From positions 1,302,001-1,366,000 of the forward strand of contig NZ_JACHGY010000001.1 in the NCBI RefSeq assembly GCF_014207595.1: DNA of 64,000 bases, given 5' to 3'. Within the stretch, counting starts at the first letter, position 1. The number at the start of each line of letters is the position of its first letter. The notes under the pieces are model-generated. The model saw only the letters and a program-made list of their open reading frames with translations, was not told the DNA's origin and did not search any database. The DNA comes from Algisphaera agarilytica. Its GTDB lineage: Bacteria > Planctomycetota > Phycisphaerae > Phycisphaerales > Phycisphaeraceae. Position numbers and translations under genes: made by a program. Below are positions 1 to 64,000 of the stretch, piece by piece.

Positions 1-2
1 TC

Positions 3-2423
3 GAACCCGACAACGACAAAGTGCTGATCCTGGCCTTCGACCTGGCGGTTCGGGACAAGGAATTCGATCAGGCCCGACGTCTGGCCGCCACCGCGGGCAA
101 GCGCAACCTGGACCTGGCCGAGGGGCACTTCCTCCGCGGGCAGTTGGCCGCCGCCGAAGGCAAGCTCCAACAAGCGCTGTCTTCGTACGACCTCGCGCTA
201 AAACAACGCCCAGTGTTCGATGAAGGTTGGCGTCAATACGCCGACCTGCTGCTGCGAGCTGAGGACCCCTCCGAAGCGATCGAAGCCTACGGCACATCGC
301 TGGAGCAAAAGCCCGACAACATTAATGCCTTGGCCGGGTTGGCTCGGGCCTACAACAGCATGGGCCGGCACTCCCAAGCGCTCGACACGTTGCGCGACGC
401 CGTCTCCTACCGGCCCAACGACCAAGTGTTGCTCGGGCAATACCTCACCTATGAGCAGCGGTTCGGCGACCCGGCCACAGTCCGGCGTGTCCGCATGGAG
501 ATGGTCGAATCTCAGCCCGAGAACATCCAGAACCTCTTGAGCCTGGCAATCCTCCACGCGGAAGCCGGCGAAACCGAAGAAGCGTTGGCCCTGATCGATC
601 AGGCCGAAAAAGTCCAAGGGGTCCAACTCAACACCGTCGCCGCCCGCGCCGGCACCCTGCGGCTAAGCGAACGCGTGGACGAGGGCAAAAAAGTTATTTC
701 GGACTATATCGCTCAACGTGGTGATGAAGTAACCACCGAAGACTACCTGCTGCTGGCCCGATACCACCTGACGTCTCGCGAGTTCAACGAAGCCCTGACG
801 GTTTACAATCAGGCCGTTGCGATCGAAGACCCCGCTGCCCAGCCCGCCAGCCGTGAACTGGCCGACGTCTTGTTCAATGCCGGACGTCTTGACGAATCGG
901 TCAATATCTACCAAAGCCTCTTCGACGGCAGCGCGGAAGATCAGAAAACTGTGCTCGGCTCACGCCTGGCCGAGTCGCTGCTGCGTTTGAACCGGGTCGA
1001 TGAGGCTGTTGCGGTGTTGGACCAGCTCCAGCCCACCGCGACCACCGACGCTCTCCGAGCCATGGCCGCCAACCAGAACGGCGACCGACAGAAGGCCCTC
1101 GATTACGTGAACGCTTCGCTGGGCAAGAACAGCCGTAACCCGCTGACCTATGTGCAACGGGCCTCGCTTCTGGCTATCAACCCCGAGACCCAGGCGAACG
1201 CGCTGGATGACGTTCAGCAGGCGCTGCAAATCAACCCGGATATGGTCAACGCGTTGGCGTTGCAGGCCCAGATCCAGGCCGCGCTTGGACAGGACAACGA
1301 AGCGGCCTACTCGCTTCGGCTGCTGCTTGATAAAGCCCCCGGCAACAATGTGGCCCGGCGCCGACTGGCTCAGCTTTATCTCAACCAACAACGCATCGAC
1401 GAGGCCGAGCAGCTGATCCGCGAAGGACTCGAGCTTGAGCCGGGCAACCCGACCTGGTTGGAATTGAGTGCCGGCGTCTCGGCGTCACGAGGCAACATCC
1501 CGCAGGCGATCGCAAGCCTCGAGCAGCTTGTGGCTGCCAACCCCACGTCCCAATCCCTGAGCCAGCTCAGCCTTCTGTACCTCCAAGCCAATCGAGCGGG
1601 CGATGCCCAAGCTCTGCTGGAACAGCACCCCGAAGCGATCAGCACTTCGCCGGAACTGCAAGGCGTCCGCGGCAGTGTGCTCGTTGCGTTGGGTCAGACC
1701 GAGCCGGCCCAGCGTGTCTTCGCTCTGGCCCTGCAACGCAGCTCGTCGATCGGCGAGGTCAGCACGGTTCTTCGGCAAATGATCTCTAGCCTGGGTCAAG
1801 CCCAGGCGACGGCACTGGCCGAGAGCGTCACGGATATGAAGGATCCCAGCTGGATCGGGCTGACGCTCGCCAACCAGTCCCTGGCTGAGCAAGACTACAG
1901 CGGCGCGCTGCAGAGATTGGATACGCTCCGCCAGCAGGTCCCCGCTTCCAACTCCTCCACCCACATCCTGATCGAGCGGATGGCGGGCTTGGCGATGCTC
2001 CAAAACCGCGACTTCGAGGGGGCAAAAGAGGCCTATCTCCGGCTTCTAGACATAGACCCCGACAACATCGAGGTCCTTAACAACCTGGCCTACATCCTCT
2101 CCCACCACCTGGATAAGCCCGATGAAGCCCTGCCCATGGCCCAGCGGGCCGCCGAGCAAGCCCCCACCAACGCGGAAATCCTGGACACCCTAGGGTGGAT
2201 CCAATACCAGCTCGGCAACACCGAAAACGCCCGAGCCACACTCGAACGCAGCGTGCAAGCCCGACCTATCCCCGCTAATACACTGCACTTAGGTCGCGTT
2301 TACCTCGAAACCGGCAACTCGCGTCGGGCCCGCCCCCTCTTCGAACAATGCATCGAATTGGCAGAACAGGCAGGCGATGCCGAAACTGCGGACCGCGCAC
2401 GATCGTTTATGAAACAACTTTAG
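3..2423 (+). CDS. TPR-repeat protein of the exopolysaccharide/PEP-CTERM type (5' end outside window)
   Basis: The frame is open from the first bases of the window, so the real start lies upstream; the GTG at 21 is internal. At least 800 residues are almost entirely tandem 34-residue tetratricopeptide units with recurring A..L..AL...P and G....A...Y patterns, ending in a last TPR and a stop at 2421-2423. The arrangement resembles the PEP-CTERM-system TPR lipoproteins (PrsT-like) found in exopolysaccharide clusters, which act as scaffolds for assembly or export at the envelope. That family label is inferred from the repeats plus the neighbours (chain-length/kinase protein, epimerase and WecA-like transferase follow on the same strand). 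The signal peptide cannot be seen because the N-terminus is missing. Any other long TPR protein would look similar. Confidence 0.8.
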   Translation, partial: EPDNDKVLILAFDLAVRDKEFDQARRLAATAGKRNLDLAEGHFLRGQLAAAEGKLQQALSSYDLALKQRPVFDEGWRQYADLLLRAEDPSEAIEAYGTSLEQKPDNINALAGLARAYNSMGRHSQALDTLRDAVSYRPNDQVLLGQYLTYEQRFGDPATVRRVRMEMVESQPENIQNLLSLAILHAEAGETEEALALIDQAEKVQGVQLNTVAARAGTLRLSERVDEGKKVISDYIAQRGDEVTTEDYLLLARYHLTSREFNEALTVYNQAVAIEDPAAQPASRELADVLFNAGRLDESVNIYQSLFDGSAEDQKTVLGSRLAESLLRLNRVDEAVAVLDQLQPTATTDALRAMAANQNGDRQKALDYVNASLGKNSRNPLTYVQRASLLAINPETQANALDDVQQALQINPDMVNALALQAQIQAALGQDNEAAYSLRLLLDKAPGNNVARRRLAQLYLNQQRIDEAEQLIREGLELEPGNPTWLELSAGVSASRGNIPQAIASLEQLVAANPTSQSLSQLSLLYLQANRAGDAQALLEQHPEAISTSPELQGVRGSVLVALGQTEPAQRVFALALQRSSSIGEVSTVLRQMISSLGQAQATALAESVTDMKDPSWIGLTLANQSLAEQDYSGALQRLDTLRQQVPASNSSTHILIERMAGLAMLQNRDFEGAKEAYLRLLDIDPDNIEVLNNLAYILSHHLDKPDEALPMAQRAAEQAPTNAEILDTLGWIQYQLGNTENARATLERSVQARPIPANTLHLGRVYLETGNSRRARPLFEQCIELAEQAGDAETADRARSFMKQL

Positions 2424-2525
2424 GCAAAACAAAGAACTTATTTGAATATCACGTTCCATCGGTCAAACTAATCGAACCGACCAGGGAATATCCGGCAGAT
2501 GATCACCTCGGGGAGGAGCCTTGCT

Positions 2526-4898
2526 ATGACTGCTAACCCATTATCGACTATCCCACCCATCGGGCCCGCTACGGGGATGACCCCGCCGCCACCGGTGGGC
2601 CGTCTCAAGCCAGTCGATCCCGTACGGCTGCTTCGCCAGCACTACAAGCTCATGCTTGTCGCCGGGACCATCGGCCTGATGATTGGTGTCGGCCTGTACG
2701 TCGGTCTCCGCAAGACCTCGCCACAGTACACCTCCGAGGCTCAGCTCCTGGTCGAGACCCGCACCGTCACCGACCCGTTCGCCCCGACCGTTGGCGACAG
2801 TGCGAGTGCGCGCAATACCGATGTGGCCAGCTACATGGCCAACGAATCCAACTTCATCCTCTCCGATGAAATCATCCGCGACACGCTCGTCCGTCCCCGG
2901 GCGCAATCCACCGCCTGGCTGCAGAGCTTCAAGGGCGACAGCAACCGCGCCCGTGAAGAGATGCAGGAATCGATGCTGCAGGTCAACCCGCTGCGCGGCA
3001 CCACGCTGATCAACCTCGCCATGACCGCGCCCAACCCCGGCGACGCCCAAGTCCTCCTCGACGAGGTCATGGCCACCTACCTCAACCGTAAGAAACTCAT
3101 CAACGACCAGGCCGGTTCGGCGCTGCGTAACCTGTTCCTCGGCGAAACCAATCGTTACGAAGACGACATCCGTTCGATCCGAAACCAGATGGCCCGCTTC
3201 ATCCGTGACAACGAGATCGAAACCCTTGGCCTCGCGGCCTCCGAAGAGCAGATGGGCTACAACCTGCTGCTCCAAGAGCAGTTTGAAATGGCCGCCCAGC
3301 TCACCGCCACCCAGGGCAGCTACGAAAGCCTGAAGGCCAGCGCCTCCAACCCGGAGATGACCGACGAAGAAAACGCTTATCTCCAAACCATTCCCCAGAT
3401 CGCCAGCCGTGAAGAAGAAATCCGCACCCTCGACGAGTCGCGGCGTCAGCTGATCGCTTCGGGCCTCAAGGACAACCACCCGCAGATCAAGCAGCTCGAC
3501 AACCGTCGTGATTCGGTCGAGTACGAACTCAAGCGTGAGACCGAAAAGCAGCTCGGCGAGCTCCGTGCGCTTCAGATCCAAACCACCGCCAAGGCGGTCG
3601 AAGGATTGATGGTGCAACTCACCGCGCTCGAGCCGCAACTGTCCGAGACCAAGACCCGCCTTCAGGAGCTGACCCAGAAGCTCAACGAGTACGCCGCCCT
3701 AGAGATCGATCTTCAGATCGTGATCGAGAAAAAGCAACGGGCCGACGCAGCGCTCGACACGCTTCGTACGATCAGCAACCGCGACGACTACGTCCGCGTG
3801 AAAACCCAGGTGAGCCCCAGTGAGCCGGAACTCACGTTCCCCAAGCTCATCATTGTTCCCGCGGTGACGATGCTGGCTGTGGGTCTGATCGGCGGCCTGA
3901 TGGTCCTCCGCGAGATGCTTGACCAGCGTGTCCGCAGCCCCCAAGACCTCAAGCTGCTGCCCATCGAGAGCAACTTGCTGGGCCTGATCCCCCACTCCAA
4001 CGAAGACCCCTCGGGTGGTGGTTCCGCCGAGCGAACGGTCGAGCGATCGCCCACCGGCCTGCTCACCGAGTCGTACCGTCAGGTCCGGACTGCGGTCCTG
4101 TCCAAGATGGACCGGCGTGGCTACAAGACCCTGGTCTGCGTCGCCGCCCAGCCCGGCTCGGGCACCTCGACGGTCATCCAGAACCTCGCCGCCAGCCTCG
4201 CCTACAACGGCCGCGACGTGCTGATCATCGACGCCAACTTCCGTCGCCCCTCGCAGCACAAGCTCATGGACTGCGGCAACAGCCGTGGCCTGGTGGATGT
4301 GCTCAAAGACGATGTCGATGTCGCCGACGTGATCGTGCAGCACCCCGACATGTCGATGTCGGTCCTGCCCACCGGGCGTGCCTCCGACTCGCCGCCGGAA
4401 CTGCTCGAAGGCGCCGCGTTCCGTGGCCTGCTGGGCCAGCTCGAGACCGAGTACGACGTCGTCCTGATCGACACCCCGCCCGCCCTGCTGACTTCCGACA
4501 GCCAGATGCTGTCGAAGCACGTGGATGCGATCGCGGTGATCGTCAACGCCGGCTCCGACAAACGCGGCATGCTTGGCCGGATGCTCAACCAACTCGACGG
4601 CCAACGCGCCGACGTCCTGGGCATCGTGCTCAACGGCGTCAAGTCCTCGGCCGGTGGCTACTTCCGCAAGTCGTACGAAGACTTCTACCGTTACCGCCAG
4701 TCGGAGTCGAGCACCTCGACCAACGGCAAGCCCAAGAAGGAGAAGGCAGCCAAGGCCAAGAAGGGCCGGAAGCTGGACAAGGACGGTTCGGTCGACCGCA
4801 ACCCGATAGTCGAAGAGCAGGAAGCCCCGACGGCCGTCGCCGAGATCGACGAACTCGACATCGACCTGGACTTCCCGGATGACGACCTGAAGGCGTAA
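2526..4898 (+). CDS. Wzz-domain/BY-kinase-like polysaccharide chain-length protein with an altered P-loop
   Basis: Start chosen at ATG 2526 because a GGGAGGAG ribosome binding site lies about 8 bases upstream; an in-frame ATG at 2499 has none. About 790 aa: N-terminal Wzz region with a membrane segment near residues 40-60, a long periplasmic coiled-coil (about 200-410), a second membrane segment near 440, then a cytoplasmic CpsD/CapB-like ATPase domain. Walker A' (VLIIDANFRRP) and Walker B (VVLIDTPP) are present, and a tyrosine cluster (GGYFRKSYEDFYRYRQ) lies near the C-terminus, as in bacterial tyrosine autokinases. The Walker A segment reads AQPGSGTST: the lysine expected in GxGK[ST] is Thr547. 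An acidic/lysine-rich tail follows. The family controls polysaccharide chain length and export. Whether this copy still hydrolyses ATP or autophosphorylates is uncertain. Confidence 0.88.
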   Translation: MTANPLSTIPPIGPATGMTPPPPVGRLKPVDPVRLLRQHYKLMLVAGTIGLMIGVGLYVGLRKTSPQYTSEAQLLVETRTVTDPFAPTVGDSASARNTDVASYMANESNFILSDEIIRDTLVRPRAQSTAWLQSFKGDSNRAREEMQESMLQVNPLRGTTLINLAMTAPNPGDAQVLLDEVMATYLNRKKLINDQAGSALRNLFLGETNRYEDDIRSIRNQMARFIRDNEIETLGLAASEEQMGYNLLLQEQFEMAAQLTATQGSYESLKASASNPEMTDEENAYLQTIPQIASREEEIRTLDESRRQLIASGLKDNHPQIKQLDNRRDSVEYELKRETEKQLGELRALQIQTTAKAVEGLMVQLTALEPQLSETKTRLQELTQKLNEYAALEIDLQIVIEKKQRADAALDTLRTISNRDDYVRVKTQVSPSEPELTFPKLIIVPAVTMLAVGLIGGLMVLREMLDQRVRSPQDLKLLPIESNLLGLIPHSNEDPSGGGSAERTVERSPTGLLTESYRQVRTAVLSKMDRRGYKTLVCVAAQPGSGTSTVIQNLAASLAYNGRDVLIIDANFRRPSQHKLMDCGNSRGLVDVLKDDVDVADVIVQHPDMSMSVLPTGRASDSPPELLEGAAFRGLLGQLETEYDVVLIDTPPALLTSDSQMLSKHVDAIAVIVNAGSDKRGMLGRMLNQLDGQRADVLGIVLNGVKSSAGGYFRKSYEDFYRYRQSESSTSTNGKPKKEKAAKAKKGRKLDKDGSVDRNPIVEEQEAPTAVAEIDELDIDLDFPDDDLKA

Positions 4899-4926
4899 AG
4901 CCCGGACCCACAGACCTCGCCGATCT

Positions 4927-4952
4927 CGCCGGGCGGCTCACCCCGCCCGGCG
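4927..4952 (+). terminator. Hairpin after the kinase-like gene, terminator-like
   Basis: Perfect 10-bp inverted repeat (CGCCGGGCGG at 4927-4936, its complement at 4943-4952) with a 6-base loop, 28 bases after the stop. It is followed by TCTCTCGG rather than a T-run, so termination may be weak or partial. Confidence 0.4.
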
Positions 4953-5068
4953 TCTCTCGGTTACGCCTCGATGATCGAAGGTGTTAAGCTCCATCCCCCC
5001 CGCGAACCCGGCAGCGATGCCAGGGCTCGATCCATCGTCCCATCCTTCCGGCGTAGAGGACCGACCCA

Positions 5069-6085
5069 TTGGAAAAGACCAAGACGATCATCACCGGAGG
5101 CGCCGGCTTCATCGGCTCTCACCTCGCCGAACGCCTGCTGGCTGCGGGGCACGACTTGATCCTGGTCGACAACTTCTCCACGGGCCGACACTCGAATATC
5201 GAAAAACTTGTGGGCGATCGCTGCCGAGTGGTCGAATCCACCGCCGCCGAGGCGTTGTCGGACCCCAGCCTCCTCGAAGGGGTGTCCCGCGTGTTTCACC
5301 TCGCCGCCGCGGTCGGCGTCAAGTTGGTGGTAGATGACCCCGCCGCGATGATCCGCAACAACATCGACGAGACCGACGTCGTCCTCCGCGCCGCCGCTCG
5401 GGCGGGCGCGTCGGTGCTGATCACCTCGTCCAGCGAGGTCTACGGCAAGTGCCCGGTGCTCCCGCTGCAAGAGGACATGGAGCTGGTCTACGGCCCGACC
5501 ACCGCGTCACGCTGGAGCTACGGCCTGTCCAAAGCCATCGACGAACACCTCGCGATCGACCTGGCGCGTCGCATCGGGCTCCGCAGCGTCGTCGTGCGGC
5601 TGTTCAACACGGTCGGGCCCCGGCAGGTCGGCCGCTACGGCATGGTGGTCCCCCGCTTCGTGTCGCAAGCGGTCGCAGGCAAAGACCTCACGCTTTACGG
5701 CAATGGACAGCAGACCCGTGCGTTCTGCGATGTGCGTGACGTGGTGGATGCACTCGCTCAGCTGATGGACCTGGAAGACGCGTACGGCCGGGTGTTCAAC
5801 GTCGGCTCGACCCAGCAGATCACCATCGAACAGCTCGCCGACCAGGTCATCGAACAGGTGGCCGAGGCGGGCGGCCCCAAGGTCGACAAGACCTATGTGT
5901 CCTACGAAGCGGTTTACGGCGAGGGCTTCGAAGACCCGCCCCACCGCCTCCCGGACATGACCCGGCTGCAGGAAGCGATCGGCTTCTCCCCCAAGGTCCC
6001 GCTCCGGCAAACTTTGAGTGAGCTCATCGCCTCTGAACAAGATCGCACTAGACTCGTCGGCCAATCGGAAGAAGAGAAGGGATGA
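5069..6085 (+). CDS. NAD-dependent epimerase/dehydratase (extended SDR), nucleotide-sugar modifying
   Basis: 338 aa from a TTG start at 5069, with GAGGA about 10 bases upstream and the Rossmann motif starting at once (GGAGFIGSHLAERLL, about residues 9-23). The SDR catalytic set is visible: the TSSSEVYG segment, then Tyr151 and Lys155 in SYGLSK. The sequence resembles UDP-glucuronate decarboxylase/UDP-glucose 4-epimerase-like enzymes that interconvert nucleotide sugars in the cytoplasm. I cannot fix the substrate. It lies in the polysaccharide block, and its stop overlaps the next gene's start by ATGA (6082-6085), so the two are probably translationally coupled. The product would feed sugar units into chain assembly. 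Confidence 0.85.
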   Translation: MEKTKTIITGGAGFIGSHLAERLLAAGHDLILVDNFSTGRHSNIEKLVGDRCRVVESTAAEALSDPSLLEGVSRVFHLAAAVGVKLVVDDPAAMIRNNIDETDVVLRAAARAGASVLITSSSEVYGKCPVLPLQEDMELVYGPTTASRWSYGLSKAIDEHLAIDLARRIGLRSVVVRLFNTVGPRQVGRYGMVVPRFVSQAVAGKDLTLYGNGQQTRAFCDVRDVVDALAQLMDLEDAYGRVFNVGSTQQITIEQLADQVIEQVAEAGGPKVDKTYVSYEAVYGEGFEDPPHRLPDMTRLQEAIGFSPKVPLRQTLSELIASEQDRTRLVGQSEEEKG

Positions 6086-7419
6086 ATACCACGATTCCAG
6101 ACCAGATTCTCCGGGCCCCGGTAACGCTCGCTGATTTCAGCGGGATGGTGCAGGAGCTCGGCCCCTTCATGGGCGTGTTCTTCGTCGCGTTTTTCGTGGC
6201 GATCATCCTGACGCCGACCATGAAGCACCTGGCGATCAAGAACGGGATCGTGGACTGGCCCGACCTCAAGCGGAAAAACCACGCCATGCCCGTGGCATAC
6301 CTGGGCGGGGTCGCCATCTTCATCGGCTGGGTCTGCGGGGTGTTTTCCAGCTATGTCGTCACCCCGGAGATGTCGATCTCCCCCGACGGCAGCGATCGCC
6401 TCCTGCTGCAGAGCTTCCCGATTTCGATCCTGATCGGTGCGGGCGTTATCACGCTGACCGGCCTGTTCGACGACGTCTACGGGATCCGCGCCCGGGTGAA
6501 GATCGGCGGCCAGCTGTTCGCCGCCGCCGCGCTGACCTGGGACCGCATCGGCATCGACCTCACCGAAACCCTGTTCAACCTCGTCGGTTTGTCGCCGTCC
6601 AGCACCGTGGTGTATTTCACGGCAACCTTCCTGGTGGCGATCTTCGTCCTGGGGGCCTGCAACGCGGTCAATCTCATCGACGGGCTCGACGGCCTCTCCT
6701 CGGGGGTGGTGGCGATCTCCATGATCGGCTTCCTGCTGATCGCGCTGCTGGTCAGCCAGAACCCCGACGCCACCGTCGCGGCGCTGGACAACCCCAAGCG
6801 GATCGTGCTCTGCCTCGCGGCGATCGGGGCGATCCTGGGATTCCTGCCCTACAACTTCAACCCCGCCAGCATCTTCATGGGTGACGCGGGCTCCCTGCTG
6901 CTGGGCTTCCTCGCGGTCACCGCCATCCTGCTCTTCGGCGACGCGGGCGGGTGGTCGCTGAAGCTGGTCACGGCCTCACTGATCGTCTTTGCCGTGCCCA
7001 TGACCGACACCTCCCTGGCGATCATCCGCCGGAAGATGCGGGGACAGCCGATTTTCAGCCCGGACAACCAGCACCTGCACCACCTGCTGCGTCGGTCGGG
7101 CCTTTCGGTCAAGAAATCGGTCTTCGTGATGTACGGCGCGGCGATCGTCTTCGCCGTGATCGGCGTGGCGATGATCGGGCTCGACCTGCAGTGGCGCTAC
7201 ACCCTGGCGATCTTCTTCGTGATCTACGGCTTCATCATGGTCACGGCGTTCAAGTACGGGGCCTACTGCATCGCCCAGGACAAGCTGCTCCAGAGCCAAT
7301 CCGAGCCCGACATCCCGGACGCCGCCCCGATCAACCGCCCGATGCCCACCCACAGCGGCCCCAACGGGGACAGCGCCATGGAGCTTTCGCCCCCGATCGA
7401 CCCCGCTTCGCGGAATTAA
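6082..7419 (+). CDS. Undecaprenyl-phosphate sugar-1-phosphate transferase, MraY/WecA family
   Basis: 445 aa polytopic membrane protein with about ten or eleven hydrophobic segments. Family motifs are present: LTGLFDDVYGIRA (Mg-binding Asp pair), NAVNLIDGLDGL, ASIFMGDAGSLLLG, and the cytoplasmic His motif HLHHLLRRSGLS. These match WecA/TagO-type enzymes that transfer HexNAc-1-phosphate from a UDP-sugar onto undecaprenyl phosphate to start glycan assembly. MraY itself normally sits in a cell-wall cluster, so a polysaccharide-initiating role is preferred here. The start overlaps the epimerase stop (ATGA). A hydrophilic tail of about 45 residues rich in Pro, Asp and Ser follows the last membrane segment. 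Confidence 0.87.
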   Translation: MNTTIPDQILRAPVTLADFSGMVQELGPFMGVFFVAFFVAIILTPTMKHLAIKNGIVDWPDLKRKNHAMPVAYLGGVAIFIGWVCGVFSSYVVTPEMSISPDGSDRLLLQSFPISILIGAGVITLTGLFDDVYGIRARVKIGGQLFAAAALTWDRIGIDLTETLFNLVGLSPSSTVVYFTATFLVAIFVLGACNAVNLIDGLDGLSSGVVAISMIGFLLIALLVSQNPDATVAALDNPKRIVLCLAAIGAILGFLPYNFNPASIFMGDAGSLLLGFLAVTAILLFGDAGGWSLKLVTASLIVFAVPMTDTSLAIIRRKMRGQPIFSPDNQHLHHLLRRSGLSVKKSVFVMYGAAIVFAVIGVAMIGLDLQWRYTLAIFFVIYGFIMVTAFKYGAYCIAQDKLLQSQSEPDIPDAAPINRPMPTHSGPNGDSAMELSPPIDPASRN

Positions 7420-7434
7420 ACCCGGCCGCTCGGC

Positions 7435-7462
7435 TTGCAGGCCCCCGGGATCGGATTACAAT
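7435..7462 (+). promoter_or_regulatory. Candidate sigma-70 promoter for rpsB
   Basis: TTGCAG (7435-7440), a 16-base spacer, and TACAAT (7457-7462). It lies just after the transferase gene and is the best promoter-like match before rpsB, predicting a leader of about 340 bases. Confidence 0.45.
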
Positions 7463-7810
7463 GTGGTACGCGGCGGAGTTGCCGCGAACGTCAGAAGTTG
7501 GTCTAGACCGTGTTTTTGCCCTTCGCAGGGAGAAAACAGCTCGGTTTAGACCTGTTTTGTATTCAGTTGCCCTCGGTCACGGCGGGACAGCAGGCAGGAC
7601 GCTGGCTTCCCCTCCCCACCGCTCCGGCTTTTTGCCCAAGCGGAAGGGATATCGCCCCCCTCTCCTGGAACGCCCAGGAGCCGACCCGGCAGCATCAACC
7701 CGTGTCGCTCACCGCCTCGCCACGTTGGCGAACCCCGTGTGACCGGCCACATTTTTTCCCCAAGGGACGGCTCGATTTGGTAAGCCCTCCCACCGTCAGG
7801 AGTTTCGCAC
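7463..7810 (+). promoter_or_regulatory. Long rpsB leader with structured elements
   Basis: No convincing gene. Visible elements are a hairpin CGCGGC-GGAGTT-GCCGCG near 7472-7489, and a near-duplicate decamer GGTCTAGACC (7500-7509) and GGTTTAGACC (7543-7552), each followed within a base or two by TGTTTT. The first decamer is fully self-complementary. The RBS TCAGGAG lies just before the rpsB ATG. Position and structure suggest an autoregulatory r-protein leader. This is inference; the ORF reading through the region (7510-7827) has no family resemblance. Confidence 0.35.
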
Positions 7811-8641
7811 ATGGCCTCGCTCGTTAACGACCTTATTGAAGCCGGCATCCACTTCGGCCACCGGTCCACGCACTGGAACCCGAAGATGGAACCGTACATC
7901 TTCGGTAAGCGCAACCGCATCCACATCATCGACGTCAAGCAGACGATCAAGGGCCTCCTGCTCGCCCGCAAGTTCGTCACCAAGACCGTCGCCGGCGGCA
8001 AAGACGTCCTCTTCGTGGGCACCAAGCGTCAAGCCCGCAACATCATCGAGAAGCACGTCAAAGAGTGCGGCATGCACTACTGCACCGAGCGTTGGCTCGG
8101 CGGCACGCTGACCAACTTCTCCACCATCCGCCAACGCCTCAAGCGTCTCGAAGAGCTCGAGCGCATCGAAGAGTCCGGCGAGATGAAGAGCTACTCCAAG
8201 AAGATGGAGTCGCAGCTCAACCGTGAAAAAACCAAGATCCTGCGGAACCTCGAAGGCATCCGCAACATGAACAAGCTGCCCGGCCTGATGGTCATCGTCG
8301 ACGTGAACAACGAGATGAACGCCGTCAAAGAAGCCCGCAAGCTCGGCATCCCCACCGTCTGCCTGATCGACACCGACAGCGACCCGGACTTCGCCGACAT
8401 TCCGATCCCCGGCAACGACGACGCGATGCGTTCGATCGAGATCGTGATCGATCAGCTCTGCCGTGCGGTGCAGGAAGGCAAGCAGTCGCGCACCGTCGCC
8501 GCTGAAGGCAAAGACGCCCCGGCCGAAGACAAGCCCCGCCGCCGCAGCAGCCGGGCCCAGTTCTCCGCCGACGCCCCGGCGCCGACCGCGGAAGACACCC
8601 CCGCGGACGCCCCGGCCCCCGAGGCTCAGCCCGCCAGCTAA
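7811..8641 (+). CDS. rpsB: 30S ribosomal protein S2
   Basis: 276 aa. Typical S2 opening (LIEAGIHFGHRSTHWNPKM), the TERWLGGTLTNF segment, and PGLMVIVDVNNEMNAVKEA are all visible. S2 binds late to the 30S subunit near S1. The ATG is preceded by TCAGGAG at a suitable distance. The last roughly 45 residues form an Ala/Pro/Asp-rich tail beyond the usual core of about 235 residues, as seen in several phyla. Followed by tsf in the classical rpsB-tsf order. Confidence 0.98.
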   Translation: MASLVNDLIEAGIHFGHRSTHWNPKMEPYIFGKRNRIHIIDVKQTIKGLLLARKFVTKTVAGGKDVLFVGTKRQARNIIEKHVKECGMHYCTERWLGGTLTNFSTIRQRLKRLEELERIEESGEMKSYSKKMESQLNREKTKILRNLEGIRNMNKLPGLMVIVDVNNEMNAVKEARKLGIPTVCLIDTDSDPDFADIPIPGNDDAMRSIEIVIDQLCRAVQEGKQSRTVAAEGKDAPAEDKPRRRSSRAQFSADAPAPTAEDTPADAPAPEAQPAS

Positions 8642-8655
8642 TCTCAAAACTCCAC

Positions 8656-8683
8656 CCGCTGCCCCGCACCCGCGGGGCAGCGG
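8656..8683 (+). terminator. Strong GC hairpin between rpsB and tsf
   Basis: Perfect 12-bp stem: CCGCTGCCCCGC at 8656-8667 and its complement at 8672-8683, loop ACCC. No T-run follows. It probably reduces read-through or protects the rpsB mRNA 3' end rather than fully terminating. Confidence 0.55.
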
Positions 8684-8812
8684 CTTAGCCTAAAACTCAC
8701 GCGAAACCCCGGCGTTTCGCATGCTATCGTCTCTCTCCTCGTGGCCGCCTCGGCGGCTCGAAACCGAGACACCGACCTCCCGTATTAACCCCGTAATCCC
8801 GGAGAAATCCCA

Positions 8813-9619
8813 ATGGCGATCACCGCCAAAGACGTAAACGCCCTCCGCCAAAAGACCGGCATGGGCATGATGGAATGCAAGAAGGCCCTGACCGACGCCG
8901 ACGGCGACGTCGAAAAGGCCATCGAACTGCTGCGTGAACGCGCCGGCGGCAAGATGGACACCCGTGAAGCCGAGGCCGGCGAAGGTGCCATCGCGGTTGC
9001 CGAAGCCGACGGCGCGATCGCCATCGTCAAGGTCATGACCGAGACCGACTTCTCGGCCCGCAACGAAGACTTCCTGGCCAAGATCCAGCAGGTCGCCGAG
9101 GAAGCCGTGAAGCTCGACGCCACCGGCAAGATCGAACCCAACGAAGCCATGGCCGCCCTGATCGAAGACCTGCGTCTGACCATCAAGGAAAACATCGCGT
9201 TCGGCGAAGGCGTCCGCCTGACCGGCTCCAACGTCGCCAGCTACGTGCACACCAACCGCAAGACCGGCGCGATCATCACCGTCGACGGCGACATCGACAA
9301 CGACCTGCTGCGTGGCCTGTGCATGCACGTCACCGCCGCCGCCCCGCCGATGTGCCCCACCCCCCTGGCCATCGACGAATCTGGCCTGCCCGCAGAAGCC
9401 AAGGACGAAGCCAAGAAGGCCTTCGTCGAGGAAGCCGCCGCCACCGGCAAGCCCGCCGAGATCGCCGAGAAGATCGCCGGCGGCAAGATGAACAAGTGGG
9501 TCAGCGACCACACCCTGCTGGGCCAGATCTACATCAAAGAGATGGACGCCAAGAAGCCCATCAAGGACTACATCCCCGCCGGCACCACCATCACCAACTT
9601 CACCCGCTTCGCGGTGTGA
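8813..9619 (+). CDS. tsf: Translation elongation factor Ts
   Basis: 268 aa. The N-terminal UBA-like domain carries the signature LRQKTGMGMMECKKAL, and the core contains the expected TETDFSARNEDF segment. EF-Ts is the nucleotide exchange factor for EF-Tu. It follows rpsB with a 171-base gap holding the hairpin above. A perfect intrinsic terminator closes the unit. Confidence 0.98.
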   Translation: MAITAKDVNALRQKTGMGMMECKKALTDADGDVEKAIELLRERAGGKMDTREAEAGEGAIAVAEADGAIAIVKVMTETDFSARNEDFLAKIQQVAEEAVKLDATGKIEPNEAMAALIEDLRLTIKENIAFGEGVRLTGSNVASYVHTNRKTGAIITVDGDIDNDLLRGLCMHVTAAAPPMCPTPLAIDESGLPAEAKDEAKKAFVEEAAATGKPAEIAEKIAGGKMNKWVSDHTLLGQIYIKEMDAKKPIKDYIPAGTTITNFTRFAV

Positions 9620-9642
9620 TCCCCAACACAACCAGAATCACA

Positions 9643-9676
9643 ACGCCCGCCGAGGACTTCCTCGGCGGGCGTTTTT
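9643..9676 (+). terminator. Intrinsic terminator of rpsB-tsf
   Basis: Perfect 13-bp stem (9643-9655 with 9660-9672), loop ACTT, followed by TTTT. It begins 24 bases after the tsf stop. Confidence 0.92.
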
Positions 9677-9799
9677 CATTCATCGATTCCGGATGCCGCG
9701 GAATTATTCGCGTCCCATAAGGGTTTGTTTTCTATCGCGGCCCCATCCCCCACCGACGTCGATCACGTCGCGCCCCAAAGCGGGCGATAACTCCACCAG

Positions 9800-11161
9800 A
9801 TGAAGCTCCATGTTTCCAGTCGATGGCGTGACCGCCTGCTCATCAGCGGGGTGGTGGCGGTGCAGGCCTTGCTGCTGATCGTCGGCTGGGTCCTGACGTT
9901 TGAATACCTCCACGAACGTGTCTCTCGCGGCGTCGAGGACCTGATCGTCCGCTCCAACGCCGACTTCGCGGAGAGCGTGTCGCTCGCCATCAGAGAAGTC
10001 TCCAGCGGCCTCGAGGTCGGGGACGCCGAGTGGGAAGGCGTCCAATCCATCATCGAGTCCATCGAACTCCCCGGCGCGGGCTTCGCCTGTGTGCTCAACG
10101 AGGACGGCTACATCATCGCCCACCCCGAGTACCGCAGCAGCCCGGCCATCGGCGAGATCACACTGGCCGACCACCCCTTCCTCAAGACGCACGACGGCGA
10201 AGAACTCGCGCTCTTCCAGGTCGACGCGCCGCAACCCGTCGCGGGCACCATGACGTTTTTCGGCGACGGCGTGCACTACGTATCGACCCACGAACTCAAC
10301 GACGCGGGCTACCGCCTCATGGTACACCAGCCCGTCGGCGGCCTCACCGCGGCCCGCTCCCTGGTCACCGGCGTCCTGCTGCTCACCTCGCTGATCGTTG
10401 GCCTGCTGGTCATCATCCCCACCGGGCTGCTGTCGTGGATCGGCATCAAGCGGCACCACAACGCCCTGATGAAGTGGAACCACGAGCTCGAAGACGAAGT
10501 CGATCGGCGGGTCCGGCAGTTCGGCAAATCCCGCGACGCCTTGGTGATGGGCCTGGCCAAGCTCGCCGACTTCCGCGACAACGAAACCGGCAAGCACCTC
10601 GAACGCATCTGCCAGTATTCGGTGCTCCTGGCGGAAGAACTGGCGGATTCGGGGACGCACGACATCGACAGCGCCTGGATCGACCGCCTCCGCATGGCCG
10701 CCTCGATGCACGACATCGGCAAGGTCGGCGTGCCCGACGAAGTCCTGCTCAAGCCCGGCCGGCTGACCGACGACGAGTACGACACCATCAAGCAACACCC
10801 CACCATGGGAGCCGACACCCTGATGGCGATCCGCAAGCAGTTTGATGACGATCCGCTGGTGGACATGAGTGTCGAAGTCACCCTCAGCCACCACGAAAGG
10901 TGGGACGGCGGAGGCTACCCCTTCGGCATCGAGGGCGATGCGATCCCGTTGTCCGCACGGATCGTTTCGGTCGCGGACGTCTACGACGCACTGACCGTCG
11001 CCCGGGTGTACAAGCCCGCGATGCCCCACGAAAAAGCGGCGTCGATCATCGAAGAAGGCCGGGGGTCGCAGTTCGATCCCGATGTGGTCGACGCGTTTCT
11101 GCGTGTGCAGGACAAACTCCGCGAGATCTCTGAAGCGCTACGCGATCACGCCCACGCATAG
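9800..11161 (+). CDS. Membrane-bound HD-GYP phosphodiesterase with an extracytoplasmic sensor domain
   Basis: 453 aa. A membrane segment near residues 13-33, an extracytoplasmic region of about 150 residues that looks Cache-like, a second membrane segment near 192-215, then the HD-GYP domain. Key residues are visible: His304-Asp305 in MHDIGKVGVPD, His364-His365-Glu366 in HHERWDGGGYP, and IPLSARIVSVADVYDAL. HD-GYP enzymes hydrolyse cyclic di-GMP, so it probably lowers the second messenger in response to an external cue. It is monocistronic after the tsf terminator. In this genome type c-di-GMP would be expected to affect attachment or exopolysaccharide; that link is inference. Confidence 0.9.
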   Translation: MKLHVSSRWRDRLLISGVVAVQALLLIVGWVLTFEYLHERVSRGVEDLIVRSNADFAESVSLAIREVSSGLEVGDAEWEGVQSIIESIELPGAGFACVLNEDGYIIAHPEYRSSPAIGEITLADHPFLKTHDGEELALFQVDAPQPVAGTMTFFGDGVHYVSTHELNDAGYRLMVHQPVGGLTAARSLVTGVLLLTSLIVGLLVIIPTGLLSWIGIKRHHNALMKWNHELEDEVDRRVRQFGKSRDALVMGLAKLADFRDNETGKHLERICQYSVLLAEELADSGTHDIDSAWIDRLRMAASMHDIGKVGVPDEVLLKPGRLTDDEYDTIKQHPTMGADTLMAIRKQFDDDPLVDMSVEVTLSHHERWDGGGYPFGIEGDAIPLSARIVSVADVYDALTVARVYKPAMPHEKAASIIEEGRGSQFDPDVVDAFLRVQDKLREISEALRDHAHA

Positions 11162-11229
11162 CGAGCAGCTCGAAGGAACACCATGTTGTTTCGGTGAGTG
11201 GTCCGACACCGAACATATCCCACGGCGTT

Positions 11230-11934
11230 TCACTCGGGCTCCGGCGCTTCGGTAACCGGCGGCTCGCCGATCGAAACCATCTCGATCGTCACCGTGCCGG
11301 GGGAGTCTTTGCCCCGGCCCTGGGACTGAACAAACAACGCGGTGGTGGAGGTGATCGACACATCGTCTGCGGTCAACATCGAAAGCCCGCCGACGATCGA
11401 GGTCACGTCGAAGGTCCCGTCGTTGTTCTTCACGATCTCGACGCGGAAGTCGAACGTCTGGCCGACATCGATGCCCGTGTCCACCGGGGCGATGGGATCG
11501 TAGGCCTGCTGGTCGAGCAGCACATCGCCCGCCTGGTTTAGCCGTAACTGACCGCCGAGCTTGACCCCCGATTTACCGACATCGATGGAGTCGGTTAATC
11601 CGAACACGAAAGTCGGGAGGTTGGCCGCGGGTCGGTCGATCGTGACCCCCGTCGCAACGAGCACCAATGTCTCACCTGCCGCCAGGTTGGAAACATCCGC
11701 CTCTGCTCGGCCGGAGAACAGGAGCGCTCGCTGAAAGCCCACCGCACCGATCTCGAGTTGCCCCGACCCGCTCGCGTCGATCTGCACGTTGGCCTGCGAC
11801 AAGATCCCCTGCTGGTTGTTCGCCGGGCCAGTGGAATAGCCTTCCTGAGACGAGAAGCCGATCGAGTCAGCGATTGAAGGGAAAACAAGACCCGCCGATA
11901 CGATCAGCCCCAACATGGCCGTTCTGTTCTGCAT
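11230..11934 (-). CDS. Secreted protein of unknown function
   Basis: 234 aa with an N-terminal signal peptide (hydrophobic stretch within residues 7-22, likely cleavage near ADS). The remainder is Gly/Asp/Thr-rich with alternating beta-strand character, like the jelly-roll secreted proteins common in planctomycetes, but I recognise no catalytic motif. The C-terminus is Pro/Glu-rich (EPPVTEAPEPE) and lacks a PEP-CTERM anchor. Convergent with the HD-GYP gene. Confidence 0.6.
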   Translation of the reverse strand: MQNRTAMLGLIVSAGLVFPSIADSIGFSSQEGYSTGPANNQQGILSQANVQIDASGSGQLEIGAVGFQRALLFSGRAEADVSNLAAGETLVLVATGVTIDRPAANLPTFVFGLTDSIDVGKSGVKLGGQLRLNQAGDVLLDQQAYDPIAPVDTGIDVGQTFDFRVEIVKNNDGTFDVTSIVGGLSMLTADDVSITSTTALFVQSQGRGKDSPGTVTIEMVSIGEPPVTEAPEPE

Positions 11935-12036
11935 CTGAGAGCACTCCGAGAAACCGAGGAGATGAATGGGTGTAGTAGTTTACCCCGCCGCTATTATCGG
12001 CCAGCCCTGCGCTGGAGTTAAAAGCCGGGCCCGACG

Positions 12037-13206
12037 CTAAAAACTGCGTATCAGGCCGAACCACGCCATCCCCAGGCTGCCCGCCACCGCCGGCCCCCAG
12101 ACCCACCACTTGCTGAAGGTCAGCCAGCCCCGGAACGGATAGAGCAACGCCGGGAGGTAGGGCACGATGAACCTCGGGAACTCGTGAAACCCCCAGCGGT
12201 CACCGGTGCACAGCACAAACAGCACCCCGCTCACCGCCCACACCGCCATCGCGACGGGCCACACGCCCGCCCCGCGCTCGTCTTGCGCCTGACCTGTTCG
12301 GCGTGCCCTCCATACGTGAGCGATCAGCCACGCACACGCCAGCAAGGCAAAGACCACGTGCAGCCAGACAAAGCCCAGCTTCCAGGCGGCCACCGGCTCA
12401 CGCAACGGCGTCATCACCAGCGACGCAAACGGCCACGCCAACAGCCCGCCCTGATACGCCTCCTCCGACTCCACATACCCCTCGACCGTCACCAAACCGC
12501 CGAACCGCCAAGCCAACAGCGCGATGCCCAAGCCGACCACGCCCATCGCTGTGCCCCCGCAGACCAACGCCTCTCGCCACCGGCCACGGACGCACCAGGC
12601 CGCCATCCCCGCCAACGTACCGAAGCAGCCCATCGGCCGAGCCAAGCCCGACAGCCCGAACAACACACCCGCCAGGATGGCCGCCCGCCAACGACTCGAT
12701 GTCGATGCCGATTCGATGTTTGCCGCTTCGTCGCCAACCGCACGCAGCACCACCCACAACCCCGCCAGCACCAGCGCGAGGTTCATCGACTCGGTCGCGG
12801 GGATCGTCGAAGCCATCAGCCACGTCGGCGTCACCGCCACCATGAACCAGCCCACCCCCGCCGACCGACACACCCACGCCGCCAACGCGCAGGCCGCCCC
12901 CGCCCCGAGCCAGGAAACCAGTAGAAAGCTCCACGGCAACGGCACGCCCACTTGGTGGATCAGCCCCGCCACGAACGGTACGAACGGGAACAGCCGCAGC
13001 GTATAGGTGTCCGCCGAGGGGTCGGCCGAGAACAGATTCTGGGCGTACGCCATGAACTGCTCGCCGTCGCGTGCCCCGGCAAAGGACTCGACACTTCCCC
13101 CCGAAACCAGCAGAAAACCGACCATCAGCCCCGCCCGGACCGCCACCGCGGCCGCGGCGATCAGGCACAGGTGTCTGGCCGTGACTCTGGTTGATGCTTC
13201 TGCCAT
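12037..13206 (-). CDS. Polytopic membrane protein, probable GT-C type glycosyltransferase
   Basis: 389 aa from ATG 13206 (an in-frame TTG at 13230 is less likely). Around ten hydrophobic segments. The first extracytoplasmic loop contains ARDGEQFMAYAQNLF, with the acidic residue shortly after the first membrane helix that is typical of GT-C enzymes (PIG-V/mannosyltransferase-like). These use lipid-phosphate sugars at the outer face. The assignment rests on topology and that loop only. Divergent from ilvE. Confidence 0.5.
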   Translation of the reverse strand: MAEASTRVTARHLCLIAAAAVAVRAGLMVGFLLVSGGSVESFAGARDGEQFMAYAQNLFSADPSADTYTLRLFPFVPFVAGLIHQVGVPLPWSFLLVSWLGAGAACALAAWVCRSAGVGWFMVAVTPTWLMASTIPATESMNLALVLAGLWVVLRAVGDEAANIESASTSSRWRAAILAGVLFGLSGLARPMGCFGTLAGMAAWCVRGRWREALVCGGTAMGVVGLGIALLAWRFGGLVTVEGYVESEEAYQGGLLAWPFASLVMTPLREPVAAWKLGFVWLHVVFALLACAWLIAHVWRARRTGQAQDERGAGVWPVAMAVWAVSGVLFVLCTGDRWGFHEFPRFIVPYLPALLYPFRGWLTFSKWWVWGPAVAGSLGMAWFGLIRSF

Positions 13207-13342
13207 GCTTCGCCCCAAACCGGCCCCCAAAGAAAAATCTCACCCGGGCTTGCCCTTGCTGTAGGGCCTTATCCTAAAGTCTCTTCCATTCAACTGCAGC
13301 TTGATCCGATAGAATGGCTCGGACCCGCTGAAAGGAAACGCT

Positions 13343-14317
13343 GTGCCCCCCGTGAACACCCCGCCCACCCCCGTGCAGACCACCGCCGATGACCCGCTCG
13401 CCGCCTACGAAGGCCGGCAGGTCTGGATCGACGGCCAACTCAAGCCCGCGGCCGAGGCCTCGGTCTCGGTCTTCGACCACGGCGTGCTCTACGGCGACGG
13501 CATCTTCGAGGGCATCCGCATCTACCACGGCAAGGTCCTCAAGCTCGCCACCCACCTCAACCGCCTCTACGAGTCGGCCAAGGCGATCAAGCTGAACATG
13601 CCCTACTCCCCCGACGAGATGTTCGACGCGGTGAAGGAAACCGTCGCCGCCAACGGCATGGACAACGGCTACATCCGCCTCGTCGCCACCCGCGGCCCCG
13701 GCACCCTCGGTATCGACCCGGTGCCCTGCCCCCGGCCGTGCGTGTACATCATCGTGGCGCCCATCAAGCTGTACCCGCAGGAGTTCTACGACAACGGTCT
13801 CGAGCTGATCAGCTCGTCGTACATCCGCGTGAGTGCGCAGGCCTTCTCGCCGCGCATCAAGAGCCTGAACTACCTCAACAACATCCTCGCCAAGACCGAA
13901 GCGCTCGAAGCGGGCGTGTTCGAAGCGGTGATGTACAACGACCAGGGCCACGTCGCCGAGGCCACGGCCGACAACCTGTTCACCATCAAGAACATCAACA
14001 GCCAACCCGTCGTAACCACCCCCCCGCTCACCGCGGGCTGCCTCGAAGGCGTGACCCGTGGCCTCGTGATGGACCTCGCCCGCGCCGCGGGCCTGGAGGT
14101 GCGCGAAGCCAACATCACCCGCCACGACCTCTACACCGCCGACGAGATGTTCCTCACCGGCACCGGTGCCGAGGTGATCCCCGTGGTCAAACTCGACAAA
14201 CGCCTCATCGGCCCCATCGCCCCCGGCAGCAGCCACGCCGAAGGCGAAGTCGGCCCGGTGACCAAGCAACTCATCACCGCGTTCCGGGAGTTGGTGAAGG
14301 ATGCGCCGGAAGACTAA
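13343..14317 (+). CDS. ilvE: Branched-chain amino acid aminotransferase, PLP fold type IV
   Basis: 324 aa from a GTG at 13343 preceded by AAAGGAAA. Motifs: VFDHGVLYGDGIFEGIRIY in the small domain; the catalytic Lys is about residue 173 in SPRIKSLNYLNN; EATADNLFTIKN and FLTGTGAEVIPV in the large domain. It transfers the amino group between glutamate and the branched-chain 2-oxoacids in the cytoplasm. A close relative such as D-amino acid transaminase is less likely given the EGIRIY start and the length. Followed 30 bases later by truD. Confidence 0.92.
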   Translation: MPPVNTPPTPVQTTADDPLAAYEGRQVWIDGQLKPAAEASVSVFDHGVLYGDGIFEGIRIYHGKVLKLATHLNRLYESAKAIKLNMPYSPDEMFDAVKETVAANGMDNGYIRLVATRGPGTLGIDPVPCPRPCVYIIVAPIKLYPQEFYDNGLELISSSYIRVSAQAFSPRIKSLNYLNNILAKTEALEAGVFEAVMYNDQGHVAEATADNLFTIKNINSQPVVTTPPLTAGCLEGVTRGLVMDLARAAGLEVREANITRHDLYTADEMFLTGTGAEVIPVVKLDKRLIGPIAPGSSHAEGEVGPVTKQLITAFRELVKDAPED

Positions 14318-14347
14318 TTACTCGGCATGAATTAACGCCAAGACGCC

Positions 14348-15616
14348 ATGCCAGAGATCGACGAACTCACCTACCTGACTGCCGACCTCCCCGGCACCGG
14401 CGGGACGCTCAAGCAGCGGCCCGAGGATTTTCTCGTCGATGAGCAGCCACTTTACGAGCCCTGCGGCGAAGGGGAACACCTCTACCTTTTCATCGAGAAG
14501 AAGCAGGCGACGACGCAGGACCTGATCCGACGCGTCGCCAAGGCTTTCCGCGTGAAGCGGTCGGATGTGGGCTATGCCGGGCAGAAGGACAAGCACGCGG
14601 TGACCCGGCAGCACCTGTCGATCTACCGCCCGGGGACCTCGGCCGAGGAAGACCACGAGTGTTTGGAGCGGTTCAAGGAGTACCCCTACGCCCAGGTCAT
14701 CTGGGCCGACCGCCACACCAACAAGCTCCGGCGGGGTCACCACGGCGGGAACCGTTTTGTCATCAAACTCCGCGAAGTCGATCCCACCGCGGTGATCAAG
14801 GCCAAGCCGATTCTCGAACGCCTCGCCGCGGAGGGCTTCCCGAACTACCTCGGCGAGCAACGCTTCGGCTACCGGAATAACTCGCACCTCCTGGGCAAGC
14901 ACCTGCTGCGCGGCGAGTGGCAGGCCTTCCTCGACGAGATGCTCGGCAAGCCGTTGCCCACCGAAAGCGACGCCGTCCAACAGGCGCGCACCGCGTACGA
15001 AGCGGGCGACTACGACCTCGCGCTCGAGCACATGCCCAAGTCGCTGCGCGGCGACCGGCAGGCCCTCGATGCACTGCGTCAACACAAGACGCCCGAGAAG
15101 GCGGTCAACATGATCGACCGCACACAGCGTGACTTCCTGGTGACCGCCGCGCAGTCGGCCATCTTCAACGCGGTCATCGACCGACGGCTCCGCGACGGCA
15201 CCCTGTCGAAACTCCTCCCCGGCGACCTGGCGTGGAAACACGACAACCGGTCCTGCTTCACGGTGGATGCCGAGACCGCCGAATTGGAGAACGGCCCCGA
15301 CGGCCGAGTCGCCAGCCTCGAAGTCTCGCCCTCCGGCCCGTTCTGGGGACCGGGCATGACCCAAACAACAGGCGACGTCCTCGCCGCCGAACGCGCCGCC
15401 CTGGAAGACATGGGCATGGCTGAAGACGACTTCGCCAACCAACGCCACCTCTCCACCGACGGCACCCGCCGCCCCCTCCGCGAACGCCTACTCGACCCGG
15501 AATACTCCAGCGGTGTCGACGAGCACGGGCCGTACCTGCGCCTGGCCTTCACCCTGGGGCGTGGGGCATTCGCCACCATGGTGGTGCGTGAGATCACGAA
15601 GGGGGTAGGGAGGTAG
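14348..15616 (+). CDS. truD: tRNA pseudouridine(13) synthase TruD
   Basis: 422 aa. The TruD catalytic motif VGYAGQKDKHAVTRQ is present, with the catalytic Asp at about residue 81, followed by the family insertion domain and a C-terminal core ending FTLGRGAFATMVVREI. It isomerises U13 in tRNA to pseudouridine. The last few codons (GVGR and stop) lie inside a pyrimidine/purine-rich inverted repeat that begins at 15601, so the extreme C-terminus may have been rewritten by the repeat. It probably shares a transcript with ilvE. Confidence 0.93.
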   Translation: MPEIDELTYLTADLPGTGGTLKQRPEDFLVDEQPLYEPCGEGEHLYLFIEKKQATTQDLIRRVAKAFRVKRSDVGYAGQKDKHAVTRQHLSIYRPGTSAEEDHECLERFKEYPYAQVIWADRHTNKLRRGHHGGNRFVIKLREVDPTAVIKAKPILERLAAEGFPNYLGEQRFGYRNNSHLLGKHLLRGEWQAFLDEMLGKPLPTESDAVQQARTAYEAGDYDLALEHMPKSLRGDRQALDALRQHKTPEKAVNMIDRTQRDFLVTAAQSAIFNAVIDRRLRDGTLSKLLPGDLAWKHDNRSCFTVDAETAELENGPDGRVASLEVSPSGPFWGPGMTQTTGDVLAAERAALEDMGMAEDDFANQRHLSTDGTRRPLRERLLDPEYSSGVDEHGPYLRLAFTLGRGAFATMVVREITKGVGR

Positions 15617-15727
15617 AGAGGTAGGAAATCGTATTTCCGTCGAATCAACCCGCGCTAAGCCGCAAGCGGCTTATCACTATCGCTTGCGTCCCCCCTACTC
15701 CCTACTGCCTACCTCCCTACTGCCTTC
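15601..15727. repeat. Intergenic inverted-repeat element overlapping the truD stop
   Basis: Outer arms built on the unit GTAGGGAGGTAG (left, from 15605) and its complement (right, near 15700-15727) flank a perfect inner palindrome TAAGCCGC-AA-GCGGCTTA (15656-15673). It has the shape of a small non-autonomous repeat (REP/MITE-like). Only one copy is in the window. Confidence 0.6.
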
Positions 15728-15796
15728 CCCCGCGCCGCTCGACAATCAAGCGTTCCTCCGGCACAATGTTCCGCCCGACACCCCCGGAGTCCCCCC

Positions 15797-16357
15797 ATGA
15801 AAGCCAACGAAATCCGCCCCGGACAGGTCCTCAACATCGACGGCACCGCCTACCTCGTCACCAAGACCGAAAACGTCAAGCCCGGCAAGGGCGGCGCCTT
15901 CGTCCAGACCAAGCTCAAGTCCATCAAGCACGGCAACGTCACCGAGAAACGCTTCCGCACCGCCGACGACGTCGACGGCACCACCCTCGACCGCCGCGAC
16001 GTCGAATACCTCTACTCCGACGGCAGCGGCGCGATCTTCATGGACTCGGAAACCTACGACCAGTTCACCATCCCCGAAGACATCCTCGGCGACACCCTGC
16101 TGTTCATCAAACCCAACGAATCCATCAAGGGCTTGTTCCTCGAAGGCAACTGCATCACCGTCGAGCTACCCCTGGCGGTCGAGCTGGAGATCACCGAAAC
16201 CGAGCCGGGCATCAAGAACGCCACTGCAACTAACGTCATGAAGGAAGCCGTGTGCGAGACCGGCCTGAAGGTCCGCGTCCCCCCCTTCATCAAAGAAGGC
16301 GAAGTCGTCCGCATCAACACCGAAACCCGCGAGTACCTCAACCGCGTCTCGGGCTAA
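15797..16357 (+). CDS. efp: Translation elongation factor P
   Basis: 186 aa, full length, three beta-barrel domains. The tip loop reads KPGKGGAF, with the lysine equivalent to E. coli K34 at residue 31, and the C-terminus has the conserved VRINTETREYLNRV. EF-P relieves ribosome stalling at polyproline stretches, of which this proteome has many. The modification type of Lys31 cannot be told from the sequence. The gene follows the repeat element; the ADP-ribosylglycohydrolase gene starts 15 bases downstream. Confidence 0.97.
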   Translation: MKANEIRPGQVLNIDGTAYLVTKTENVKPGKGGAFVQTKLKSIKHGNVTEKRFRTADDVDGTTLDRRDVEYLYSDGSGAIFMDSETYDQFTIPEDILGDTLLFIKPNESIKGLFLEGNCITVELPLAVELEITETEPGIKNATATNVMKEAVCETGLKVRVPPFIKEGEVVRINTETREYLNRVSG

Positions 16358-16372
16358 GAGAAGGGCCGGGCC

Positions 16373-17290
16373 ATGACCGAAGACCGATACCTGGGTTGTC
16401 TCGTTGGCCATGCGGTCGGCGATGCCACAGGTGCCCCGGTCGAAGGCTTGGATGCGCGGCTGATTTATTCGCAGTTTGGGCGCGCCATCGAGTACGTCGC
16501 CAACCCACCGGTTGAAACGCTCTGCTACACCGATGACACCCAGATGTCGATCGGCGTGGCAGAAGTCTTAGTGGAATTTGGCCACATCGACGAAGACGCA
16601 CTCGCCACCACGTTCGGAAACAACTACGACCCCGATCGAGGCTATGGCCAAGGCGCTCGCCGATTGCTTCATGCCATCCGAGACGGAGAAGATTGGCGCG
16701 AATTTGCTCGCACGCTGTTCCCGGGCGGGTCCTACGGCAACGGTGCCGCCATGCGAGTCGCCCCGGTGGCCTTGAGATTCGCCGATGATCCAGAACGCAT
16801 GATGCAAGAGGCCTCCGCCTCGGCACGAGCCACGCACACCCACGAAATAGCAATCGACAGTGCCAGGTTAATGGCCGCTGCGGTGAGGTACGCCCTCCGG
16901 GCAACCTCGCTCGATCCACAGGCGTTTCTGGAGCACCTTCGAGACCTTGCAACGACCGACGAGTTCCAGTGGCAGCTCAATACGGCTTGCAAGCTTCCAT
17001 TAGAAGATTCCTACGTCATGTTCGGTACCGGCCTCGAAGCGCATCGCTCGGTCACCACCGCCCTGATGTGTTTCGCGATGAATCCTGAATCCTATCCCGA
17101 CACTATCGCCACGGCGATCGGGCGCGGAGGTGATACCGATACCATCGCGGCCATGGCCGGGGGGATCAGCGGGGCGTACTTAGGTCTCGACGCGGTGCCG
17201 CAAGAACTCCGGCATCGCTTTGAGCGTCAAGCCAAGGACCTCGAATACATCAGCACTCTAGCTCGTAAGTTGTATTCAGCCTCGCAGTAA
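16373..17290 (+). CDS. ADP-ribosylglycohydrolase (DraG) family protein
   Basis: 305 aa. Family landmarks: N-terminal GCLVGHAVGDATGAPVEG, the metal-binding TDDTQMSI, GSYGNGAAMR, and the C-terminal GRGGDTDTIAAMAGGISGAYLG. Members use two Mg ions to remove ADP-ribose from proteins or other substrates, or act on related ribosyl compounds. The substrate here is unknown. No ADP-ribosyltransferase partner is beside it. It begins 15 bases after efp, so co-transcription is likely. Confidence 0.9.
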   Translation: MTEDRYLGCLVGHAVGDATGAPVEGLDARLIYSQFGRAIEYVANPPVETLCYTDDTQMSIGVAEVLVEFGHIDEDALATTFGNNYDPDRGYGQGARRLLHAIRDGEDWREFARTLFPGGSYGNGAAMRVAPVALRFADDPERMMQEASASARATHTHEIAIDSARLMAAAVRYALRATSLDPQAFLEHLRDLATTDEFQWQLNTACKLPLEDSYVMFGTGLEAHRSVTTALMCFAMNPESYPDTIATAIGRGGDTDTIAAMAGGISGAYLGLDAVPQELRHRFERQAKDLEYISTLARKLYSASQ

Positions 17291-17362
17291 ACCATTCGCA
17301 AAACCAATCCGCACAGTTTGGGTTTCGATTGAATCGCCCCGCAGCGCGGGTATGCTCAGGAT

Positions 17363-18406
17363 ATGAGTAACGCCTTACCCACCCTGATCGTCGGCGCGGG
17401 GATCGCCGGGATGACCGCTGCCCACAAGCTCGCCGAGTCGGGGCAAAAAGTGACCGTGTTGGACAAGGGCCGACGGCCCGGCGGACGGATGTCCACCCGC
17501 GTCTCACGCAGCGGACCCGTGTTTGATCAGGGCGCGCAGTATCTCACCGCACGCAGCGTCACCTTCGAGCAGGAGGTCGCCCGCTGGATCGAATTAGGCG
17601 TCGCCGCGGAATGGGACGGCCGATTCGTGGACCTCCAGGAAGGCGAAGCGCCCACCGACACCAAACGCGTCGCCAAGCGCTACGTCGGCACGCCGGGCAT
17701 GGCCTCGATCGTCGGCCACCTTTGCGAAAACGCCGCCGATGTCGACGCCATCGACGGCCCGCACTTCGGCGTCCGGGTCACCCAACTCCAGAAGACCGAC
17801 ACCGGCTGGAACGCCACCGACGAAGACGGCAAGACCCAAGGCCCATTCGGAAAAGTCGTCCTCACCCTTCCCGCGCCGCAGGCACGCGAACTGCTGACCG
17901 AACCCGCCCCCGAGTTGGCCGACACGCTGGGCGACGCGACTGTCTCCGCGACGTGGACGCTTATGCTCGCCTTCGGGAAGCCCCTCGAGCTCTGGCAGCC
18001 GTTCGACGCGGCGTTCGTCGAAGACCCCAACAACGAGCTGTCCATCTTCGCCAACGTCTCGACCAAGCCCGGCCGGCCCAGCGTAGAAGAGGCGGGCGAA
18101 TGCTGGGTTGCCCACGGCCGATCCGACTGGTCCGAAGCCCACCTCGAAGATTCCCCCGAATCCGTCGCCGTCGCGCTCACCGCGGCCTTCGGCCGAGCGA
18201 TCGGGCGCACCCTGCCCACCCCCACCTACGCCGCGGTCCACCGCTGGCGCTACGCCAACGTCGTCGAACCGCTAGGCGATCGCTGGCTCCTCGACGAAAA
18301 GCTCGGCCTGGGCGTGTGCGGCGACGCCTGCACCGCGGGCAGCCACACCAACATCGAACGGGCGTGGCTCAGCGCGTTGGGTTTGGCTGAGCACCTGGTG
18401 GGATAA
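17363..18406 (+). CDS. FAD-dependent amine oxidase-like protein (renalase-type)
   Basis: 347 aa. An N-terminal dinucleotide-binding fold (LIVGAGIAGMTAAHKLAESG) is followed by the flavin motif KGRRPGGRMSTR, and the C-terminus has LGVCGDACTAGSHTNIERAWLSALGLAEHL, which binds the FAD pyrophosphate. The order and the RRPGGRMSTR signature match renalase-like NAD(P)/FAD oxidoreductases. The substrate is unknown. The start ATG at 17363 follows an AGGAT stretch. A methyltransferase gene begins 45 bases downstream on the same strand. Confidence 0.85.
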   Translation: MSNALPTLIVGAGIAGMTAAHKLAESGQKVTVLDKGRRPGGRMSTRVSRSGPVFDQGAQYLTARSVTFEQEVARWIELGVAAEWDGRFVDLQEGEAPTDTKRVAKRYVGTPGMASIVGHLCENAADVDAIDGPHFGVRVTQLQKTDTGWNATDEDGKTQGPFGKVVLTLPAPQARELLTEPAPELADTLGDATVSATWTLMLAFGKPLELWQPFDAAFVEDPNNELSIFANVSTKPGRPSVEEAGECWVAHGRSDWSEAHLEDSPESVAVALTAAFGRAIGRTLPTPTYAAVHRWRYANVVEPLGDRWLLDEKLGLGVCGDACTAGSHTNIERAWLSALGLAEHLVG

Positions 18407-18451
18407 ACCGTCTCGCTGACGGGATCGGATGGCACGTGATAGAGTTCGGCC

Positions 18452-19228
18452 ATGGCCGAATCGAATCCTTCTGCTACGCCCCGCCTCTACGACGACCTCG
18501 CCTGGCTGTGGCCGCACCTCTCGCCGCCGGAGCACTACGTGACCGAAGCGGCTCGGCTCAACGAGCTGATCGCAAAGCGTTTGGGGCCGGGGCCGAAGCG
18601 TATCCTCGAACTCGGCGCGGGCGGCGGGCACACACTGGTGCACCTCGCTCAACAAGCCGGCGGTCAACACGACTGTGCCGCGGTGGATCTGTCCGAGCCG
18701 ATGCTCGATAACTGTCGGGCGCTGATCCCCGGGATCGAAGCGGTGGCGGGCGATATGCGGGACGTTCGGCTAGGCCGAACGTTTGATGTGGTGCTCATCC
18801 ACGACGCGATCGACTACCTGCTCACGCCGGGCGATGTGATGAAGACGCTGGCGACGGTGAATGAACACCTTGTGGCGGGCGGGTTGGCGGTGATCGCACC
18901 GACCTACACCCACGAGACGTTTGTCGATGGCGAGGTCGCAGACGACGGCACGACCACCGACTCGGCCGAGTTGACGTATTTCACGTATGTCCACGACCCC
19001 GACCCGGCGGACGACACGTTCGAGATGATCCTGTTGTATCTCATCCGCGATCAAACAACCCGGCAGGTCGAAACCGTCGAAGACCGCCACGCGATGGGGC
19101 TGTTCCAACACGGGGTCTGGCTGCAGATGATCGAAGACGCGGGGTTGCGGGCCGAGTACGTCGAGCAGGGCGAAGAAGACGCCGAGGACGAGGCGGCCTG
19201 GGCACTGTTTGTCGGCACCAAGCCGTAG
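18452..19228 (+). CDS. Class I SAM-dependent methyltransferase
   Basis: 258 aa. SAM motif I (RILELGAGGGHTLVHLA, near residue 50), an acidic residue after motif II (AAVDLSEPML), motif Post-I DMRDVRLG, and the motif IV area (FDVVLIHDAIDYLL). Small-molecule or rRNA substrates are equally possible; nothing identifies the target. It lacks the cysteine set of ArsM arsenite methyltransferases despite the arsenosugar genes 3 kb away. Convergent with the candidate small RNA at 19281-19421. Confidence 0.8.
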   Translation: MAESNPSATPRLYDDLAWLWPHLSPPEHYVTEAARLNELIAKRLGPGPKRILELGAGGGHTLVHLAQQAGGQHDCAAVDLSEPMLDNCRALIPGIEAVAGDMRDVRLGRTFDVVLIHDAIDYLLTPGDVMKTLATVNEHLVAGGLAVIAPTYTHETFVDGEVADDGTTTDSAELTYFTYVHDPDPADDTFEMILLYLIRDQTTRQVETVEDRHAMGLFQHGVWLQMIEDAGLRAEYVEQGEEDAEDEAAWALFVGTKP

Positions 19229-19280
19229 CCGCCCTTCCCAGGCGAGAGCTGAGCCGCAGCGTCTCCGGGCGATCCCCAAA

Positions 19281-19324
19281 GAAAAACGCCGATCGGAAGA
19301 GCTTCCGTGCTCTTGCGATCGGCG
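19281..19324 (-). terminator. Intrinsic terminator of the small RNA
   Basis: 16-bp stem with one mismatch (arms 19309-19324 and 19287-19302), 6-base loop, followed on the minus strand by TTTTT (19286-19282). On the plus strand no T-run follows, so it is oriented for minus-strand transcription. Confidence 0.8.
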
Positions 19325-19421
19325 GACCCGGACATCCTTGTCTCCGGGGCGAAAATTCCACGATGCCTGATGCCCGTCCGTGAGCGGCGACGTGGAGAGA
19401 GCGAATCCTTTCGCTCACATG
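19281..19421 (-). ncRNA. Candidate CsrA/RsmA-sequestering small RNA (CsrB/RsmZ-like)
   Basis: Not a known family hit; deduced from structure. A promoter-like pair on the minus strand and a strong terminator bound a transcript of about 140 nt. It contains six GGA trinucleotides, four as ANGGA. Three lie in hairpin loops: GAGCGAA-AGGA-TTCGCTC (19416-19399); GACA-AGGA-TGTC (19342-19331), nested in a CCCG/CGGG stem, where ACAAGGATGT equals the core of the published CsrA SELEX consensus; and the terminator loop ACGGAA (19308-19303). Loop-presented GGA motifs plus a terminator are the hallmark of RNAs that titrate CsrA. No ORF of note is contained. Sponge RNAs of this kind are known mainly from gammaproteobacteria. 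The csrA gene is not in the window. Confidence 0.5.
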
Positions 19422-19427
19422 GCCCAT

Positions 19428-19455
19428 AACTTACGCTTCATTTGAGAAGAGTCAA
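19428..19455 (-). promoter_or_regulatory. Candidate promoter of the small RNA
   Basis: On the minus strand TTGACT (19455-19450), a 16-base spacer, then TAAGTT (19433-19428). The -35 matches consensus at five of six positions. Predicted start near 19421. Confidence 0.5.
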
Positions 19456-19611
19456 GGCTAATATCAATTTTTTATCGAATTTTATGTTCCGTTAATCTAA
19501 ATCGAGCTCAAAACTCGAATTTATCGGAAATTAATTCGATCCAATGCGGATGGATTTTGATATTGCCGATGATAACGCCTCGAATTGGTAATATCTATCG
19601 AGGAATATTCG
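19441..19611. promoter_or_regulatory. AT-rich intergenic island before the XRE-family gene
   Basis: The remainder of the gap between the methyltransferase and XRE genes is strikingly AT-rich for this genome. It holds the -35 of the small RNA, a TCGAG...CTCGA inverted repeat near 19502-19518, and GAATATTC just before the XRE start. No ORF is credible. It likely carries divergent promoters and operator sites. Confidence 0.4.
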
Positions 19612-20379
19612 ATGATCGAAGCAACCGCCCAACCCGACCAACTCCGCGTTTCCCGTGGCGAAGCCCTCCGCAAAGCCCGGAAGGCCGCGGCGCTATCTGC
19701 GGAACGGCTGGCGGAGTTCGTCAACGAACGAACCTCGGGCAGCGCGATCACCAAGCACGCGATCTACTCCTATGAACAGGGCAAGGTCCTGCTCTCTCGC
19801 GAGGTCGGCCACCGCATCGCACAAGCCCTGCAGCTCCACCCCGGGCAGCTCCTGCTCGGCGACCCGGACTACCGAAGCACGGCCGAGGGGAACATCCAAA
19901 CGATTGAATCCGATTCAGCGGTGGACCACGCCGCGGCCGTGGAACCCGGCGTTGCGGTCGAGCTGCGTGTTGAGCTGGTCGTGGGGGCTCAGCAAGCCCT
20001 GCCCGCCTCCCAGGTGCTCGCCCGCTTGCTCGGGGCGGCCAAGCTCGGCCGGGTCGATATCGCCGGCCACCTCGATGTCTTCCACCTCCTGCTCGAAGAC
20101 ACCGCCCCGCTGCTAGACTCCCCCGCCGCCCTCGCGGTCCGCGACTTCGGCGACCAAGCGGGTAACGAGCACCCCTTCGCCCTGCTTCAAGTAATCGAGC
20201 AGCTTCAGGACGTCGTCGCCAAAACGCTCGAACAACTCATCGACCCCCACGCCGACACCGCCCTCTCGCGTCACCGCCTGTGTATGGAACAGTCGCGGAC
20301 GCTCGGCCAACTCGCCCAGACCCTGGCTGGCGAAATCGACGCCTGCAACAAGCGCCTCCCCGGTGTGAGCCTGGACTAG
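19612..20379 (+). CDS. XRE-family helix-turn-helix regulator with an uncharacterised helical C-terminal domain
   Basis: 255 aa from ATG 19612, which has GAGGA about 7 bases upstream; an in-frame TTG at 19585 is less likely. Residues about 5-70 form a Cro/CI-type HTH (RGEALRKARKAAALSAERLA ... ITKHAIYSYEQGKVLLSREVGHRIAQALQL). The rest (about 100-255) is helical and I do not recognise it; it may sense a ligand or dimerise. The gene sits beside an AT-rich island containing the candidate sponge RNA on the opposite strand, so it could control that RNA, itself or both. That is inference from position only. Confidence 0.7.
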   Translation: MIEATAQPDQLRVSRGEALRKARKAAALSAERLAEFVNERTSGSAITKHAIYSYEQGKVLLSREVGHRIAQALQLHPGQLLLGDPDYRSTAEGNIQTIESDSAVDHAAAVEPGVAVELRVELVVGAQQALPASQVLARLLGAAKLGRVDIAGHLDVFHLLLEDTAPLLDSPAALAVRDFGDQAGNEHPFALLQVIEQLQDVVAKTLEQLIDPHADTALSRHRLCMEQSRTLGQLAQTLAGEIDACNKRLPGVSLD

Positions 20380-20476
20380 CAGCCCATCAAGCCCCGGTCC
20401 GCATCGCCCCCCATCTCTCAGGGCCGGGCTCAAACAAAAAATCTGAGATTCTTTTCCCACGCGGAAATAAAAGCAC

Positions 20477-20499
20477 TACAATGTTTGTATGTACATACA
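20477..20499 (+). promoter_or_regulatory. MarR operator palindrome at the -10 of its own promoter
   Basis: A -10-like TACAAT (20477-20482) is immediately followed by a perfect 14-bp palindrome TGTATGTACATACA (20486-20499). The RBS AAGGAG follows directly. A dimeric repressor bound here would cover the transcription start, the usual autoregulatory layout of MarR proteins. Confidence 0.6.
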
Positions 20500-20511
20500 T
20501 AAGGAGCTTTG

Positions 20512-20916
20512 ATGTTTGACCGCTGCGTGTATTTCAACCTCACCACCCTCACCCGCAAGATCACACGGATCTGGCAGGATGAGTTTGGCCGGCTGGGCCT
20601 TTCGCCGTCTCACGGCTACCTGCTCAAAGCCCTCAGCGACACCCCAGGAGCCACCCAAAAAGACCTCAGTGCCGCCATGGAGCTCGATGCGTCCACCATC
20701 ACCCGCTTCATCGATGCGCTGTCCCGGCAGGGCCTGATCGAAAAATCCCGGGCCGGCAAAGGCGCTCAAACCCGGATCACCCCTGCCGGGCGCGACGCGG
20801 TCGAGCGTGTCGAACAGCTGATGGACAACCTCTACCTGCAGATGCAGGGCACCTTCGGCAAAGCCGAACTCGAATCCTTCGTGGGCGGCCTCAGGCAAGC
20901 CCGGAACAATTTCTAG
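20512..20916 (+). CDS. MarR-family transcriptional regulator
   Basis: 134 aa from ATG 20512 with AAGGAG 6 bases upstream. The winged-helix core is clear: SPSHGYLLKALSDTPGATQKDLSAAM, the recognition helix region DASTITRFIDALSRQGLIEKSR, and the wing GAQTRITPAGRDAVE. MarR proteins repress nearby genes and are released by small phenolic, oxidant or other ligands. The 14-bp palindrome overlapping its promoter is the probable operator. The exported hydrolase gene starts 31 bases downstream on the same strand, so it is the likely co-regulated target. Confidence 0.9.
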   Translation: MFDRCVYFNLTTLTRKITRIWQDEFGRLGLSPSHGYLLKALSDTPGATQKDLSAAMELDASTITRFIDALSRQGLIEKSRAGKGAQTRITPAGRDAVERVEQLMDNLYLQMQGTFGKAELESFVGGLRQARNNF

Positions 20917-20947
20917 CCGCCCCATTCCTTAACCCCGGAGCCTTCAC

Positions 20948-21922
20948 ATGGACACCAATAACTATCGCCACCCGTTCTCAAAATATTTTTTGTTATCTCT
21001 ATTTATCATTATTATGCAAACAACTTCAATCACTCCCGCTTCGGCCGACCACCACACCGTTCGTTACGCCACCGAAAAGGTCAACGGGCTCGACATCTTC
21101 TACCGCGAGGCCGGAGATCCTTCGAAGCAAGCCGTCGTCCTGCTCCACGGCTTCCCCCACTCCTCGCACCAATACCGCGAAGTCCTCGCCGCGCTCGGCG
21201 ACGAGTTCTACCTCATCGCCCCCGACTACCCCGGCTTCGGCGACAGCAGCTTCCCCGCTCCCCGGACGGAGTTCGACTACACCTTCGACAACCTCGCCGA
21301 CGTTATTGATCAATTCCTCATCCAAAGAGGCGTCACGGATTATGTCCTGATGATCCAGGACTACGGCGCTCCCGTCGGCTTCCGCATCGCCACCCGCCAC
21401 CCCGAAAAAGTGAAGGGCTTCGTCGTGATGAACGGCAACGCCTACGAAGAGGGCATCTCGCCCGAGGGCTGGGCCCCGATCATGAAGTACTGGGAAAACC
21501 CCGGCGATCCCGAAATCGAAGCACAGATCATCGCCAACGTCTTCAGCGACGAAGGCCTGAGGTGGCAGTACACCCACGGCACCCGCAACCCCGACGGAAT
21601 CAACCCCGACAACTGGAACCTCGACATCGCCAAGTTCGCCCGCCCCGGCCAACACCGCGCCCAGCTCGACCTGTTCTTCGACTACCAGAACAACATCAAG
21701 CTCTACCCACAGTGGCAGCAGTACCTCCGCGACAACCAGCCGCCCGTGTTGCTGGTCTGGGGCAAAAACGACGCGTTCTTCCCCGTCCCCGGGGCCGAGG
21801 GCTATAAGCGGGATGTGAAGAATATCGACTACCACATCCTGGACACCGGCCACTTCGCCCTGGAAGAGGAAGCCGAATTCATCACCAACAAGATGCGGTC
21901 GTTTCTGCGTGGACTGGACTAA
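20948..21922 (+). CDS. Exported alpha/beta hydrolase, epoxide hydrolase/haloalkane dehalogenase type
   Basis: 324 aa with a signal peptide (hydrophobic FLLSLFIIIM near residues 14-23, Ala-rich cleavage region near PASA). Fold motifs: oxyanion HGFPHSS, nucleophile elbow IQDYG with Asp138 rather than Ser, a second acid in WGKNDAFFP, and the catalytic His in GHFALEEEAE. An Asp nucleophile indicates epoxide hydrolase or dehalogenase chemistry rather than esterase. The first 100 bases are very AT-rich while the rest is GC-rich. It follows the MarR gene closely and is probably induced with it, suggesting detoxification or a specialised substrate. Confidence 0.85.
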   Translation: MDTNNYRHPFSKYFLLSLFIIIMQTTSITPASADHHTVRYATEKVNGLDIFYREAGDPSKQAVVLLHGFPHSSHQYREVLAALGDEFYLIAPDYPGFGDSSFPAPRTEFDYTFDNLADVIDQFLIQRGVTDYVLMIQDYGAPVGFRIATRHPEKVKGFVVMNGNAYEEGISPEGWAPIMKYWENPGDPEIEAQIIANVFSDEGLRWQYTHGTRNPDGINPDNWNLDIAKFARPGQHRAQLDLFFDYQNNIKLYPQWQQYLRDNQPPVLLVWGKNDAFFPVPGAEGYKRDVKNIDYHILDTGHFALEEEAEFITNKMRSFLRGLD

Positions 21923-21964
21923 GAAGACAGTCTCCAGCCGCCCGAACGAAACTCGCTTAACGAA

Positions 21965-21992
21965 AAACCCCGCCGAGGTCGGCGGGGTTTTT
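21965..21992. terminator. Bidirectional intrinsic terminator between convergent genes
   Basis: 12-bp stem AAACCCCGCCGA (21965-21976) with its complement (21979-21990), preceded by A and followed by T residues. It serves the hydrolase on the plus strand and can serve arsS on the minus strand. Confidence 0.85.
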
Positions 21993-22044
21993 CTTTGTTC
22001 AGCTAAGCATCAGACGCTTGTGGTGGGATCGGCGGGTCACCCGA

Positions 22045-23055
22045 TCAGGCCAACGAGCCGGTGCAGCTCGAGCCCGAGCCGGCGGTGCAGCCGTAGCAGT
22101 GGTCTGCCGTGGCGATGACACGGTCGGCGAGCTCCTCGGCGGTGGTGTCCCAGAGGAACTTGTCATCGTAGCCGGGGGTGTCCATGTCGAGGGCGCGGTT
22201 GAAGTCGCAGTCGCTGAGTCGGCCCTGCGAGTCGATGTGGATCTGGTGCCGACACATCAGGCCTTCGATGGTGTCGGCGTTGTACGCGCCGACGAGCAGG
22301 TCCATATAGCTCTCGAGCTTGCCGGCTTTTTCGAGGTCGCGCCGCCAACGCTTGATGGGCATGTTGGTGATCGTCCACAGCTGGGTGAACTCGATGCCGA
22401 AGCGTTCGCGGAGTTCGCGTTTGTAGTCGCCTTCGAGGGCTTCCTGGGGCGGGGGCAGGCCCGGGCCGCCGGGGTTGTAGACGAGGTTGAGCGGGAGCTC
22501 GGGGTCTTTGCCGTAGCCCACGTCGTTGAGCAGCAAGAGGCCCTCGACGCTGGCGTCGTAGCTGCCCCGGCCGCGCTGCTTGTCGACGTTGTCCTGCAGG
22601 TAGCAAGGCAGCGACGCGGTCACGATGACCTTGTGCTCCGCCAGGAAGCCGGGCACCCAGCGATAGGTCGCACTTTCGTACTTGCGAGTGTCGGTGTAGG
22701 TCAGGATGGTCGGGTTGCAGCGGTCGATGACGTCCATGCCCAGGCTGCGGGCGTGGCGGACGATGTCTTTAAAGTTCGGGTTCATCTCCGGCGAGCCGCC
22801 GGTGATGTCCACGGTCTGGATGGTGAGGTTGTCGCTGAGCCACTGCATGACACGCTCCGCGGTCGCGGCGGTCATGTTCTCGGTCTCAGCGATCCGAGCG
22901 GGCGAGGAATCGACGTGGCAGTGGTTGCACGCGAGGTTGCAGCGCAGGCCGATGTTGATCTGGAGCGTGGTGATCTTCGCCGCGGCCCGCAGCTCGGTCT
23001 CGAAATGGCGATGAAACGCCTGCTCTTCAACGACGGGGAGCGAGAGGCTAGTCAT
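22045..23055 (-). CDS. arsS: Arsenosugar biosynthesis radical SAM protein ArsS
   Basis: 336 aa. The radical SAM cluster motif is CNLACNHC (CxxxCxxC) near residue 40, followed by ITGGSPEMNPNF. The C-terminal half has the ArsS/DUF3641 features DRCNPTIL, NLVYNPGGPGLPP, LSDCDFNRALDM and a Cys-rich end (CYGCTAGSGSSCTG) that probably binds an auxiliary cluster. ArsS makes the 5'-deoxyadenosyl-arsenic intermediate of arsenosugars from dimethylarsenite. The partner methyltransferase ArsM is not in the window. The TIGR04283-like glycosyltransferase at 24154 supports the assignment. Divergent from the DUF547 lipoprotein. Confidence 0.92.
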   Translation of the reverse strand: MTSLSLPVVEEQAFHRHFETELRAAAKITTLQINIGLRCNLACNHCHVDSSPARIAETENMTAATAERVMQWLSDNLTIQTVDITGGSPEMNPNFKDIVRHARSLGMDVIDRCNPTILTYTDTRKYESATYRWVPGFLAEHKVIVTASLPCYLQDNVDKQRGRGSYDASVEGLLLLNDVGYGKDPELPLNLVYNPGGPGLPPPQEALEGDYKRELRERFGIEFTQLWTITNMPIKRWRRDLEKAGKLESYMDLLVGAYNADTIEGLMCRHQIHIDSQGRLSDCDFNRALDMDTPGYDDKFLWDTTAEELADRVIATADHCYGCTAGSGSSCTGSLA

Positions 23056-23227
23056 TCGTCATTCACACCTTTGCGTCTTTGCCCAAACAAAACAGATCGG
23101 TCCAGTGTACAAAACCCTGTGCGTGGGCCGAAATATTCCAACTTTCGGCCCCATTCGTGAAAATAATAGGCGTGCCCCGCGGGTTCACCCCGCGTCACGG
23201 TCCCCGCCGCCCCTCCCCGGAAACACC

Positions 23228-24085
23228 ATGCCCAAGCCCACCGCGATCGTCGCCCTGCTCACCGTCGTTGCCACCCTGCTGAGCGTGGGCTGCGGCTCGG
23301 CCCCGAGCGTGCCGAAGGAAGTCGCCCTCGAGACCTACGACGACGCCCCGTACGCGGCGGTACTCTCGGCCGTGGTCCGCGATGGGCTGGTGGACTACCG
23401 GGCGTTCAACACGCTCGACGACCAAGCCCTCCAGGACCCCGCCACCGCCTACGACAGCCTCGACGGCCAGCTCGACCGCTACCTCGACGCCATCGCCCGC
23501 TTCGGCCCCGAGTCGACACCCGAGCTGTTCCCCACCGAGGACGATCAGCTCGCCTACTACCTCAACGCCTACAACGCGATCATGATCCGGCTCTGGCTGG
23601 ACAACGGCGCCCGCACCGCCTCCCCCAACGCCCAGGTCCAGTGGCTGACGTGGTTCACGGTCAATCAGTGGACAATCGATCAGCGCACGATGTCGCTGGA
23701 CTTCCTCGAACAGCGGCTGATCCGCCCCCGCTTCAAGGAAGCCCGCATCCACGGAGCGCTGATCTGCGGCGCGATCGACTGCCCGCCGCTGCTGGATGAG
23801 CCCTACACCGGCGACCGCCTCGACGAGCAGCTCGACGGGATTATGGTCGCCTGGCTCAACACGCCCGAAGAAAACGCCATCGAGTTCCATGACAACGGCA
23901 AGATCTACCTCGCCGCGATCTTCGGCTGGTACCGCGACGACTTCCGCGAGACCGGCGGCCTCACCGCGATGATCGAGCAATACCTCGACGACAGCAACCC
24001 CCGCAAAGCCGAGGTTTTGGCCGCCCTGGAAAACAAGCAGATCAAGTTCCAAGGCTACGACTGGACCATCAACCAAGCCAAGTGA
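23228..24085 (+). CDS. DUF547-domain lipoprotein
   Basis: 285 aa from ATG 23228. The signal ends in LLSVGCGS, a good lipobox, so it should be lipid-anchored. The DUF547 core is visible: QLAYYLNAYNAIMIRLWLDNG and RIHGALICGAIDCPPLLDEPY, with conserved Cys in the latter. The biochemical role of DUF547 is unknown to me; a papain-like fold has been suggested for relatives. The gene is divergent from arsS and followed by the arsenosugar-type glycosyltransferase. A function in the same pathway is inference. Confidence 0.85.
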   Translation: MPKPTAIVALLTVVATLLSVGCGSAPSVPKEVALETYDDAPYAAVLSAVVRDGLVDYRAFNTLDDQALQDPATAYDSLDGQLDRYLDAIARFGPESTPELFPTEDDQLAYYLNAYNAIMIRLWLDNGARTASPNAQVQWLTWFTVNQWTIDQRTMSLDFLEQRLIRPRFKEARIHGALICGAIDCPPLLDEPYTGDRLDEQLDGIMVAWLNTPEENAIEFHDNGKIYLAAIFGWYRDDFRETGGLTAMIEQYLDDSNPRKAEVLAALENKQIKFQGYDWTINQAK

Positions 24086-24105
24086 GTCCATCTCCCTCTG
24101 CTCAA

Positions 24106-24145
24106 CTTTAGCCCCGGGTCACTGACCCGGGGCCGCCGCGGCCAC
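24106..24145 (+). repeat. Intergenic hairpin repeat, copy 1 (TTTAGCCCCGGGTCA family)
   Basis: Starts CTTTAGCCCCGGGTCA, forms a near-perfect GC hairpin with TGACCCGGGGC, and ends CCGCGGCCAC. A second copy in inverted orientation lies at 28732-28770. It could also act as a terminator for the lipoprotein gene. Confidence 0.65.
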
Positions 24146-24153
24146 CCGTTACC

Positions 24154-24924
24154 ATGTCACTCATGCGGATCGCCGTCGTCATCCCGACGCTCAACGAATC
24201 GGCCAACATCGCCGAGGTGATCCGCAGCCTCGCGCCCGGCGAGCCCGACCTGGTCGTCGTCGCCGACTGCGACTCGGTCGACGACACCGCCGACCTCGCC
24301 CGAGCCGAGAGAGCGCATGTCATCACCAACGCGGGCCTGCGCGGCCGGGGGGCAGCGCTCCAGGCCGGGGCCACGTTTGCCGCGTCACACCTGCCCGGCG
24401 CCGAGGCGATCTGGTTCCTCCATGGCGACACCCTCGCCCCCGCCGACTGGCGCCGCGCCATCGAAGCCGTGCTCGCCGACTCGGCCGTGGTCGGCGGCGC
24501 GTTCACCCAACGCTTCAGTTTCACGCCGCCGCCCGGCGAAACCCCGCCGAGCTGGGTGCAGCGCCGGCTCCTGCGTTTTGTCATCTTCTGCAACCGCACC
24601 CGCTACCGCATCACCGGCATCTACTTCGGCGACCAGGGCATCTTCGTCCGCCCCGATGCATTAGCTAACGCGGGCGGCGTCCCGCAGTCGCCGCTGATGG
24701 AAGACATCGACCTCTGCCTTGCGCTCAAGCGTCTGGGAAAGCTCCGCGTGAGCCCGGTCAAACTCTCGACCAGCCCCCGACGTTTCCTCAAGCACGGCGT
24801 CATCCGCCAACTCCTCCACGACTGGCTCCTGCTCACCACCCACCGCCTGGGGCTGCGCCCGTCTTCGCTCTACGCCAAGTACAACGCCGACAACGAAAAA
24901 CAAAACGCCGCATCCCCCGTTTAG
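24154..24924 (+). CDS. Family 2 glycosyltransferase, arsenosugar-associated type (TIGR04283-like)
   Basis: 256 aa. GT-A start VVIPTLNESANIAEVI, then VVVADCDSVDDTADLA, NAGLRGRGAALQAGA and the LHGDT motif (DxD equivalent), followed by FGDQGIFVRP and LMEDIDLCLALKRLG. These are typical of TIGR04283 proteins, which occur with ArsS. It probably transfers or processes a sugar on the arsenosugar route. ATG 24154 or 24163 could be the start. A single hydrophobic patch near residue 150 may associate it with the membrane. Confidence 0.85.
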   Translation: MSLMRIAVVIPTLNESANIAEVIRSLAPGEPDLVVVADCDSVDDTADLARAERAHVITNAGLRGRGAALQAGATFAASHLPGAEAIWFLHGDTLAPADWRRAIEAVLADSAVVGGAFTQRFSFTPPPGETPPSWVQRRLLRFVIFCNRTRYRITGIYFGDQGIFVRPDALANAGGVPQSPLMEDIDLCLALKRLGKLRVSPVKLSTSPRRFLKHGVIRQLLHDWLLLTTHRLGLRPSSLYAKYNADNEKQNAASPV

Positions 24925-24983
24925 CCGACGATCGCAGATCGAGGCTCGGCCATGCATCAACACCTCTCCCGTAAACTAAACCC

Positions 24984-25853
24984 ATGCTCTACCGCTCTCT
25001 GCCCAACACCGACGTCTCCCTCTCCATCATCGGCTTCGGCGGGGTCGTCCTGTCACGTCGCCCCCAAGACGAATGCGACGCCGAGGTCGCCCACGCGATC
25101 GATCGCGGCATCACCTACTTCGACGTCGCCCCACAGTACGCCAACGCCCAGGAGCTGATGGGCCCCGCGCTCAAGCCTTTCCGCAAGAACGTGTTTCTCG
25201 CCTGCAAGACCCTCGAGCGCAAGGCCCAGGACGCCGCCCGCGAGCTCGACGATTCGCTGACCAAGCTATGCACCGACCACTTCGATCTGTACCAACTGCA
25301 CTCGCTCAAGTCGGCCGAGGATGCCCACGCCGCGCTCGGCCCCGGCGGGGCAATCGAGACGCTACTCCAAGCCCGCGAGCAAGGCAAGGTCCGCTTCCTC
25401 GGCGCGAGCTGCCACGATGAGGAGGCCGCCCTGATCGCCGCCCGGTCGGGCCACTTCACCACGATCATGCTCCCGCTGAACTTCGCGTCCTACGAGATCG
25501 CCAACTTCGGCCCCCGCCTCGTCGCCGAGGCCGCCGAGCACGGCGTCAGCCTCATCGCCCTCAAGGCCACCGCCAAGGGCAAGCTCCGCGACGGCTGGGA
25601 GAATCGGCCATACGACAAGTGCTGGTACGAGCCGGCCGACACCCCCGAGCTCGCCGCCCTGCACCTGCGATTTGCCTTGAATCTACCGAGCGTCGTCGCC
25701 ACGCTCCCGCCCGGCGAACCCTCGCTGTTTCGTATGTGCCTCGACCAGGTCGACGCGGGCCTGCCCCCGCTGACCGCGGCCGAGCTCGAGCAATTGGCCG
25801 ATTTCTACGCCCAGCCCGCCACAGATCCCTTGTTCCCCCAGGACCCGGATTAA
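24984..25853 (+). CDS. Aldo/keto reductase family protein
   Basis: 289 aa (beta/alpha)8 oxidoreductase. The AKR tetrad can be traced: Asp and Tyr in YFDVAPQYANAQELMG, Lys in FLACKTLER, His in YQLHSL. It lacks an export signal, so it is cytoplasmic, unlike the Tat-exported homolog at 46918. NADPH-dependent carbonyl reduction is the family role; the substrate is unknown. It starts 59 bases after the glycosyltransferase and may share its transcript. Confidence 0.88.
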   Translation: MLYRSLPNTDVSLSIIGFGGVVLSRRPQDECDAEVAHAIDRGITYFDVAPQYANAQELMGPALKPFRKNVFLACKTLERKAQDAARELDDSLTKLCTDHFDLYQLHSLKSAEDAHAALGPGGAIETLLQAREQGKVRFLGASCHDEEAALIAARSGHFTTIMLPLNFASYEIANFGPRLVAEAAEHGVSLIALKATAKGKLRDGWENRPYDKCWYEPADTPELAALHLRFALNLPSVVATLPPGEPSLFRMCLDQVDAGLPPLTAAELEQLADFYAQPATDPLFPQDPD

Positions 25854-25954
25854 CCCCCCACTCACCGCGGTTTTCCCGACATTGCTAAACTGCTCGGCCC
25901 CCTAAACCCCGGCCGCGGTATACCAAACGTTGGCCCCAACCCCGGAAGTGTCCG

Positions 25955-27511
25955 ATGTCCGAAACCCAAGCCCCCCTCGACCCCGCCAGCAAATCCATGG
26001 ACGAGCTCGTCGCGCTCTGCAAGCGTCGCGGCTTCGTCTACCCCGCCTCCGAGATCTACGGCGGCCTCAATGGCTTCTGGGACTACGGCCCGCTCGGCAC
26101 CGCGCTCAAAAACAACATCCGCGACCACTGGTGGAAACACATGGTCGAGTGCCCGCCCATCGGCCCCGACGGCAACCCCGTCTCCATCGTCGGCCTCGAC
26201 TCGTCCATCATCCAAAACCCCAAAACCTGGGAAGCCTCCGGCCACGTCGGCGGGTTCAGCGACCCCATGGTCGACTGCACCGAAACCAAAAAACGCTACC
26301 GCGCCGACCAAGTCGAAGTCTTGATCGTCGAAGGCAAGGGCAAGTGGGCGTTCATGGAGAACCAGCCCGACACCATCGCCAAGAAACTCAAGAAGGCCGG
26401 CGTCGCACTCGACGACGGCGAGCGCAAGCTCCTCACCGATCTCGACCTCTCGGAATACGCCACCATCGTTGCCCCCGACACCGACAAGCCCGGCACACTC
26501 ACCGAGCCGCGCGAGTTCAACCTGATGTTCGACACCACCGTCGGTGCCATCAAGTCCGAAGACAACAAGGCCTACCTCCGCCCCGAGACCGCCCAGGGCA
26601 TCTTCCTCAACTACAAAAACGTCGTCGACACCATGCGGGTCAAGATGCCCTTCGGCATCGCCCAGATCGGCAAGTCGTTCCGCAACGAAGTCACCCCCCG
26701 CAACTTCATCTTCCGCTCCCGCGAGTTCGAGCAGATGGAGATGGAGTGGTTCTGCGCCCCGGATGAAGCCCTGCAGTGGTACGACTTCTGGAAGCACGAA
26801 CGCATGCGTTGGTGGAAGACGCTGGGCATCGAAGAGTCGAACCTCATCTTCCGCGACCACGACGACGACGAGCTGGCCCACTACTCCAACGCCTGCGTCG
26901 ACGTCGAATACAAGTACCCCTTCACCGCCCCCGGCTACGGCGAACTCGAGGGCGTCGCCCACCGCGGCTGCTTCGACCTCACCCAGCACCAGACCCACTC
27001 CAAGACCAAGATGGAGTACTTCGATCAGCCCCGCCAGCTCGCCGCCAAGGAAGAAGGCAAGAGCAAGGAAGAGATCAACGAAGTCAGCAAGTACATCCCC
27101 AACGTCATCGAGCCGGCCTCCGGCCTGACACGGGCCGTGCTCGTGCTGCTCTGCGAGGCGTTCACGCCGGACGAGTCGCGGGCCTCGAAGGTGTACATGA
27201 AGTTCAAGCCCAAGTTCGCCCCGGTGAAGGCCGGCATCTTCCCCCTGGTGAACAAAGACGGCATGCCCGAGAAAGCGCTGTCGCTCTACATGGAACTCCG
27301 CGAGAAGTTCACCTGCGAATACGACGCCAAGCAGTCCATCGGTAAGCGTTACGCCCGCATGGACGAGATCGGCACGCCCTTCTGCTTCACCGTGGATGGC
27401 GACACCGCAACCGACGACTCGGTCACCGTCCGCCACCGCGACACCCAGGAGCAGGAACGCGTGAACATCAGCCAGGTCGAATCGTTCCTGGCTGAGAAGC
27501 TGGCGGACTGA
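25955..27511 (+). CDS. glyS: Glycyl-tRNA synthetase, dimeric class II type
   Basis: 518 aa. Opens with ELVALCKRRGFVYPASEIYGGLNGFWDYGPLG, typical of the alpha2-type GlyRS. Class II motifs follow: RPETAQGIFLNYK and GKSFRNEVTPRN (motif 2 region), FRSREFEQMEMEWF, and EPASGLTRAVLVLL (motif 3), then the anticodon-binding domain. It charges tRNA-Gly. This single-chain form differs from the alpha2beta2 GlyQ/GlyS enzyme of many bacteria. A hairpin repeat element lies directly downstream. Confidence 0.95.
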   Translation: MSETQAPLDPASKSMDELVALCKRRGFVYPASEIYGGLNGFWDYGPLGTALKNNIRDHWWKHMVECPPIGPDGNPVSIVGLDSSIIQNPKTWEASGHVGGFSDPMVDCTETKKRYRADQVEVLIVEGKGKWAFMENQPDTIAKKLKKAGVALDDGERKLLTDLDLSEYATIVAPDTDKPGTLTEPREFNLMFDTTVGAIKSEDNKAYLRPETAQGIFLNYKNVVDTMRVKMPFGIAQIGKSFRNEVTPRNFIFRSREFEQMEMEWFCAPDEALQWYDFWKHERMRWWKTLGIEESNLIFRDHDDDELAHYSNACVDVEYKYPFTAPGYGELEGVAHRGCFDLTQHQTHSKTKMEYFDQPRQLAAKEEGKSKEEINEVSKYIPNVIEPASGLTRAVLVLLCEAFTPDESRASKVYMKFKPKFAPVKAGIFPLVNKDGMPEKALSLYMELREKFTCEYDAKQSIGKRYARMDEIGTPFCFTVDGDTATDDSVTVRHRDTQEQERVNISQVESFLAEKLAD

Positions 27512-27517
27512 GTTTGG

Positions 27518-27614
27518 AACCGCAGATCAACGCGGATGAACGCAGATAAATTCCTGCCGGCTTGGTTTTGACGCCAAGCCTGATATCCGCGTTAATCAGC
27601 GTTGATCTGCGGTT
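27518..27614. repeat. Long imperfect inverted repeat (GCAGATCAACGC family)
   Basis: 31-base arms (27518-27548 and 27584-27614) differ at three positions. The arms contain tandem GATNAACGC units. The inner region has a 7-bp hairpin GGCTTGG/CCAAGCC (27559-27580). About 97 bases in all, filling the gap after glyS. It looks like a mobile non-coding repeat and could act as a terminator. Confidence 0.75.
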
Positions 27615-27632
27615 TCAATTAAGAGGTTTTCC

Positions 27633-28352
27633 ATGTCGCGTTCCCGTGCTGCCCTCCTCGCTCTACTTTTTATCGCGCCGATCCAGCTCGTCGGTACAAC
27701 GACGGCGATGGTGCTGTTCCCCGACGCAACCTGGGCGAAGGTCGGTTTCGGGATCGCCAAGGTGCTGATGATGTTGGCCCCGTTGGCGTGGCTGATCAAG
27801 GTCGAGAAGGTCAAGCCGCGCATCCCGAAGTGGGAGAAGTTTCCGTTCGGGTCGGGGATGCTGTGGGCGCACGCGACCGGGGTGCTGATCTTCGTGATCA
27901 TTGCCGGGGCGTACTACGGGTTTGGCAAGAGCTGGATCGACACGGGCCCGATGCTGGAGAAGGTGCAGCAGATGGGGTTGGACAACCTCTGGCTGTACCT
28001 GGCCGGGGCGTTGTACTGGTGCACGATCAACTCGCTGCTGGAGGAATACTTCTGGCGGTGGTTCATCTTCAGCCGGCTGCGTGACGTCCTCCCGGCGACC
28101 AAGGCCGGCATCACCGCGGCGATCGTGATCTGCGGCTTGCTGTTCACGGCCCACCACGTCGTCGCGCTCAAGGTCTACTTCGATTGGAACATCACCCTGC
28201 TCGGCTCGCTGGGCTGTTTCATCGGCGGCGTCACGTGGTCCATCCTCTACCTCAAAACCAAAAACATCTACACCGCTTACGTCAGCCACGTCTACCCCGA
28301 CCTGATCATCTTCTACATCGGCTGGGAGTTGATCTTCCGGAGCGCATCATGA
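27633..28352 (+). CDS. CPBP-family intramembrane metalloprotease
   Basis: 239 aa with about six membrane segments. The Abi/CAAX-protease motifs are intact: EExxxR as Glu137-Glu138...Arg142 (EEYFWR) and His174-His175 in FTAHHVVAL. Members cleave within the membrane in prenyl-protein-like processing, bacteriocin self-immunity or signalling. The target is unknown. The stop overlaps the MazG-like gene start (ATGA), indicating coupling. Confidence 0.88.
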   Translation: MSRSRAALLALLFIAPIQLVGTTTAMVLFPDATWAKVGFGIAKVLMMLAPLAWLIKVEKVKPRIPKWEKFPFGSGMLWAHATGVLIFVIIAGAYYGFGKSWIDTGPMLEKVQQMGLDNLWLYLAGALYWCTINSLLEEYFWRWFIFSRLRDVLPATKAGITAAIVICGLLFTAHHVVALKVYFDWNITLLGSLGCFIGGVTWSILYLKTKNIYTAYVSHVYPDLIIFYIGWELIFRSAS

Positions 28353-28723
28353 CCCACCCTTCTTCGGAAGCCAGGACCGACGACGACGCCACACTCGCGG
28401 ACCTCAAAGCGGCGATGGAAGCCTTTGTCGCCGAGCGGAATTGGGAGGCGTATCACCAGCCCAAGAACCTCGCGGGATCGATCGCGATCGAGGCGGCGGA
28501 GTTGATGGAGTTGTTCCAGTGGGACCCCGTGCAACAGCCCCCCAAAATCATCGGCGACGAGGCGAAGATGCAGCGCATCCGCGAAGAACTGTCAGATGTG
28601 TTGGCCTACACGCTGGCGATGGCGAACCGGCTGGACATCGATCTGTCCTCGGCGTTTACCGCGAAGATGGTGATGAACCGGGAGAAATACCCGGTGGGGT
28701 CCGAAGATTTCAAGAAGGGTTAG
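28349..28723 (+). CDS. MazG-like nucleotide pyrophosphohydrolase
   Basis: 124 aa from ATG 28349, overlapping the CPBP stop by four bases; the longer frame upstream (from 28184) is antisense noise within the CPBP gene. All-alpha NTP-PPase signatures: the acidic helix SIAIEAAELMELFQW and EELSDVLAYTLAMAN provide the Mg-binding Glu/Asp residues. Small relatives hydrolyse dCTP or other, often non-canonical, nucleotides to monophosphates. A house-cleaning role is likely. Confidence 0.88.
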   Translation: MTHPSSEARTDDDATLADLKAAMEAFVAERNWEAYHQPKNLAGSIAIEAAELMELFQWDPVQQPPKIIGDEAKMQRIREELSDVLAYTLAMANRLDIDLSSAFTAKMVMNREKYPVGSEDFKKG

Positions 28724-28731
28724 AGGGCTTG

Positions 28732-28770
28732 GTGGCCGCGGCTCCCCGGCCATTGACCCGGGGCTAAAGC
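28732..28770 (-). repeat. Intergenic hairpin repeat, copy 2 (TTTAGCCCCGGGTCA family)
   Basis: Inverted relative to the copy at 24106-24145: read on the minus strand it gives CTTTAGCCCCGGGTCA and ends CCGCGGCCAC, with a diverged centre. It follows the MazG-like gene. Confidence 0.6.
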
Positions 28771-28826
28771 GGGGGAATCGCGCGCTATCATGTGGGGAAG
28801 ATCAACTCTCTCATGGAGCAATTGCG

Positions 28827-29798
28827 ATGTCGATGCGAACGATGACGGCGGCGGTGTTGAGTCTCACTCTGACCTCGACGAGTGCGGCTGCGGGCGACGG
28901 GCCGTGGACGCCGCAGACCTACGGCAGCGACTTCAGCCAGACCTGGCACGACGGCAACGCGGAGATGGCGACCTACAACCTGACCTATCCGCGCTACGGC
29001 GAGCTGCGCACCGGCACCGCTGTGGCCATCACGGTCACCGAGCCGTTCAACCCCGACAAACGCGTCAAGTCCGACACCGGCGGCGAGGGCACGCACAACG
29101 TCATCAAGCTCAACCTCGTCGAAGACTTCCAGACCGGCCTCTACGACTACAACCTCATGACCAGCGTCTTCGTCGCCACCTCCACGGTCAACGGCCTGCC
29201 CGCTGGATCACCAACGAAAGTCAGCTTCTCCAGCCAGGAGTGGTGCGGACACGTTTACCAGCAAGCCCTGTTCAGCCAGCACAAGACCCGCAGCCCCGGC
29301 GTGCGTCAGTCGGTCCACAGCTACTTCGAGACTGAAGCAGACCAACAGATCACCATGAGCTACCCCGTCGGCGGGATCGCCGAGGATGCGCTGATCATGT
29401 GGGCTCGCGGACTGGCGGGGCCTTCGATTGGGCCGGGCGAGTCGATCGATGCGCCGGTCTATCGTTCGATGGCGCTGCAGCGCTTGCTCCACGTCCCCGG
29501 GAAATGGGAAGACGCCACGTTGTCCCGGCAATCGGAACCCGAAACCGTTTCGACCCCCGCGGGCAACTTCGAATGCGAGGTCTTCACCGCCGAGGTCGCC
29601 GGGGTACGTACCTACACGTTCTACATCGATCGGGCCGAGGACGGCGACCGCCGACTGGTCAAGCTCGCCCGCAGCGACGGGTACGCGATGGAACTCACCG
29701 CCGTGGAACGCATGCCCTACTGGCAACTCAACCGCAACGCCGACGAGAAGAAGCTCAAGGAGATCGGGCTGGAGCGTCGCGGCGAAGGGACGATGTAG
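28827..29798 (+). CDS. Conserved secreted protein of unknown function
   Basis: 323 aa with an N-terminal signal peptide (hydrophobic core about residues 6-18, cleavage near AAAG). The mature part begins with an Asp/Tyr/Trp-rich segment and contains HKTRSPGVRQSVHSYF and, near the C-terminus, TPAGNFECEVFTAEVAG followed by RTYTFYIDRAE. The latter resembles beta-rich DUF3108-like proteins, but the match is weak. No catalytic residues are apparent. ATG 28827 or 28833 may be used. Stands alone between a repeat and the structured region. Confidence 0.65.
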   Translation: MSMRTMTAAVLSLTLTSTSAAAGDGPWTPQTYGSDFSQTWHDGNAEMATYNLTYPRYGELRTGTAVAITVTEPFNPDKRVKSDTGGEGTHNVIKLNLVEDFQTGLYDYNLMTSVFVATSTVNGLPAGSPTKVSFSSQEWCGHVYQQALFSQHKTRSPGVRQSVHSYFETEADQQITMSYPVGGIAEDALIMWARGLAGPSIGPGESIDAPVYRSMALQRLLHVPGKWEDATLSRQSEPETVSTPAGNFECEVFTAEVAGVRTYTFYIDRAEDGDRRLVKLARSDGYAMELTAVERMPYWQLNRNADEKKLKEIGLERRGEGTM

Positions 29799-30512
29799 TC
29801 CGTTCGTAAAAAAGCACGACCCGGCATCTAGGATGTCGGGCCGCACTCGATCAGGGGCGGGAGAAATTGTGGTCTCGTCCAAGCGGAGTTAGGACCTGGT
29901 CGAGACGGTTCTGGATTCGGGTCTCTTGATGCCCCGCGGGTGTGGGCCGCGGGTTTGAGTTCTGCCGACTCCTGATCTGGGGTTTGACGTTGGCATCCGT
30001 TTCAGAGGGCCCAACCCTCCTTGGGCCCGCTGAGCGGGATGTTGTTCGTCGGGAATCTCTCGGGGTTCCGGTTTCGGGCGGCGGGGCGACGTGGCCGAGC
30101 CTCTTCGTTGGGTGGCCGGGTTCTCAGGTCCGGCGGTCTCTTTTCACCGTTTCGGGCGACGGGAAGAGCTATCACAACGGCCGTGCCAATCACGAAATTC
30201 GGGTAACATTTTTTATAAACCCTTGTTTCACAACAAAATTTTCTCGATCACGAGAGTTTCGGGCCCCGGTCCGTCTGTAGCGGCTGTGGTGTTCTCGCAA
30301 CAGGTCGATGTTGCGTGTTGCAACCGGGAAACAGCCAAAGCGTCGCGCCCGGGACCATTCCGCGGCCACGAAGCCTCGCCGCGAGCTCCGCGACGCGCAG
30401 TGTCGGAATTTTGAAAAATGTCCTGAACGGGGGCTTGTGTCTGGCGAGGACGGGTGTAATCTGTCGCGCGCCGTGTGGCGGTTACCCCCACGCCCACGGC
30501 CGAGACCCCGCA
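29799..30512. other. 700-base non-coding region with several hairpins
   Basis: No credible gene. Hairpins: CCCGCGG/CCGCGGG (29933-29953), GGGCCCAA/TTGGGCCC (30007-30028) directly abutting CCCGC/GCGGG (30026-30038), and TCTCG/CGAGA near 30242-30255. An AT-rich tract at 30207-30245 contains TATAAA on both strands. A terminator-like element at its left end faces the minus strand. I found no RNase P, tmRNA, SRP or 6S RNA core motifs. It may hold an unrecognised structured RNA on the minus strand. Confidence 0.35.
29808..29846 (-). terminator. Terminator-like hairpin facing the minus strand
   Basis: Read on the minus strand, arms 29846-29832 and 29828-29814 pair over 15 positions (one A-C mismatch, several G-U pairs), loop CTA, followed at once by six T residues (29813-29808). 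The G-U pairs favour the minus-strand RNA. No minus-strand gene precedes it. Confidence 0.5.
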
Positions 30513-32072
30513 GTGCCCCCCCAACCCTCGACAACCCCGAACCCCGCCGCCGGACCCCCGGCCCATGGCGGCAGACCCGGGCGCTCACCGCGCACGATCG
30601 CGCTGCGCCGTCAGCTGGGCTGGGTGATCGTCGGCTGGATGTTTGGCTCGCTTTGGCTGTGGACCATCAGTGGCGCCGCGATGACGCAGTTTGCCCGCGG
30701 GCTGGGCCTACCGGACTGGGGGTTTGGGGTGTTGGCGGCGCTGCCGTTCATCGGAACGCTGTTTCAACTCCCCGGGAGCTGGGTGCAGGAACGGTTCGGC
30801 CGACGCAAGGCGTGGTTCCTGGTCACCCAGGGCACCGGCCGGGCGATGTGGATCCTCGCGGCGTTGATCCCCTGGGTGATGCCCGAGCCCCGGGTCATTC
30901 ACCTGCTGGGTGGTGGCGAGATCGATCTGCGGTGGCTCATCCTGCTGGGGCTGGTCGGCTTTTCGTGGGTCATGGCACACCTGGGTGGCCCGGCGTTTAT
31001 GTCGTGGTTCAGCGACCTGGTGCCCCGCCGGGTGCGCGGGCGCTACCTGGGGCTGCGCAACACGTTGACCCTGCCGTTGTCGCTGCTCGCAACGCTCGGC
31101 GTGGGGTGGTGGTTGAAACAGGCCGGGGTGATCGGCCCCGAGACGCTTCTCACCGTGGCGAGCATCATGCTGGGGGTGGCGGGCATCCTGGGCACCACAG
31201 AAATCCTGTGTTTCATCTTCGTGAAAGACCCCGCGCCCAGCCGTGGCGATCAGGGCAACACGTTTGGTCGGCTGCTGCTCACGCCGCTGAAAGACCGCAA
31301 CTTCCAGCGATACCTCATCTACAACTTCACGCTGATGCTCGGGCTGGGCTTCATCGGGCAATACGTCTGGCTGTTCGTCTTCGATGAAGCGCAGCTCTCA
31401 CCGCTAACGGCCAACCTCTTGCTGATCGCGGTGCCGATGATCCTGCGCGCGATCGCCTACCCGATCTGGGGGAAGCTGGTGGATCGCCTGGGCAAGAAGC
31501 CGGTGATGCTGATCGCGGGGACGATGTTTGTGTTCGGCCCGATGGGGTGGCTGCTGGTGACCCCCGAGCTGATCTGGCCGGGGTATCTGTTCACGATGAT
31601 CTCGCCGCTGAGCTGGCCGGGGCTGGAGATCGCGAACTTCAACTTCATGCTCGGCCTGGCGGAGACCCGCAAGGGCCAACGCGGCGGCAGCGCTTACGTG
31701 GCGATCAACTCGATCATCTTGGGCGTGGGTGGCGCGTTGTCGGGGTTGCTCGGGGCGGTCATCGCCGGGGCGATCCCCGAGTTCCGGGTCGAGTGGGTGT
31801 TGGATGTGCCCTGGATGCTGGGGGCAGAGGCGGGGGCGGCGGTGATCCTCACGTACCACGGCGTGCTGTTTCTCGTGTCCATGGGCCTCCGGGTCGCGGC
31901 GCTGGTCTGGGCCACCACGCTGCACGAGCCCCGGGCCACGGGCACCCGCGAGGCCCTGCGGTACATGACCGCGTCGCTGTACTCCAATGTCCGTCAGGGC
32001 ATGCTGATGCCCACGCGCGTGCTCGGCCGGGCGTCGCGGTGGAGCTACCGCCTGGGCCGACCCGGCCGGTGA
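30513..32072 (+). CDS. MFS-type transporter
   Basis: 519 aa if GTG 30513 is the start; the frame is open further upstream (to 30315) but that part is low-complexity Arg/Pro/Ala sequence without a family match. About twelve hydrophobic segments. The loop after helix 2 has QERFGRRKAWFLV, a version of the MFS signature, and the second half repeats it as KLVDRLGKKPVMLIAG. Substrate unknown. The N-terminal 30 residues are Pro/Ala-rich and cytoplasmic. Confidence 0.8.
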   Translation: MPPQPSTTPNPAAGPPAHGGRPGRSPRTIALRRQLGWVIVGWMFGSLWLWTISGAAMTQFARGLGLPDWGFGVLAALPFIGTLFQLPGSWVQERFGRRKAWFLVTQGTGRAMWILAALIPWVMPEPRVIHLLGGGEIDLRWLILLGLVGFSWVMAHLGGPAFMSWFSDLVPRRVRGRYLGLRNTLTLPLSLLATLGVGWWLKQAGVIGPETLLTVASIMLGVAGILGTTEILCFIFVKDPAPSRGDQGNTFGRLLLTPLKDRNFQRYLIYNFTLMLGLGFIGQYVWLFVFDEAQLSPLTANLLLIAVPMILRAIAYPIWGKLVDRLGKKPVMLIAGTMFVFGPMGWLLVTPELIWPGYLFTMISPLSWPGLEIANFNFMLGLAETRKGQRGGSAYVAINSIILGVGGALSGLLGAVIAGAIPEFRVEWVLDVPWMLGAEAGAAVILTYHGVLFLVSMGLRVAALVWATTLHEPRATGTREALRYMTASLYSNVRQGMLMPTRVLGRASRWSYRLGRPGR

Positions 32073-32083
32073 ACACCCCGCCA

Positions 32084-32112
32084 TTGCCTTGCCAGAGGCC
32101 TTCTGCTACACT
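32084..32112 (+). promoter_or_regulatory. Candidate promoter of rplU
   Basis: TTGCCT (32084-32089), 17-base spacer, TACACT (32107-32112), 12 bases after the MFS stop and about 100 bases before rplU. Confidence 0.5.
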
Positions 32113-32214
32113 TCTCGGCTCGCTCCGGCGAATCCACACCCGAAATCCATCCGTGAAACCCGATTTGACCCGGGTTCACCCTCCGTAAACCCTGCTCAAA
32201 ACCGAGATTACGCC

Positions 32215-32532
32215 ATGTACGCCATCATCGAAGACTCCGGCACCCAGATCAAAGTCGCTGAAGGCGACGTCATCAAGGTCGACGTCCGCGACCTGCCCGA
32301 AGACGCCGCCAGCGTCACCTTCGACCGCGTCATGTTCGTGGGCAACCCCGAGGGCGAAGCCCGCATCGGCCAACCCCTGGTCGATGGCGTGTCGGTCACC
32401 GCCGACATCCTCGAAGAAGGCCGTGGCGACAAGGTCAGCGTCGTGAAGTTCAAGCGCCGCAAGACCTACAAGCGCATGAAGGGCCACCGCCAGAACTACC
32501 TCAAGGTCCAGATCACCGCCATCAACGGCTGA
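32215..32532 (+). CDS. rplU: 50S ribosomal protein L21
   Basis: 105 aa from ATG 32215 (the frame extends upstream to 32089 without meaning). L21 features: MYAIIEDSGTQIKVAEGD and the C-terminal KRRKTYKRMKGHRQNYLKVQI that binds 23S rRNA. It is normally followed by rpmA (L27), which is absent here; instead a terminator follows and the next gene is on the other strand. Confidence 0.97.
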   Translation: MYAIIEDSGTQIKVAEGDVIKVDVRDLPEDAASVTFDRVMFVGNPEGEARIGQPLVDGVSVTADILEEGRGDKVSVVKFKRRKTYKRMKGHRQNYLKVQITAING

Positions 32533-32652
32533 TCGAGCCTCGAGTAAGTCCTGACATCCTTTTGCCGATAACAGATTCCGGGTCTGGTGGGTTTGCGGTG
32601 CGCTTTAGCACCGCGTTAAACTGGTTAATGTAGTTCAACCACATTTCTACCC

Positions 32653-32691
32653 CCGCGAGTCGGATTCCTCCCCGGCTTGCGGATTTTTTTT
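32653..32691 (+). terminator. Intrinsic terminator of rplU
   Basis: 11-bp stem with two G-U pairs (32653-32663 with 32672-32682), 8-base loop, then A and eight T residues (32684-32691). It lies 120 bases after the stop. Confidence 0.8.
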
Positions 32692-32723
32692 GCCCCAACC
32701 CCGGGGTTACCCGTAGCCTTTCC

Positions 32724-33704
32724 TCACGGCAGCACGAGGTCCACCACCACCGGGCAATGGTCCGAACCCAACGCCGGCCCCACCCATCGATCTTCCACGC
32801 GGATGTCCGGGCTCACCAGCACGTGGTCGATCGGGATCATGCCCGTCCACGCCAAACTGCTGGGCCAGGTGCCCTGATGCCCAAAGCCCTCGGCCGAGTC
32901 ACGCAGCTCTGTCTCGCGCAGCAACCGGCGCAGCGGGGACGACCAACGCGTGGCGTTGAGGTCGCCGGCCACGACGACCGGCTCTTCTGATTGAGTCACC
33001 CTTGCCGAAGCATCACGCAACTGTTCGCGACGAAACCGGGAGTAAGCAGAACCTACCGGCGGCAGTGTGTGTACGCCCATGATGCGAATTTTCTGGCCCT
33101 GAAATTCCAGCACGACATGGATCGCCGGAACCTCCGCTGTATCGATCACAGAATCGAACTCATCAACCACCAAGCCGCCTCGGATGTAGGCCGCGATGCC
33201 GAAGTTGTCTTCACGGGTACTAGCGGTTTGCAACCTGTAAAAGCCAACCAACTCGTGATCGAGATGTTCGATCCATACTTGATTGACTTCCTGCAAGATC
33301 AAGACATCCGCATCGGTGGTGTTGAGCCAATCGGTTACCGCCTGCTTTTGGGTATTGGATGTCAGCACGTTAAACGCCACGAGTCTCAGCTCGGGACCGC
33401 CACTTTGAGGCTGCGCGGGCGCGATCCACAACGGCGCAAGCAAGACCCCATTCAACACCAGCGCCGCGCCGAACACGCCCGTAGACACCCACTTTTTCAG
33501 GAGCCCCATCCCGATGACCGCGATCACCAGCCCCGCCGCGTATTGCAAACGGAAGTGTGCAAAAAGATCGAGGAACCAAGGCCGATCGCCGAGCAGTCCC
33601 AGTACCGAGGCGAAAGCCGACGCCGCTCCCAGCATCCACAACAGCAGCGCCGCCGAGCCGCGTAGGGTCGTCGGCACCCCGGTCACCGGGTCGCGGTCGG
33701 TCAC
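32724..33704 (-). CDS. Membrane-anchored endonuclease/exonuclease/phosphatase (EEP) family protein
   Basis: 326 aa. Three hydrophobic segments occupy residues about 15-95. The EEP domain follows: LRLVAFNVLTSN, DADVLILQEVNQ (catalytic Glu), VVVAGDLNATRWSSP, and the C-terminal IDHVLVSPDIRV with GSDHCPVVVDLVLP (catalytic His). Members cleave phosphodiesters of nucleic acids, lipids or inositol phosphates. With the domain beyond membrane segments the substrate could be extracellular DNA or a phospholipid. The start overlaps the stop of the GH113-like gene (ATGA), so they are coupled. Confidence 0.88.
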   Translation of the reverse strand: MTDRDPVTGVPTTLRGSAALLLWMLGAASAFASVLGLLGDRPWFLDLFAHFRLQYAAGLVIAVIGMGLLKKWVSTGVFGAALVLNGVLLAPLWIAPAQPQSGGPELRLVAFNVLTSNTQKQAVTDWLNTTDADVLILQEVNQVWIEHLDHELVGFYRLQTASTREDNFGIAAYIRGGLVVDEFDSVIDTAEVPAIHVVLEFQGQKIRIMGVHTLPPVGSAYSRFRREQLRDASARVTQSEEPVVVAGDLNATRWSSPLRRLLRETELRDSAEGFGHQGTWPSSLAWTGMIPIDHVLVSPDIRVEDRWVGPALGSDHCPVVVDLVLP

Positions 33705-34819
33705 GGGTGGGCTCCGCCAAGCACCGCTCCGCCCCGCCGCATCGCCACGTCATCACTGCCCCACGCGTTGCGGATCACCTCGCGCATCGCGTCGTACTGC
33801 AGGACGAACTCGTCGCTGTGGTCCCGGTCGCCGGGGAACCACTTCCACAGGAACACACCCGACACCGCGGGCTCGGCCGCGACCTCTTCGAGCGCGATCT
33901 TCATGCAACGCAGCTTCAGCGCCGCGCCCGCCGCGCGGTCGCCCACCCGCGCATCCAGCCAGGGCTGGAGCGCCGCCTCTTCCGACTGCGCATACCCCAG
34001 CTCGGTCAGCATCACCGGCTTGCCCAGCTCGGCCGAGAACTCGCGCAGCCGCGACAGCCACTTGCGCATCCCCGCCCGCAGATCGTCGTCGCTCGGCGGC
34101 ATCGCTTCGCTCAACGGGAAATAGAACTGCACGCCGATCATGTCCAGCGCATCCCAGAACGGCACGTTGCCCGTCTGGTCCCAATTGGCGGCGTAGGTCA
34201 GCTTCCCCGAATACACCTCACGCACCGCCGCGATCAGGTGCCGCCATTCGTCTTCGCGGTGCAAAGTCTTCTGCAGCTCCGTGCCGACCGCAAACACCTG
34301 CGCCCCGGTCTGCTCGGCCAACTCCGCCTGATGCACGATGAACGCTTCGTACTCCCGGAAGAAACGCTGCCACTGCGCCTCGGTGTCGAACGCGATTTCG
34401 CCCCGCCAGTCGAAGCCGCTGCCCCAGTAGGCGAGGTGGGGTTTGAGCAGCGTGGCCATGCCGCGCTCGTTGGCCCATTCGATGGGTTTCACGGTGGCGG
34501 GCGTCACCGGGCCCGGGCGGTAGGCCACCCCGCCGTCGCGATCGATCCCGGCGTAGGGATGGATCTGTATGGCGTTGACGCCGAGCTGGCCCAACTCATC
34601 GAGCAACGGCTCCATGGCGGGCCCGTCCCACTCCCCGGGCCCCCAGCGGTAGCAACTCACCACCACGCCACGCATGACCGAGGCCTCGCGCAACACCGGT
34701 TCGCTCACACCCGACACCTCTTGAGCCGACGCCGCCCCTGCCGTGCGGACCTCGGCCTGCCGGTCGCACGATACCGCGACCAACAGCCAACCCGCCAACA
34801 GCAAGAGTGCATTTCGCAT
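33701..34819 (-). CDS. GH113-like glycoside hydrolase, putative lipoprotein
   Basis: 372 aa from ATG 34819; the longer frame to 35170 runs over the sulfatase gene. The signal sequence ends near Cys18 (LLVAVSC), a loose lipobox. The body reads as a TIM barrel with GH113 (beta-mannanase-like) features: GVNAIQIHPYA, KPHLAYWGSG, the acid/base Glu181 in FAVGTEL, VQFYFPL, and nucleophile Glu273 in MLTELGY. The family hydrolyses beta-mannans or related glycans. It lies between sulfatase and EEP genes on the same strand, suggesting a sulfated polysaccharide degradation unit. Confidence 0.75.
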   Translation of the reverse strand: MRNALLLLAGWLLVAVSCDRQAEVRTAGAASAQEVSGVSEPVLREASVMRGVVVSCYRWGPGEWDGPAMEPLLDELGQLGVNAIQIHPYAGIDRDGGVAYRPGPVTPATVKPIEWANERGMATLLKPHLAYWGSGFDWRGEIAFDTEAQWQRFFREYEAFIVHQAELAEQTGAQVFAVGTELQKTLHREDEWRHLIAAVREVYSGKLTYAANWDQTGNVPFWDALDMIGVQFYFPLSEAMPPSDDDLRAGMRKWLSRLREFSAELGKPVMLTELGYAQSEEAALQPWLDARVGDRAAGAALKLRCMKIALEEVAAEPAVSGVFLWKWFPGDRDHSDEFVLQYDAMREVIRNAWGSDDVAMRRGGAVLGGAHP

Positions 34820-34842
34820 CGTGCAATCATAGCCGACCGCGT

Positions 34843-36336
34843 TCATTCCGATCGGGCCAAGCCGGGTCCGAAGTCCGCGAGAGCGGTGCAGATGTAGGGG
34901 TTCATGTAGTCGTCGCGGTGATCGAGCATCATCGTCCAGAGCCGAGCGTAGAGCTCGCGCTGGATGTCTTGGTAGCCCGGCTTGCCGTAGAGATTGGTCA
35001 CCTGCCCCGGGTCGGCCTTGCGGTCGTAGAGCTCGTCGTAGTCGAAGGCGTTGAAGGTCAGTTTCCAGTCGTCGGTCATGATGGTGCGCTGGATGCCGTA
35101 GACCTCGTTGCCGTTGGTCTGGAAGAACATCGCGTCGCGCCACTCGGCAGGGGACTCGCTTCCGAACCACGGCATGAGGCTCTCGCCCGACATCGCCTGG
35201 TATGTCTCTACTTTGGTCGCCTCGGCGAACGTCGGCCCGAAGTCGGCGAGACTCACCATCGCCTCGACGGACTGCCCTTTCGAAGCGTTATCGATCGAAA
35301 CCGGCGGACGGACGATCGCGGGGACGTGATACGCCCCGTCGAACGCGGGCAGGCCCTTGGTCCAAAGGCCGTGCTCGCCGACATAGTCGCCGTGGTCCGA
35401 GAGGTAGAGCACCCAGGTGTTCTCGGCCTGCCCGGTGGCGTCAAGCGCCTCAAGCACCTGCCCGAACAACCAGTCTTCGTAGGAACAGAACGCCAGGTAA
35501 TGCCGGATCGCTTGGCGGTGCTCTTCTTCGCTGAGCTGCGCAAAGCGGTCGCTCATCCGGCGATACAGCGCGGGCTTGTCGTCCATCGCATCGGCGAAGT
35601 TGTCGGGCAGCGGCGGCAGGTCGTCGGGGTCGTACAGGTCGAGGAACCGCTGGGGCACGAAGTACGGGTCGTGCGGGCCCAGCGTCCCGATGTACTGGCA
35701 CCACGGCTCACCCGCCGCGGCCATCGATGTCATCTTGGCGATGCCGGCCTCGGTGGTGGTGGTGTCGCCGAAGGGGTTTTCGCGCTGGCCGTAGTGGACG
35801 TAGCGCGGGTAGCCGGGCCGGATGATCTCGCCCTCGCCGCGGTCTTCGGGGGCGACGTGTTGGCGGAACGCGTCCATGTTGGCCAAGGTCTGGGCCTGAG
35901 CGGCGCGGAGCTCGGCCTCGCGGTCGTTGGGGGTGGGGGTGACGTAGCTGCCGCCGTGGACCAGGTCCCAGCCGTAATGCTCGGGGGAATGGTCCTGGCC
36001 GACGTGCCACTTGCCGGAAAAGCCGAGCTGATACCCCGCCTCTTTCAGGTCCACGCTCCACGGCCGGACGCTGGGGAACAGGCCACGGCTGAGCGCATTA
36101 GGCACGTTGACGTTGTTCCACACGCCGTGCTCGGAAGGGTAGCGCCCGGTGAAGAACGTGGCCCGCGACGGGCAGCAGTGCGGGGCCGGGCAGTACGCAC
36201 GGCTAAAGGTGGTCGCTTGCTGCTGGAAGCGGTCGAGCGTGGGTGTCTGCGCTTTGAGCCGATGGCCGGGCAGCACGGTGCCGCCGTGCTGCTGATCGGT
36301 CATGAAGATGAGGATGTTCGGCCGCGCCTCGGCCAT
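34843..36336 (-). CDS. Cys-type formylglycine-dependent sulfatase
   Basis: 497 aa from ATG 36336, with AGGAGG 10 bases upstream; a GTG at 36345 is too close to that site. Sulfatase motifs: NILIFMTDQQHGG with metal-binding Asp, the modification site CCPSRATFFTGR (Cys54, CxPSR type, converted to formylglycine), SGKWHVGQDHSPE, and VLYLSDHGDYVGEHGLWTKG. No signal peptide is evident, so it may act in the cytoplasm or be exported by other means. It removes sulfate esters, in this setting probably from marine polysaccharides. First gene of the sulfatase-GH113-EEP unit. Confidence 0.93.
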   Translation of the reverse strand: MAEARPNILIFMTDQQHGGTVLPGHRLKAQTPTLDRFQQQATTFSRAYCPAPHCCPSRATFFTGRYPSEHGVWNNVNVPNALSRGLFPSVRPWSVDLKEAGYQLGFSGKWHVGQDHSPEHYGWDLVHGGSYVTPTPNDREAELRAAQAQTLANMDAFRQHVAPEDRGEGEIIRPGYPRYVHYGQRENPFGDTTTTEAGIAKMTSMAAAGEPWCQYIGTLGPHDPYFVPQRFLDLYDPDDLPPLPDNFADAMDDKPALYRRMSDRFAQLSEEEHRQAIRHYLAFCSYEDWLFGQVLEALDATGQAENTWVLYLSDHGDYVGEHGLWTKGLPAFDGAYHVPAIVRPPVSIDNASKGQSVEAMVSLADFGPTFAEATKVETYQAMSGESLMPWFGSESPAEWRDAMFFQTNGNEVYGIQRTIMTDDWKLTFNAFDYDELYDRKADPGQVTNLYGKPGYQDIQRELYARLWTMMLDHRDDYMNPYICTALADFGPGLARSE

Positions 36337-36380
36337 GGGCCACACGCCTCCTAGTCAAAGCGTCGGATTAATACGCGAAA

Positions 36381-37832
36381 TCAGAGCAGCACTTCGTCAC
36401 CCGGGCGGATCGCCACGGGCAGCTCGACGGCTTTCAGGTCTTCGGGGTAGATCGCGGTGGTCTGCTTAATCTCGATCACCGCCTCGACCGCGCCGTCCGC
36501 GTCACGCGTAACCTCGACACCCGCCGCTTCGAGCCAGCGTGCGGCGCGTTCGGTCTGCAGCTTCTTGCTCGACGCGGGGCTGTCGGTCGCGTCCGCTTCG
36601 CCCTCGGGGGTATCGGCGTTCTTGATCGGGGCGAACTCATCCACGCGGTCGGTCTCGTACACGATCGAGTCCTCGCACATCGGCAGCGCATCGAACACGA
36701 ACGTCTCGAGCTTCACCGCGTTGGGCGACTCGGGCTTGACGGTCTGCCCGGTGGCTTCGTCGAGGAAAGGCACCTTTTTCTCCGCCCGGTTGAACGGCAG
36801 GCTGAAACCCTCGGGCGAGGTGTTGATCGATTCCACAAAATCCACGTTGATGCAGTGCAGCGCGATCGATCCCGCGCGGAAACGCAGCTCGCCGTCTTCG
36901 GTGGTCTGCTCGGCGAGTTCGTCGGGCAGGTTCGAGTATTCGATCACGGTCATCTTGTCGTCGGCCAGACAGAAGTTGCCGAGCTTTTCCTTGGGGAACG
37001 CCTTGGGCAGCATCTTGCTGGACATCTGCGCTTCGTCGAGCGAGTGCAGCCCGATGAACAGCGGGTCGATCATGCGGACCGTGGGGTTGTCGACCTGGGT
37101 GTAGCTGATCTGTTCGACGCCGCGCTGCTTCATGTCGGCGATCGCGCCGCTGGTCCACAGCGCCTTGAGCGAGCCGCCGTGCCCGTTGGGCGAGAGGGCG
37201 AGGCTCGACGGGGTTTCCAGCAGCACCTTGTGCGAGGCCATGTCGATGGCGGGCATCATGGCCTGGGGGAAGATCATCACGTTGGCCGCGTCCAGGCCGA
37301 AGTGGTTGTTCTCTTCGAAGAACGCGCGGGTGGCCGCGTCGTTGATCGGGCTGGTCATGACGTACCACGGCACCGCCTTGCCGTACTTCGCCTCGACCTT
37401 GAGCAGGTACTCGGCGAAACAGGCAAACAACGTCGTGCCCCGGATCGGCGACGCGGGGAACGTGCCCTTGGGCCCGTCACAACCCAGACGAGTGCCCTGC
37501 CCGCCCGCCACGGTGAACGCCGCGACCTTGCCTTCGCCGACGAGCTTCTCACCCAGGGCGCGGGCTTCGTTGTACTTGGCTTCCAGATTGGCGTGCGGCA
37601 CGTGGGGGTACCACGGCGCGGGCTGGATGTCGTCGGAGAGCTCGAACTCGGGCTTGTTCTTGACGTGGGTCTCGATCAGCCGGGCGACCTCGGGCCAGTC
37701 GATGCCTTCGCATTCACTGAGCAGCGACTCTTTTTGAGCGTCGTCGAGCGAGGCGTAGTGGGCGAGCACGTGTGCCTGGCCGACGGATTCGAGGGTGGCG
37801 TGAACCGCGGCGTAACGTTCATCTAGCGACAT
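36381..37832 (-). CDS. UDP-sugar pyrophosphorylase, UDPGP/UAP1 family
   Basis: 483 aa from ATG 37832 (TGGAG upstream; the frame continues to 37880). The nucleotide-binding loop is VAGGQGTRLGCDGPKGTFPASP, followed by MTSPINDAATRAFFEE, LSPNGHGGSLKAL and the metal site TQVDNPTVRMIDP. Length and motifs fit eukaryote-like UDP-N-acetylglucosamine/galactosamine pyrophosphorylases (UTP + sugar-1-phosphate to UDP-sugar + PPi) rather than bacterial GalU or GlmU. It would feed polysaccharide synthesis. It ends 44 bases before the sulfatase start position on the same strand, though the two roles differ. Confidence 0.88.
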   Translation of the reverse strand: MSLDERYAAVHATLESVGQAHVLAHYASLDDAQKESLLSECEGIDWPEVARLIETHVKNKPEFELSDDIQPAPWYPHVPHANLEAKYNEARALGEKLVGEGKVAAFTVAGGQGTRLGCDGPKGTFPASPIRGTTLFACFAEYLLKVEAKYGKAVPWYVMTSPINDAATRAFFEENNHFGLDAANVMIFPQAMMPAIDMASHKVLLETPSSLALSPNGHGGSLKALWTSGAIADMKQRGVEQISYTQVDNPTVRMIDPLFIGLHSLDEAQMSSKMLPKAFPKEKLGNFCLADDKMTVIEYSNLPDELAEQTTEDGELRFRAGSIALHCINVDFVESINTSPEGFSLPFNRAEKKVPFLDEATGQTVKPESPNAVKLETFVFDALPMCEDSIVYETDRVDEFAPIKNADTPEGEADATDSPASSKKLQTERAARWLEAAGVEVTRDADGAVEAVIEIKQTTAIYPEDLKAVELPVAIRPGDEVLL

Positions 37833-37950
37833 GGGTCCCAACTCCAAAGATTCGGGGTTTTCAAGGGCAAAATACGGCAATCCCCGTCACATTATCACAG
37901 ATTCATCGGCCGGGACTGAAACCGACCTGCGCTAATCTTCGACAAACAAT

Positions 37951-38700
37951 TCACGCTTCCATCGGCGACTGATACACCACACGTCCCACGAAAAACGGGC
38001 CGAGCTTTTCCAGATACGTCGAGGTCTGCACCGTGCCGCGCATGGTCTGCACGAGCTGGGACAGCGGGGTGAGCTCGGGGCCCATGAGCCCGATGACGAA
38101 GTCGTTGTCGTTGGCGTCCAGGCCGTGGCAGGCCAAGCGGATGTCGCTGGCCACGCCCGCCCCGCCGAACGAGAAGCCGATGGTGCCGTGCTCTTTGAGG
38201 ATGGTCTTCTGCTCCTCGGCCGGCAGGCGGGTGAACGCGCCGCTCCGCCGCAGCGGGTACCAGACGACCCACGGCATCTTGGGGTCGAGCGCGTGACGCT
38301 TCGGTCGGCCGACCAGCGTGTCTTCAAGATCGCGCTCATAACCCAACGAATACGATCGGCCGAACATGGTGTACCGCGGGCGCGGCGTCAGCTCGGCCAA
38401 CGGCCCGTTCTGCACCAGCGCCCGGGTGTGCGCCACGAAGTCGGCCGGGTCAGTCGAGAAGCTCAACACCGCCACGCCGAAGGGGTCGTTGAGGTCTTCG
38501 TAGACCACGGCCCCCGTCTTGGCGTTCTGTTTCACATCCTCTACCACCGCGGCGGTATCTCGGCACCCGGTGAAGGCCAGGAGCTGCATGAACATGCGGG
38601 TGTCGGAGGTTTGGCCGCCGCCGCCGTGCTCACGGAGGTCGGGAGCGGGCGGTGGCGCGGGCGGGCCGCTGCGGGTCGGGGCGGGGGAAGAGCTGGACAT
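37951..38700 (-). CDS. Chlorite dismutase/HemQ-family heme protein
   Basis: 249 aa from ATG 38700. After a Pro/Ser-rich start the family core is visible: MPWVVWYPLRRSGAFTRLP, the proximal heme-ligand segment KEHGTIGFSFGG (His171), and HGLDANDNDFVIGLMGPE ending LVQTMRGTVQTSTYLEKLGPFFVG. Members include HemQ, the coproheme decarboxylase that finishes heme in the coproporphyrin pathway, and true chlorite dismutases. HemQ is the more probable role. Neighbours give no further support. Confidence 0.85.
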   Translation of the reverse strand: MSSSSPAPTRSGPPAPPPAPDLREHGGGGQTSDTRMFMQLLAFTGCRDTAAVVEDVKQNAKTGAVVYEDLNDPFGVAVLSFSTDPADFVAHTRALVQNGPLAELTPRPRYTMFGRSYSLGYERDLEDTLVGRPKRHALDPKMPWVVWYPLRRSGAFTRLPAEEQKTILKEHGTIGFSFGGAGVASDIRLACHGLDANDNDFVIGLMGPELTPLSQLVQTMRGTVQTSTYLEKLGPFFVGRVVYQSPMEA

Positions 38701-38908
38701 ACACGAAGGATAGAGCCGTGTCCGCCGAACCGCTAGCCGACCCAACAGGGGCGGCTGGACCGCGGCTACTCAGGCCATCAAAAAGGGAAAACCCGCGGAT
38801 TCCGTTTGCCTCCCGGCGATCTGTATCGTTGAGTTATCGGGAGCCGGGACCGGGGGAATGTTGCCCGCTTTTCATCCGTTTCAGGTTCATTGATCAGGAG
38901 GCCCCGCG

Positions 38909-39130
38909 GTGTTTTGGAAGAAGTATGGAAAGCTGTTTGTGGTGCCCGTCGTCGCGATCCTCGGGATCGGGGCCGGGGCGGTCGGCGGCGCGGTTGCGAT
39001 TGACCAGCTCGCCGCGAAATACCTCTGGCCCGAGCCCGTGAACATCGCGGTCGTGCACGCCACGCCCGAGTCGTCCACCCGGGAATACGCCGACCCGGCC
39101 TTCACGCAAGACGCCCAGCCCATCGACTGA
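38909..39130 (+). CDS. Small single-pass membrane protein
   Basis: 73 aa from GTG 38909, preceded by CAGGAGG at an ideal distance. One hydrophobic segment (residues about 9-32, VVPVVAILGIGAGAVGGAVA) preceded by Lys residues, then a short hydrophilic tail that ends with acidic residues. No recognised family. The excellent RBS and codon usage like its neighbours support a real gene. The function is unknown; convergent with rsmE. Confidence 0.65.
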   Translation: MFWKKYGKLFVVPVVAILGIGAGAVGGAVAIDQLAAKYLWPEPVNIAVVHATPESSTREYADPAFTQDAQPID

Positions 39131-39142
39131 TCCCCGGATTAT

Positions 39143-39886
39143 TCACGCCGTGAGGTAGCGCAGGATCGACACCGCTGCGGTCGCCGCCGTCTCGATCCGC
39201 AGGACGTGTTCGGCCATGCGCCACCGCACGCATCCCGCCGACTGGGCCTCGGCCAGCTCACCCTCGGACCACCCCCCTTCCGGGCCGACCAGGACCAATA
39301 CGTCTTTCGCCGTTTGGAGTTGATCCGACAACCCGGGCATGGGTTGCCCGCGCGGGTCGAGGATCAGCTTCACGTCGCTGGGCCGGGCCAGCACCTCGCC
39401 CAACGTCGCCATCGGCTCGACCGCCATCAGCCTCGGACGGCCCGACTGCTTGGCCGAGGCCAGCGCTGCTTTCTCGTATCGCTCAACCTTGCCCGCACCG
39501 GGCTCGACCACGCTCCGCTCGCTCTGCACGGGCACGAGCACGTCGGCGCCGAGCTGGCCGAGCTGGTTCACCATGGCCTCGGCCCGCGGGCCTTTGGGGA
39601 TCGCGGTCGCCACAGTCAGCCTCGGGAATACCTCCGGCACCTCGCGCACCCCGCCGAGACGGCATTGGGTCAGGCCACCGCCATCCCGTTCGTACGCCAC
39701 GACCTCGGCCTCGGCGAGCCGGCCGCTGCCGTCAAAAACCTCGATCGAAGCCCCGACCGGCAGCCGCAGCACCTTCCGCGCGTGCTTTGTTTCGTCCGGC
39801 CCCAGGGTGCAGAACCGCTCGGGCGAATCGGCCGCTTCCGATAATGACGCGGCGGGCAGGCTGGAACAAAAGAATCGCGGGGGCAT
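39143..39886 (-). CDS. rsmE: 16S rRNA (uracil-1498-N3)-methyltransferase RsmE
   Basis: 247 aa from ATG 39886 (GAGGA 7 bases upstream). PUA-like N-terminal domain, then the SPOUT fold: ATAIPKGPRAEAMVNQLGQLGADVLVPV, RYEKAALASAKQSGRPRL, and the knot/SAM-binding region LVLVGPEGGWSEGELAEA with RIETAATAAVSILRYL. It methylates U1498 of 16S rRNA. Single gene between two plus-strand genes. Confidence 0.95.
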   Translation of the reverse strand: MPPRFFCSSLPAASLSEAADSPERFCTLGPDETKHARKVLRLPVGASIEVFDGSGRLAEAEVVAYERDGGGLTQCRLGGVREVPEVFPRLTVATAIPKGPRAEAMVNQLGQLGADVLVPVQSERSVVEPGAGKVERYEKAALASAKQSGRPRLMAVEPMATLGEVLARPSDVKLILDPRGQPMPGLSDQLQTAKDVLVLVGPEGGWSEGELAEAQSAGCVRWRMAEHVLRIETAATAAVSILRYLTA

Positions 39887-40032
39887 GGGCAAATCCTCGC
39901 CCGAAGTATCCCAGATATCACCCTTCAGCGTTTTCGGGGATTCACGCCCCGCGGTGGATTAACACGGGTTTTATGTCGATAAATCCATGCAAGTGCGCTA
40001 CGTAATGCGCCCAACCCACCCCGCGTGTGGAC

Positions 40033-41568
40033 ATGACTGACGTACCTCCCCAAACCCAAGACGACTCGCCCGACGACATGGCGGCCCAGCTCGAATCCCT
40101 GCTGGAGCAGGTCCAGAGCGGTGATGCGCCAGGCGAGCAGGACGAAGCGTCCGCCGCCACCGCGGTAGCAGAGAGCGAGTTCGAGGAAGAGTTCGGCATG
40201 TCCGAGGAGACCGAGGCTCTGACTTCGCAGATCGATGCGCTGATGGCCCAGGTGTCCGGGGTGGACGAGAAAGACGAAGCGCCCGAAGACACCGCCAACG
40301 ACCAGGTGATTGCCGACGGGCCCGCCGATGTCGAGGCGGCGCTCGACGGGGTGCAAGGCGCATTCGATGCGGTGCAGGATGTCATCGCGGAAATCGAAGA
40401 AGCCGAGGAAGCCGAAGCCCAAGCCATCGAAGAGATTCAGTCGGCACCCCAGACCGACGCCAACGACGAGCCGGCCGCCCCCACGCGGGCCGAGCTCGAT
40501 GCCCAGGAGGACGACTTGGCCGCACAGGTGCAGTCGCTGCTCGACGAAGCCCAGGCCGAGGAAGCCGCCGGCTTTGTCAGCCCCGAAGAAGTCATCAACG
40601 AATATCAAGACGAGCCAACCGCCGAAGAAACAGCCGGCCCGATCGATGACCAAGACCTCGAAGGCCACTTCCACGCCACGGTCGATGATGTCATCGCCGA
40701 GACGCAAGACGAGCCCGAAGCCGTCGCGCCCCAACCCGTGGCCGCGTCGCCCGAGCCCCAAGCCCAGGCCGTCGAGCCCGAGCCCACACCCGAGCCAACC
40801 CCAACCGCCGAAGCCACCGAGGCCTCGGCCGATGATCCGCCGCTGATCGAGCAGATCGACACGCTGCTCGCCGACCACGCCGAGGACGCCATCAGCGGGG
40901 AATTCGAAAGCGTCGACGAATTGCTCGGCGTCGGATCCACCCCAGAAGCCGATAGCTCCGAAACCGAAGAAGCCATCGCTCCTGAGGATGACGCCGAAGA
41001 AGCAGACGACCTGGGTGGCGATTTCCAATCGATGGAAGACCTGCTCGGCAATCCCGACGAAGCCAGCGAACCCGAAGCGGAAGCAGCAGCAAAGAAGCCG
41101 ACGCGGGAAGAGATGTCCGTCGAACTCGATCAGCTCGACGGCCTGTTCGCTGCCCCCACCGCAATAGCCGAACCCGACCCGGCCCCACCGGCCGAAGAAG
41201 CCACGCCCGAGGAAGAGCCCGCCGAGGACGACGACGTGACCAGCGGATTCGAATCGCTCGACGACCTGCTCGACGCCCCGCCGCCGACTGAAGAAGAGCG
41301 CGACGGGGCGCCACCCGCCGCCGCCGATAGTACGCCCGCCGAAAAGCAAGCCGGCTCCGCAGAATCAGGCTTAAAGCTCACACTCAAACTAGCGCTCTTC
41401 AAAGCCGCGGCGGTGTTCCTGTTGGGCTGGACGCTCTGGGCCTGTGCGATCGTAAACCAGCCGCTCGACAAGCTCCCCGAGCAGATCAAGCAAACCGTCG
41501 GCTGGGTCGCCCTGGCCGTGGTGGGCCCGGCGATGCTGTTGATCACCTACGGCCTATTCCTCGGCTAA
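40033..41568 (+). CDS. Large acidic protein with degenerate repeats and two C-terminal membrane segments
   Basis: 511 aa from ATG 40033 (GTG 40027 possible; no clear RBS). The first roughly 445 residues are very acidic (Glu/Asp/Ala/Pro-rich) and carry a recurring amphipathic motif such as ESLLEQVQS, SQIDALMAQV, QVQSLLDEA, QIDTLLADH, ESVDELLGV, QSMEDLLGN, QLDGLFA and ESLDDLLDA, about eight times. Two hydrophobic segments near residues 448-468 and 486-509 anchor it. No family recognised. It may be a scaffold or surface protein whose short helices bind a common partner. Its last 15 bases overlap the convergent yqgF gene. Confidence 0.65.
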   Translation: MTDVPPQTQDDSPDDMAAQLESLLEQVQSGDAPGEQDEASAATAVAESEFEEEFGMSEETEALTSQIDALMAQVSGVDEKDEAPEDTANDQVIADGPADVEAALDGVQGAFDAVQDVIAEIEEAEEAEAQAIEEIQSAPQTDANDEPAAPTRAELDAQEDDLAAQVQSLLDEAQAEEAAGFVSPEEVINEYQDEPTAEETAGPIDDQDLEGHFHATVDDVIAETQDEPEAVAPQPVAASPEPQAQAVEPEPTPEPTPTAEATEASADDPPLIEQIDTLLADHAEDAISGEFESVDELLGVGSTPEADSSETEEAIAPEDDAEEADDLGGDFQSMEDLLGNPDEASEPEAEAAAKKPTREEMSVELDQLDGLFAAPTAIAEPDPAPPAEEATPEEEPAEDDDVTSGFESLDDLLDAPPPTEEERDGAPPAAADSTPAEKQAGSAESGLKLTLKLALFKAAAVFLLGWTLWACAIVNQPLDKLPEQIKQTVGWVALAVVGPAMLLITYGLFLG

Positions 41569-41997
41569 CCCCTCGCCCGCCTCGAGATCGGGCCGGGCCT
41601 CCAGAAAATCACGCAGGATCGCCGCCGCCGCCAGCGCGTCGCGTCGGGCTTTCTTCTGGCCGTGGGTAAGCCCCGACTGGGCCATCTGCTGGTCCGCCGT
41701 CGCCGAGGTCAGCCGCTCGTCCATCGGGTGCACCGGCAACCCGAACCGCTCGGTCAACGTCTTGGCCAATGCCACCGACTTCGCCGCCGCCGGCCCGAGC
41801 GTCCCGTCCATGTTGAACGGCATCCCCAACACCAACGCGTCCGGCTGCTCGTCCTCAATAAACTTCCCCAGCTGCCGCAACCGCTCCTCTTCGTTGCTAG
41901 TGACGATCACATCCAACGGCGAAACAATCCCCGTCTCGTCATCGCCCGTCGCGAGGCCGGTCCGCTTGCCGCCGAGATCAATGGAGAGGAATCTCAT
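41554..41997 (-). CDS. ruvX: Holliday-junction resolvase-like RNase H fold protein, YqgF/RuvX
   Basis: 147 aa. RNase H-fold motifs: FLSIDLGGKRTGLATGD at the N-terminus, DALVLGMPFNMDGTLGPAA, and the C-terminal acidic residues around PVHPMDERLTSATAD with KKARRDALAAAAILRDFL. Implicated in pre-16S rRNA 5' end maturation and possibly DNA junction cleavage. It overlaps the 3' end of the opposing acidic-protein gene by 15 bases. Confidence 0.92.
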   Translation of the reverse strand: MRFLSIDLGGKRTGLATGDDETGIVSPLDVIVTSNEEERLRQLGKFIEDEQPDALVLGMPFNMDGTLGPAAAKSVALAKTLTERFGLPVHPMDERLTSATADQQMAQSGLTHGQKKARRDALAAAAILRDFLEARPDLEAGEGLAEE

Positions 41998-42038
41998 ATG
42001 AGTATAAATCTGTACTTAGCGAAAATAAACCGAGAACT

Positions 42039-42533
42039 TTAAGAATCAAAATATAGTGGTTCGCCAGGATTCTCGACCATATGCCTATGAAGATACTTAG
42101 CGACATCTTTCTCGAAGTCACTCAGTGGGACATTAAGGTTTGTCAATATGTCAATCACTTGAGGGGCTTGCAAGATCATCACTCGGAGAAGGCCTGCGGT
42201 ACCCACAGAGTCATGGCGTTCACCAATGGCGTGATCAATTGCGTCGTTGATGTAGCCCCACCCGTTTTGAGAGAGTGGAAGTTTCCCGAAAATTGTAAAT
42301 TGCCTTTGCGACGCATCTGGGCGCGTAACAGAACGCTTTATTTCCTTTGCCGATAACCCTTGGCACCTGAGCAAATGACCAGCTAGCCCAGTCGGTTCTT
42401 TTATCAAAGCATAAAGAAGATGAGGCGTCTCGATTTCGCGTGATCGCATCGCCTTGGCAAATCGATTTGCAATCCGCATCGCATCCCGTAAATCATCCGA
42501 AAAGCGGTCATAGCTAGCGATCTTTTGTGACAT
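42039..42533 (-). CDS. Stand-alone Clp N-terminal domain protein
   Basis: 164 aa from ATG 42533 (GTG 42542 possible; no strong RBS). The sequence resembles the double Clp-N repeat: FSDDLRDAMRIANRFAKAMRSREIETPHLLYALIKEP, then a second unit INDAIDHAIGERHDSVGTAGLLRVMILQ. In ClpA/ClpC this domain binds substrates and adaptors; here there is no ATPase part. It may act as an adaptor or decoy. The gene is clearly more AT-rich than its flanks, suggesting later acquisition or relaxed constraint. Confidence 0.7.
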   Translation of the reverse strand: MSQKIASYDRFSDDLRDAMRIANRFAKAMRSREIETPHLLYALIKEPTGLAGHLLRCQGLSAKEIKRSVTRPDASQRQFTIFGKLPLSQNGWGYINDAIDHAIGERHDSVGTAGLLRVMILQAPQVIDILTNLNVPLSDFEKDVAKYLHRHMVENPGEPLYFDS

Positions 42534-42575
42534 AGCGATCACTGTAACGCTAAGCCTACGACGGCTAAATTAAAC

Positions 42576-43691
42576 TCATAGATAATCTTCGCCGATCTGC
42601 TCACCCACCAACCCGTGCAACTGCTTGATCTTCTCCGCGTGGTCCTTGTGACAGACCAGCGTCGACTCGGGCGTGTGGATCACGATCAGGTCTTCGCAGC
42701 CCAGCGTGGTGATGAGGTGTCTGGGGTCGCTGGTCGCGGCGAGGACGTTGTTGCTCTCGACATGCACAGTCCGGCCGCCGGATGAGGCGTTGCCGTCACC
42801 ATCTTTCTCCAGCGTGTCGGCGAAGCTCGGCCAGCTGCCGACGTCGAGCCAGCTCAGCGGCATGGGCACCGCGGCGACGGTCATCGACTCGTCGGCCGAG
42901 GCGGGCTCCATCACGGCGTAATCCACACTGACCTTCTCCAGCGTCGGGTACACCTCGGCCAGCTTCGCGTCGCGCTCGGGGGTGTCCCAGTTTTTGCCGA
43001 GGTCGTCGAGCTTGGCGAAGTTTTCCGGAGCATACTTCTCGATGCAACCCATCACAGCCGAGGCCTGCCACACGAACATGCCCGAGTTCCAGAGGTACTT
43101 CTCGGGGCCCGCGGCGAAGTAGCCGTCCGCAATGTCCGCGGCGGGTTTTTCTTTGAATTGGTCGACCACGAACCCGCCGCCGTCGATCGCGTCGCCGAGC
43201 TGGAGGTAGCCGTAGCCCGTGGCGGCGTGGGTGGGGGCGATGCCGAAGGTGACGAGCGTCTTGTCGCTGGCCTCGGCGAGCTGGAAGCCCTGGTCGACGA
43301 TCTTCAAGAGGTCCTCGACCGGCTCGATGATGTGGTCGGCGGTGAAGATCGCGACCGTGGCGTCCGGGTCCTTGTGCTTCAGGACGCTGCAGCCCAGGCC
43401 CACGGCGTTGAGCGTGTCGCGGCCCATCGGCTCGCTGATGAAGCGGTCCTCGGTCAGGCCGGGCAGTTTGTCGAGCATGACCTGCTTGGTCGATTCCCCC
43501 GCACAGACGTAGATCTGCTCGGCGGGGAGCAGGCCTTCGAGGCGCTCCATGGCGATCTGAAGCAGCGATCGGCCGCCCTGGCCCTGCTCGTCCGAGCCGA
43601 CGAAGGGGATGAGCTGCTTGGGGAGCTCCTTGGTGGACATCGGCCAGAGACGAGTGCCCGAACCGCCAGCGATAATCAGTGCGTATCTCAT
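42576..43691 (-). CDS. manC: Mannose-1-phosphate guanylyltransferase
   Basis: 371 aa, monofunctional (no C-terminal isomerase domain). Signature IIAGGSGTRLWPMSTKELPKQLIP at the start, then ISEPMGRDTLNAVGLG, FTADHIIEP and YLWNSGMFVW. It makes GDP-mannose from GTP and mannose-1-phosphate for glycan assembly, which fits the exopolysaccharide theme. It is separated from the Clp-N gene by 42 bases on the same strand. Confidence 0.93.
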   Translation of the reverse strand: MRYALIIAGGSGTRLWPMSTKELPKQLIPFVGSDEQGQGGRSLLQIAMERLEGLLPAEQIYVCAGESTKQVMLDKLPGLTEDRFISEPMGRDTLNAVGLGCSVLKHKDPDATVAIFTADHIIEPVEDLLKIVDQGFQLAEASDKTLVTFGIAPTHAATGYGYLQLGDAIDGGGFVVDQFKEKPAADIADGYFAAGPEKYLWNSGMFVWQASAVMGCIEKYAPENFAKLDDLGKNWDTPERDAKLAEVYPTLEKVSVDYAVMEPASADESMTVAAVPMPLSWLDVGSWPSFADTLEKDGDGNASSGGRTVHVESNNVLAATSDPRHLITTLGCEDLIVIHTPESTLVCHKDHAEKIKQLHGLVGEQIGEDYL

Positions 43692-43787
43692 GCCGACGAA
43701 GATACCCGGCCCGCCCCCGGCCTGCCGAACCGGGGCTAAAATCTTTCGTAATACTCACACAAACCCCTCACCCCAACGGGATTACCC

Positions 43788-44252
43788 ATGGACGACAACC
43801 AACGTCAGACCATCGTCGACCTGCTCCGCATCAGCTACAACATGGAGATCGAGACCGTCGCCAACTACCTGGCCAACTCGATCCATCTCGACGGCTTCAA
43901 GGCCAAGCACATCAAGGACGCCCTCGCGGCCGACATCCAGGAAGAACTGACTCACGCCACGCAACTCGCCCAGCGGATCAAGGTCCTCGAGGGCCGGGTG
44001 CCCGGCTCGCAGGAGCTCAGCATGGCCCAGACCTCGCTCCAGCCGCCCGAGAACCAGCTGGATGTGCTGTCGGTGATCCACGGCGTGATCGACGCCGAGC
44101 AAGGCGCGATCGACCAGTACCAGACCATCATCGAGGCGACCGACGGCATCGACCCGGTGACCCAAGACCTTTGCATCGCGCTCAAGGGCGACGAAGAGGA
44201 GCACCGCCGGCTGTTCAAGGGCTTCCTCGCCGAGATGCTCGCCGACCAGTAA
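43788..44252 (+). CDS. Ferritin-like di-iron protein
   Basis: 154 aa all-helical protein. Four-helix bundle with candidate di-iron ligands: Glu22 (MEIETVANY), Glu53 and His56 (QEELTHA), a Glu in DAEQGAIDQY, and Glu/His in KGDEEEHRRLF. The pattern suits the bacterioferritin/ferritin-like superfamily; it is not a Dps. Roles in iron storage or oxidative protection are probable. ATG 43788 is preceded by ACGGGAT. The next gene (BI-1) starts 94 bases later. Confidence 0.85.
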   Translation: MDDNQRQTIVDLLRISYNMEIETVANYLANSIHLDGFKAKHIKDALAADIQEELTHATQLAQRIKVLEGRVPGSQELSMAQTSLQPPENQLDVLSVIHGVIDAEQGAIDQYQTIIEATDGIDPVTQDLCIALKGDEEEHRRLFKGFLAEMLADQ

Positions 44253-44346
44253 ACCCGCCCCCTATTCCGCTTGTCCGGCCGACCCCGGGCCCGCTACGAT
44301 ATCCCTCAGACCTGCACCCACCCTTTTCCTCCGGGACACCCCAACT

Positions 44347-45126
44347 ATGTTCAGCAGCAACCCCACCCTGAATGACGACACCTTCCGCAACCAGGCCGTC
44401 GATGTGTACGACGCCGAGAAACCCGACGTGATGACCGTGCAGGGCGCGGTCAACAAGACGCTGATCCTCCTGGCGATCTGCGTCGGCACCTCGGTCTTCT
44501 CGTGGAGCGCCGCGAGCTCTGGCGCTTCGTACACGATGCCCATGGCCCTGGGCGGAGCGATCGGCGGGTTCATCGTCGCGCTCATCACGATGTTCAAGCC
44601 GCGCTGGTCGCCCTTCACCTCGCCGATCTACGCCCTGCTCCAGGGCCTGTTCCTCGGAGCGATCTCGTACATCTACGAAGCCTCGTTCGGTGCCCAGCAG
44701 ACCAGCGGCGGCCTGCCGCTGAACGGCATCGTCGTGCAGGCCGTGGGTTGCACCCTGGGGGTCGCGGCGTCGATGCTGATCCTCTACAGCTTCCGCATCA
44801 TCAAGGTGACCGAGAAACTCCGGGCGGGCATCATCATGGCGGTCACCGGCGTGATGCTGTTTTACCTCGTCTCAATCGTCCTCAGCCTCTTCGGTATCGG
44901 CCAGTCGATCCTCCACGGCACCGGCCCGCTGTCCATCGGCATCAGCCTGCTCATCGTGGGGATCGCCGCGTTCAGCCTGCTGCTCGACTTCGACCTCATC
45001 GAACGCGGTGCCCAGCAAGGCGCCCCGGACTACATGGAGTGGTACGCGGGCTTCGGCCTCCTGGTCACGCTGATCTGGCTGTACCTCGAGATGCTGCGTC
45101 TGCTGGCCAAGCTGAAGAACCGCTGA
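44347..45126 (+). CDS. Bax inhibitor-1/YccA family membrane protein
   Basis: 259 aa with seven hydrophobic segments after a cytoplasmic N-terminus (FSSNPTLNDDTFRNQ). Such Bax-1 family proteins (YetJ-like) act as pH-sensitive calcium leak channels. Conserved elements include TVQGAVNKTLILLAI, the FLGAISYIYE segment and the C-terminal DFDLIERGAQQGAPDYMEWY with acidic residues. A strong terminator follows. Confidence 0.9.
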   Translation: MFSSNPTLNDDTFRNQAVDVYDAEKPDVMTVQGAVNKTLILLAICVGTSVFSWSAASSGASYTMPMALGGAIGGFIVALITMFKPRWSPFTSPIYALLQGLFLGAISYIYEASFGAQQTSGGLPLNGIVVQAVGCTLGVAASMLILYSFRIIKVTEKLRAGIIMAVTGVMLFYLVSIVLSLFGIGQSILHGTGPLSIGISLLIVGIAAFSLLLDFDLIERGAQQGAPDYMEWYAGFGLLVTLIWLYLEMLRLLAKLKNR

Positions 45127-45148
45127 GCCCAGCCTTTCCGACCACCCC

Positions 45149-45196
45149 ACGCTTGCGGCGGACCGATTTTGATCGTTCTGCCGCAAGCGTTTTTGT
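45149..45196 (+). terminator. Intrinsic terminator of the BI-1 gene
   Basis: 11-bp outer stem ACGCTTGCGGC (45149-45159) with its complement (45180-45190), an inner imperfect stem, then TTTTTG. Confidence 0.88.
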
Positions 45197-45208
45197 TTGA
45201 GACCCGCG

Positions 45209-45613
45209 ATGAACACCACGCCGCCCACCCCCGACGTCGACCCGTTCGGCTCGCTGTACACCCGCATCGGCGAAGACGGGTTTGCCCGACTCGTCGCGGG
45301 GTTCTATGAGCGGGTGAAGGCCGACGACATCCTCGGGCCGATGTATCCCAAGAACGATTGGGAGGGGGCCGAGCAGCGGCTGCGCGACTTTCTGGTGCAA
45401 CGCTTCGGCGGCCCGACGCGGTATTCCGATCAGCGTGGCCACCCGCGGCTGAGGATGCGGCACATGCCGTTTGCGATCGACCAGGCGGCGCGGGACCGCT
45501 GGACCCAGTTGATGGGCCAGTCGCTGGCCGAGGCCGATCTGCCCGAAGACACCCACGCCCCGCTGACGCAGTTCTTCGACCAGGTCGCGACGTTCATGAT
45601 GAACCGCAGCTGA
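45209..45613 (+). CDS. Truncated hemoglobin (group II-like)
   Basis: 134 aa from ATG 45209. 2-on-2 globin features: SLYTRIGEDGFARLVAGFYERVKAD (helices A-B), DDILGPMYP, DFLVQRFGGPTRYSDQRGH, and the proximal His in RLRMRHMPFAI. It binds O2 or NO at heme; a redox or NO-detoxification role is plausible. It lies directly after a terminator and before a repeat element, so it appears to be transcribed alone. Confidence 0.9.
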   Translation: MNTTPPTPDVDPFGSLYTRIGEDGFARLVAGFYERVKADDILGPMYPKNDWEGAEQRLRDFLVQRFGGPTRYSDQRGHPRLRMRHMPFAIDQAARDRWTQLMGQSLAEADLPEDTHAPLTQFFDQVATFMMNRS

Positions 45614-45642
45614 GGACCGGTGGCTCCAAGGCGATCTTCCAT

Positions 45643-45757
45643 TCCCCTCCCTTGAGGGAGGGGTTAGGGGAGGGTGCGGCGCCTCTCGAAACCGCGGCAC
45701 GCTCGTAAACCCAGAGCACACGTCACCCCCACCCGGCCTCCCCCTCAAGGGGGAGGA
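45643..45757. repeat. Double-hairpin intergenic repeat, copy 1 (CCCCTCCCTTGAGGG family)
   Basis: Begins with the palindrome CCCCTCCC-TTGA-GGGAGGGG (45644-45663) followed by TTAGGGGAGGGTG; ends with CTCCCCC-TCAA-GGGGGAG (45738-45755). The two ends are inverted relatives. A second copy lies at 48671-48779. Confidence 0.85.
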
Positions 45758-45801
45758 GTAGAACCAACCTATCCGCGAACCAACCCGCTACACTCCCGCC
45801 C

Positions 45802-46836
45802 ATGGACGAATGGCTGAATGTGCTCGCCGCGACGCTGGCGGTGTTCGGCGTGGTCGGGCTCGGGGGCCTGCTCCGCCGAGTCAACTGGCTGACCGAAGAG
45901 GCCGACGCCTCGCTGCTAAAGGTGGTGGTGCGCGTGCTCGTGCCCTGCCTGATCCTGCGCAGCGTCGTGGGCAACCCCTCGCTCGATGAAGCAAACAACG
46001 TCTGGCTGCCGCCGGTCGTAGGGTTCGGGGTCACCGCGTTGTCCTTCGGCATCAGCGGGCTGTTCGCCTGGATGCTGGGGCCGAAGATCGGACTCAAGAG
46101 CCCCGCAGCGCGGCGGACGTTTGCCCTCGCGGTCGGCCTGCACAACTACGGCTACCTGCCCATCCCGCTCGCCGAGTCGCTCTACGGCCCGGGCGACCCG
46201 ATGCTCGGCGTGCTCTTCGTCAACAACGTCGGCGTCGACCTGGCGATGTGGACCCTGGGCATCGCGGTGGTGAGCGGCTCGCTGGGGTTGTCCGGGCTGC
46301 GTCGCATGCTCAACGGCCCATCGATCGCGCTGGTCGTGGCGCTCGGGCTGCATATGGTCGATGCGCGGTCGTGGTGGCCCGGGGCCACGGGCTTCATCTG
46401 GCAGGGCATCGATTGGCTGGCGAGCTGCGCGATCCCCGTGGCGCTGCTCTTGATCGGCGCGACGATGGTGGATGCGCTGGGCGGGCTCCGCCGTACGAAG
46501 GTCGACGGCGGCGCACTCGGCCGAGCGGGCGCGATCATCACGACCGGCTGCATCCTGCGCTTGGGCTTGCTACCGATGATGTTCCTCGGCCTCGCCGTGG
46601 CCTTGGGGAGCTCGGGGCTAATCGGCTCGCACCTGCCCGGCGGCGGCGCAAGCGTCGAGCTCCAACGCGTCATGCTCCTGCACAGCGCGATGCCCTCGGC
46701 CATCTTCCCGATCCTGCTCGCCCGCCACTTCGGCGGCCACCCCCCCACCGCCACGATCATCGCGCTGTCGACCTCCGCCCTGAGCCTCCTCACTATGCCC
46801 ATCTGGCTCGCCGTCGGACGGCAGTTCGTGTCTTAG
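45802..46836 (+). CDS. AEC-family (auxin efflux carrier-like) permease
   Basis: 344 aa with about ten hydrophobic segments. Landmarks are the N-terminal GVVGLGGLLRRVNWLTEEADASLLKVVVRVLVPCL, the HNYGYLPIPLAESLYG segment, the NNVGVDLAMWTLG segment, and the late LLHSAMPSAIFPILLARHFGG, all typical of AEC transporters. Substrates of bacterial members include malonate and other organic acids, unknown here. It is preceded by a repeat element. Confidence 0.85.
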   Translation: MDEWLNVLAATLAVFGVVGLGGLLRRVNWLTEEADASLLKVVVRVLVPCLILRSVVGNPSLDEANNVWLPPVVGFGVTALSFGISGLFAWMLGPKIGLKSPAARRTFALAVGLHNYGYLPIPLAESLYGPGDPMLGVLFVNNVGVDLAMWTLGIAVVSGSLGLSGLRRMLNGPSIALVVALGLHMVDARSWWPGATGFIWQGIDWLASCAIPVALLLIGATMVDALGGLRRTKVDGGALGRAGAIITTGCILRLGLLPMMFLGLAVALGSSGLIGSHLPGGGASVELQRVMLLHSAMPSAIFPILLARHFGGHPPTATIIALSTSALSLLTMPIWLAVGRQFVS

Positions 46837-46852
46837 TGGCTGTTTACGGGGT

Positions 46853-46871
46853 GCAGGGGCAGAGCCCCTGC
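46853..46871. repeat. Short palindromic element between convergent genes
   Basis: Perfect palindrome GCAGGGGC-AGA-GCCCCTGC (46853-46871), sitting between convergent genes. It may serve as a terminator for either strand or be a small repeat unit. Confidence 0.45.
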
Positions 46872-46917
46872 CGCTCGCCGCGCAGGCGACCCGACAGCCA
46901 AAAAAACATCGCCGCGT

Positions 46918-47967
46918 TTAAACCCTGTCTTTGTAGAACTCCGTATCCGGCCCCGCAAACTCCGATGCCTTGTCGATCAACGCCAGCCGGTGCTCTTCGG
47001 TCAGGTCCACGTGAGCCCGGGCCAACGCCGCGTTCTCCCGCACCATCTCCGGCGACATCATGCCGCTGATGATCGTGCTCACCGGCAGCGACCACACAAA
47101 ACCCAACGCCTCGGCCAGCGTCATCTTCTCGGGCACCACCTTCGGCGCAACCCTGTTCTTCCGTCCCCAGCCCTCGTTCTTACCGACGATCTGACCGAAC
47201 GCCAGCGTCTTCATCGCCAAGACGCCGTAGTCGCGCTCGACCAGCGCGGGCAGGACTTCCAGGATGAAGCTTTCGTAGCTCGGGTCGACCACGTTCATGG
47301 GCATCTGCACCGTGTCGAATTCCACGCCCATCGCGTCGAGGCGTTTGAGCATGTGCAGGTGGGCGCGGTGCGTGTCGTGGCCGGTGAACCCGAGGTGGCG
47401 GATCTTGCCTTCCTCGCGGGCCTTGAGCAGGACATCGACGACCCCCGCGTCGATACGTTGATCGACGTCCTCGGGGCTGGCGATGTGGTGGACCTGCATC
47501 AGGTCGATCACATCCACCTTCATCCGGCTGCGGCACTCGTCCATGTCGCGCTCGGCCTGCTTCCGGGTGGTCGCCTGGGTCTTGGACATGAGGTAGATCA
47601 CGTCGCGGTACTTGGGCGTGAGGAACTGGCCGAAGCGGCGCTCCGCCTCGCCGTTGCCGTACTGCTGGGCGTTGTCGAAGAAGCGCACGCCCTCTTCCAT
47701 CGCGCTTTCGATGATGGCCTGGGCCTCTTTCATCGAGATGCGTCCGCGGTATTCGATGTGCGAGCCGCCGAGGCCCAGCGTGGTCACCCATTCGTTGGTG
47801 CGTCCCATCCGCCGCATCGGCAGGAGCTTGCCCAGCCGGTCTTCGGTGGGCGGGCTGGCCATCGCCGCCGCTCCGGCTTGTGCCTCGCCCGCCAAAGCGG
47901 GTCGGCCGATCGCCAAACCCGCGGTCACTCCCATCAGGGACCGTAAAAAATCGCGTCGATCAAACAT
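46918..47967 (-). CDS. Tat-exported aldo/keto reductase
   Basis: 349 aa. N-terminal twin-arginine signal FDRRDFLRSLMGVTAGLAIG with an Ala-rich cleavage region. AKR fold: GLGGSHIEYRG, FFDNAQQYGNGEAERRFG (Asp and Tyr), MSKTQATTR (Lys), LMQVHHIASP (His). Folded export suggests a cofactor bound before translocation. Planctomycetes carry many such exported oxidoreductases; the substrate is unknown. Convergent with the AEC permease. Confidence 0.88.
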   Translation of the reverse strand: MFDRRDFLRSLMGVTAGLAIGRPALAGEAQAGAAAMASPPTEDRLGKLLPMRRMGRTNEWVTTLGLGGSHIEYRGRISMKEAQAIIESAMEEGVRFFDNAQQYGNGEAERRFGQFLTPKYRDVIYLMSKTQATTRKQAERDMDECRSRMKVDVIDLMQVHHIASPEDVDQRIDAGVVDVLLKAREEGKIRHLGFTGHDTHRAHLHMLKRLDAMGVEFDTVQMPMNVVDPSYESFILEVLPALVERDYGVLAMKTLAFGQIVGKNEGWGRKNRVAPKVVPEKMTLAEALGFVWSLPVSTIISGMMSPEMVRENAALARAHVDLTEEHRLALIDKASEFAGPDTEFYKDRV

Positions 47968-48153
47968 ACTTTGATCTTACGCGTCGCCGCGGTTCGGGGA
48001 ACCCTGATTTATCGGAATTTCACAGAGATGCGGGAACGCGGGCCCCGGAACCTATCCCGCATAACCCGCATCAAGCGCTCAAGCCGACCCCGGATCTTCC
48101 CGATGCAACCAAGGATCGCTTTCCCTGTTTTCCCCGCGACAAGAGAGACCACC

Positions 48154-48642
48154 ATGCCCCGACGCACCCTGAAGAAGAAGACCGCCGAACCGGTTGCCGC
48201 CGTTCCCGCCGAAGCCCCCGCCGTGCCCACGCCGCCGATGACCGACGGCGCGGCCCTCATGGCCGACCTCGAACAGCACTGCGTCTCCCTGCAGAACTGG
48301 CACAAGAGCGCCACCGCCACGCTGGAGACCCGTGAGCAGCAGCTCAACGACCACGCCGAGCAGCTCGCCACCCGCCAGGAAGCGATGGCCCGGACCCACG
48401 CCCAGCTGAACGCCGAGCTCGAACAGCTCGCCCAGGCTCAGTCGCAGGTCGAGAACGACCGTGCCGAGGTCGCCGAGATGCGCAGCGAACTCGAAGCCGA
48501 GTGGACCGCGTTGCGTAACCTGCGTGACGCCCAGGCCAAGCTCGGCCGCGAGCTCGACGCCGAGCGTCAACGGCTCAACCGCCGCGCGTTCAAAATCACC
48601 ACGCCCGCCGTCGGCCAGAGCCCCAAGCTCAAAGCCGCGTAA
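48154..48642 (+). CDS. Coiled-coil protein of unknown function
   Basis: 162 aa from ATG 48154 (AAGAGAG upstream; the frame extends to 47971 without support). A Lys/Arg start, an Ala/Pro linker (residues about 13-40), then a continuous heptad-rich helix (about 45-145) rich in Glu, Gln and Ala, with a basic C-terminus. No family recognised. It might be a structural or scaffold protein. The next element is a repeat. Confidence 0.65.
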   Translation: MPRRTLKKKTAEPVAAVPAEAPAVPTPPMTDGAALMADLEQHCVSLQNWHKSATATLETREQQLNDHAEQLATRQEAMARTHAQLNAELEQLAQAQSQVENDRAEVAEMRSELEAEWTALRNLRDAQAKLGRELDAERQRLNRRAFKITTPAVGQSPKLKAA

Positions 48643-48670
48643 GACGGTTGATCGTGCGATGGCGGTTTAT

Positions 48671-48779
48671 CCCCCTCCCTTGAGGGAGGGGTTAGGGGAG
48701 GGTGTGAAACCTTGCCCTCAACCGCGGCATTATCACAGGCCATGCACCCTCCCCCGGCCCCTCCCTCAAGGGAGGGGAG
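48671..48779. repeat. Double-hairpin intergenic repeat, copy 2 (CCCCTCCCTTGAGGG family)
   Basis: Same layout as 45643-45757: left palindrome CCCCTCCC-TTGA-GGGAGGGG (48672-48691), TTAGGGGAGGGTG, and a right hairpin CCCCTCCC-TCAA-GGGAGGGG ending near 48777. The centre also shares an ACCGCGGCA segment. The two copies are about 3 kb apart. Confidence 0.85.
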
Positions 48780-48812
48780 TAAGGCAACCAACACATTCGG
48801 AAGCTTCCGTGC

Positions 48813-49562
48813 TCAGCCCCCCGCCGAGCGGAGCATCTCCCGTGCTTCGGGCGGCAGGCTGCCGTACAGGAACATCAGCCCGTAGCCCACGGTGAAGACC
48901 CAGCAGCCGTAGAGCGCGTGCTCGATGGACGACAGCAGCATCGAGCCGCTTCGGCGATAGGTCTGCGCAAACATCACGCCCCCGACCAGCGTCGCCACCA
49001 CCGCGAACCAGTTCAGCATTACCACGTGCACCCACCCGAACGCCACCGCCGAGGCCGCGACCATGCCCACGCCCGTCCCAAACAACGAACGGTAGCGGTG
49101 GAAGAAAAACGCCCGCCACACCACGTTCTGCAACAGCACCGACACGATCGGGTACCCCACCATCACCGCCACCCAGATCCACGGCTTGTACCGGGGCAGC
49201 ATCCACATCTCCGGCGGAAACTTCAGCCCCCAAATCTCTTTACCCAGACACACTTGCAACAGCCCCGCCAACACTGCGGCCAACACCGCAAAACGTCCCA
49301 GGATGAAAAGCAGGTCCGCCCGGCGGATCACCTTCGCGTTCCAGAGCTGCCGACGGTCGAACGACGGGTCGCGACGCAGCAGCCAGAGACACGTCAACGC
49401 CATCACCACCAGCAGCGGGATCAACGGCACCTTGATCGGCACAAATGCGATCAACGCGGGCAGCACAAGGAACACCGCCGACATCTCCACGGCCAGCCAC
49501 GGCGTCTTGCCAGATAGCTGCGGCGAAACCGTTTCGGAAACAGCGGGGCTCTCGGTCGACAT
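48813..49562 (-). CDS. CPBP-superfamily membrane protein with altered catalytic residues
   Basis: 249 aa from ATG 49562. Six or seven hydrophobic segments. The motif expected as EExxxR reads QNVVWR (Gln135, Asn136, Arg140), followed by AFFFHRYRSLFG. The second motif FGWVHVV keeps His169 and the third (SIEHALYG) keeps its His. Compared with the intact CPBP protein at 27633 the acidic pair is missing, so protease activity is doubtful unless another residue substitutes. A chaperone or regulatory pseudoprotease role is possible. Confidence 0.75.
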   Translation of the reverse strand: MSTESPAVSETVSPQLSGKTPWLAVEMSAVFLVLPALIAFVPIKVPLIPLLVVMALTCLWLLRRDPSFDRRQLWNAKVIRRADLLFILGRFAVLAAVLAGLLQVCLGKEIWGLKFPPEMWMLPRYKPWIWVAVMVGYPIVSVLLQNVVWRAFFFHRYRSLFGTGVGMVAASAVAFGWVHVVMLNWFAVVATLVGGVMFAQTYRRSGSMLLSSIEHALYGCWVFTVGYGLMFLYGSLPPEAREMLRSAGG

Positions 49563-49675
49563 ACCGATAAGCCTATGCCTGAAATGCAAAAATTACCACG
49601 CGGATTTCCGATCCCGCGTCGCTGCCGTTCGTACGATTCACAGTTCCATTCCCCCTTTCATTAAAGGAGAACCTC

Positions 49676-49987
49676 ATGATCGTGCAAGTGAACGCAGGCG
49701 ACATCCAATCCAGCCAGGCCCTGATCGATTCGGCCACCGAATCCGTCACCTCGGCCCTACGCCACGTCGCAGACCGCGTCACCCGGGTTGAGGTCCACCT
49801 CCGCGACGACAACGCCAGCAAATCCGCGTCAGACGACAAGCGCGTCACAATGGAGGCCCGCATCGCCGGGCAGCAGCCGTTCGCCGTCGACCACGCCAGC
49901 GACGATCTGTACAAGTCCATCAGCGAAGCCGCCGGCAAGCTCGGCCGTGCCGTGAAGACCCGCCTCGAGCGGATCGCCGCGGCCTGA
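49676..49987 (+). CDS. Ribosome hibernation promoting factor, short HPF/RaiA type
   Basis: 103 aa from ATG 49676 with AAAGGAG upstream. The HPF/YfiA fold is recognisable: start MIVQVNAGDIQSSQALIDSA, RVTRVEVHLRDDNA, and DDLYKSISEAAGKLGRAVKTRLER. It lacks the C-terminal dimerisation domain of long HPF, so it should inactivate 70S ribosomes without long-form dimerisation. A terminator lies just downstream. Confidence 0.88.
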   Translation: MIVQVNAGDIQSSQALIDSATESVTSALRHVADRVTRVEVHLRDDNASKSASDDKRVTMEARIAGQQPFAVDHASDDLYKSISEAAGKLGRAVKTRLERIAAA

Positions 49988-50007
49988 CATTCCCACACCT
50001 CTTACTC

Positions 50008-50059
50008 AATCACGGCCGAGTTCATCGCACCACGATCGAACCCCGGCCGTGATTTTTTT
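50008..50059 (+). terminator. Intrinsic terminator of the HPF gene
   Basis: 11-bp stem AATCACGGCCG (50008-50018) with its complement (50044-50054), a 25-base loop, and a T-run to 50059. Confidence 0.8.
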
Positions 50060-50097
50060 GCGCCCGGCCGTGAGAACGACCGACGCGATCGCTTCGT

Positions 50098-50131
50098 AAA
50101 AAAGCCCGGCCGTCGAAACGGCAGGGCTTTT
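50098..50131 (-). terminator. Terminator of the actin-like gene
   Basis: Outer stem AAAAGCCC/GGGCTTTT (50100-50107 and 50124-50131) with inner CCGT-CGAA-ACGG. On the minus strand six T residues follow. It lies 24 bases after the actin stop and may work in both directions. Confidence 0.8.
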
Positions 50132-50154
50132 GAGATTCTGGGTTGTCGGCAGGT

Positions 50155-51216
50155 TTACTTGAGCTGCTGCCAGTAGCTCGGGGGCATGTCGAGCGCCAGT
50201 TGCAGCGCGCCGTTCGCACCAGCGTACATCGGCTCTTCGACAACGGTGACGCTGCCGCCGCCGACGCGGTCGAGCTTGTCTTCGATCGCCTTGTTCAGGC
50301 CGTCCATCAGGCCACCACCACCCGAGAGGATGATGTTGCCGCGGAGGGTGTCCTGGAACTCGGGGTCGAAGGTGGCGATCAGCTTGTGGATCGCTTCGAC
50401 GATCGGATCGACCAGGATGGTACAAGCCTCGCGGACGATGTCGGTGACGTCGTGCGGGGTGGGCTTACCGTTGACCGGGAACTCGACTTCGATCTTGTCC
50501 TTGGCGTGGTGGACGTAGCCGAACTTCTCCTTCATCCGCTTGATCATGTTGATCGTGACCTGGGCGTTGGGATAGTTCTTGTTGATGAGTTCCATCATCT
50601 TCTTGTCGACAGCGTCACCGGCGACGTTCAGCGAGATCTGGTCGTCGGCCGAGGGCACGGTGCCGTGCATGCGGCAGAGGTCGGTCGTACCCGCACCGAT
50701 GTCGACCACGAGCACGTCGCTGATCCGGTCCAGGCCGTAGGCCACACAGAACGGCTCGGTGACGATCATGACCGAGTCGAAGATGCCTTTGGTCGATTCG
50801 ATGATGGCTTCTTTGTTCTTGTCCGAAGCTTCGGACGGCACGCCGACGACGCCGTAGAGCGCTTGGCCGCGGCCGGGCTCGATCATCTCGACGAGGTAGT
50901 TGATCAGCTCGCGGGCGGCTTCCATGTTGCGGTCGCCTTCCTTGTCGACCTGGATCACACCTTCCGCCAGCGGGCGGTAGAGGTCCAGCGACATGCGGTT
51001 GTCCAGGGCGGTCTTGCCGAAGATGATCTCCTGGCCGCCGAACTTCTTGAGCGACACCGCGTCCTTGGGCCAACCGACGTAGGACTCAACGGTTTTGCGG
51101 ACGCCCGAGGCGCTGGCGATCGACGATCGGCTGGTGCCAAGGTCGATGCCGAAGTACAGCGCGTTCTCAGCGGCGACGCTGTCGTCTTGGGGGGCGGAAA
51201 CGGTGTCTTTACTCAT
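50155..51216 (-). CDS. MamK-like bacterial actin
   Basis: 353 aa actin/Hsp70-fold ATPase. Phosphate-1 loop FGIDLGTSRSSIASASG (from about residue 22), then VGWPKDAVSLKKFGGQEIIFG and LYRPLAEGVIQ, phosphate-2 loop VVDIGAGTTDLC, and the adenosine loop IILSGGGGLMDGLNKAI. The VGWPKD and RPL.EGVI segments are closer to MamK-type magnetosome actins than to MreB, but there are no magnetosome genes here. It probably forms filaments that position a cell structure. A gene with a GspF-like N-terminus lies 113 bases upstream on the same strand. Confidence 0.85.
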   Translation of the reverse strand: MSKDTVSAPQDDSVAAENALYFGIDLGTSRSSIASASGVRKTVESYVGWPKDAVSLKKFGGQEIIFGKTALDNRMSLDLYRPLAEGVIQVDKEGDRNMEAARELINYLVEMIEPGRGQALYGVVGVPSEASDKNKEAIIESTKGIFDSVMIVTEPFCVAYGLDRISDVLVVDIGAGTTDLCRMHGTVPSADDQISLNVAGDAVDKKMMELINKNYPNAQVTINMIKRMKEKFGYVHHAKDKIEVEFPVNGKPTPHDVTDIVREACTILVDPIVEAIHKLIATFDPEFQDTLRGNIILSGGGGLMDGLNKAIEDKLDRVGGGSVTVVEEPMYAGANGALQLALDMPPSYWQQLK

Positions 51217-51329
51217 CGGAGCTACTCCTAATCGATGGGCCGACGCAGGGGACGGTCGGGCCGGGGGTTGTCGGAAATACCGTAGGGCTTTCGCGGGGAA
51301 GTTTCGAATCTTTGGGTGTTATCGGCGGT

Positions 51330-52079
51330 TTAGGACGACGCCTTGGGGTCCGGGGATTTTTCCTTAGTGCCGCGTTGCAGCTTGAGGTTGCTCTCAAAGA
51401 TCTCCAGCAGGACCTTGTCGTTCTTGGGGTCTTTGACCGCCTTGATCATGTCGCCGCGGGTGCTGTGGTCGGCCGATCCGCCGCCCCAGCCGCCGCCACG
51501 GCGCATGGCCATGGTGAGCTGGGCCATCGACTTCTCCATGGTCATGACGACCTTGTTGAGCCGATTGATCTGGTCTTCCATCGCCACCTGTTGGGGCGAG
51601 AGTTCGCTGGTGAGGTTGTTGTTGTCGCCGAACATCTTGCCCAGCGCTTCTTCAACCCGTTCGAGGGTCTGGTCGCGGTCGTCCTTGCCGGATACCGATT
51701 GCTGCAGCGCCTTGGTCACGACGTTCATGACGCGTTGGCGGATCTTGTCGCGGTCGATGACGCGGACCTTCTGCCCGCGGTAACGCCGCCAGAGGTCGTC
51801 CACATTGACTTGCGTGGAGCTGGTATCGAGCGCCGAGTCGATCGCGCTGGTGAATTCATCGGGGGCGCCGCCTTCGCCTGGGGCCGCACCGGGTTGCCCC
51901 GCGGGGGCCTGGCCGCCGGGCGTGGTGAAGTCGCCCATGCGGGGGTCTTCACGCATCGCCTCGCAGACGATGCCGTTGTCGGCCATCAGGTCATAGGCCT
52001 GATCGACCGTGGGGGCCTCGACGTGGCCCTCCACCGCTTTGCCGGTCTCGCGCAGTAGTCCTCTAAATCGATATCGCAC
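51330..52079 (-). CDS. Unknown protein with a GspF N-terminal-like segment, upstream of the MamK-like actin
   Basis: 249 aa from GTG 52079. Residues 1-45 (YRFRGLLRETGKAVEGHVEA...QAYDLMADNGIV) resemble the short N-terminal motif of type II secretion GspF/PilC proteins, but no membrane helices follow. The middle is a Pro/Gly/Ala linker; the rest is helical, Gln/Asp/Lys-rich and possibly coiled-coil (about 120-190), with a Gly/Trp patch. No family known to me. The close, same-strand position suggests a partner of the actin filament. Confidence 0.6.
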   Translation of the reverse strand: MRYRFRGLLRETGKAVEGHVEAPTVDQAYDLMADNGIVCEAMREDPRMGDFTTPGGQAPAGQPGAAPGEGGAPDEFTSAIDSALDTSSTQVNVDDLWRRYRGQKVRVIDRDKIRQRVMNVVTKALQQSVSGKDDRDQTLERVEEALGKMFGDNNNLTSELSPQQVAMEDQINRLNKVVMTMEKSMAQLTMAMRRGGGWGGGSADHSTRGDMIKAVKDPKNDKVLLEIFESNLKLQRGTKEKSPDPKASS

Positions 52080-52370
52080 AGCTTGAATGATCCTAAGGAC
52101 AGAAAACGCCCCGCGAACAGTTTCATCGGGTGCCTAACGCCCCATCATCACCCTCAACCCCCGAAACCGTCAACCGAAGCCCGCCCGCTGGCCGATAATC
52201 ATTGGAATCCACACAACCGTAAGTTGCTGTGGACAATGGCCTTTCGACGCTGCCCGGCGCCCCGCACCCGGGGCCGCAAAGTTTATTGAGGTTCCAACAC
52301 CGCAAAGCCTCCGCCCCGCGCCCGGCTGCACTAGGCTGTGTTGAACCACTCGCCCCGTCCGAGCCCCCTG

Positions 52371-53894
52371 ATGCCGCTACCGCTGCTGCTCGCCGAGATC
52401 GCCGACTACGCCGACGAGGCCACCCTCGTGGCGAACCTGATCTTCATCGCAGACCTGGTCATCCGCGTCGGGCTCTCGGTACGGGTCGTGATGCGTCGGC
52501 ATTCGGTCGGCGTCTCGCTGTCCTGGCTCACGCTGATCCTGCTCATCCCGTTCGTCGGTGCGGGCATCTACCTCATCCTCGGCGAAAACCGCTTGGGCTC
52601 TCGCCGGGCTCAAGCCACCGTGCAGCTGCACAACGCCTTCGCCGGCTGGCGCTCCGAGCTGCGCGAGCAGCGGCCCCAGCCCGATTGGGAAGCGCTGCCC
52701 GTCGACGCCCAGCCGATCCACCGCCAGGCGACACGCGTCTCGGGCATGCCCGCCCTGCCCGGCAACCAGTTGGACCTGTACGACGACTCCCACGATGCGC
52801 TCGAAGCCATGGCCCGAGACATCGACGCGGCGCAAAACCGCGTGCACCTGGAGTTCTACATCTGGGCGGACGGCGGAGACGTGGACCTCATCGCCGACGC
52901 CCTGATCCGCGCCGCCGAGCGCGGCGTGACCTGCCGTATCCTGGTCGATGCGGTCGGCAGCAAGACCTTCCTCCGCCGATCCCCAAAACTCAAAGCGATG
53001 CGCAGCGCCGGGGTGCAGATTGTCGCGTCGCTGCCCGCGGGCTTGTTCCGGGCGATCTTCCGTCGGCTGGACCTACGCAACCACCGCAAGCTGCTGATCG
53101 TCGATGACCACATCGGCTACACCGGATCGCTGAACATGATCGACCCCAACACCTTCAAACAAGACGCGGGCGTCGGCAAGTGGATCGACGCGATGGTGCG
53201 CGTCCAGGGCCCGGCCGTCGAGGCGCTGGGCATGACCTTCCTCGAAGACTGGCAGCTCGAAACTCAGGAAGACCTGGGACAACTGGGTCGCGGCTCCGGG
53301 GCGGTTGTTCCCTCTGATGAGGACACGACAGGCGTCATGAAGCCCGGCGCGTCGGTCCAGGCGGTGCCGTCGGGCCCGTCGCTCAACCCCGAGTCGATCC
53401 ACCGCCTGCTCATCGGCGCGATCTACGCCGCCCGCGAATCGATCACGCTGACCACGCCCTACTTCGTCCCCGACGAGGCGCTGCTCATCGCGCTGACCTC
53501 CGCCGCGGCGCGTGGCGTCGACACGCTGATCATCCTGCCGAAGGAGAACGACTCGTTCCTCGTGCGTCACGCCAGCAACGCCTACCTCGGCGACCTGCTC
53601 CAGGCCGGGGTGAAAGTCGCCCAGTACCGCGACGGCCTCTTGCACACCAAATCCGTCACCATCGACTCCCACCTCGCCGCCTTCGGCACGGTCAACCTCG
53701 ACATGCGCTCGTTCTACCTCAACTTCGAGCTCACCCTGTTCATCTACGACACCAACTTCTCACGCAAACTCACCAGCCTCCAGCAGTCCTACCTCATGAA
53801 CTGCAACATGGCCAGCCTCGACGACTGGAAGAACCGCCCCCTCCGCACCCGCCTCCTCGACAACACCGCCCGCCTGCTCGGCCCGTTGCTCTGA
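52371..53894 (+). CDS. cls: Cardiolipin synthase (phospholipase D superfamily)
   Basis: 507 aa if ATG 52371 is the start (GTG 52338 is possible; neither has a strong RBS). Two hydrophobic segments near the N-terminus, then two PLD HxKxxxxD motifs: NHRKLLIVDDHIGYTGS and LHTKSVTIDSHLAAFGT, with linking LEFYIWADGGDV and FVPDEALLIALTSAAARGVD. The enzyme condenses two phosphatidylglycerols into cardiolipin at the cytoplasmic membrane. The full-length bacterial Cls arrangement is intact. Confidence 0.92.
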   Translation: MPLPLLLAEIADYADEATLVANLIFIADLVIRVGLSVRVVMRRHSVGVSLSWLTLILLIPFVGAGIYLILGENRLGSRRAQATVQLHNAFAGWRSELREQRPQPDWEALPVDAQPIHRQATRVSGMPALPGNQLDLYDDSHDALEAMARDIDAAQNRVHLEFYIWADGGDVDLIADALIRAAERGVTCRILVDAVGSKTFLRRSPKLKAMRSAGVQIVASLPAGLFRAIFRRLDLRNHRKLLIVDDHIGYTGSLNMIDPNTFKQDAGVGKWIDAMVRVQGPAVEALGMTFLEDWQLETQEDLGQLGRGSGAVVPSDEDTTGVMKPGASVQAVPSGPSLNPESIHRLLIGAIYAARESITLTTPYFVPDEALLIALTSAAARGVDTLIILPKENDSFLVRHASNAYLGDLLQAGVKVAQYRDGLLHTKSVTIDSHLAAFGTVNLDMRSFYLNFELTLFIYDTNFSRKLTSLQQSYLMNCNMASLDDWKNRPLRTRLLDNTARLLGPLL

Positions 53895-53983
53895 CCGCCC
53901 GGGGCGTGAGACTTTTTCTGCCGAATATCGTTACGCCGTTGCAGCACATCGCCCGCCCGATCCGTCATGACTGTAGACACACC

Positions 53984-55585
53984 ATGACGACACCCGATCC
54001 AACCAGTCTCATCCATCGTTTCCGCAACCACGGCGACACCGAGGCGTTCGGCACGCTCTTGTCGCTTTACGATCAGCCGATGTACGCCACCGCGTTCTCG
54101 ATCCTCCGCAACGACGCGGATGCGAACGACGCGGTTCAGGACGCGGCGATCCGGGCGATGCAGAACCTCGACGCCCTGGCCGACCCGCAGCGTTTCGGCG
54201 GCTGGCTGATGCGGATTGTGTTCGGCTGCAGCATCGACCGCCTGCGTACCCGGCGAGACACGCTCTCGCTGGACCACGACAACGCGAGTGAACCGCTCGC
54301 CGCGACCCACCGGCCCGGCGACCACCTCGATGCCCGTGAGTGGGCCGAGCAGCTTAATCGCGCCCTGGACCAACTCCCCCCGCGCTACCGTGCCCCCCTG
54401 CTGCTGTTCCACCTCGACGGGCTCAGCACCCAACAGGTCGCGCAGCACCTGGACATCCCCGCCGGAACCGCCCGCTCTCTGCTCAGCCGTGCCCGCGGCC
54501 GGCTCAGCGATCTGTTCCCCGACACCACTGAAGGCATCCCCGACATGGCCCACGACATCTTTCGCGAACAACAGGCATCCAACAGCCTTGTCGCTCAAGC
54601 CGAGCTCGGCTGCCTGCATGTGATGAACGGCGACGCGGCCGCGGACCAACTCCGCCAAGCCGAGCCGCCCGACCCGATCGTCGTCTGGTCCGACATCCTT
54701 CACGAAGGCCCCACGCCGGTCCGCGTCTCGCCGGACGCCTGGCGTCAGACCCGGGCCGAACACCTCGCTGCCATGGGCTTCGGCGACGCCGTTGGCATCC
54801 AAAAACACATGGCGGCAGCCGACGCCGCACTCGCCAACCCGGGCGACGGAAGGGAACGGGTTTTCTGGTTTGAACACGACCTGTACGACCAGCTGCTGCT
54901 GATCCGCCACCTCCACTGGCTCGCGCAGCACGACCCCGCGACGCGTTCGCGGGTGAGCCTGATCTGCATCGGCGAATTCCCCGGCATCCCGCGTTTCCTC
55001 GGCCTGGGCCAACTCCAACCCGACCAGATCATCTCGCTGCTCGACACCCGCCTGCCCCTCACTGCCGACCACATCGAACTCGGGCAGCGCGTCTGGGAAG
55101 ACTTCTGCAGCTGCGATCCCCAGCAACTTCGGAGCTGGCTCGACCGAGACACCGCGCACTTGCCCTTCCTCGACGCAGCGCTTCGGCGTCACTTCCAACA
55201 ATACCCCTCCACCTTCAACGGCCTGGGCCTCACCGAACAACTCCTGCTCGAAGAACTGCAAGCCGAATCGCTCACCGCATCCGAACTCTTTGCCAAAACT
55301 CAAGCGCGCGAGGCCGCCCCGTTCCTCGGCGACGCGGTGGTGTATCACTACCTCCAACGCTTGGTCGATGCGCCGACACCGCCGATGGTGATGGCCGCGG
55401 GAGATGAACGCGTGACGGCGGACACCCGACTCGAGCTGACCGATTTCGGGCGCCAACTTCTGTCCGGTGAAGCGGATTTCATCAAGGCCAACGGCATCGA
55501 TCGCTGGTTCGGCGGCGTCCACTTGACCATGGACCAAACCGAGTGGCGGTGGGATAACGCGTTGTGCACGCTGGTGCGGGTCTGA
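53984..55585 (+). CDS. ECF sigma factor fused to a DUF1835-like protein
   Basis: 533 aa from ATG 53984. Residues about 1-165 are an ECF sigma factor: sigma2 (FGTLLSLYDQPMYATAFSILRNDADANDAVQDAAIRAMQ, GGWLMRIVF) and sigma4 (ALDQLPPRYRAPLLLFHLDGLSTQQVAQHLDIPAGTARSLLSRARGRL). From about residue 200 the sequence reads CLHVMNGDAAADQLRQ...IVVWSDILHEGPTP, the opening of DUF1835 proteins, and ends with a winged-helix-like DUF3658-type region. The joint lies within one frame with no stop. The C-terminal part may sense something and control the sigma activity; a separate anti-sigma gene is not visible. Confidence 0.8.
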   Translation: MTTPDPTSLIHRFRNHGDTEAFGTLLSLYDQPMYATAFSILRNDADANDAVQDAAIRAMQNLDALADPQRFGGWLMRIVFGCSIDRLRTRRDTLSLDHDNASEPLAATHRPGDHLDAREWAEQLNRALDQLPPRYRAPLLLFHLDGLSTQQVAQHLDIPAGTARSLLSRARGRLSDLFPDTTEGIPDMAHDIFREQQASNSLVAQAELGCLHVMNGDAAADQLRQAEPPDPIVVWSDILHEGPTPVRVSPDAWRQTRAEHLAAMGFGDAVGIQKHMAAADAALANPGDGRERVFWFEHDLYDQLLLIRHLHWLAQHDPATRSRVSLICIGEFPGIPRFLGLGQLQPDQIISLLDTRLPLTADHIELGQRVWEDFCSCDPQQLRSWLDRDTAHLPFLDAALRRHFQQYPSTFNGLGLTEQLLLEELQAESLTASELFAKTQAREAAPFLGDAVVYHYLQRLVDAPTPPMVMAAGDERVTADTRLELTDFGRQLLSGEADFIKANGIDRWFGGVHLTMDQTEWRWDNALCTLVRV

Positions 55586-55591
55586 GCCGCG

Positions 55592-56509
55592 TTAGTTCGC
55601 TTCGACCCGCAGCCGAAGCTGCCAACGTTTTTCTTCTTGCGGCTGCAGAAAAACATCATCGCGTGGGGCGTGGGCGATGGCGTCGCTCAGGCGGCCGTAG
55701 GGCGCGTTGGTGGGTTCGATCGCCAGGTGCTGGTAGCCCTGCCACCCGCCGCGGTCCAGCCAGATCCCCAGCGTGTTCAACCACTCGCCCGCCTCAAACG
55801 CCATCGTCAACACGCCGACGCCCGGCTCCTCCATGCTCGCCTCGACCGTCTGGCCCCGCTGCGCATCAAGCGGGTAAAAGAGCTTCGTGCAGCTGCCCTC
55901 GGGGAAGCTGGCGCCGTCGAAGCTGAGGCCCGGCGAGAGGTCGGGGAACGCCACCTCCTGGCCATCCTCCAACGGCATCCCGACCGCCGCCTCGACTTCA
56001 CCCAAGCAACCCGCGAGCCGCGGAATCCGCAGCCGTGTCCTTGGCGTGAGGGTGAACAACGGGTGAATGCACCACAACACCGGCACCTCGGCGTCCGTCG
56101 GGTTCTGCAGCGCGTAATCCAGCAACACGGTGTCGCCCTCGACCTGCAGGCTGCGCGAAAAGACCAACGCCCCCGCGCAGAGCTCGACCCGCATCGCGAT
56201 GCGCTCTGGCCCACCCGGATCTTGCGGAAGCACTTCCCACGGCTTGCTCCACGCCTCGCCGTGGTCGGCCAAGGGCGAGCCGCCGACTTCGCACGGCGCC
56301 ACCGTCGGGATGCACTCGTCGATCCCCGTCATCATGCTGTCCTCGAACGCATCGTTGGGGTCGTTGGCGAACAACGCCGCCTCGCGGTCGGCCGACCACA
56401 ACCATTCGTAGCCGTTGCGCTGGTCGCGGATCGAAATGATCTTCCCGCCGAGCTCGGGCACCACCTCAATACGCAGGGGGCCGCTTTCAATCACTTGGGT
56501 CTGAAACAT
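55592..56509 (-). CDS. Aldose 1-epimerase-like (galactose mutarotase fold) protein
   Basis: 305 aa from ATG 56509. Beta-sandwich of the galactose-mutarotase superfamily: LRIEVVPELGGKIISIRDQRNGYEWLW at the start, DECIPTVAPCEV, LDYALQNPTDAEVPVLWCIHPLF (His position of the active site), and AIEPTNAPYGRLSDAI at the end. Members interconvert sugar anomers or bind sugars. It sits 6 bases after the opposing sigma-fusion stop, tail to tail. The frame continues upstream to 56833 without support. Confidence 0.8.
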   Translation of the reverse strand: MFQTQVIESGPLRIEVVPELGGKIISIRDQRNGYEWLWSADREAALFANDPNDAFEDSMMTGIDECIPTVAPCEVGGSPLADHGEAWSKPWEVLPQDPGGPERIAMRVELCAGALVFSRSLQVEGDTVLLDYALQNPTDAEVPVLWCIHPLFTLTPRTRLRIPRLAGCLGEVEAAVGMPLEDGQEVAFPDLSPGLSFDGASFPEGSCTKLFYPLDAQRGQTVEASMEEPGVGVLTMAFEAGEWLNTLGIWLDRGGWQGYQHLAIEPTNAPYGRLSDAIAHAPRDDVFLQPQEEKRWQLRLRVEAN

Positions 56510-56714
56510 ACGGGTCTCGATTCGCGGGGGTATGGCTACAGCTCGGGGACAAGCACGACAACATACCAACCACACCCGGTCGAGCCACACAGCAGGCACA
56601 ACCGTCACAACCCCTACCCCGCCCAAGCCCGATCTCCCGGACCCCGCTTTTCCCTTGCCGACCGCGACGCGTGGAGCATGTTTATCGCATTCCACCTTCT
56701 TACCGGAGCCCGCT

Positions 56715-57386
56715 ATGTTTTTCCGCTCGTCGATGATCGCAGCCACCCTCACCGCCGCCGTCCTGTCCTCGGCCGCGCACGCCGCGAGCGTGCCCGCCGG
56801 CAGCCAACTCATCGACACCCTCTTCACGGCCAACGGCGGCAGCGGACAAGTCGTCGACTACGACACCCTCCGCGTCGAGATCGGCTTCGCTCAACCCGGC
56901 AACGCGATCATCAACGTGCTGGGCCCGATGGACGGCACCCTGTTTACCAACCGCCAGCTCACCACCGATGACGACGGCACCCGTCTCGTCGCCACCGCCG
57001 ACAACGACCCCGGGTTCAACGACTTTGTCGCCGCCCTGACCCAGCCCGCCGGCCGGGTGGTCAACTCCCGCCTCACCGCGCTGCCCGACCAGCAACCCGA
57101 TTTTTTCCTGGCCAACTTCGCCAAAGAACTGCCCGCCTCGGCCCAGGCGATCGATTGGTCGGACTGGCAGATCGACGCGGTCGAGCTGGTGATCAAGGAA
57201 ATCGAGATCGCCCCCGTCCAGTTCAACCGCGACGCGTCGGGCACCACCGTCTTCCTGCAACAGGAAGTCAACGTCTTCGGCCGGGCCGCGGTCCAGGCCG
57301 TGCCCACCCCCACCGCCGCCGCGGCCGGGCTCGGGTTGATCGGACTGATGGCCGGCCGACGCCGTAAGACGTCCGACGAAGACTAA
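56715..57386 (+). CDS. PEP-CTERM-like exported protein
   Basis: 223 aa from ATG 56715. Signal peptide (MIAATLTAAVLSSAAHA) and a C-terminal sorting signal of VPTPTAAAAG, a hydrophobic stretch, then GRRRK: the tripartite PEP-CTERM architecture in its planctomycetal VPTP form. An exosortase would cleave it and link it to the surface or exopolysaccharide. The mature part is beta-rich with no family known to me. The cluster at 1-7.4 kb has the usual partner functions, but no exosortase gene is visible in the window. Confidence 0.8.
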   Translation: MFFRSSMIAATLTAAVLSSAAHAASVPAGSQLIDTLFTANGGSGQVVDYDTLRVEIGFAQPGNAIINVLGPMDGTLFTNRQLTTDDDGTRLVATADNDPGFNDFVAALTQPAGRVVNSRLTALPDQQPDFFLANFAKELPASAQAIDWSDWQIDAVELVIKEIEIAPVQFNRDASGTTVFLQQEVNVFGRAAVQAVPTPTAAAAGLGLIGLMAGRRRKTSDED

Positions 57387-57468
57387 TCCACCGCATGACA
57401 TTCACACAACGCTGACACGGCGGGTTTATCGTTCGCGGGTCCTTAATCACCCCAACGAGAAACCCGCC

Positions 57469-57699
57469 ATGTCTGATGTTGAGAAAGCCGACCGCGACCT
57501 CGAAAAAACCTACCCCATCGATCAGTTCATCGCCAAGCTCCGCCGCCTGGCCGACGACCTGGAAGCGGGTGAGCAGTTCGAGATCCAGATCGCCGGTGAA
57601 CGCATCTACGTCCCCGTCCGCGCGACGTACAACATCGAACACGAGCGCGAAGACGGCAACGAAGAGATCGAGTTCCAGATCAAGTGGAGCGCCGAGTAA
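57469..57699 (+). CDS. Amphi-Trp domain protein
   Basis: 76 aa. Typical small domain: residues 10-40 helical (DLEKTYPIDQFIAKLRRLADDLEAG) followed by beta-strands QFEIQIAGERIYVPVRATYNIEHERE and the closing EEIEFQIKWS that gives the domain its name. Its role is not established. An AACGAGAAA stretch precedes the start. Placed alone between the PEP-CTERM gene and the convergent GH16 gene. Confidence 0.85.
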   Translation: MSDVEKADRDLEKTYPIDQFIAKLRRLADDLEAGEQFEIQIAGERIYVPVRATYNIEHEREDGNEEIEFQIKWSAE

Positions 57700-57739
57700 G
57701 CCGCGATCTGCGATTAATCACTGCTGTACCACGCGACAC

Positions 57740-59122
57740 TTATTCCGCAATTTCGAACACGAGTTGGGACACGTTGCCGACCACGCCGGCCGCGCTACCC
57801 TCGGGCATCGTCAGGCGCAGGACCTGTGCACCCTGCTCGAGTTCGACCACGCCCAGCGACACCGTCTGCCAGTTCTGCCAGTCGCCGGTGTCGGGGATCA
57901 CGGCCGCCTCGCCGATCGGTTGGCCGTTCAGGTCGAGTTGGAGCACGCCGCCCGGGCCTTTGCACGCCACGTGTGCGGTGACTTGGTACTTGCCCGCCTG
58001 CTGAACATCGAGGTCGTAAGCCAACCACTCCCCGGGTGATGTCCAGCCCACGCTGAAGTCCACGCCCTCCTGCGAGCAGTAGCCCAGGTCCACGCCTTCG
58101 CTCTGCCGGAACGCGCCGCTGCCCTGGTTGGCGGCGTCGGCGTCGTGATAGCCCACGCCTTCGCCGCCCGGACGGAAGTGCGCCGCCTGCACCACACCCG
58201 GAATCGGCTTGGGCTCCAGCACCGCTTCGAGCTTGGCCTGCTCGACCAGGATGTGGTTGGCTTTACGCGCTTCGTGATACGCCGCCAGCTCGGCGTCGTC
58301 GTACGCTAGGTTCTGATCCCGGTACACCCGCACGTAATCAATCAGCATCTGCTGAGGGAACTGTGTCGTCTCGTCCGGGTAGCCCGGCCAGGCCCCGCCC
58401 ACGGCAATATTCAGAATCACGAAGTGCGGGACTTCAAACGCCCACTCGTTCAACCCCGCGTCTTCGGGGGTCCGCGTGTGATACAGCTCGCCGTCGACGT
58501 ACCAACGGATTTCCTTGGGCTCCCACTCCACCGCGTACACGTGGAAGCCGTCCGCAAACGAGCCGCCGTCGGCGAGGTGGTACGAACCCTGCAGGCCCGC
58601 CCCGGCGGAGTAGCCCGGGCCGTGCAATGTGCCGTGAACTTCGTGGGGCTTGTGGCCGAGCAGTTCCATGATGTCGATCTCGCCGCACGCCGGCCAACCT
58701 TCGCTGGTGATCGTGTCGCCCAACATCCAGAACGCCGGCCAAATCCCTTGGCCCTCGGGCAGTTTCAATCGGCCCTCGATCCGACCGTAGCGCTGCGAGA
58801 AAATCCCCTGCGTCTTGATCCGTGCAGAGGTGAACTCCGCCGCGATGCCGTCCTCGCCCGTTCGGTTTTCCCGACGCGCTTCGATGATGAGCATGCCGTT
58901 GCCGTCGTAAAACGCGTTGTCGTTGCCTGGCGTGTAGGTCTGGGGTTCCTGGTTGCCCCACCCCCAGCCGCCGATGTCGTGCACCCACTTCGCCGGGTCG
59001 GGCGCTGCGCCCTGTTCGCCATCGCCTTCCTCCGCGAAGACGAGTTCCCAAGCGGGGCCGTCCTGCACCTGAGCACAGCCCACCAGCGCAAGCATCCACA
59101 AACAACATCCCAATCGCAGCAT
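57740..59122 (-). CDS. GH16 lipoprotein (laminarinase/agarase type) with C-terminal CBM6-like domain
   Basis: 460 aa. Lipobox LALVGC (Cys16), so membrane-anchored. The GH16 catalytic motif is ExDxxE: Glu138-Ile-Asp140-Ile-Met-Glu143 in CGEIDIMELLG, with IEGRLKLPEGQGIWPAFWML before it and FHVYAVEWEPKEIRWYVDGE after. This is close to GH16_3 beta-1,3-glucanases (laminarinases), though agarases are related. Residues about 315-460 form a CBM6-like beta-sandwich (SVGWTSPGEWLAYDLDVQQAGKY). It would degrade algal glucans at the cell surface. Confidence 0.9.
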   Translation of the reverse strand: MLRLGCCLWMLALVGCAQVQDGPAWELVFAEEGDGEQGAAPDPAKWVHDIGGWGWGNQEPQTYTPGNDNAFYDGNGMLIIEARRENRTGEDGIAAEFTSARIKTQGIFSQRYGRIEGRLKLPEGQGIWPAFWMLGDTITSEGWPACGEIDIMELLGHKPHEVHGTLHGPGYSAGAGLQGSYHLADGGSFADGFHVYAVEWEPKEIRWYVDGELYHTRTPEDAGLNEWAFEVPHFVILNIAVGGAWPGYPDETTQFPQQMLIDYVRVYRDQNLAYDDAELAAYHEARKANHILVEQAKLEAVLEPKPIPGVVQAAHFRPGGEGVGYHDADAANQGSGAFRQSEGVDLGYCSQEGVDFSVGWTSPGEWLAYDLDVQQAGKYQVTAHVACKGPGGVLQLDLNGQPIGEAAVIPDTGDWQNWQTVSLGVVELEQGAQVLRLTMPEGSAAGVVGNVSQLVFEIAE

Positions 59123-59225
59123 CGATCGATTCCTGAATTCGAGAAATGAAAAATAGACGTAAGTATGCTAGCCGACCCGCGGGGGCGGATTCAATCCAGA
59201 CGCAGGCCGAACTTAGCGTGGGCGG

Positions 59226-61403
59226 CTACTTCCGGCGGAGGCCTTTGTTTTTGCGGATGGGCTTGCCGCCGCCGCCCGCAAAGGGGGCCGGGGCGAGCGA
59301 GTGCCCGCCGTCGGAATTCTTGGTTTTGGACTTCTTCTTCACGCCGCCGCCGGGCTTGCCCGCGAGTTTCTTGCCCGCCTTGGCTTTGTGCTTGGGCTTG
59401 AATTTGTTGGGCTTGAACTTCTTGTCCGATGGGCTGTCGGCCGAAGGATTGAACTTGCCCTTGGGTTTGAACTTGGTCTTACCCTTGGGCTTCTTCGGGG
59501 CGGGCGTGGCGTCGGATGGCGCATGGCCTCCCGACGGCTTGGGCTTGTGGGGGCGCGGGTGGTGCTTGATCGGCTGGTGGCGCTTGGTGGGCGCGTGCGC
59601 GGGGCCGGTGTGGGTGACCTCGTCGCGCGGGGCCGAGGCGAGCTTGATGCGCAGCGGCTTGCCGAGCACGGTGGTGCGCTGCAGCAGGTCGTAGACGTTG
59701 CTGGGCATGCCCTCGGGCAGTTCGAGCGTGCTGTAGGAATCGAAGATGCGGATCTTGTTGATGTCCTGGCCGTCGAGGCCGGTCTCGTTGGCGATCGCGC
59801 CGACCAGGTGACCCGCACGTACACCATCGGCCCGACCGACCGCCACGCGGTACAGCTCGCCGCCCCCGCCAATCGGCGCACGCGGCGCGGGACGGTCCGA
59901 ACGGTCGAAGCGCGGCTTCTCCGAACGGGGCGCATCGCGTCGCGGCCGATCGGGCGAACTGCTGGGTGCGCTGCCCGACGGCGCACGGGTGCCGCCGAGC
60001 ACAGACGCCATCGCCGGGCCCACGAGGAACGCCGCGACATCCGCCGCGTCGCGCCCCGTCTCCTCACAGATCGCATCGATGAAGCCACGCAGCTTCGGCG
60101 GCTTGGGCGCTTCGTCTTCGCCCTCACCCGACGGCTTGCGGGTCAGGCGTTCCTTGAGCTGATCGCCGAAGCGCTCGAGCTGGATCGCGTGCACATCCGC
60201 GGCGGTGGGCAGCAGCATCTTCTCGATCGGCTTGCCGGTCGCTCGTTCGATGTTGATCAGCAGTCGGCGTTGGCGGTTCTCCACGAATAGGATCGCCTCG
60301 CCCGTCCGGCCCGCGCGTCCCGTCCGGCCGATGCGGTGGATGTACGCCTCCGAGTCCTCGGGCACGTCGAAGTTGAACACGTGAGAGATGCTCTCGACAT
60401 CGATCCCCCGCGCCGCGACGTCCGTCGCCACCACGAGTTTTAATCGGCCCTTGCGTAGCGCCTCGATCGTCCGCTCCCGCTGGGCCTGGGGCACGTCGCC
60501 CGACAGCGGCGCGGCGGGGAAGCCCGCATCTTCGAGTGAGCGGGCCAGTTCGGACGTCGCCGAACGAGTGCGCACGAACACGATCGCAGCGTCGACCGGC
60601 TCGGTCGCCAGCAATCGACACAACGCCTCGACCTTACGCACACCCTCGACCCGCCAGTAGCGCTGCCGCACGGTGTCGGCCGTCTTGCTCCCGCCCTGGA
60701 TCGTGATCCGTTCGGGGTTCTCCAATTGCTTCTCGGCGATCTTCTTGATCGCGTGGGGCATCGTCGCGCTGAAGAGCGCGACCTGCCGGCCGGGCGGGGT
60801 CTCGCTGAGGACCCACTCGACGTCTTCCACGAAACCCATCCGCAGCATCTCGTCGGCCTCGTCCAACACGAGGGTGCGCACGTTCGACACGTCCAGCGTG
60901 CCGCGGCGCATGTGGTCCATGATCCGGCCCGGCGTGCCGACAACGACATCCACGCCGCGCTGCAGCGGGATCGCCTGGCCACGGAAGTCGGCCCCGCCGT
61001 ACACCGCGAGCACGCGCACCTTCTTCATCTTGCGGGAGTAGCGGGCGAAGTTGTCGGCCACTTGGATCGCCAGCTCACGCGTTGGCGCGAGGATAAGCGC
61101 CTTGGGGCCTTTGGACTTCTTGCCGTCTTCGTCACCCGATTCTTGCGCGGCAGCAAGTTGGCCGAGGATCGGCAGCGCGAACGCCGCGGTCTTGCCGGTG
61201 CCCGTCTGGGCCTGGCCGATCACGTCACGGCCCTCCAAGAGGAACGGGATGATCGCCGCCTGGATCGGCGAAGGGGTCTCGTAGCCGTCCTCGGCCAGCG
61301 CGGCCTGGACCGCCTCGGGCAGGGCGAGGTCGGCAAAGCGGACGGAGGTCGCCGCGTCGTCCCCGGCGTCGGGGGCGGGCGTGGGTTCAGATTCAGAAGT
61401 CAT
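59226..61403 (-). CDS. DEAD-box RNA helicase with DbpA-type RNA-binding domain and basic tail
   Basis: 725 aa from ATG 61403. Helicase motifs in order: Q motif YETPSPIQAAIIP, Walker A AQTGTGKTAAF, PTRELAIQV, TPGRI, LVLDEADEML, SAT, then IVFVRTRSATSELA, ATDVAARGIDV, and HRIGRTGRAGR. After it a DbpA/CsdA-type domain (LYRVAVGRADGVRAGHLVGAIANETGLDG) and a Lys/Pro-rich tail of about 110 residues. Likely functions are ribosome assembly or cold adaptation. Upstream and divergent from pilT. Confidence 0.93.
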   Translation of the reverse strand: MTSESEPTPAPDAGDDAATSVRFADLALPEAVQAALAEDGYETPSPIQAAIIPFLLEGRDVIGQAQTGTGKTAAFALPILGQLAAAQESGDEDGKKSKGPKALILAPTRELAIQVADNFARYSRKMKKVRVLAVYGGADFRGQAIPLQRGVDVVVGTPGRIMDHMRRGTLDVSNVRTLVLDEADEMLRMGFVEDVEWVLSETPPGRQVALFSATMPHAIKKIAEKQLENPERITIQGGSKTADTVRQRYWRVEGVRKVEALCRLLATEPVDAAIVFVRTRSATSELARSLEDAGFPAAPLSGDVPQAQRERTIEALRKGRLKLVVATDVAARGIDVESISHVFNFDVPEDSEAYIHRIGRTGRAGRTGEAILFVENRQRRLLINIERATGKPIEKMLLPTAADVHAIQLERFGDQLKERLTRKPSGEGEDEAPKPPKLRGFIDAICEETGRDAADVAAFLVGPAMASVLGGTRAPSGSAPSSSPDRPRRDAPRSEKPRFDRSDRPAPRAPIGGGGELYRVAVGRADGVRAGHLVGAIANETGLDGQDINKIRIFDSYSTLELPEGMPSNVYDLLQRTTVLGKPLRIKLASAPRDEVTHTGPAHAPTKRHQPIKHHPRPHKPKPSGGHAPSDATPAPKKPKGKTKFKPKGKFNPSADSPSDKKFKPNKFKPKHKAKAGKKLAGKPGGGVKKKSKTKNSDGGHSLAPAPFAGGGGKPIRKNKGLRRK

Positions 61404-61568
61404 ACGGGTCGTCGCGTGGGGGTGGGGTGGGGCTGCGTCGGGCGTCAGCCAATCCAACAGGGTACCGCAATCCGCGCCAAATCTCCATGACCCCATACGC
61501 TCCGCTCGCCCCAGGCTTTATCATGCGTGCTCCTCTCTGCTTCCCCCATTCTGACCGGAGCGCCCCGC

Positions 61569-62639
61569 ATGAACCTCGACACCCTCCTCGCCGCCATGGC
61601 CGAGCACCAGGCCTCGGACCTGCACCTCCAGGTCGGCTCGCCGCCCATGGTCCGACTCAACGGCAAGCTCGTCGCCCTCCAACTCGACCCGCTCACCGAC
61701 GAATCGCTCACCCAGCTCGTCGAGCCGATCCTCGACGACGGGCAGAAGGAGCGTTTCGAGGAGGACCGCGCGGTCGACCTGTCCTATGCCGTCGAGGGCC
61801 TGGCCCGCTTCCGCGTCGCGGTGTTCCACGAGAAGAGCCACCCCGCCGCGACCATCCGCCGGATCACCAGCGACGTGCCCACGGTCGAGAGCCTCAACCT
61901 CCCGCCCGTCGTCGAGGAGATCGCCTTGATCGAACGCGGCCTGGTCCTGGTCACCGGCACCACCGGCTCGGGTAAGTCCTCCACCCTCGCGGCGATGATG
62001 AACTACCTCAACCACAACCGCAGCAACCGCATCATCACCATCGAAGACCCCATCGAGTTCGTCCACGAACCCAAGAAGTCCCTCGTCGCCCAGCGCGAGG
62101 TCGGGCCCGACGCGTCGAGCTTCCTCGCGTCGCTGCGCGAAGCCCTGCGTCAAGACCCAGACGTCATCCTCATCGGCGAGCTGCGCGACCACACCACGAT
62201 GGCCACCGCGCTCCAGGCCGCGGACACCGGACACGCCGTGTACTCCACGGTCCACACCACCACCGCCGCGCAGACCGTACAGCGCCTCATCGCGCTGTTC
62301 CCCCCCGCCGAGCGCGACCTGCTCTTGGTCCAACTCGCCACGAACCTCGAAGCGGTGATCAGCCAACGCCTCGCCCGGACGGTGGACGGCAAGGGACGCG
62401 TGCCCGTGGTCGAGGTGCTGCGGTCCAACTCGGCGGTGCGCAAGTTCATTCACGAAGGCCGGGCCGCCGACCTCAACGAGATCATCGAGCACCGCGAGAA
62501 CGGCATGCAGACCTTCGACCAGCACCTGCTCGAGCTCTACACCGCCAAGACCATCTCCGGCACCGAAGCCCTCCGCCTCGCCTCGAACCCCGAAGCCGTG
62601 TCGATGGGCATGCGCAGCGCGCGGTTCAAGATGGTGTGA
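61569..62639 (+). CDS. pilT: PilT-type retraction ATPase
   Basis: 356 aa from ATG 61569 with CCGGAGCG upstream. N-terminal PAS-like domain (SDLHLQVGSPPMVRLNGKL), Walker A GTTGSGKSSTLAAMMNY, Asp box TIEDPIEFVH, the Walker B region DVILIGELRDHTTMATAL (GELRD instead of the usual GEMRD), and the His box STVHTTTAAQT. It should power pilus depolymerisation, or a related secretion filament. No pilin genes are nearby, so the partner filament is unknown. It stands alone apart from the following exported protein. Confidence 0.93.
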   Translation: MNLDTLLAAMAEHQASDLHLQVGSPPMVRLNGKLVALQLDPLTDESLTQLVEPILDDGQKERFEEDRAVDLSYAVEGLARFRVAVFHEKSHPAATIRRITSDVPTVESLNLPPVVEEIALIERGLVLVTGTTGSGKSSTLAAMMNYLNHNRSNRIITIEDPIEFVHEPKKSLVAQREVGPDASSFLASLREALRQDPDVILIGELRDHTTMATALQAADTGHAVYSTVHTTTAAQTVQRLIALFPPAERDLLLVQLATNLEAVISQRLARTVDGKGRVPVVEVLRSNSAVRKFIHEGRAADLNEIIEHRENGMQTFDQHLLELYTAKTISGTEALRLASNPEAVSMGMRSARFKMV

Positions 62640-62674
62640 CGACGACACACAAAATCTGTTTTAAGAAGTACACG

Positions 62675-64000
62675 ATGAATCGACCGCCATTTGTTCCTCG
62701 CCTCGCTTCCTGCGTCCTTGCCTGCCTGCTGGCGTGTCCCAGTTCGGCCGACATCCCGCTGCTTGGGGATCGCGCTCCGCTGCCCCCGCTCCTTGATGGT
62801 GATTTCGAGGCCGTCCGTGCATCCTGGCGGGCGGGCAAGCAGTCTCCCCACTGGACGACACGAACGCTTCAGGGCAACACCAACATGGGGCTGCACGAAG
62901 GCGCGTTGTTCTCGATGAGTGCGTTGGGCATCGCCGAATCGGATGTGCTCGGCGCCAACCCGGACTACCCCACGCCCCGTGCCGGGGACACCCTCGATTG
63001 GAGCTTCGGGGCCGATCTCGAGTACATCAGCAACAGCACCCTCACCGTCAGCCTGGTCTTCGGTGAACACGAGCGCGTCCTCGCCGAGGACGTCGAGTTG
63101 CAGGGATCAGACAAACAAGTTGAACACTTCGAGGGGGCTTACACCGTCACCGAGGAAGACGCCGCCGCGGGTCTGCCGTTTGTGCGGGTCACGTTCCGCT
63201 CGGAGAAGAGCATCAAGCTGCTGCTGGAGTACGTGAACGTCAGCGTCCGCGCCCCCGAACGCGCGGGCCCCGATGTCGCTGCGAAAGTGGTTGACGATGG
63301 CATCGCGTTGAACTGGTCGGACCCCAACGCGCAGCCCAACAGCCAGTTCCGCATCTACCGCCAGGCCAACCCCCGCGAGGCCTATCAGCCGATCCACACC
63401 ACATCATCGACCCGCTTTGTCGACCGCGATTTCATCCACGGCCTGAACTACCGCTACGTCGTCACCCGCCTGGGCGAACCCGAGTCTGCGGGGTCCGCCC
63501 CCGTAGTCATCGCCAAGGCCGATGCCCAGGCTCCCACCCCGCCGCGAGGTGTTCAGGCCGAGGTGTTCGACGCCGAGGTCAACGTGCGGTGGGATGCGCC
63601 GAGCGAACCGGACGTGGCGAGTTACACCGTCTACCGCGGCAACGCACAGGGACAGAGCCGCCAAGCGATCGCCCAGGGGCTCAACCGCCGATCGTTCATC
63701 GACTTCACCCCCGCCAAAGGCGTGAACAACACCTACGCCGTGGTGGCCACGGACCACAGTGGCAACGAAAGCCAACCCTCTGAGCCCATCACCGCTCGGG
63801 TCAAGACCGTCCCCGGTGCGTCCTTCAGCGATCTGATTCGGCCGATGCCGATCGTTGGCGAACTACGATCCGACCTCTGGGGGGCCGACTCGGTGCTGCC
63901 GCGTGATCCGTCCAACGGCATCGAGCACCCCGACTGGAGCTACTGGGGCGGGCGTCCGGTCAAGGACCACGACGGGCGGTACCACATGGTCGTCACCCGT
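62675..64000 (+). CDS. Exported FN3-containing glycosidase-like protein (3' end outside window)
   Basis: Frame open from ATG 62675 to the last base (442 codons, no stop). Signal peptide about residues 1-25 (LASCVLACLLACPSSA). Residues about 35-205 form a beta-rich region of unknown type, followed by two fibronectin type III-like domains, the second clearer (VNVRWDAPSEPDVASYTVYRGN). At the right edge the sequence PDWSYWGGRPVKDHDGRYHMVVTR resembles the start of GH43-like five-bladed propeller domains. The enzyme assignment depends on sequence beyond the window. Confidence 0.65.
   Translation, partial: MNRPPFVPRLASCVLACLLACPSSADIPLLGDRAPLPPLLDGDFEAVRASWRAGKQSPHWTTRTLQGNTNMGLHEGALFSMSALGIAESDVLGANPDYPTPRAGDTLDWSFGADLEYISNSTLTVSLVFGEHERVLAEDVELQGSDKQVEHFEGAYTVTEEDAAAGLPFVRVTFRSEKSIKLLLEYVNVSVRAPERAGPDVAAKVVDDGIALNWSDPNAQPNSQFRIYRQANPREAYQPIHTTSSTRFVDRDFIHGLNYRYVVTRLGEPESAGSAPVVIAKADAQAPTPPRGVQAEVFDAEVNVRWDAPSEPDVASYTVYRGNAQGQSRQAIAQGLNRRSFIDFTPAKGVNNTYAVVATDHSGNESQPSEPITARVKTVPGASFSDLIRPMPIVGELRSDLWGADSVLPRDPSNGIEHPDWSYWGGRPVKDHDGRYHMVVTR

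Follow-up and report, generated by a model that had tools for sequence, protein, structure and literature searches.

A predicted CsrA-sequestering small RNA conserved beside an XRE-type regulator gene in fliW-bearing planctomycetes

We analysed a 64,000-nt stretch of the Algisphaera agarilytica genome (the window; contig NZ_JACHGY010000001.1, positions 1,302,001 to 1,366,000) and found that one of its intergenic regions very probably encodes a free-standing sRNA of ~147 nt, whose four CANGGANG/ANGGA hairpins would sequester CsrA and whose transcription is probably set by a helix-turn-helix (HTH) protein encoded next to it. This reading is drawn from the sequence and from its comparison among relatives. 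A CsrA sponge had been proposed here in a preliminary description, and the proposal is supported by the presence of csrA in the genome, by the conservation of the GGA loops, and by a loop context that fits the CsrA consensus far more often than background.

The features of the locus are listed in Table 1. The TTGACT/TAAGTT pair named in the preliminary description is present on the minus strand with a spacer of 16 nt, and the unit of about 140 bases said to follow it measures 147 nt (19427-19281). This unit is intergenic and does contain the six GGA motifs attributed to it. Its predicted fold (-66.4 kcal/mol, z -3.2) consists of four hairpins with a GGA in each loop; the motifs had rightly been placed in loops, although in three rather than the four that the RNA fold gives. 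Likewise, the T-run at the end of the unit is as claimed but the preceding stem is not of 16 bp: it has 9+6 bp (15 bp) with a single internal C:C mismatch, and is followed by GTTTTTC. The site likened to the CsrA SELEX consensus, ACAAGGATGT, lies at 19341-19332; hairpin 3 contains ACAAGGAUGU, which, following the preliminary description, we take to be the core of that consensus.

Table 1. Positions of the predicted sRNA unit, its elements and the flanking genes in the window
Feature	Position	Strand	Basis and remarks
Predicted sRNA gene	19281..19427	minus	~147 nt; fold z, loop GGAs, match to covariance model R1
-35-like TTGACT	19450..19455	minus	Sequence
-10-like TAAGTT, weak	19428..19433	minus	Sequence; 3/6 positions as in consensus
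Hairpin 1, loop AGGA, context AAAGGAUUC	19399..19416	minus	Predicted fold
Hairpin 2, loop ACGGAC, context CACGGACGG	19357..19396	minus	Predicted fold
Hairpin 3, loop CAAGGA, contains ACAAGGAUGU	19327..19348	minus	Predicted fold
Hairpin 4, intrinsic terminator stem, loop ACGGAA	19287..19324	minus	Predicted fold
Terminator T-run	19281..19286	minus	Sequence
XRE-type HTH regulator gene (HTH_31, PF13560)	19612..20379	plus	Pfam; divergent from sRNA
SAM-dependent methyltransferase gene	18452..19228	plus	Pfam; convergent; synteny marker

Across 1000 dinucleotide shuffles, loop GGAs averaged 0.19 and never numbered four, the count seen in the unit. No second place with four loop GGAs was found elsewhere in the 64-kb window, and there was none among 39,720 windows of 150 nt across 400 kb of the same genome, for which 20 spaced stretches were used purely as background. 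A further five windows with 4-5 loop GGAs, in 152 kb of the relatives' csrA and methyltransferase loci, lie in GGA-rich coding or leader DNA and were put down to chance.

A DNA sequence search returned no genuine homologue of the unit, the primary sequence of which is not conserved; one extra match (L004) falls inside a dsbD-like coding region and was discarded as a chance match. The place and structure of the unit, on the other hand, are conserved in five relatives, here G001, G002, G015, G042 and G005 (G000 being the window genome); the contigs of four of these are CALLPP010000071.1 (uncultured Algisphaera), JALZVY010000160.1, JANQPR010000171.1 and JAUIGU010000048.1. G001, G002, G015 and G042 share the arrangement methyltransferase - gap - XRE-type HTH, so that the methyltransferase gene flanks the sRNA in these and in G000, while G005 retains only the HTH gene of the two. 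In each relative, the strand of the gap that diverges from the HTH gene carries a promoter-like pair, then 140-159 nt, then a terminator-like hairpin. The -35 equivalents stand at the same distance and read TTGACA (G001, G002), TTGATT (G015, G042) and TTGCAC (G005); the -10 equivalents are TATATT, TAGAAT, TACAAC, TACAAC and TACAGT, with spacers of 16-17. Terminators are clear in five of the six units (the T-run of G005 is weak), and promoters are clear in G001 and G002 and weak in the window. The terminators of G015 and G042 (L028, L029) were observed to be branched, with two adjacent GGA hairpins within a GAGACC/GGGTCTC basal stem.

We found 4, 4, 3, 4, 4 and 3 loop GGAs in G000, G001, G002, G015, G042 and G005, respectively, against 0.14-0.35 in shuffles (P ≤ 0.004 for each), with 5-8 GGAs in total per sRNA. 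In every relative, a sliding scan blind to preset boundaries peaked at the predicted unit and on its strand; in G002, two windows ~70 nt further along tied with the unit. Several ANGGA hairpin loops in excess of chance are characteristic of sRNAs of the Csr/Rsm type.

The stems of these units vary, and loops such as UAAGGAC, CAAGGACG and AACGGACU retain GGA. Aligning G015 with G042 gave 39 pairs, of which five have changed on both sides and none is broken; for G001 and G002 the corresponding figures are 45, three and none. A covariance model built on G001 and G002 only (R1) recovered the window unit at full length (19282-19426, 25.4 bits, E = 2.7e-5) as well as that of G015 (E = 1.4e-4). The four-sequence model R3 matched the held-out unit of G042 with 49 bits (E = 1e-10), G042 being a near relative of G015. 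In the four-sequence alignment A5, pairing holds in 96.8% of cells, and two-sided changes occur in 23 of 45 pairs compared with 9.4 in shuffles; these pair counts are biased towards the structure, to which the alignment was fitted. The unit of G005 gave no covariance-model match and was identified by its position and GGA loops only. The covariance search and the conservation of GGA loops across relatives, both put forward as checks in the preliminary description, speak for the proposed sRNA, the loops being kept at the syntenic place. GGA loops that are kept while stems covary are again characteristic of the Csr/Rsm class.

The sRNA occurs in six genomes only. Covariance scans detected no such unit in the other 45 genomes of the family, all of which have csrA, and the intergenic regions beside the methyltransferase gene in family members that lack the HTH gene contain none. 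Extra weak matches arose genome-wide, mainly within coding DNA or at ordinary terminators; their GGA loops fail where the sequence can be read. Other members of the family may use FliW only, another sponge, or none.

What points most strongly to CsrA, rather than to another reader of GGA, is the context of the loop motifs, which is that of CANGGANG/ANGGA. The units had been picked by GGA in the loop alone, and flanking bases played no part in the choice; the bases around the loop GGAs nevertheless read C-A-N-GGA-N-G. An A at -2 (ANGGA) is found in 20 of the 22 loop GGAs, whereas its share among 660 loop GGAs of the background is 13.8% (P ~ 1e-15); the complete CANGGANG is found in 13 of the 22, against 2.1% of the background. 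The 22 sites are partly dependent, G001 being related to G002 and G015 to G042. The base before GGA is unconstrained (A 10, C 9, G 2, T 1). Apical CANGGANG hexaloops have been described as high-affinity CsrA sites (PMC4894983).

A search for csrA elsewhere in the window genome, as the preliminary description had advised, yielded two genes (G000:C1:2541229 and G000:C1:2408889; L001 and L002). Within the family csrA is present in 51 of 51 genomes, mostly in two copies of which one is beside fliW, and fliW in 47 of 51. Both CsrA1 and CsrA2 of the window genome retain L4, R6 and R44, which we take to be the RNA-binding surface of CsrA, and a CsrA with this surface intact is thus encoded in the same genome as the sRNA, as befits a Csr/Rsm-type system. 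The CsrA1 gene lies between fliW and a flagellin gene, and its product carries N55 as well as a C-terminal extension; CsrA2, with a four-residue insert, lacks N55, the residue of CsrA that contacts FliW (PMC13407953). Nearly every genome of the family shows the two-paralogue pattern, the N55 and insert states having been read in the window genome sequences only. Either paralogue could be the client of the sRNA, and CsrA2, being without N55, is an attractive candidate.

Across the family, fliW leaders share a conserved CCAGGAYGG motif, which suggests that CsrA recognises motifs of this type there; on sequence grounds it is likely to be a CsrA site on the fliW mRNA. Among 13 placeable leaders, 12 have CCAGGATGG, or in L050 and L054 the variant CCAGGACGG, ~25-50 nt before the start codon (for example L039 at ~860-957, L042, L043, L048, L056, L058, L063-L065 and L067). 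Several leaders have a further GGCAGGAAGCC hairpin, and the exact CCAGGATGG form is absent from the fliW leader of the window genome (L001).

Other explanations of the locus need to be weighed against a CsrA sponge. It is improbable that the unit is a structured sRNA whose GGA loops pair with C/U-rich mRNA or mimic a Shine-Dalgarno sequence without CsrA. Stable hairpin loops are indeed typical seed regions and GGA resembles part of the Shine-Dalgarno sequence; however, the conserved context is not AGGAGG but ANGGAN, with a G at the second position beyond GGA (CANGGANG), its N is free to vary, and the loop length and repeated sites suit CsrA, the gene for which is universal in the family. Still less probable, in our view, is a cis element (an attenuator, a leader or a riboswitch) or a short read-through ORF, ending at the terminator. 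An ATG at 19427 does open a frame of 128 codons, but this frame crosses the terminator into the methyltransferase gene in antisense, and the corresponding position in G002 lacks an ATG; moreover, the unit is convergent to the next gene, which leaves no downstream gene for a cis element to control. That the locus is a chance cluster of GGA-rich intergenic hairpins without function is the least credible alternative: GGA is a common trinucleotide and the primary sequence is not conserved, yet six genomes agree in where and on which strand the unit lies, in its hairpin plan and in its loop consensus, with compensatory changes.

If the unit is indeed a CsrA sponge, the sRNA would be transcribed to its intrinsic terminator and display its four hairpins, where CsrA would bind as one or two dimers spanning neighbouring hairpins, or two to four protomers in all; CsrA so bound would be kept off its mRNA targets in the manner of RsmY, RsmZ and CsrB. 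Its transcription would be set by the XRE-type HTH protein. Of 400 genomes from the order, six contain the HTH gene, and in all six the sRNA adjoins it. A regulator gene that is divergent from its neighbour and strictly linked to it often controls that neighbour, and on this basis we infer that the sRNA is probably under the control of the HTH protein and not of BarA-UvrY. No GacA/UvrY box (TGTAAG-N6-CTTACA) was found near 19430-19610 with up to three mismatches allowed. By eye, a CCGATAA heptamer can be seen upstream of the sRNA promoter in G000 (within 19428-19611 of the window), G001, G002 and G005; it is a possible HTH operator, but it is not significant alone and a chance occurrence is too probable for us to propose it as one. 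The methyltransferase gene is not thought to be functionally linked to the sRNA.

In its free-standing nature and its several ANGGA-loop hairpins the predicted sRNA resembles RsmY, RsmZ and RsmX of Pseudomonas, which are of similar length (~100-150 nt), and titration of CsrA (RsmA/RsmE) would be expected in the same way. It differs from them in having neither an Rfam match nor a GacA/UvrY box, and in lying beside an XRE-type HTH gene in a FliW-bearing planctomycete. CsrB and CsrC of E. coli likewise sequester CsrA by multiple GGA hairpin loops, CsrB having 22 GGAs (PMC7652899) compared with the 5-8 per RNA found here. The TwoAYGGAY motif, with two AYGGAY hairpin loops, is near to the present one; it has been reported from the human gut, Gammaproteobacteria and Clostridiales (PMC2864571). 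The window had no Rfam match at gathering threshold, and neither its own locus nor those of the relatives matched CsrB, CsrC, RsmX, RsmY, PrrB_RsmZ or TwoAYGGAY up to E = 5. In Campylobacter jejuni, which has FliW, the flaA mRNA leader carries two ANGGA hexaloops and also antagonises CsrA (PMC4894983); it is, however, an mRNA leader and itself a CsrA target, whereas the present unit is predicted to be a dedicated intergenic sRNA. The unit is best explained as a sponge RNA of the Csr/Rsm type that either has an independent origin or has diverged too far to be recognised.

Csr sponge RNAs are known mainly from Gammaproteobacteria and FliW from other bacteria; FliW and BarA-UvrY are strongly anti-correlated, with the Planctomycetes assigned to the FliW side (PMC4682653). 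Mimicry by sRNA and FliW have been called mutually exclusive CsrA antagonists in a review (PMC7366521), and whether any bacterium uses both together 'remains to be determined' (PMC7652899). A search of the open-access literature turned up no description of a Csr sponge RNA from planctomycetes. The co-occurrence of fliW and the predicted sponge RNA runs against the published mutual exclusion, and a predicted sponge conserved in fliW-bearing genomes makes co-action of FliW and sRNA directly testable. We tentatively suggest, as a possibility somewhat short of an even chance, that there are two antagonists, FliW for the flagellar CsrA1 and the HTH-controlled sponge sRNA for CsrA2 or for both. The predicted sRNA points to an ability of sponge RNAs to arise beyond the Gammaproteobacteria, with a different upstream regulator; a dual system of FliW and sponge, if true, would mean that Csr sponges have also originated independently of the gammaproteobacterial BarA-UvrY lineage.
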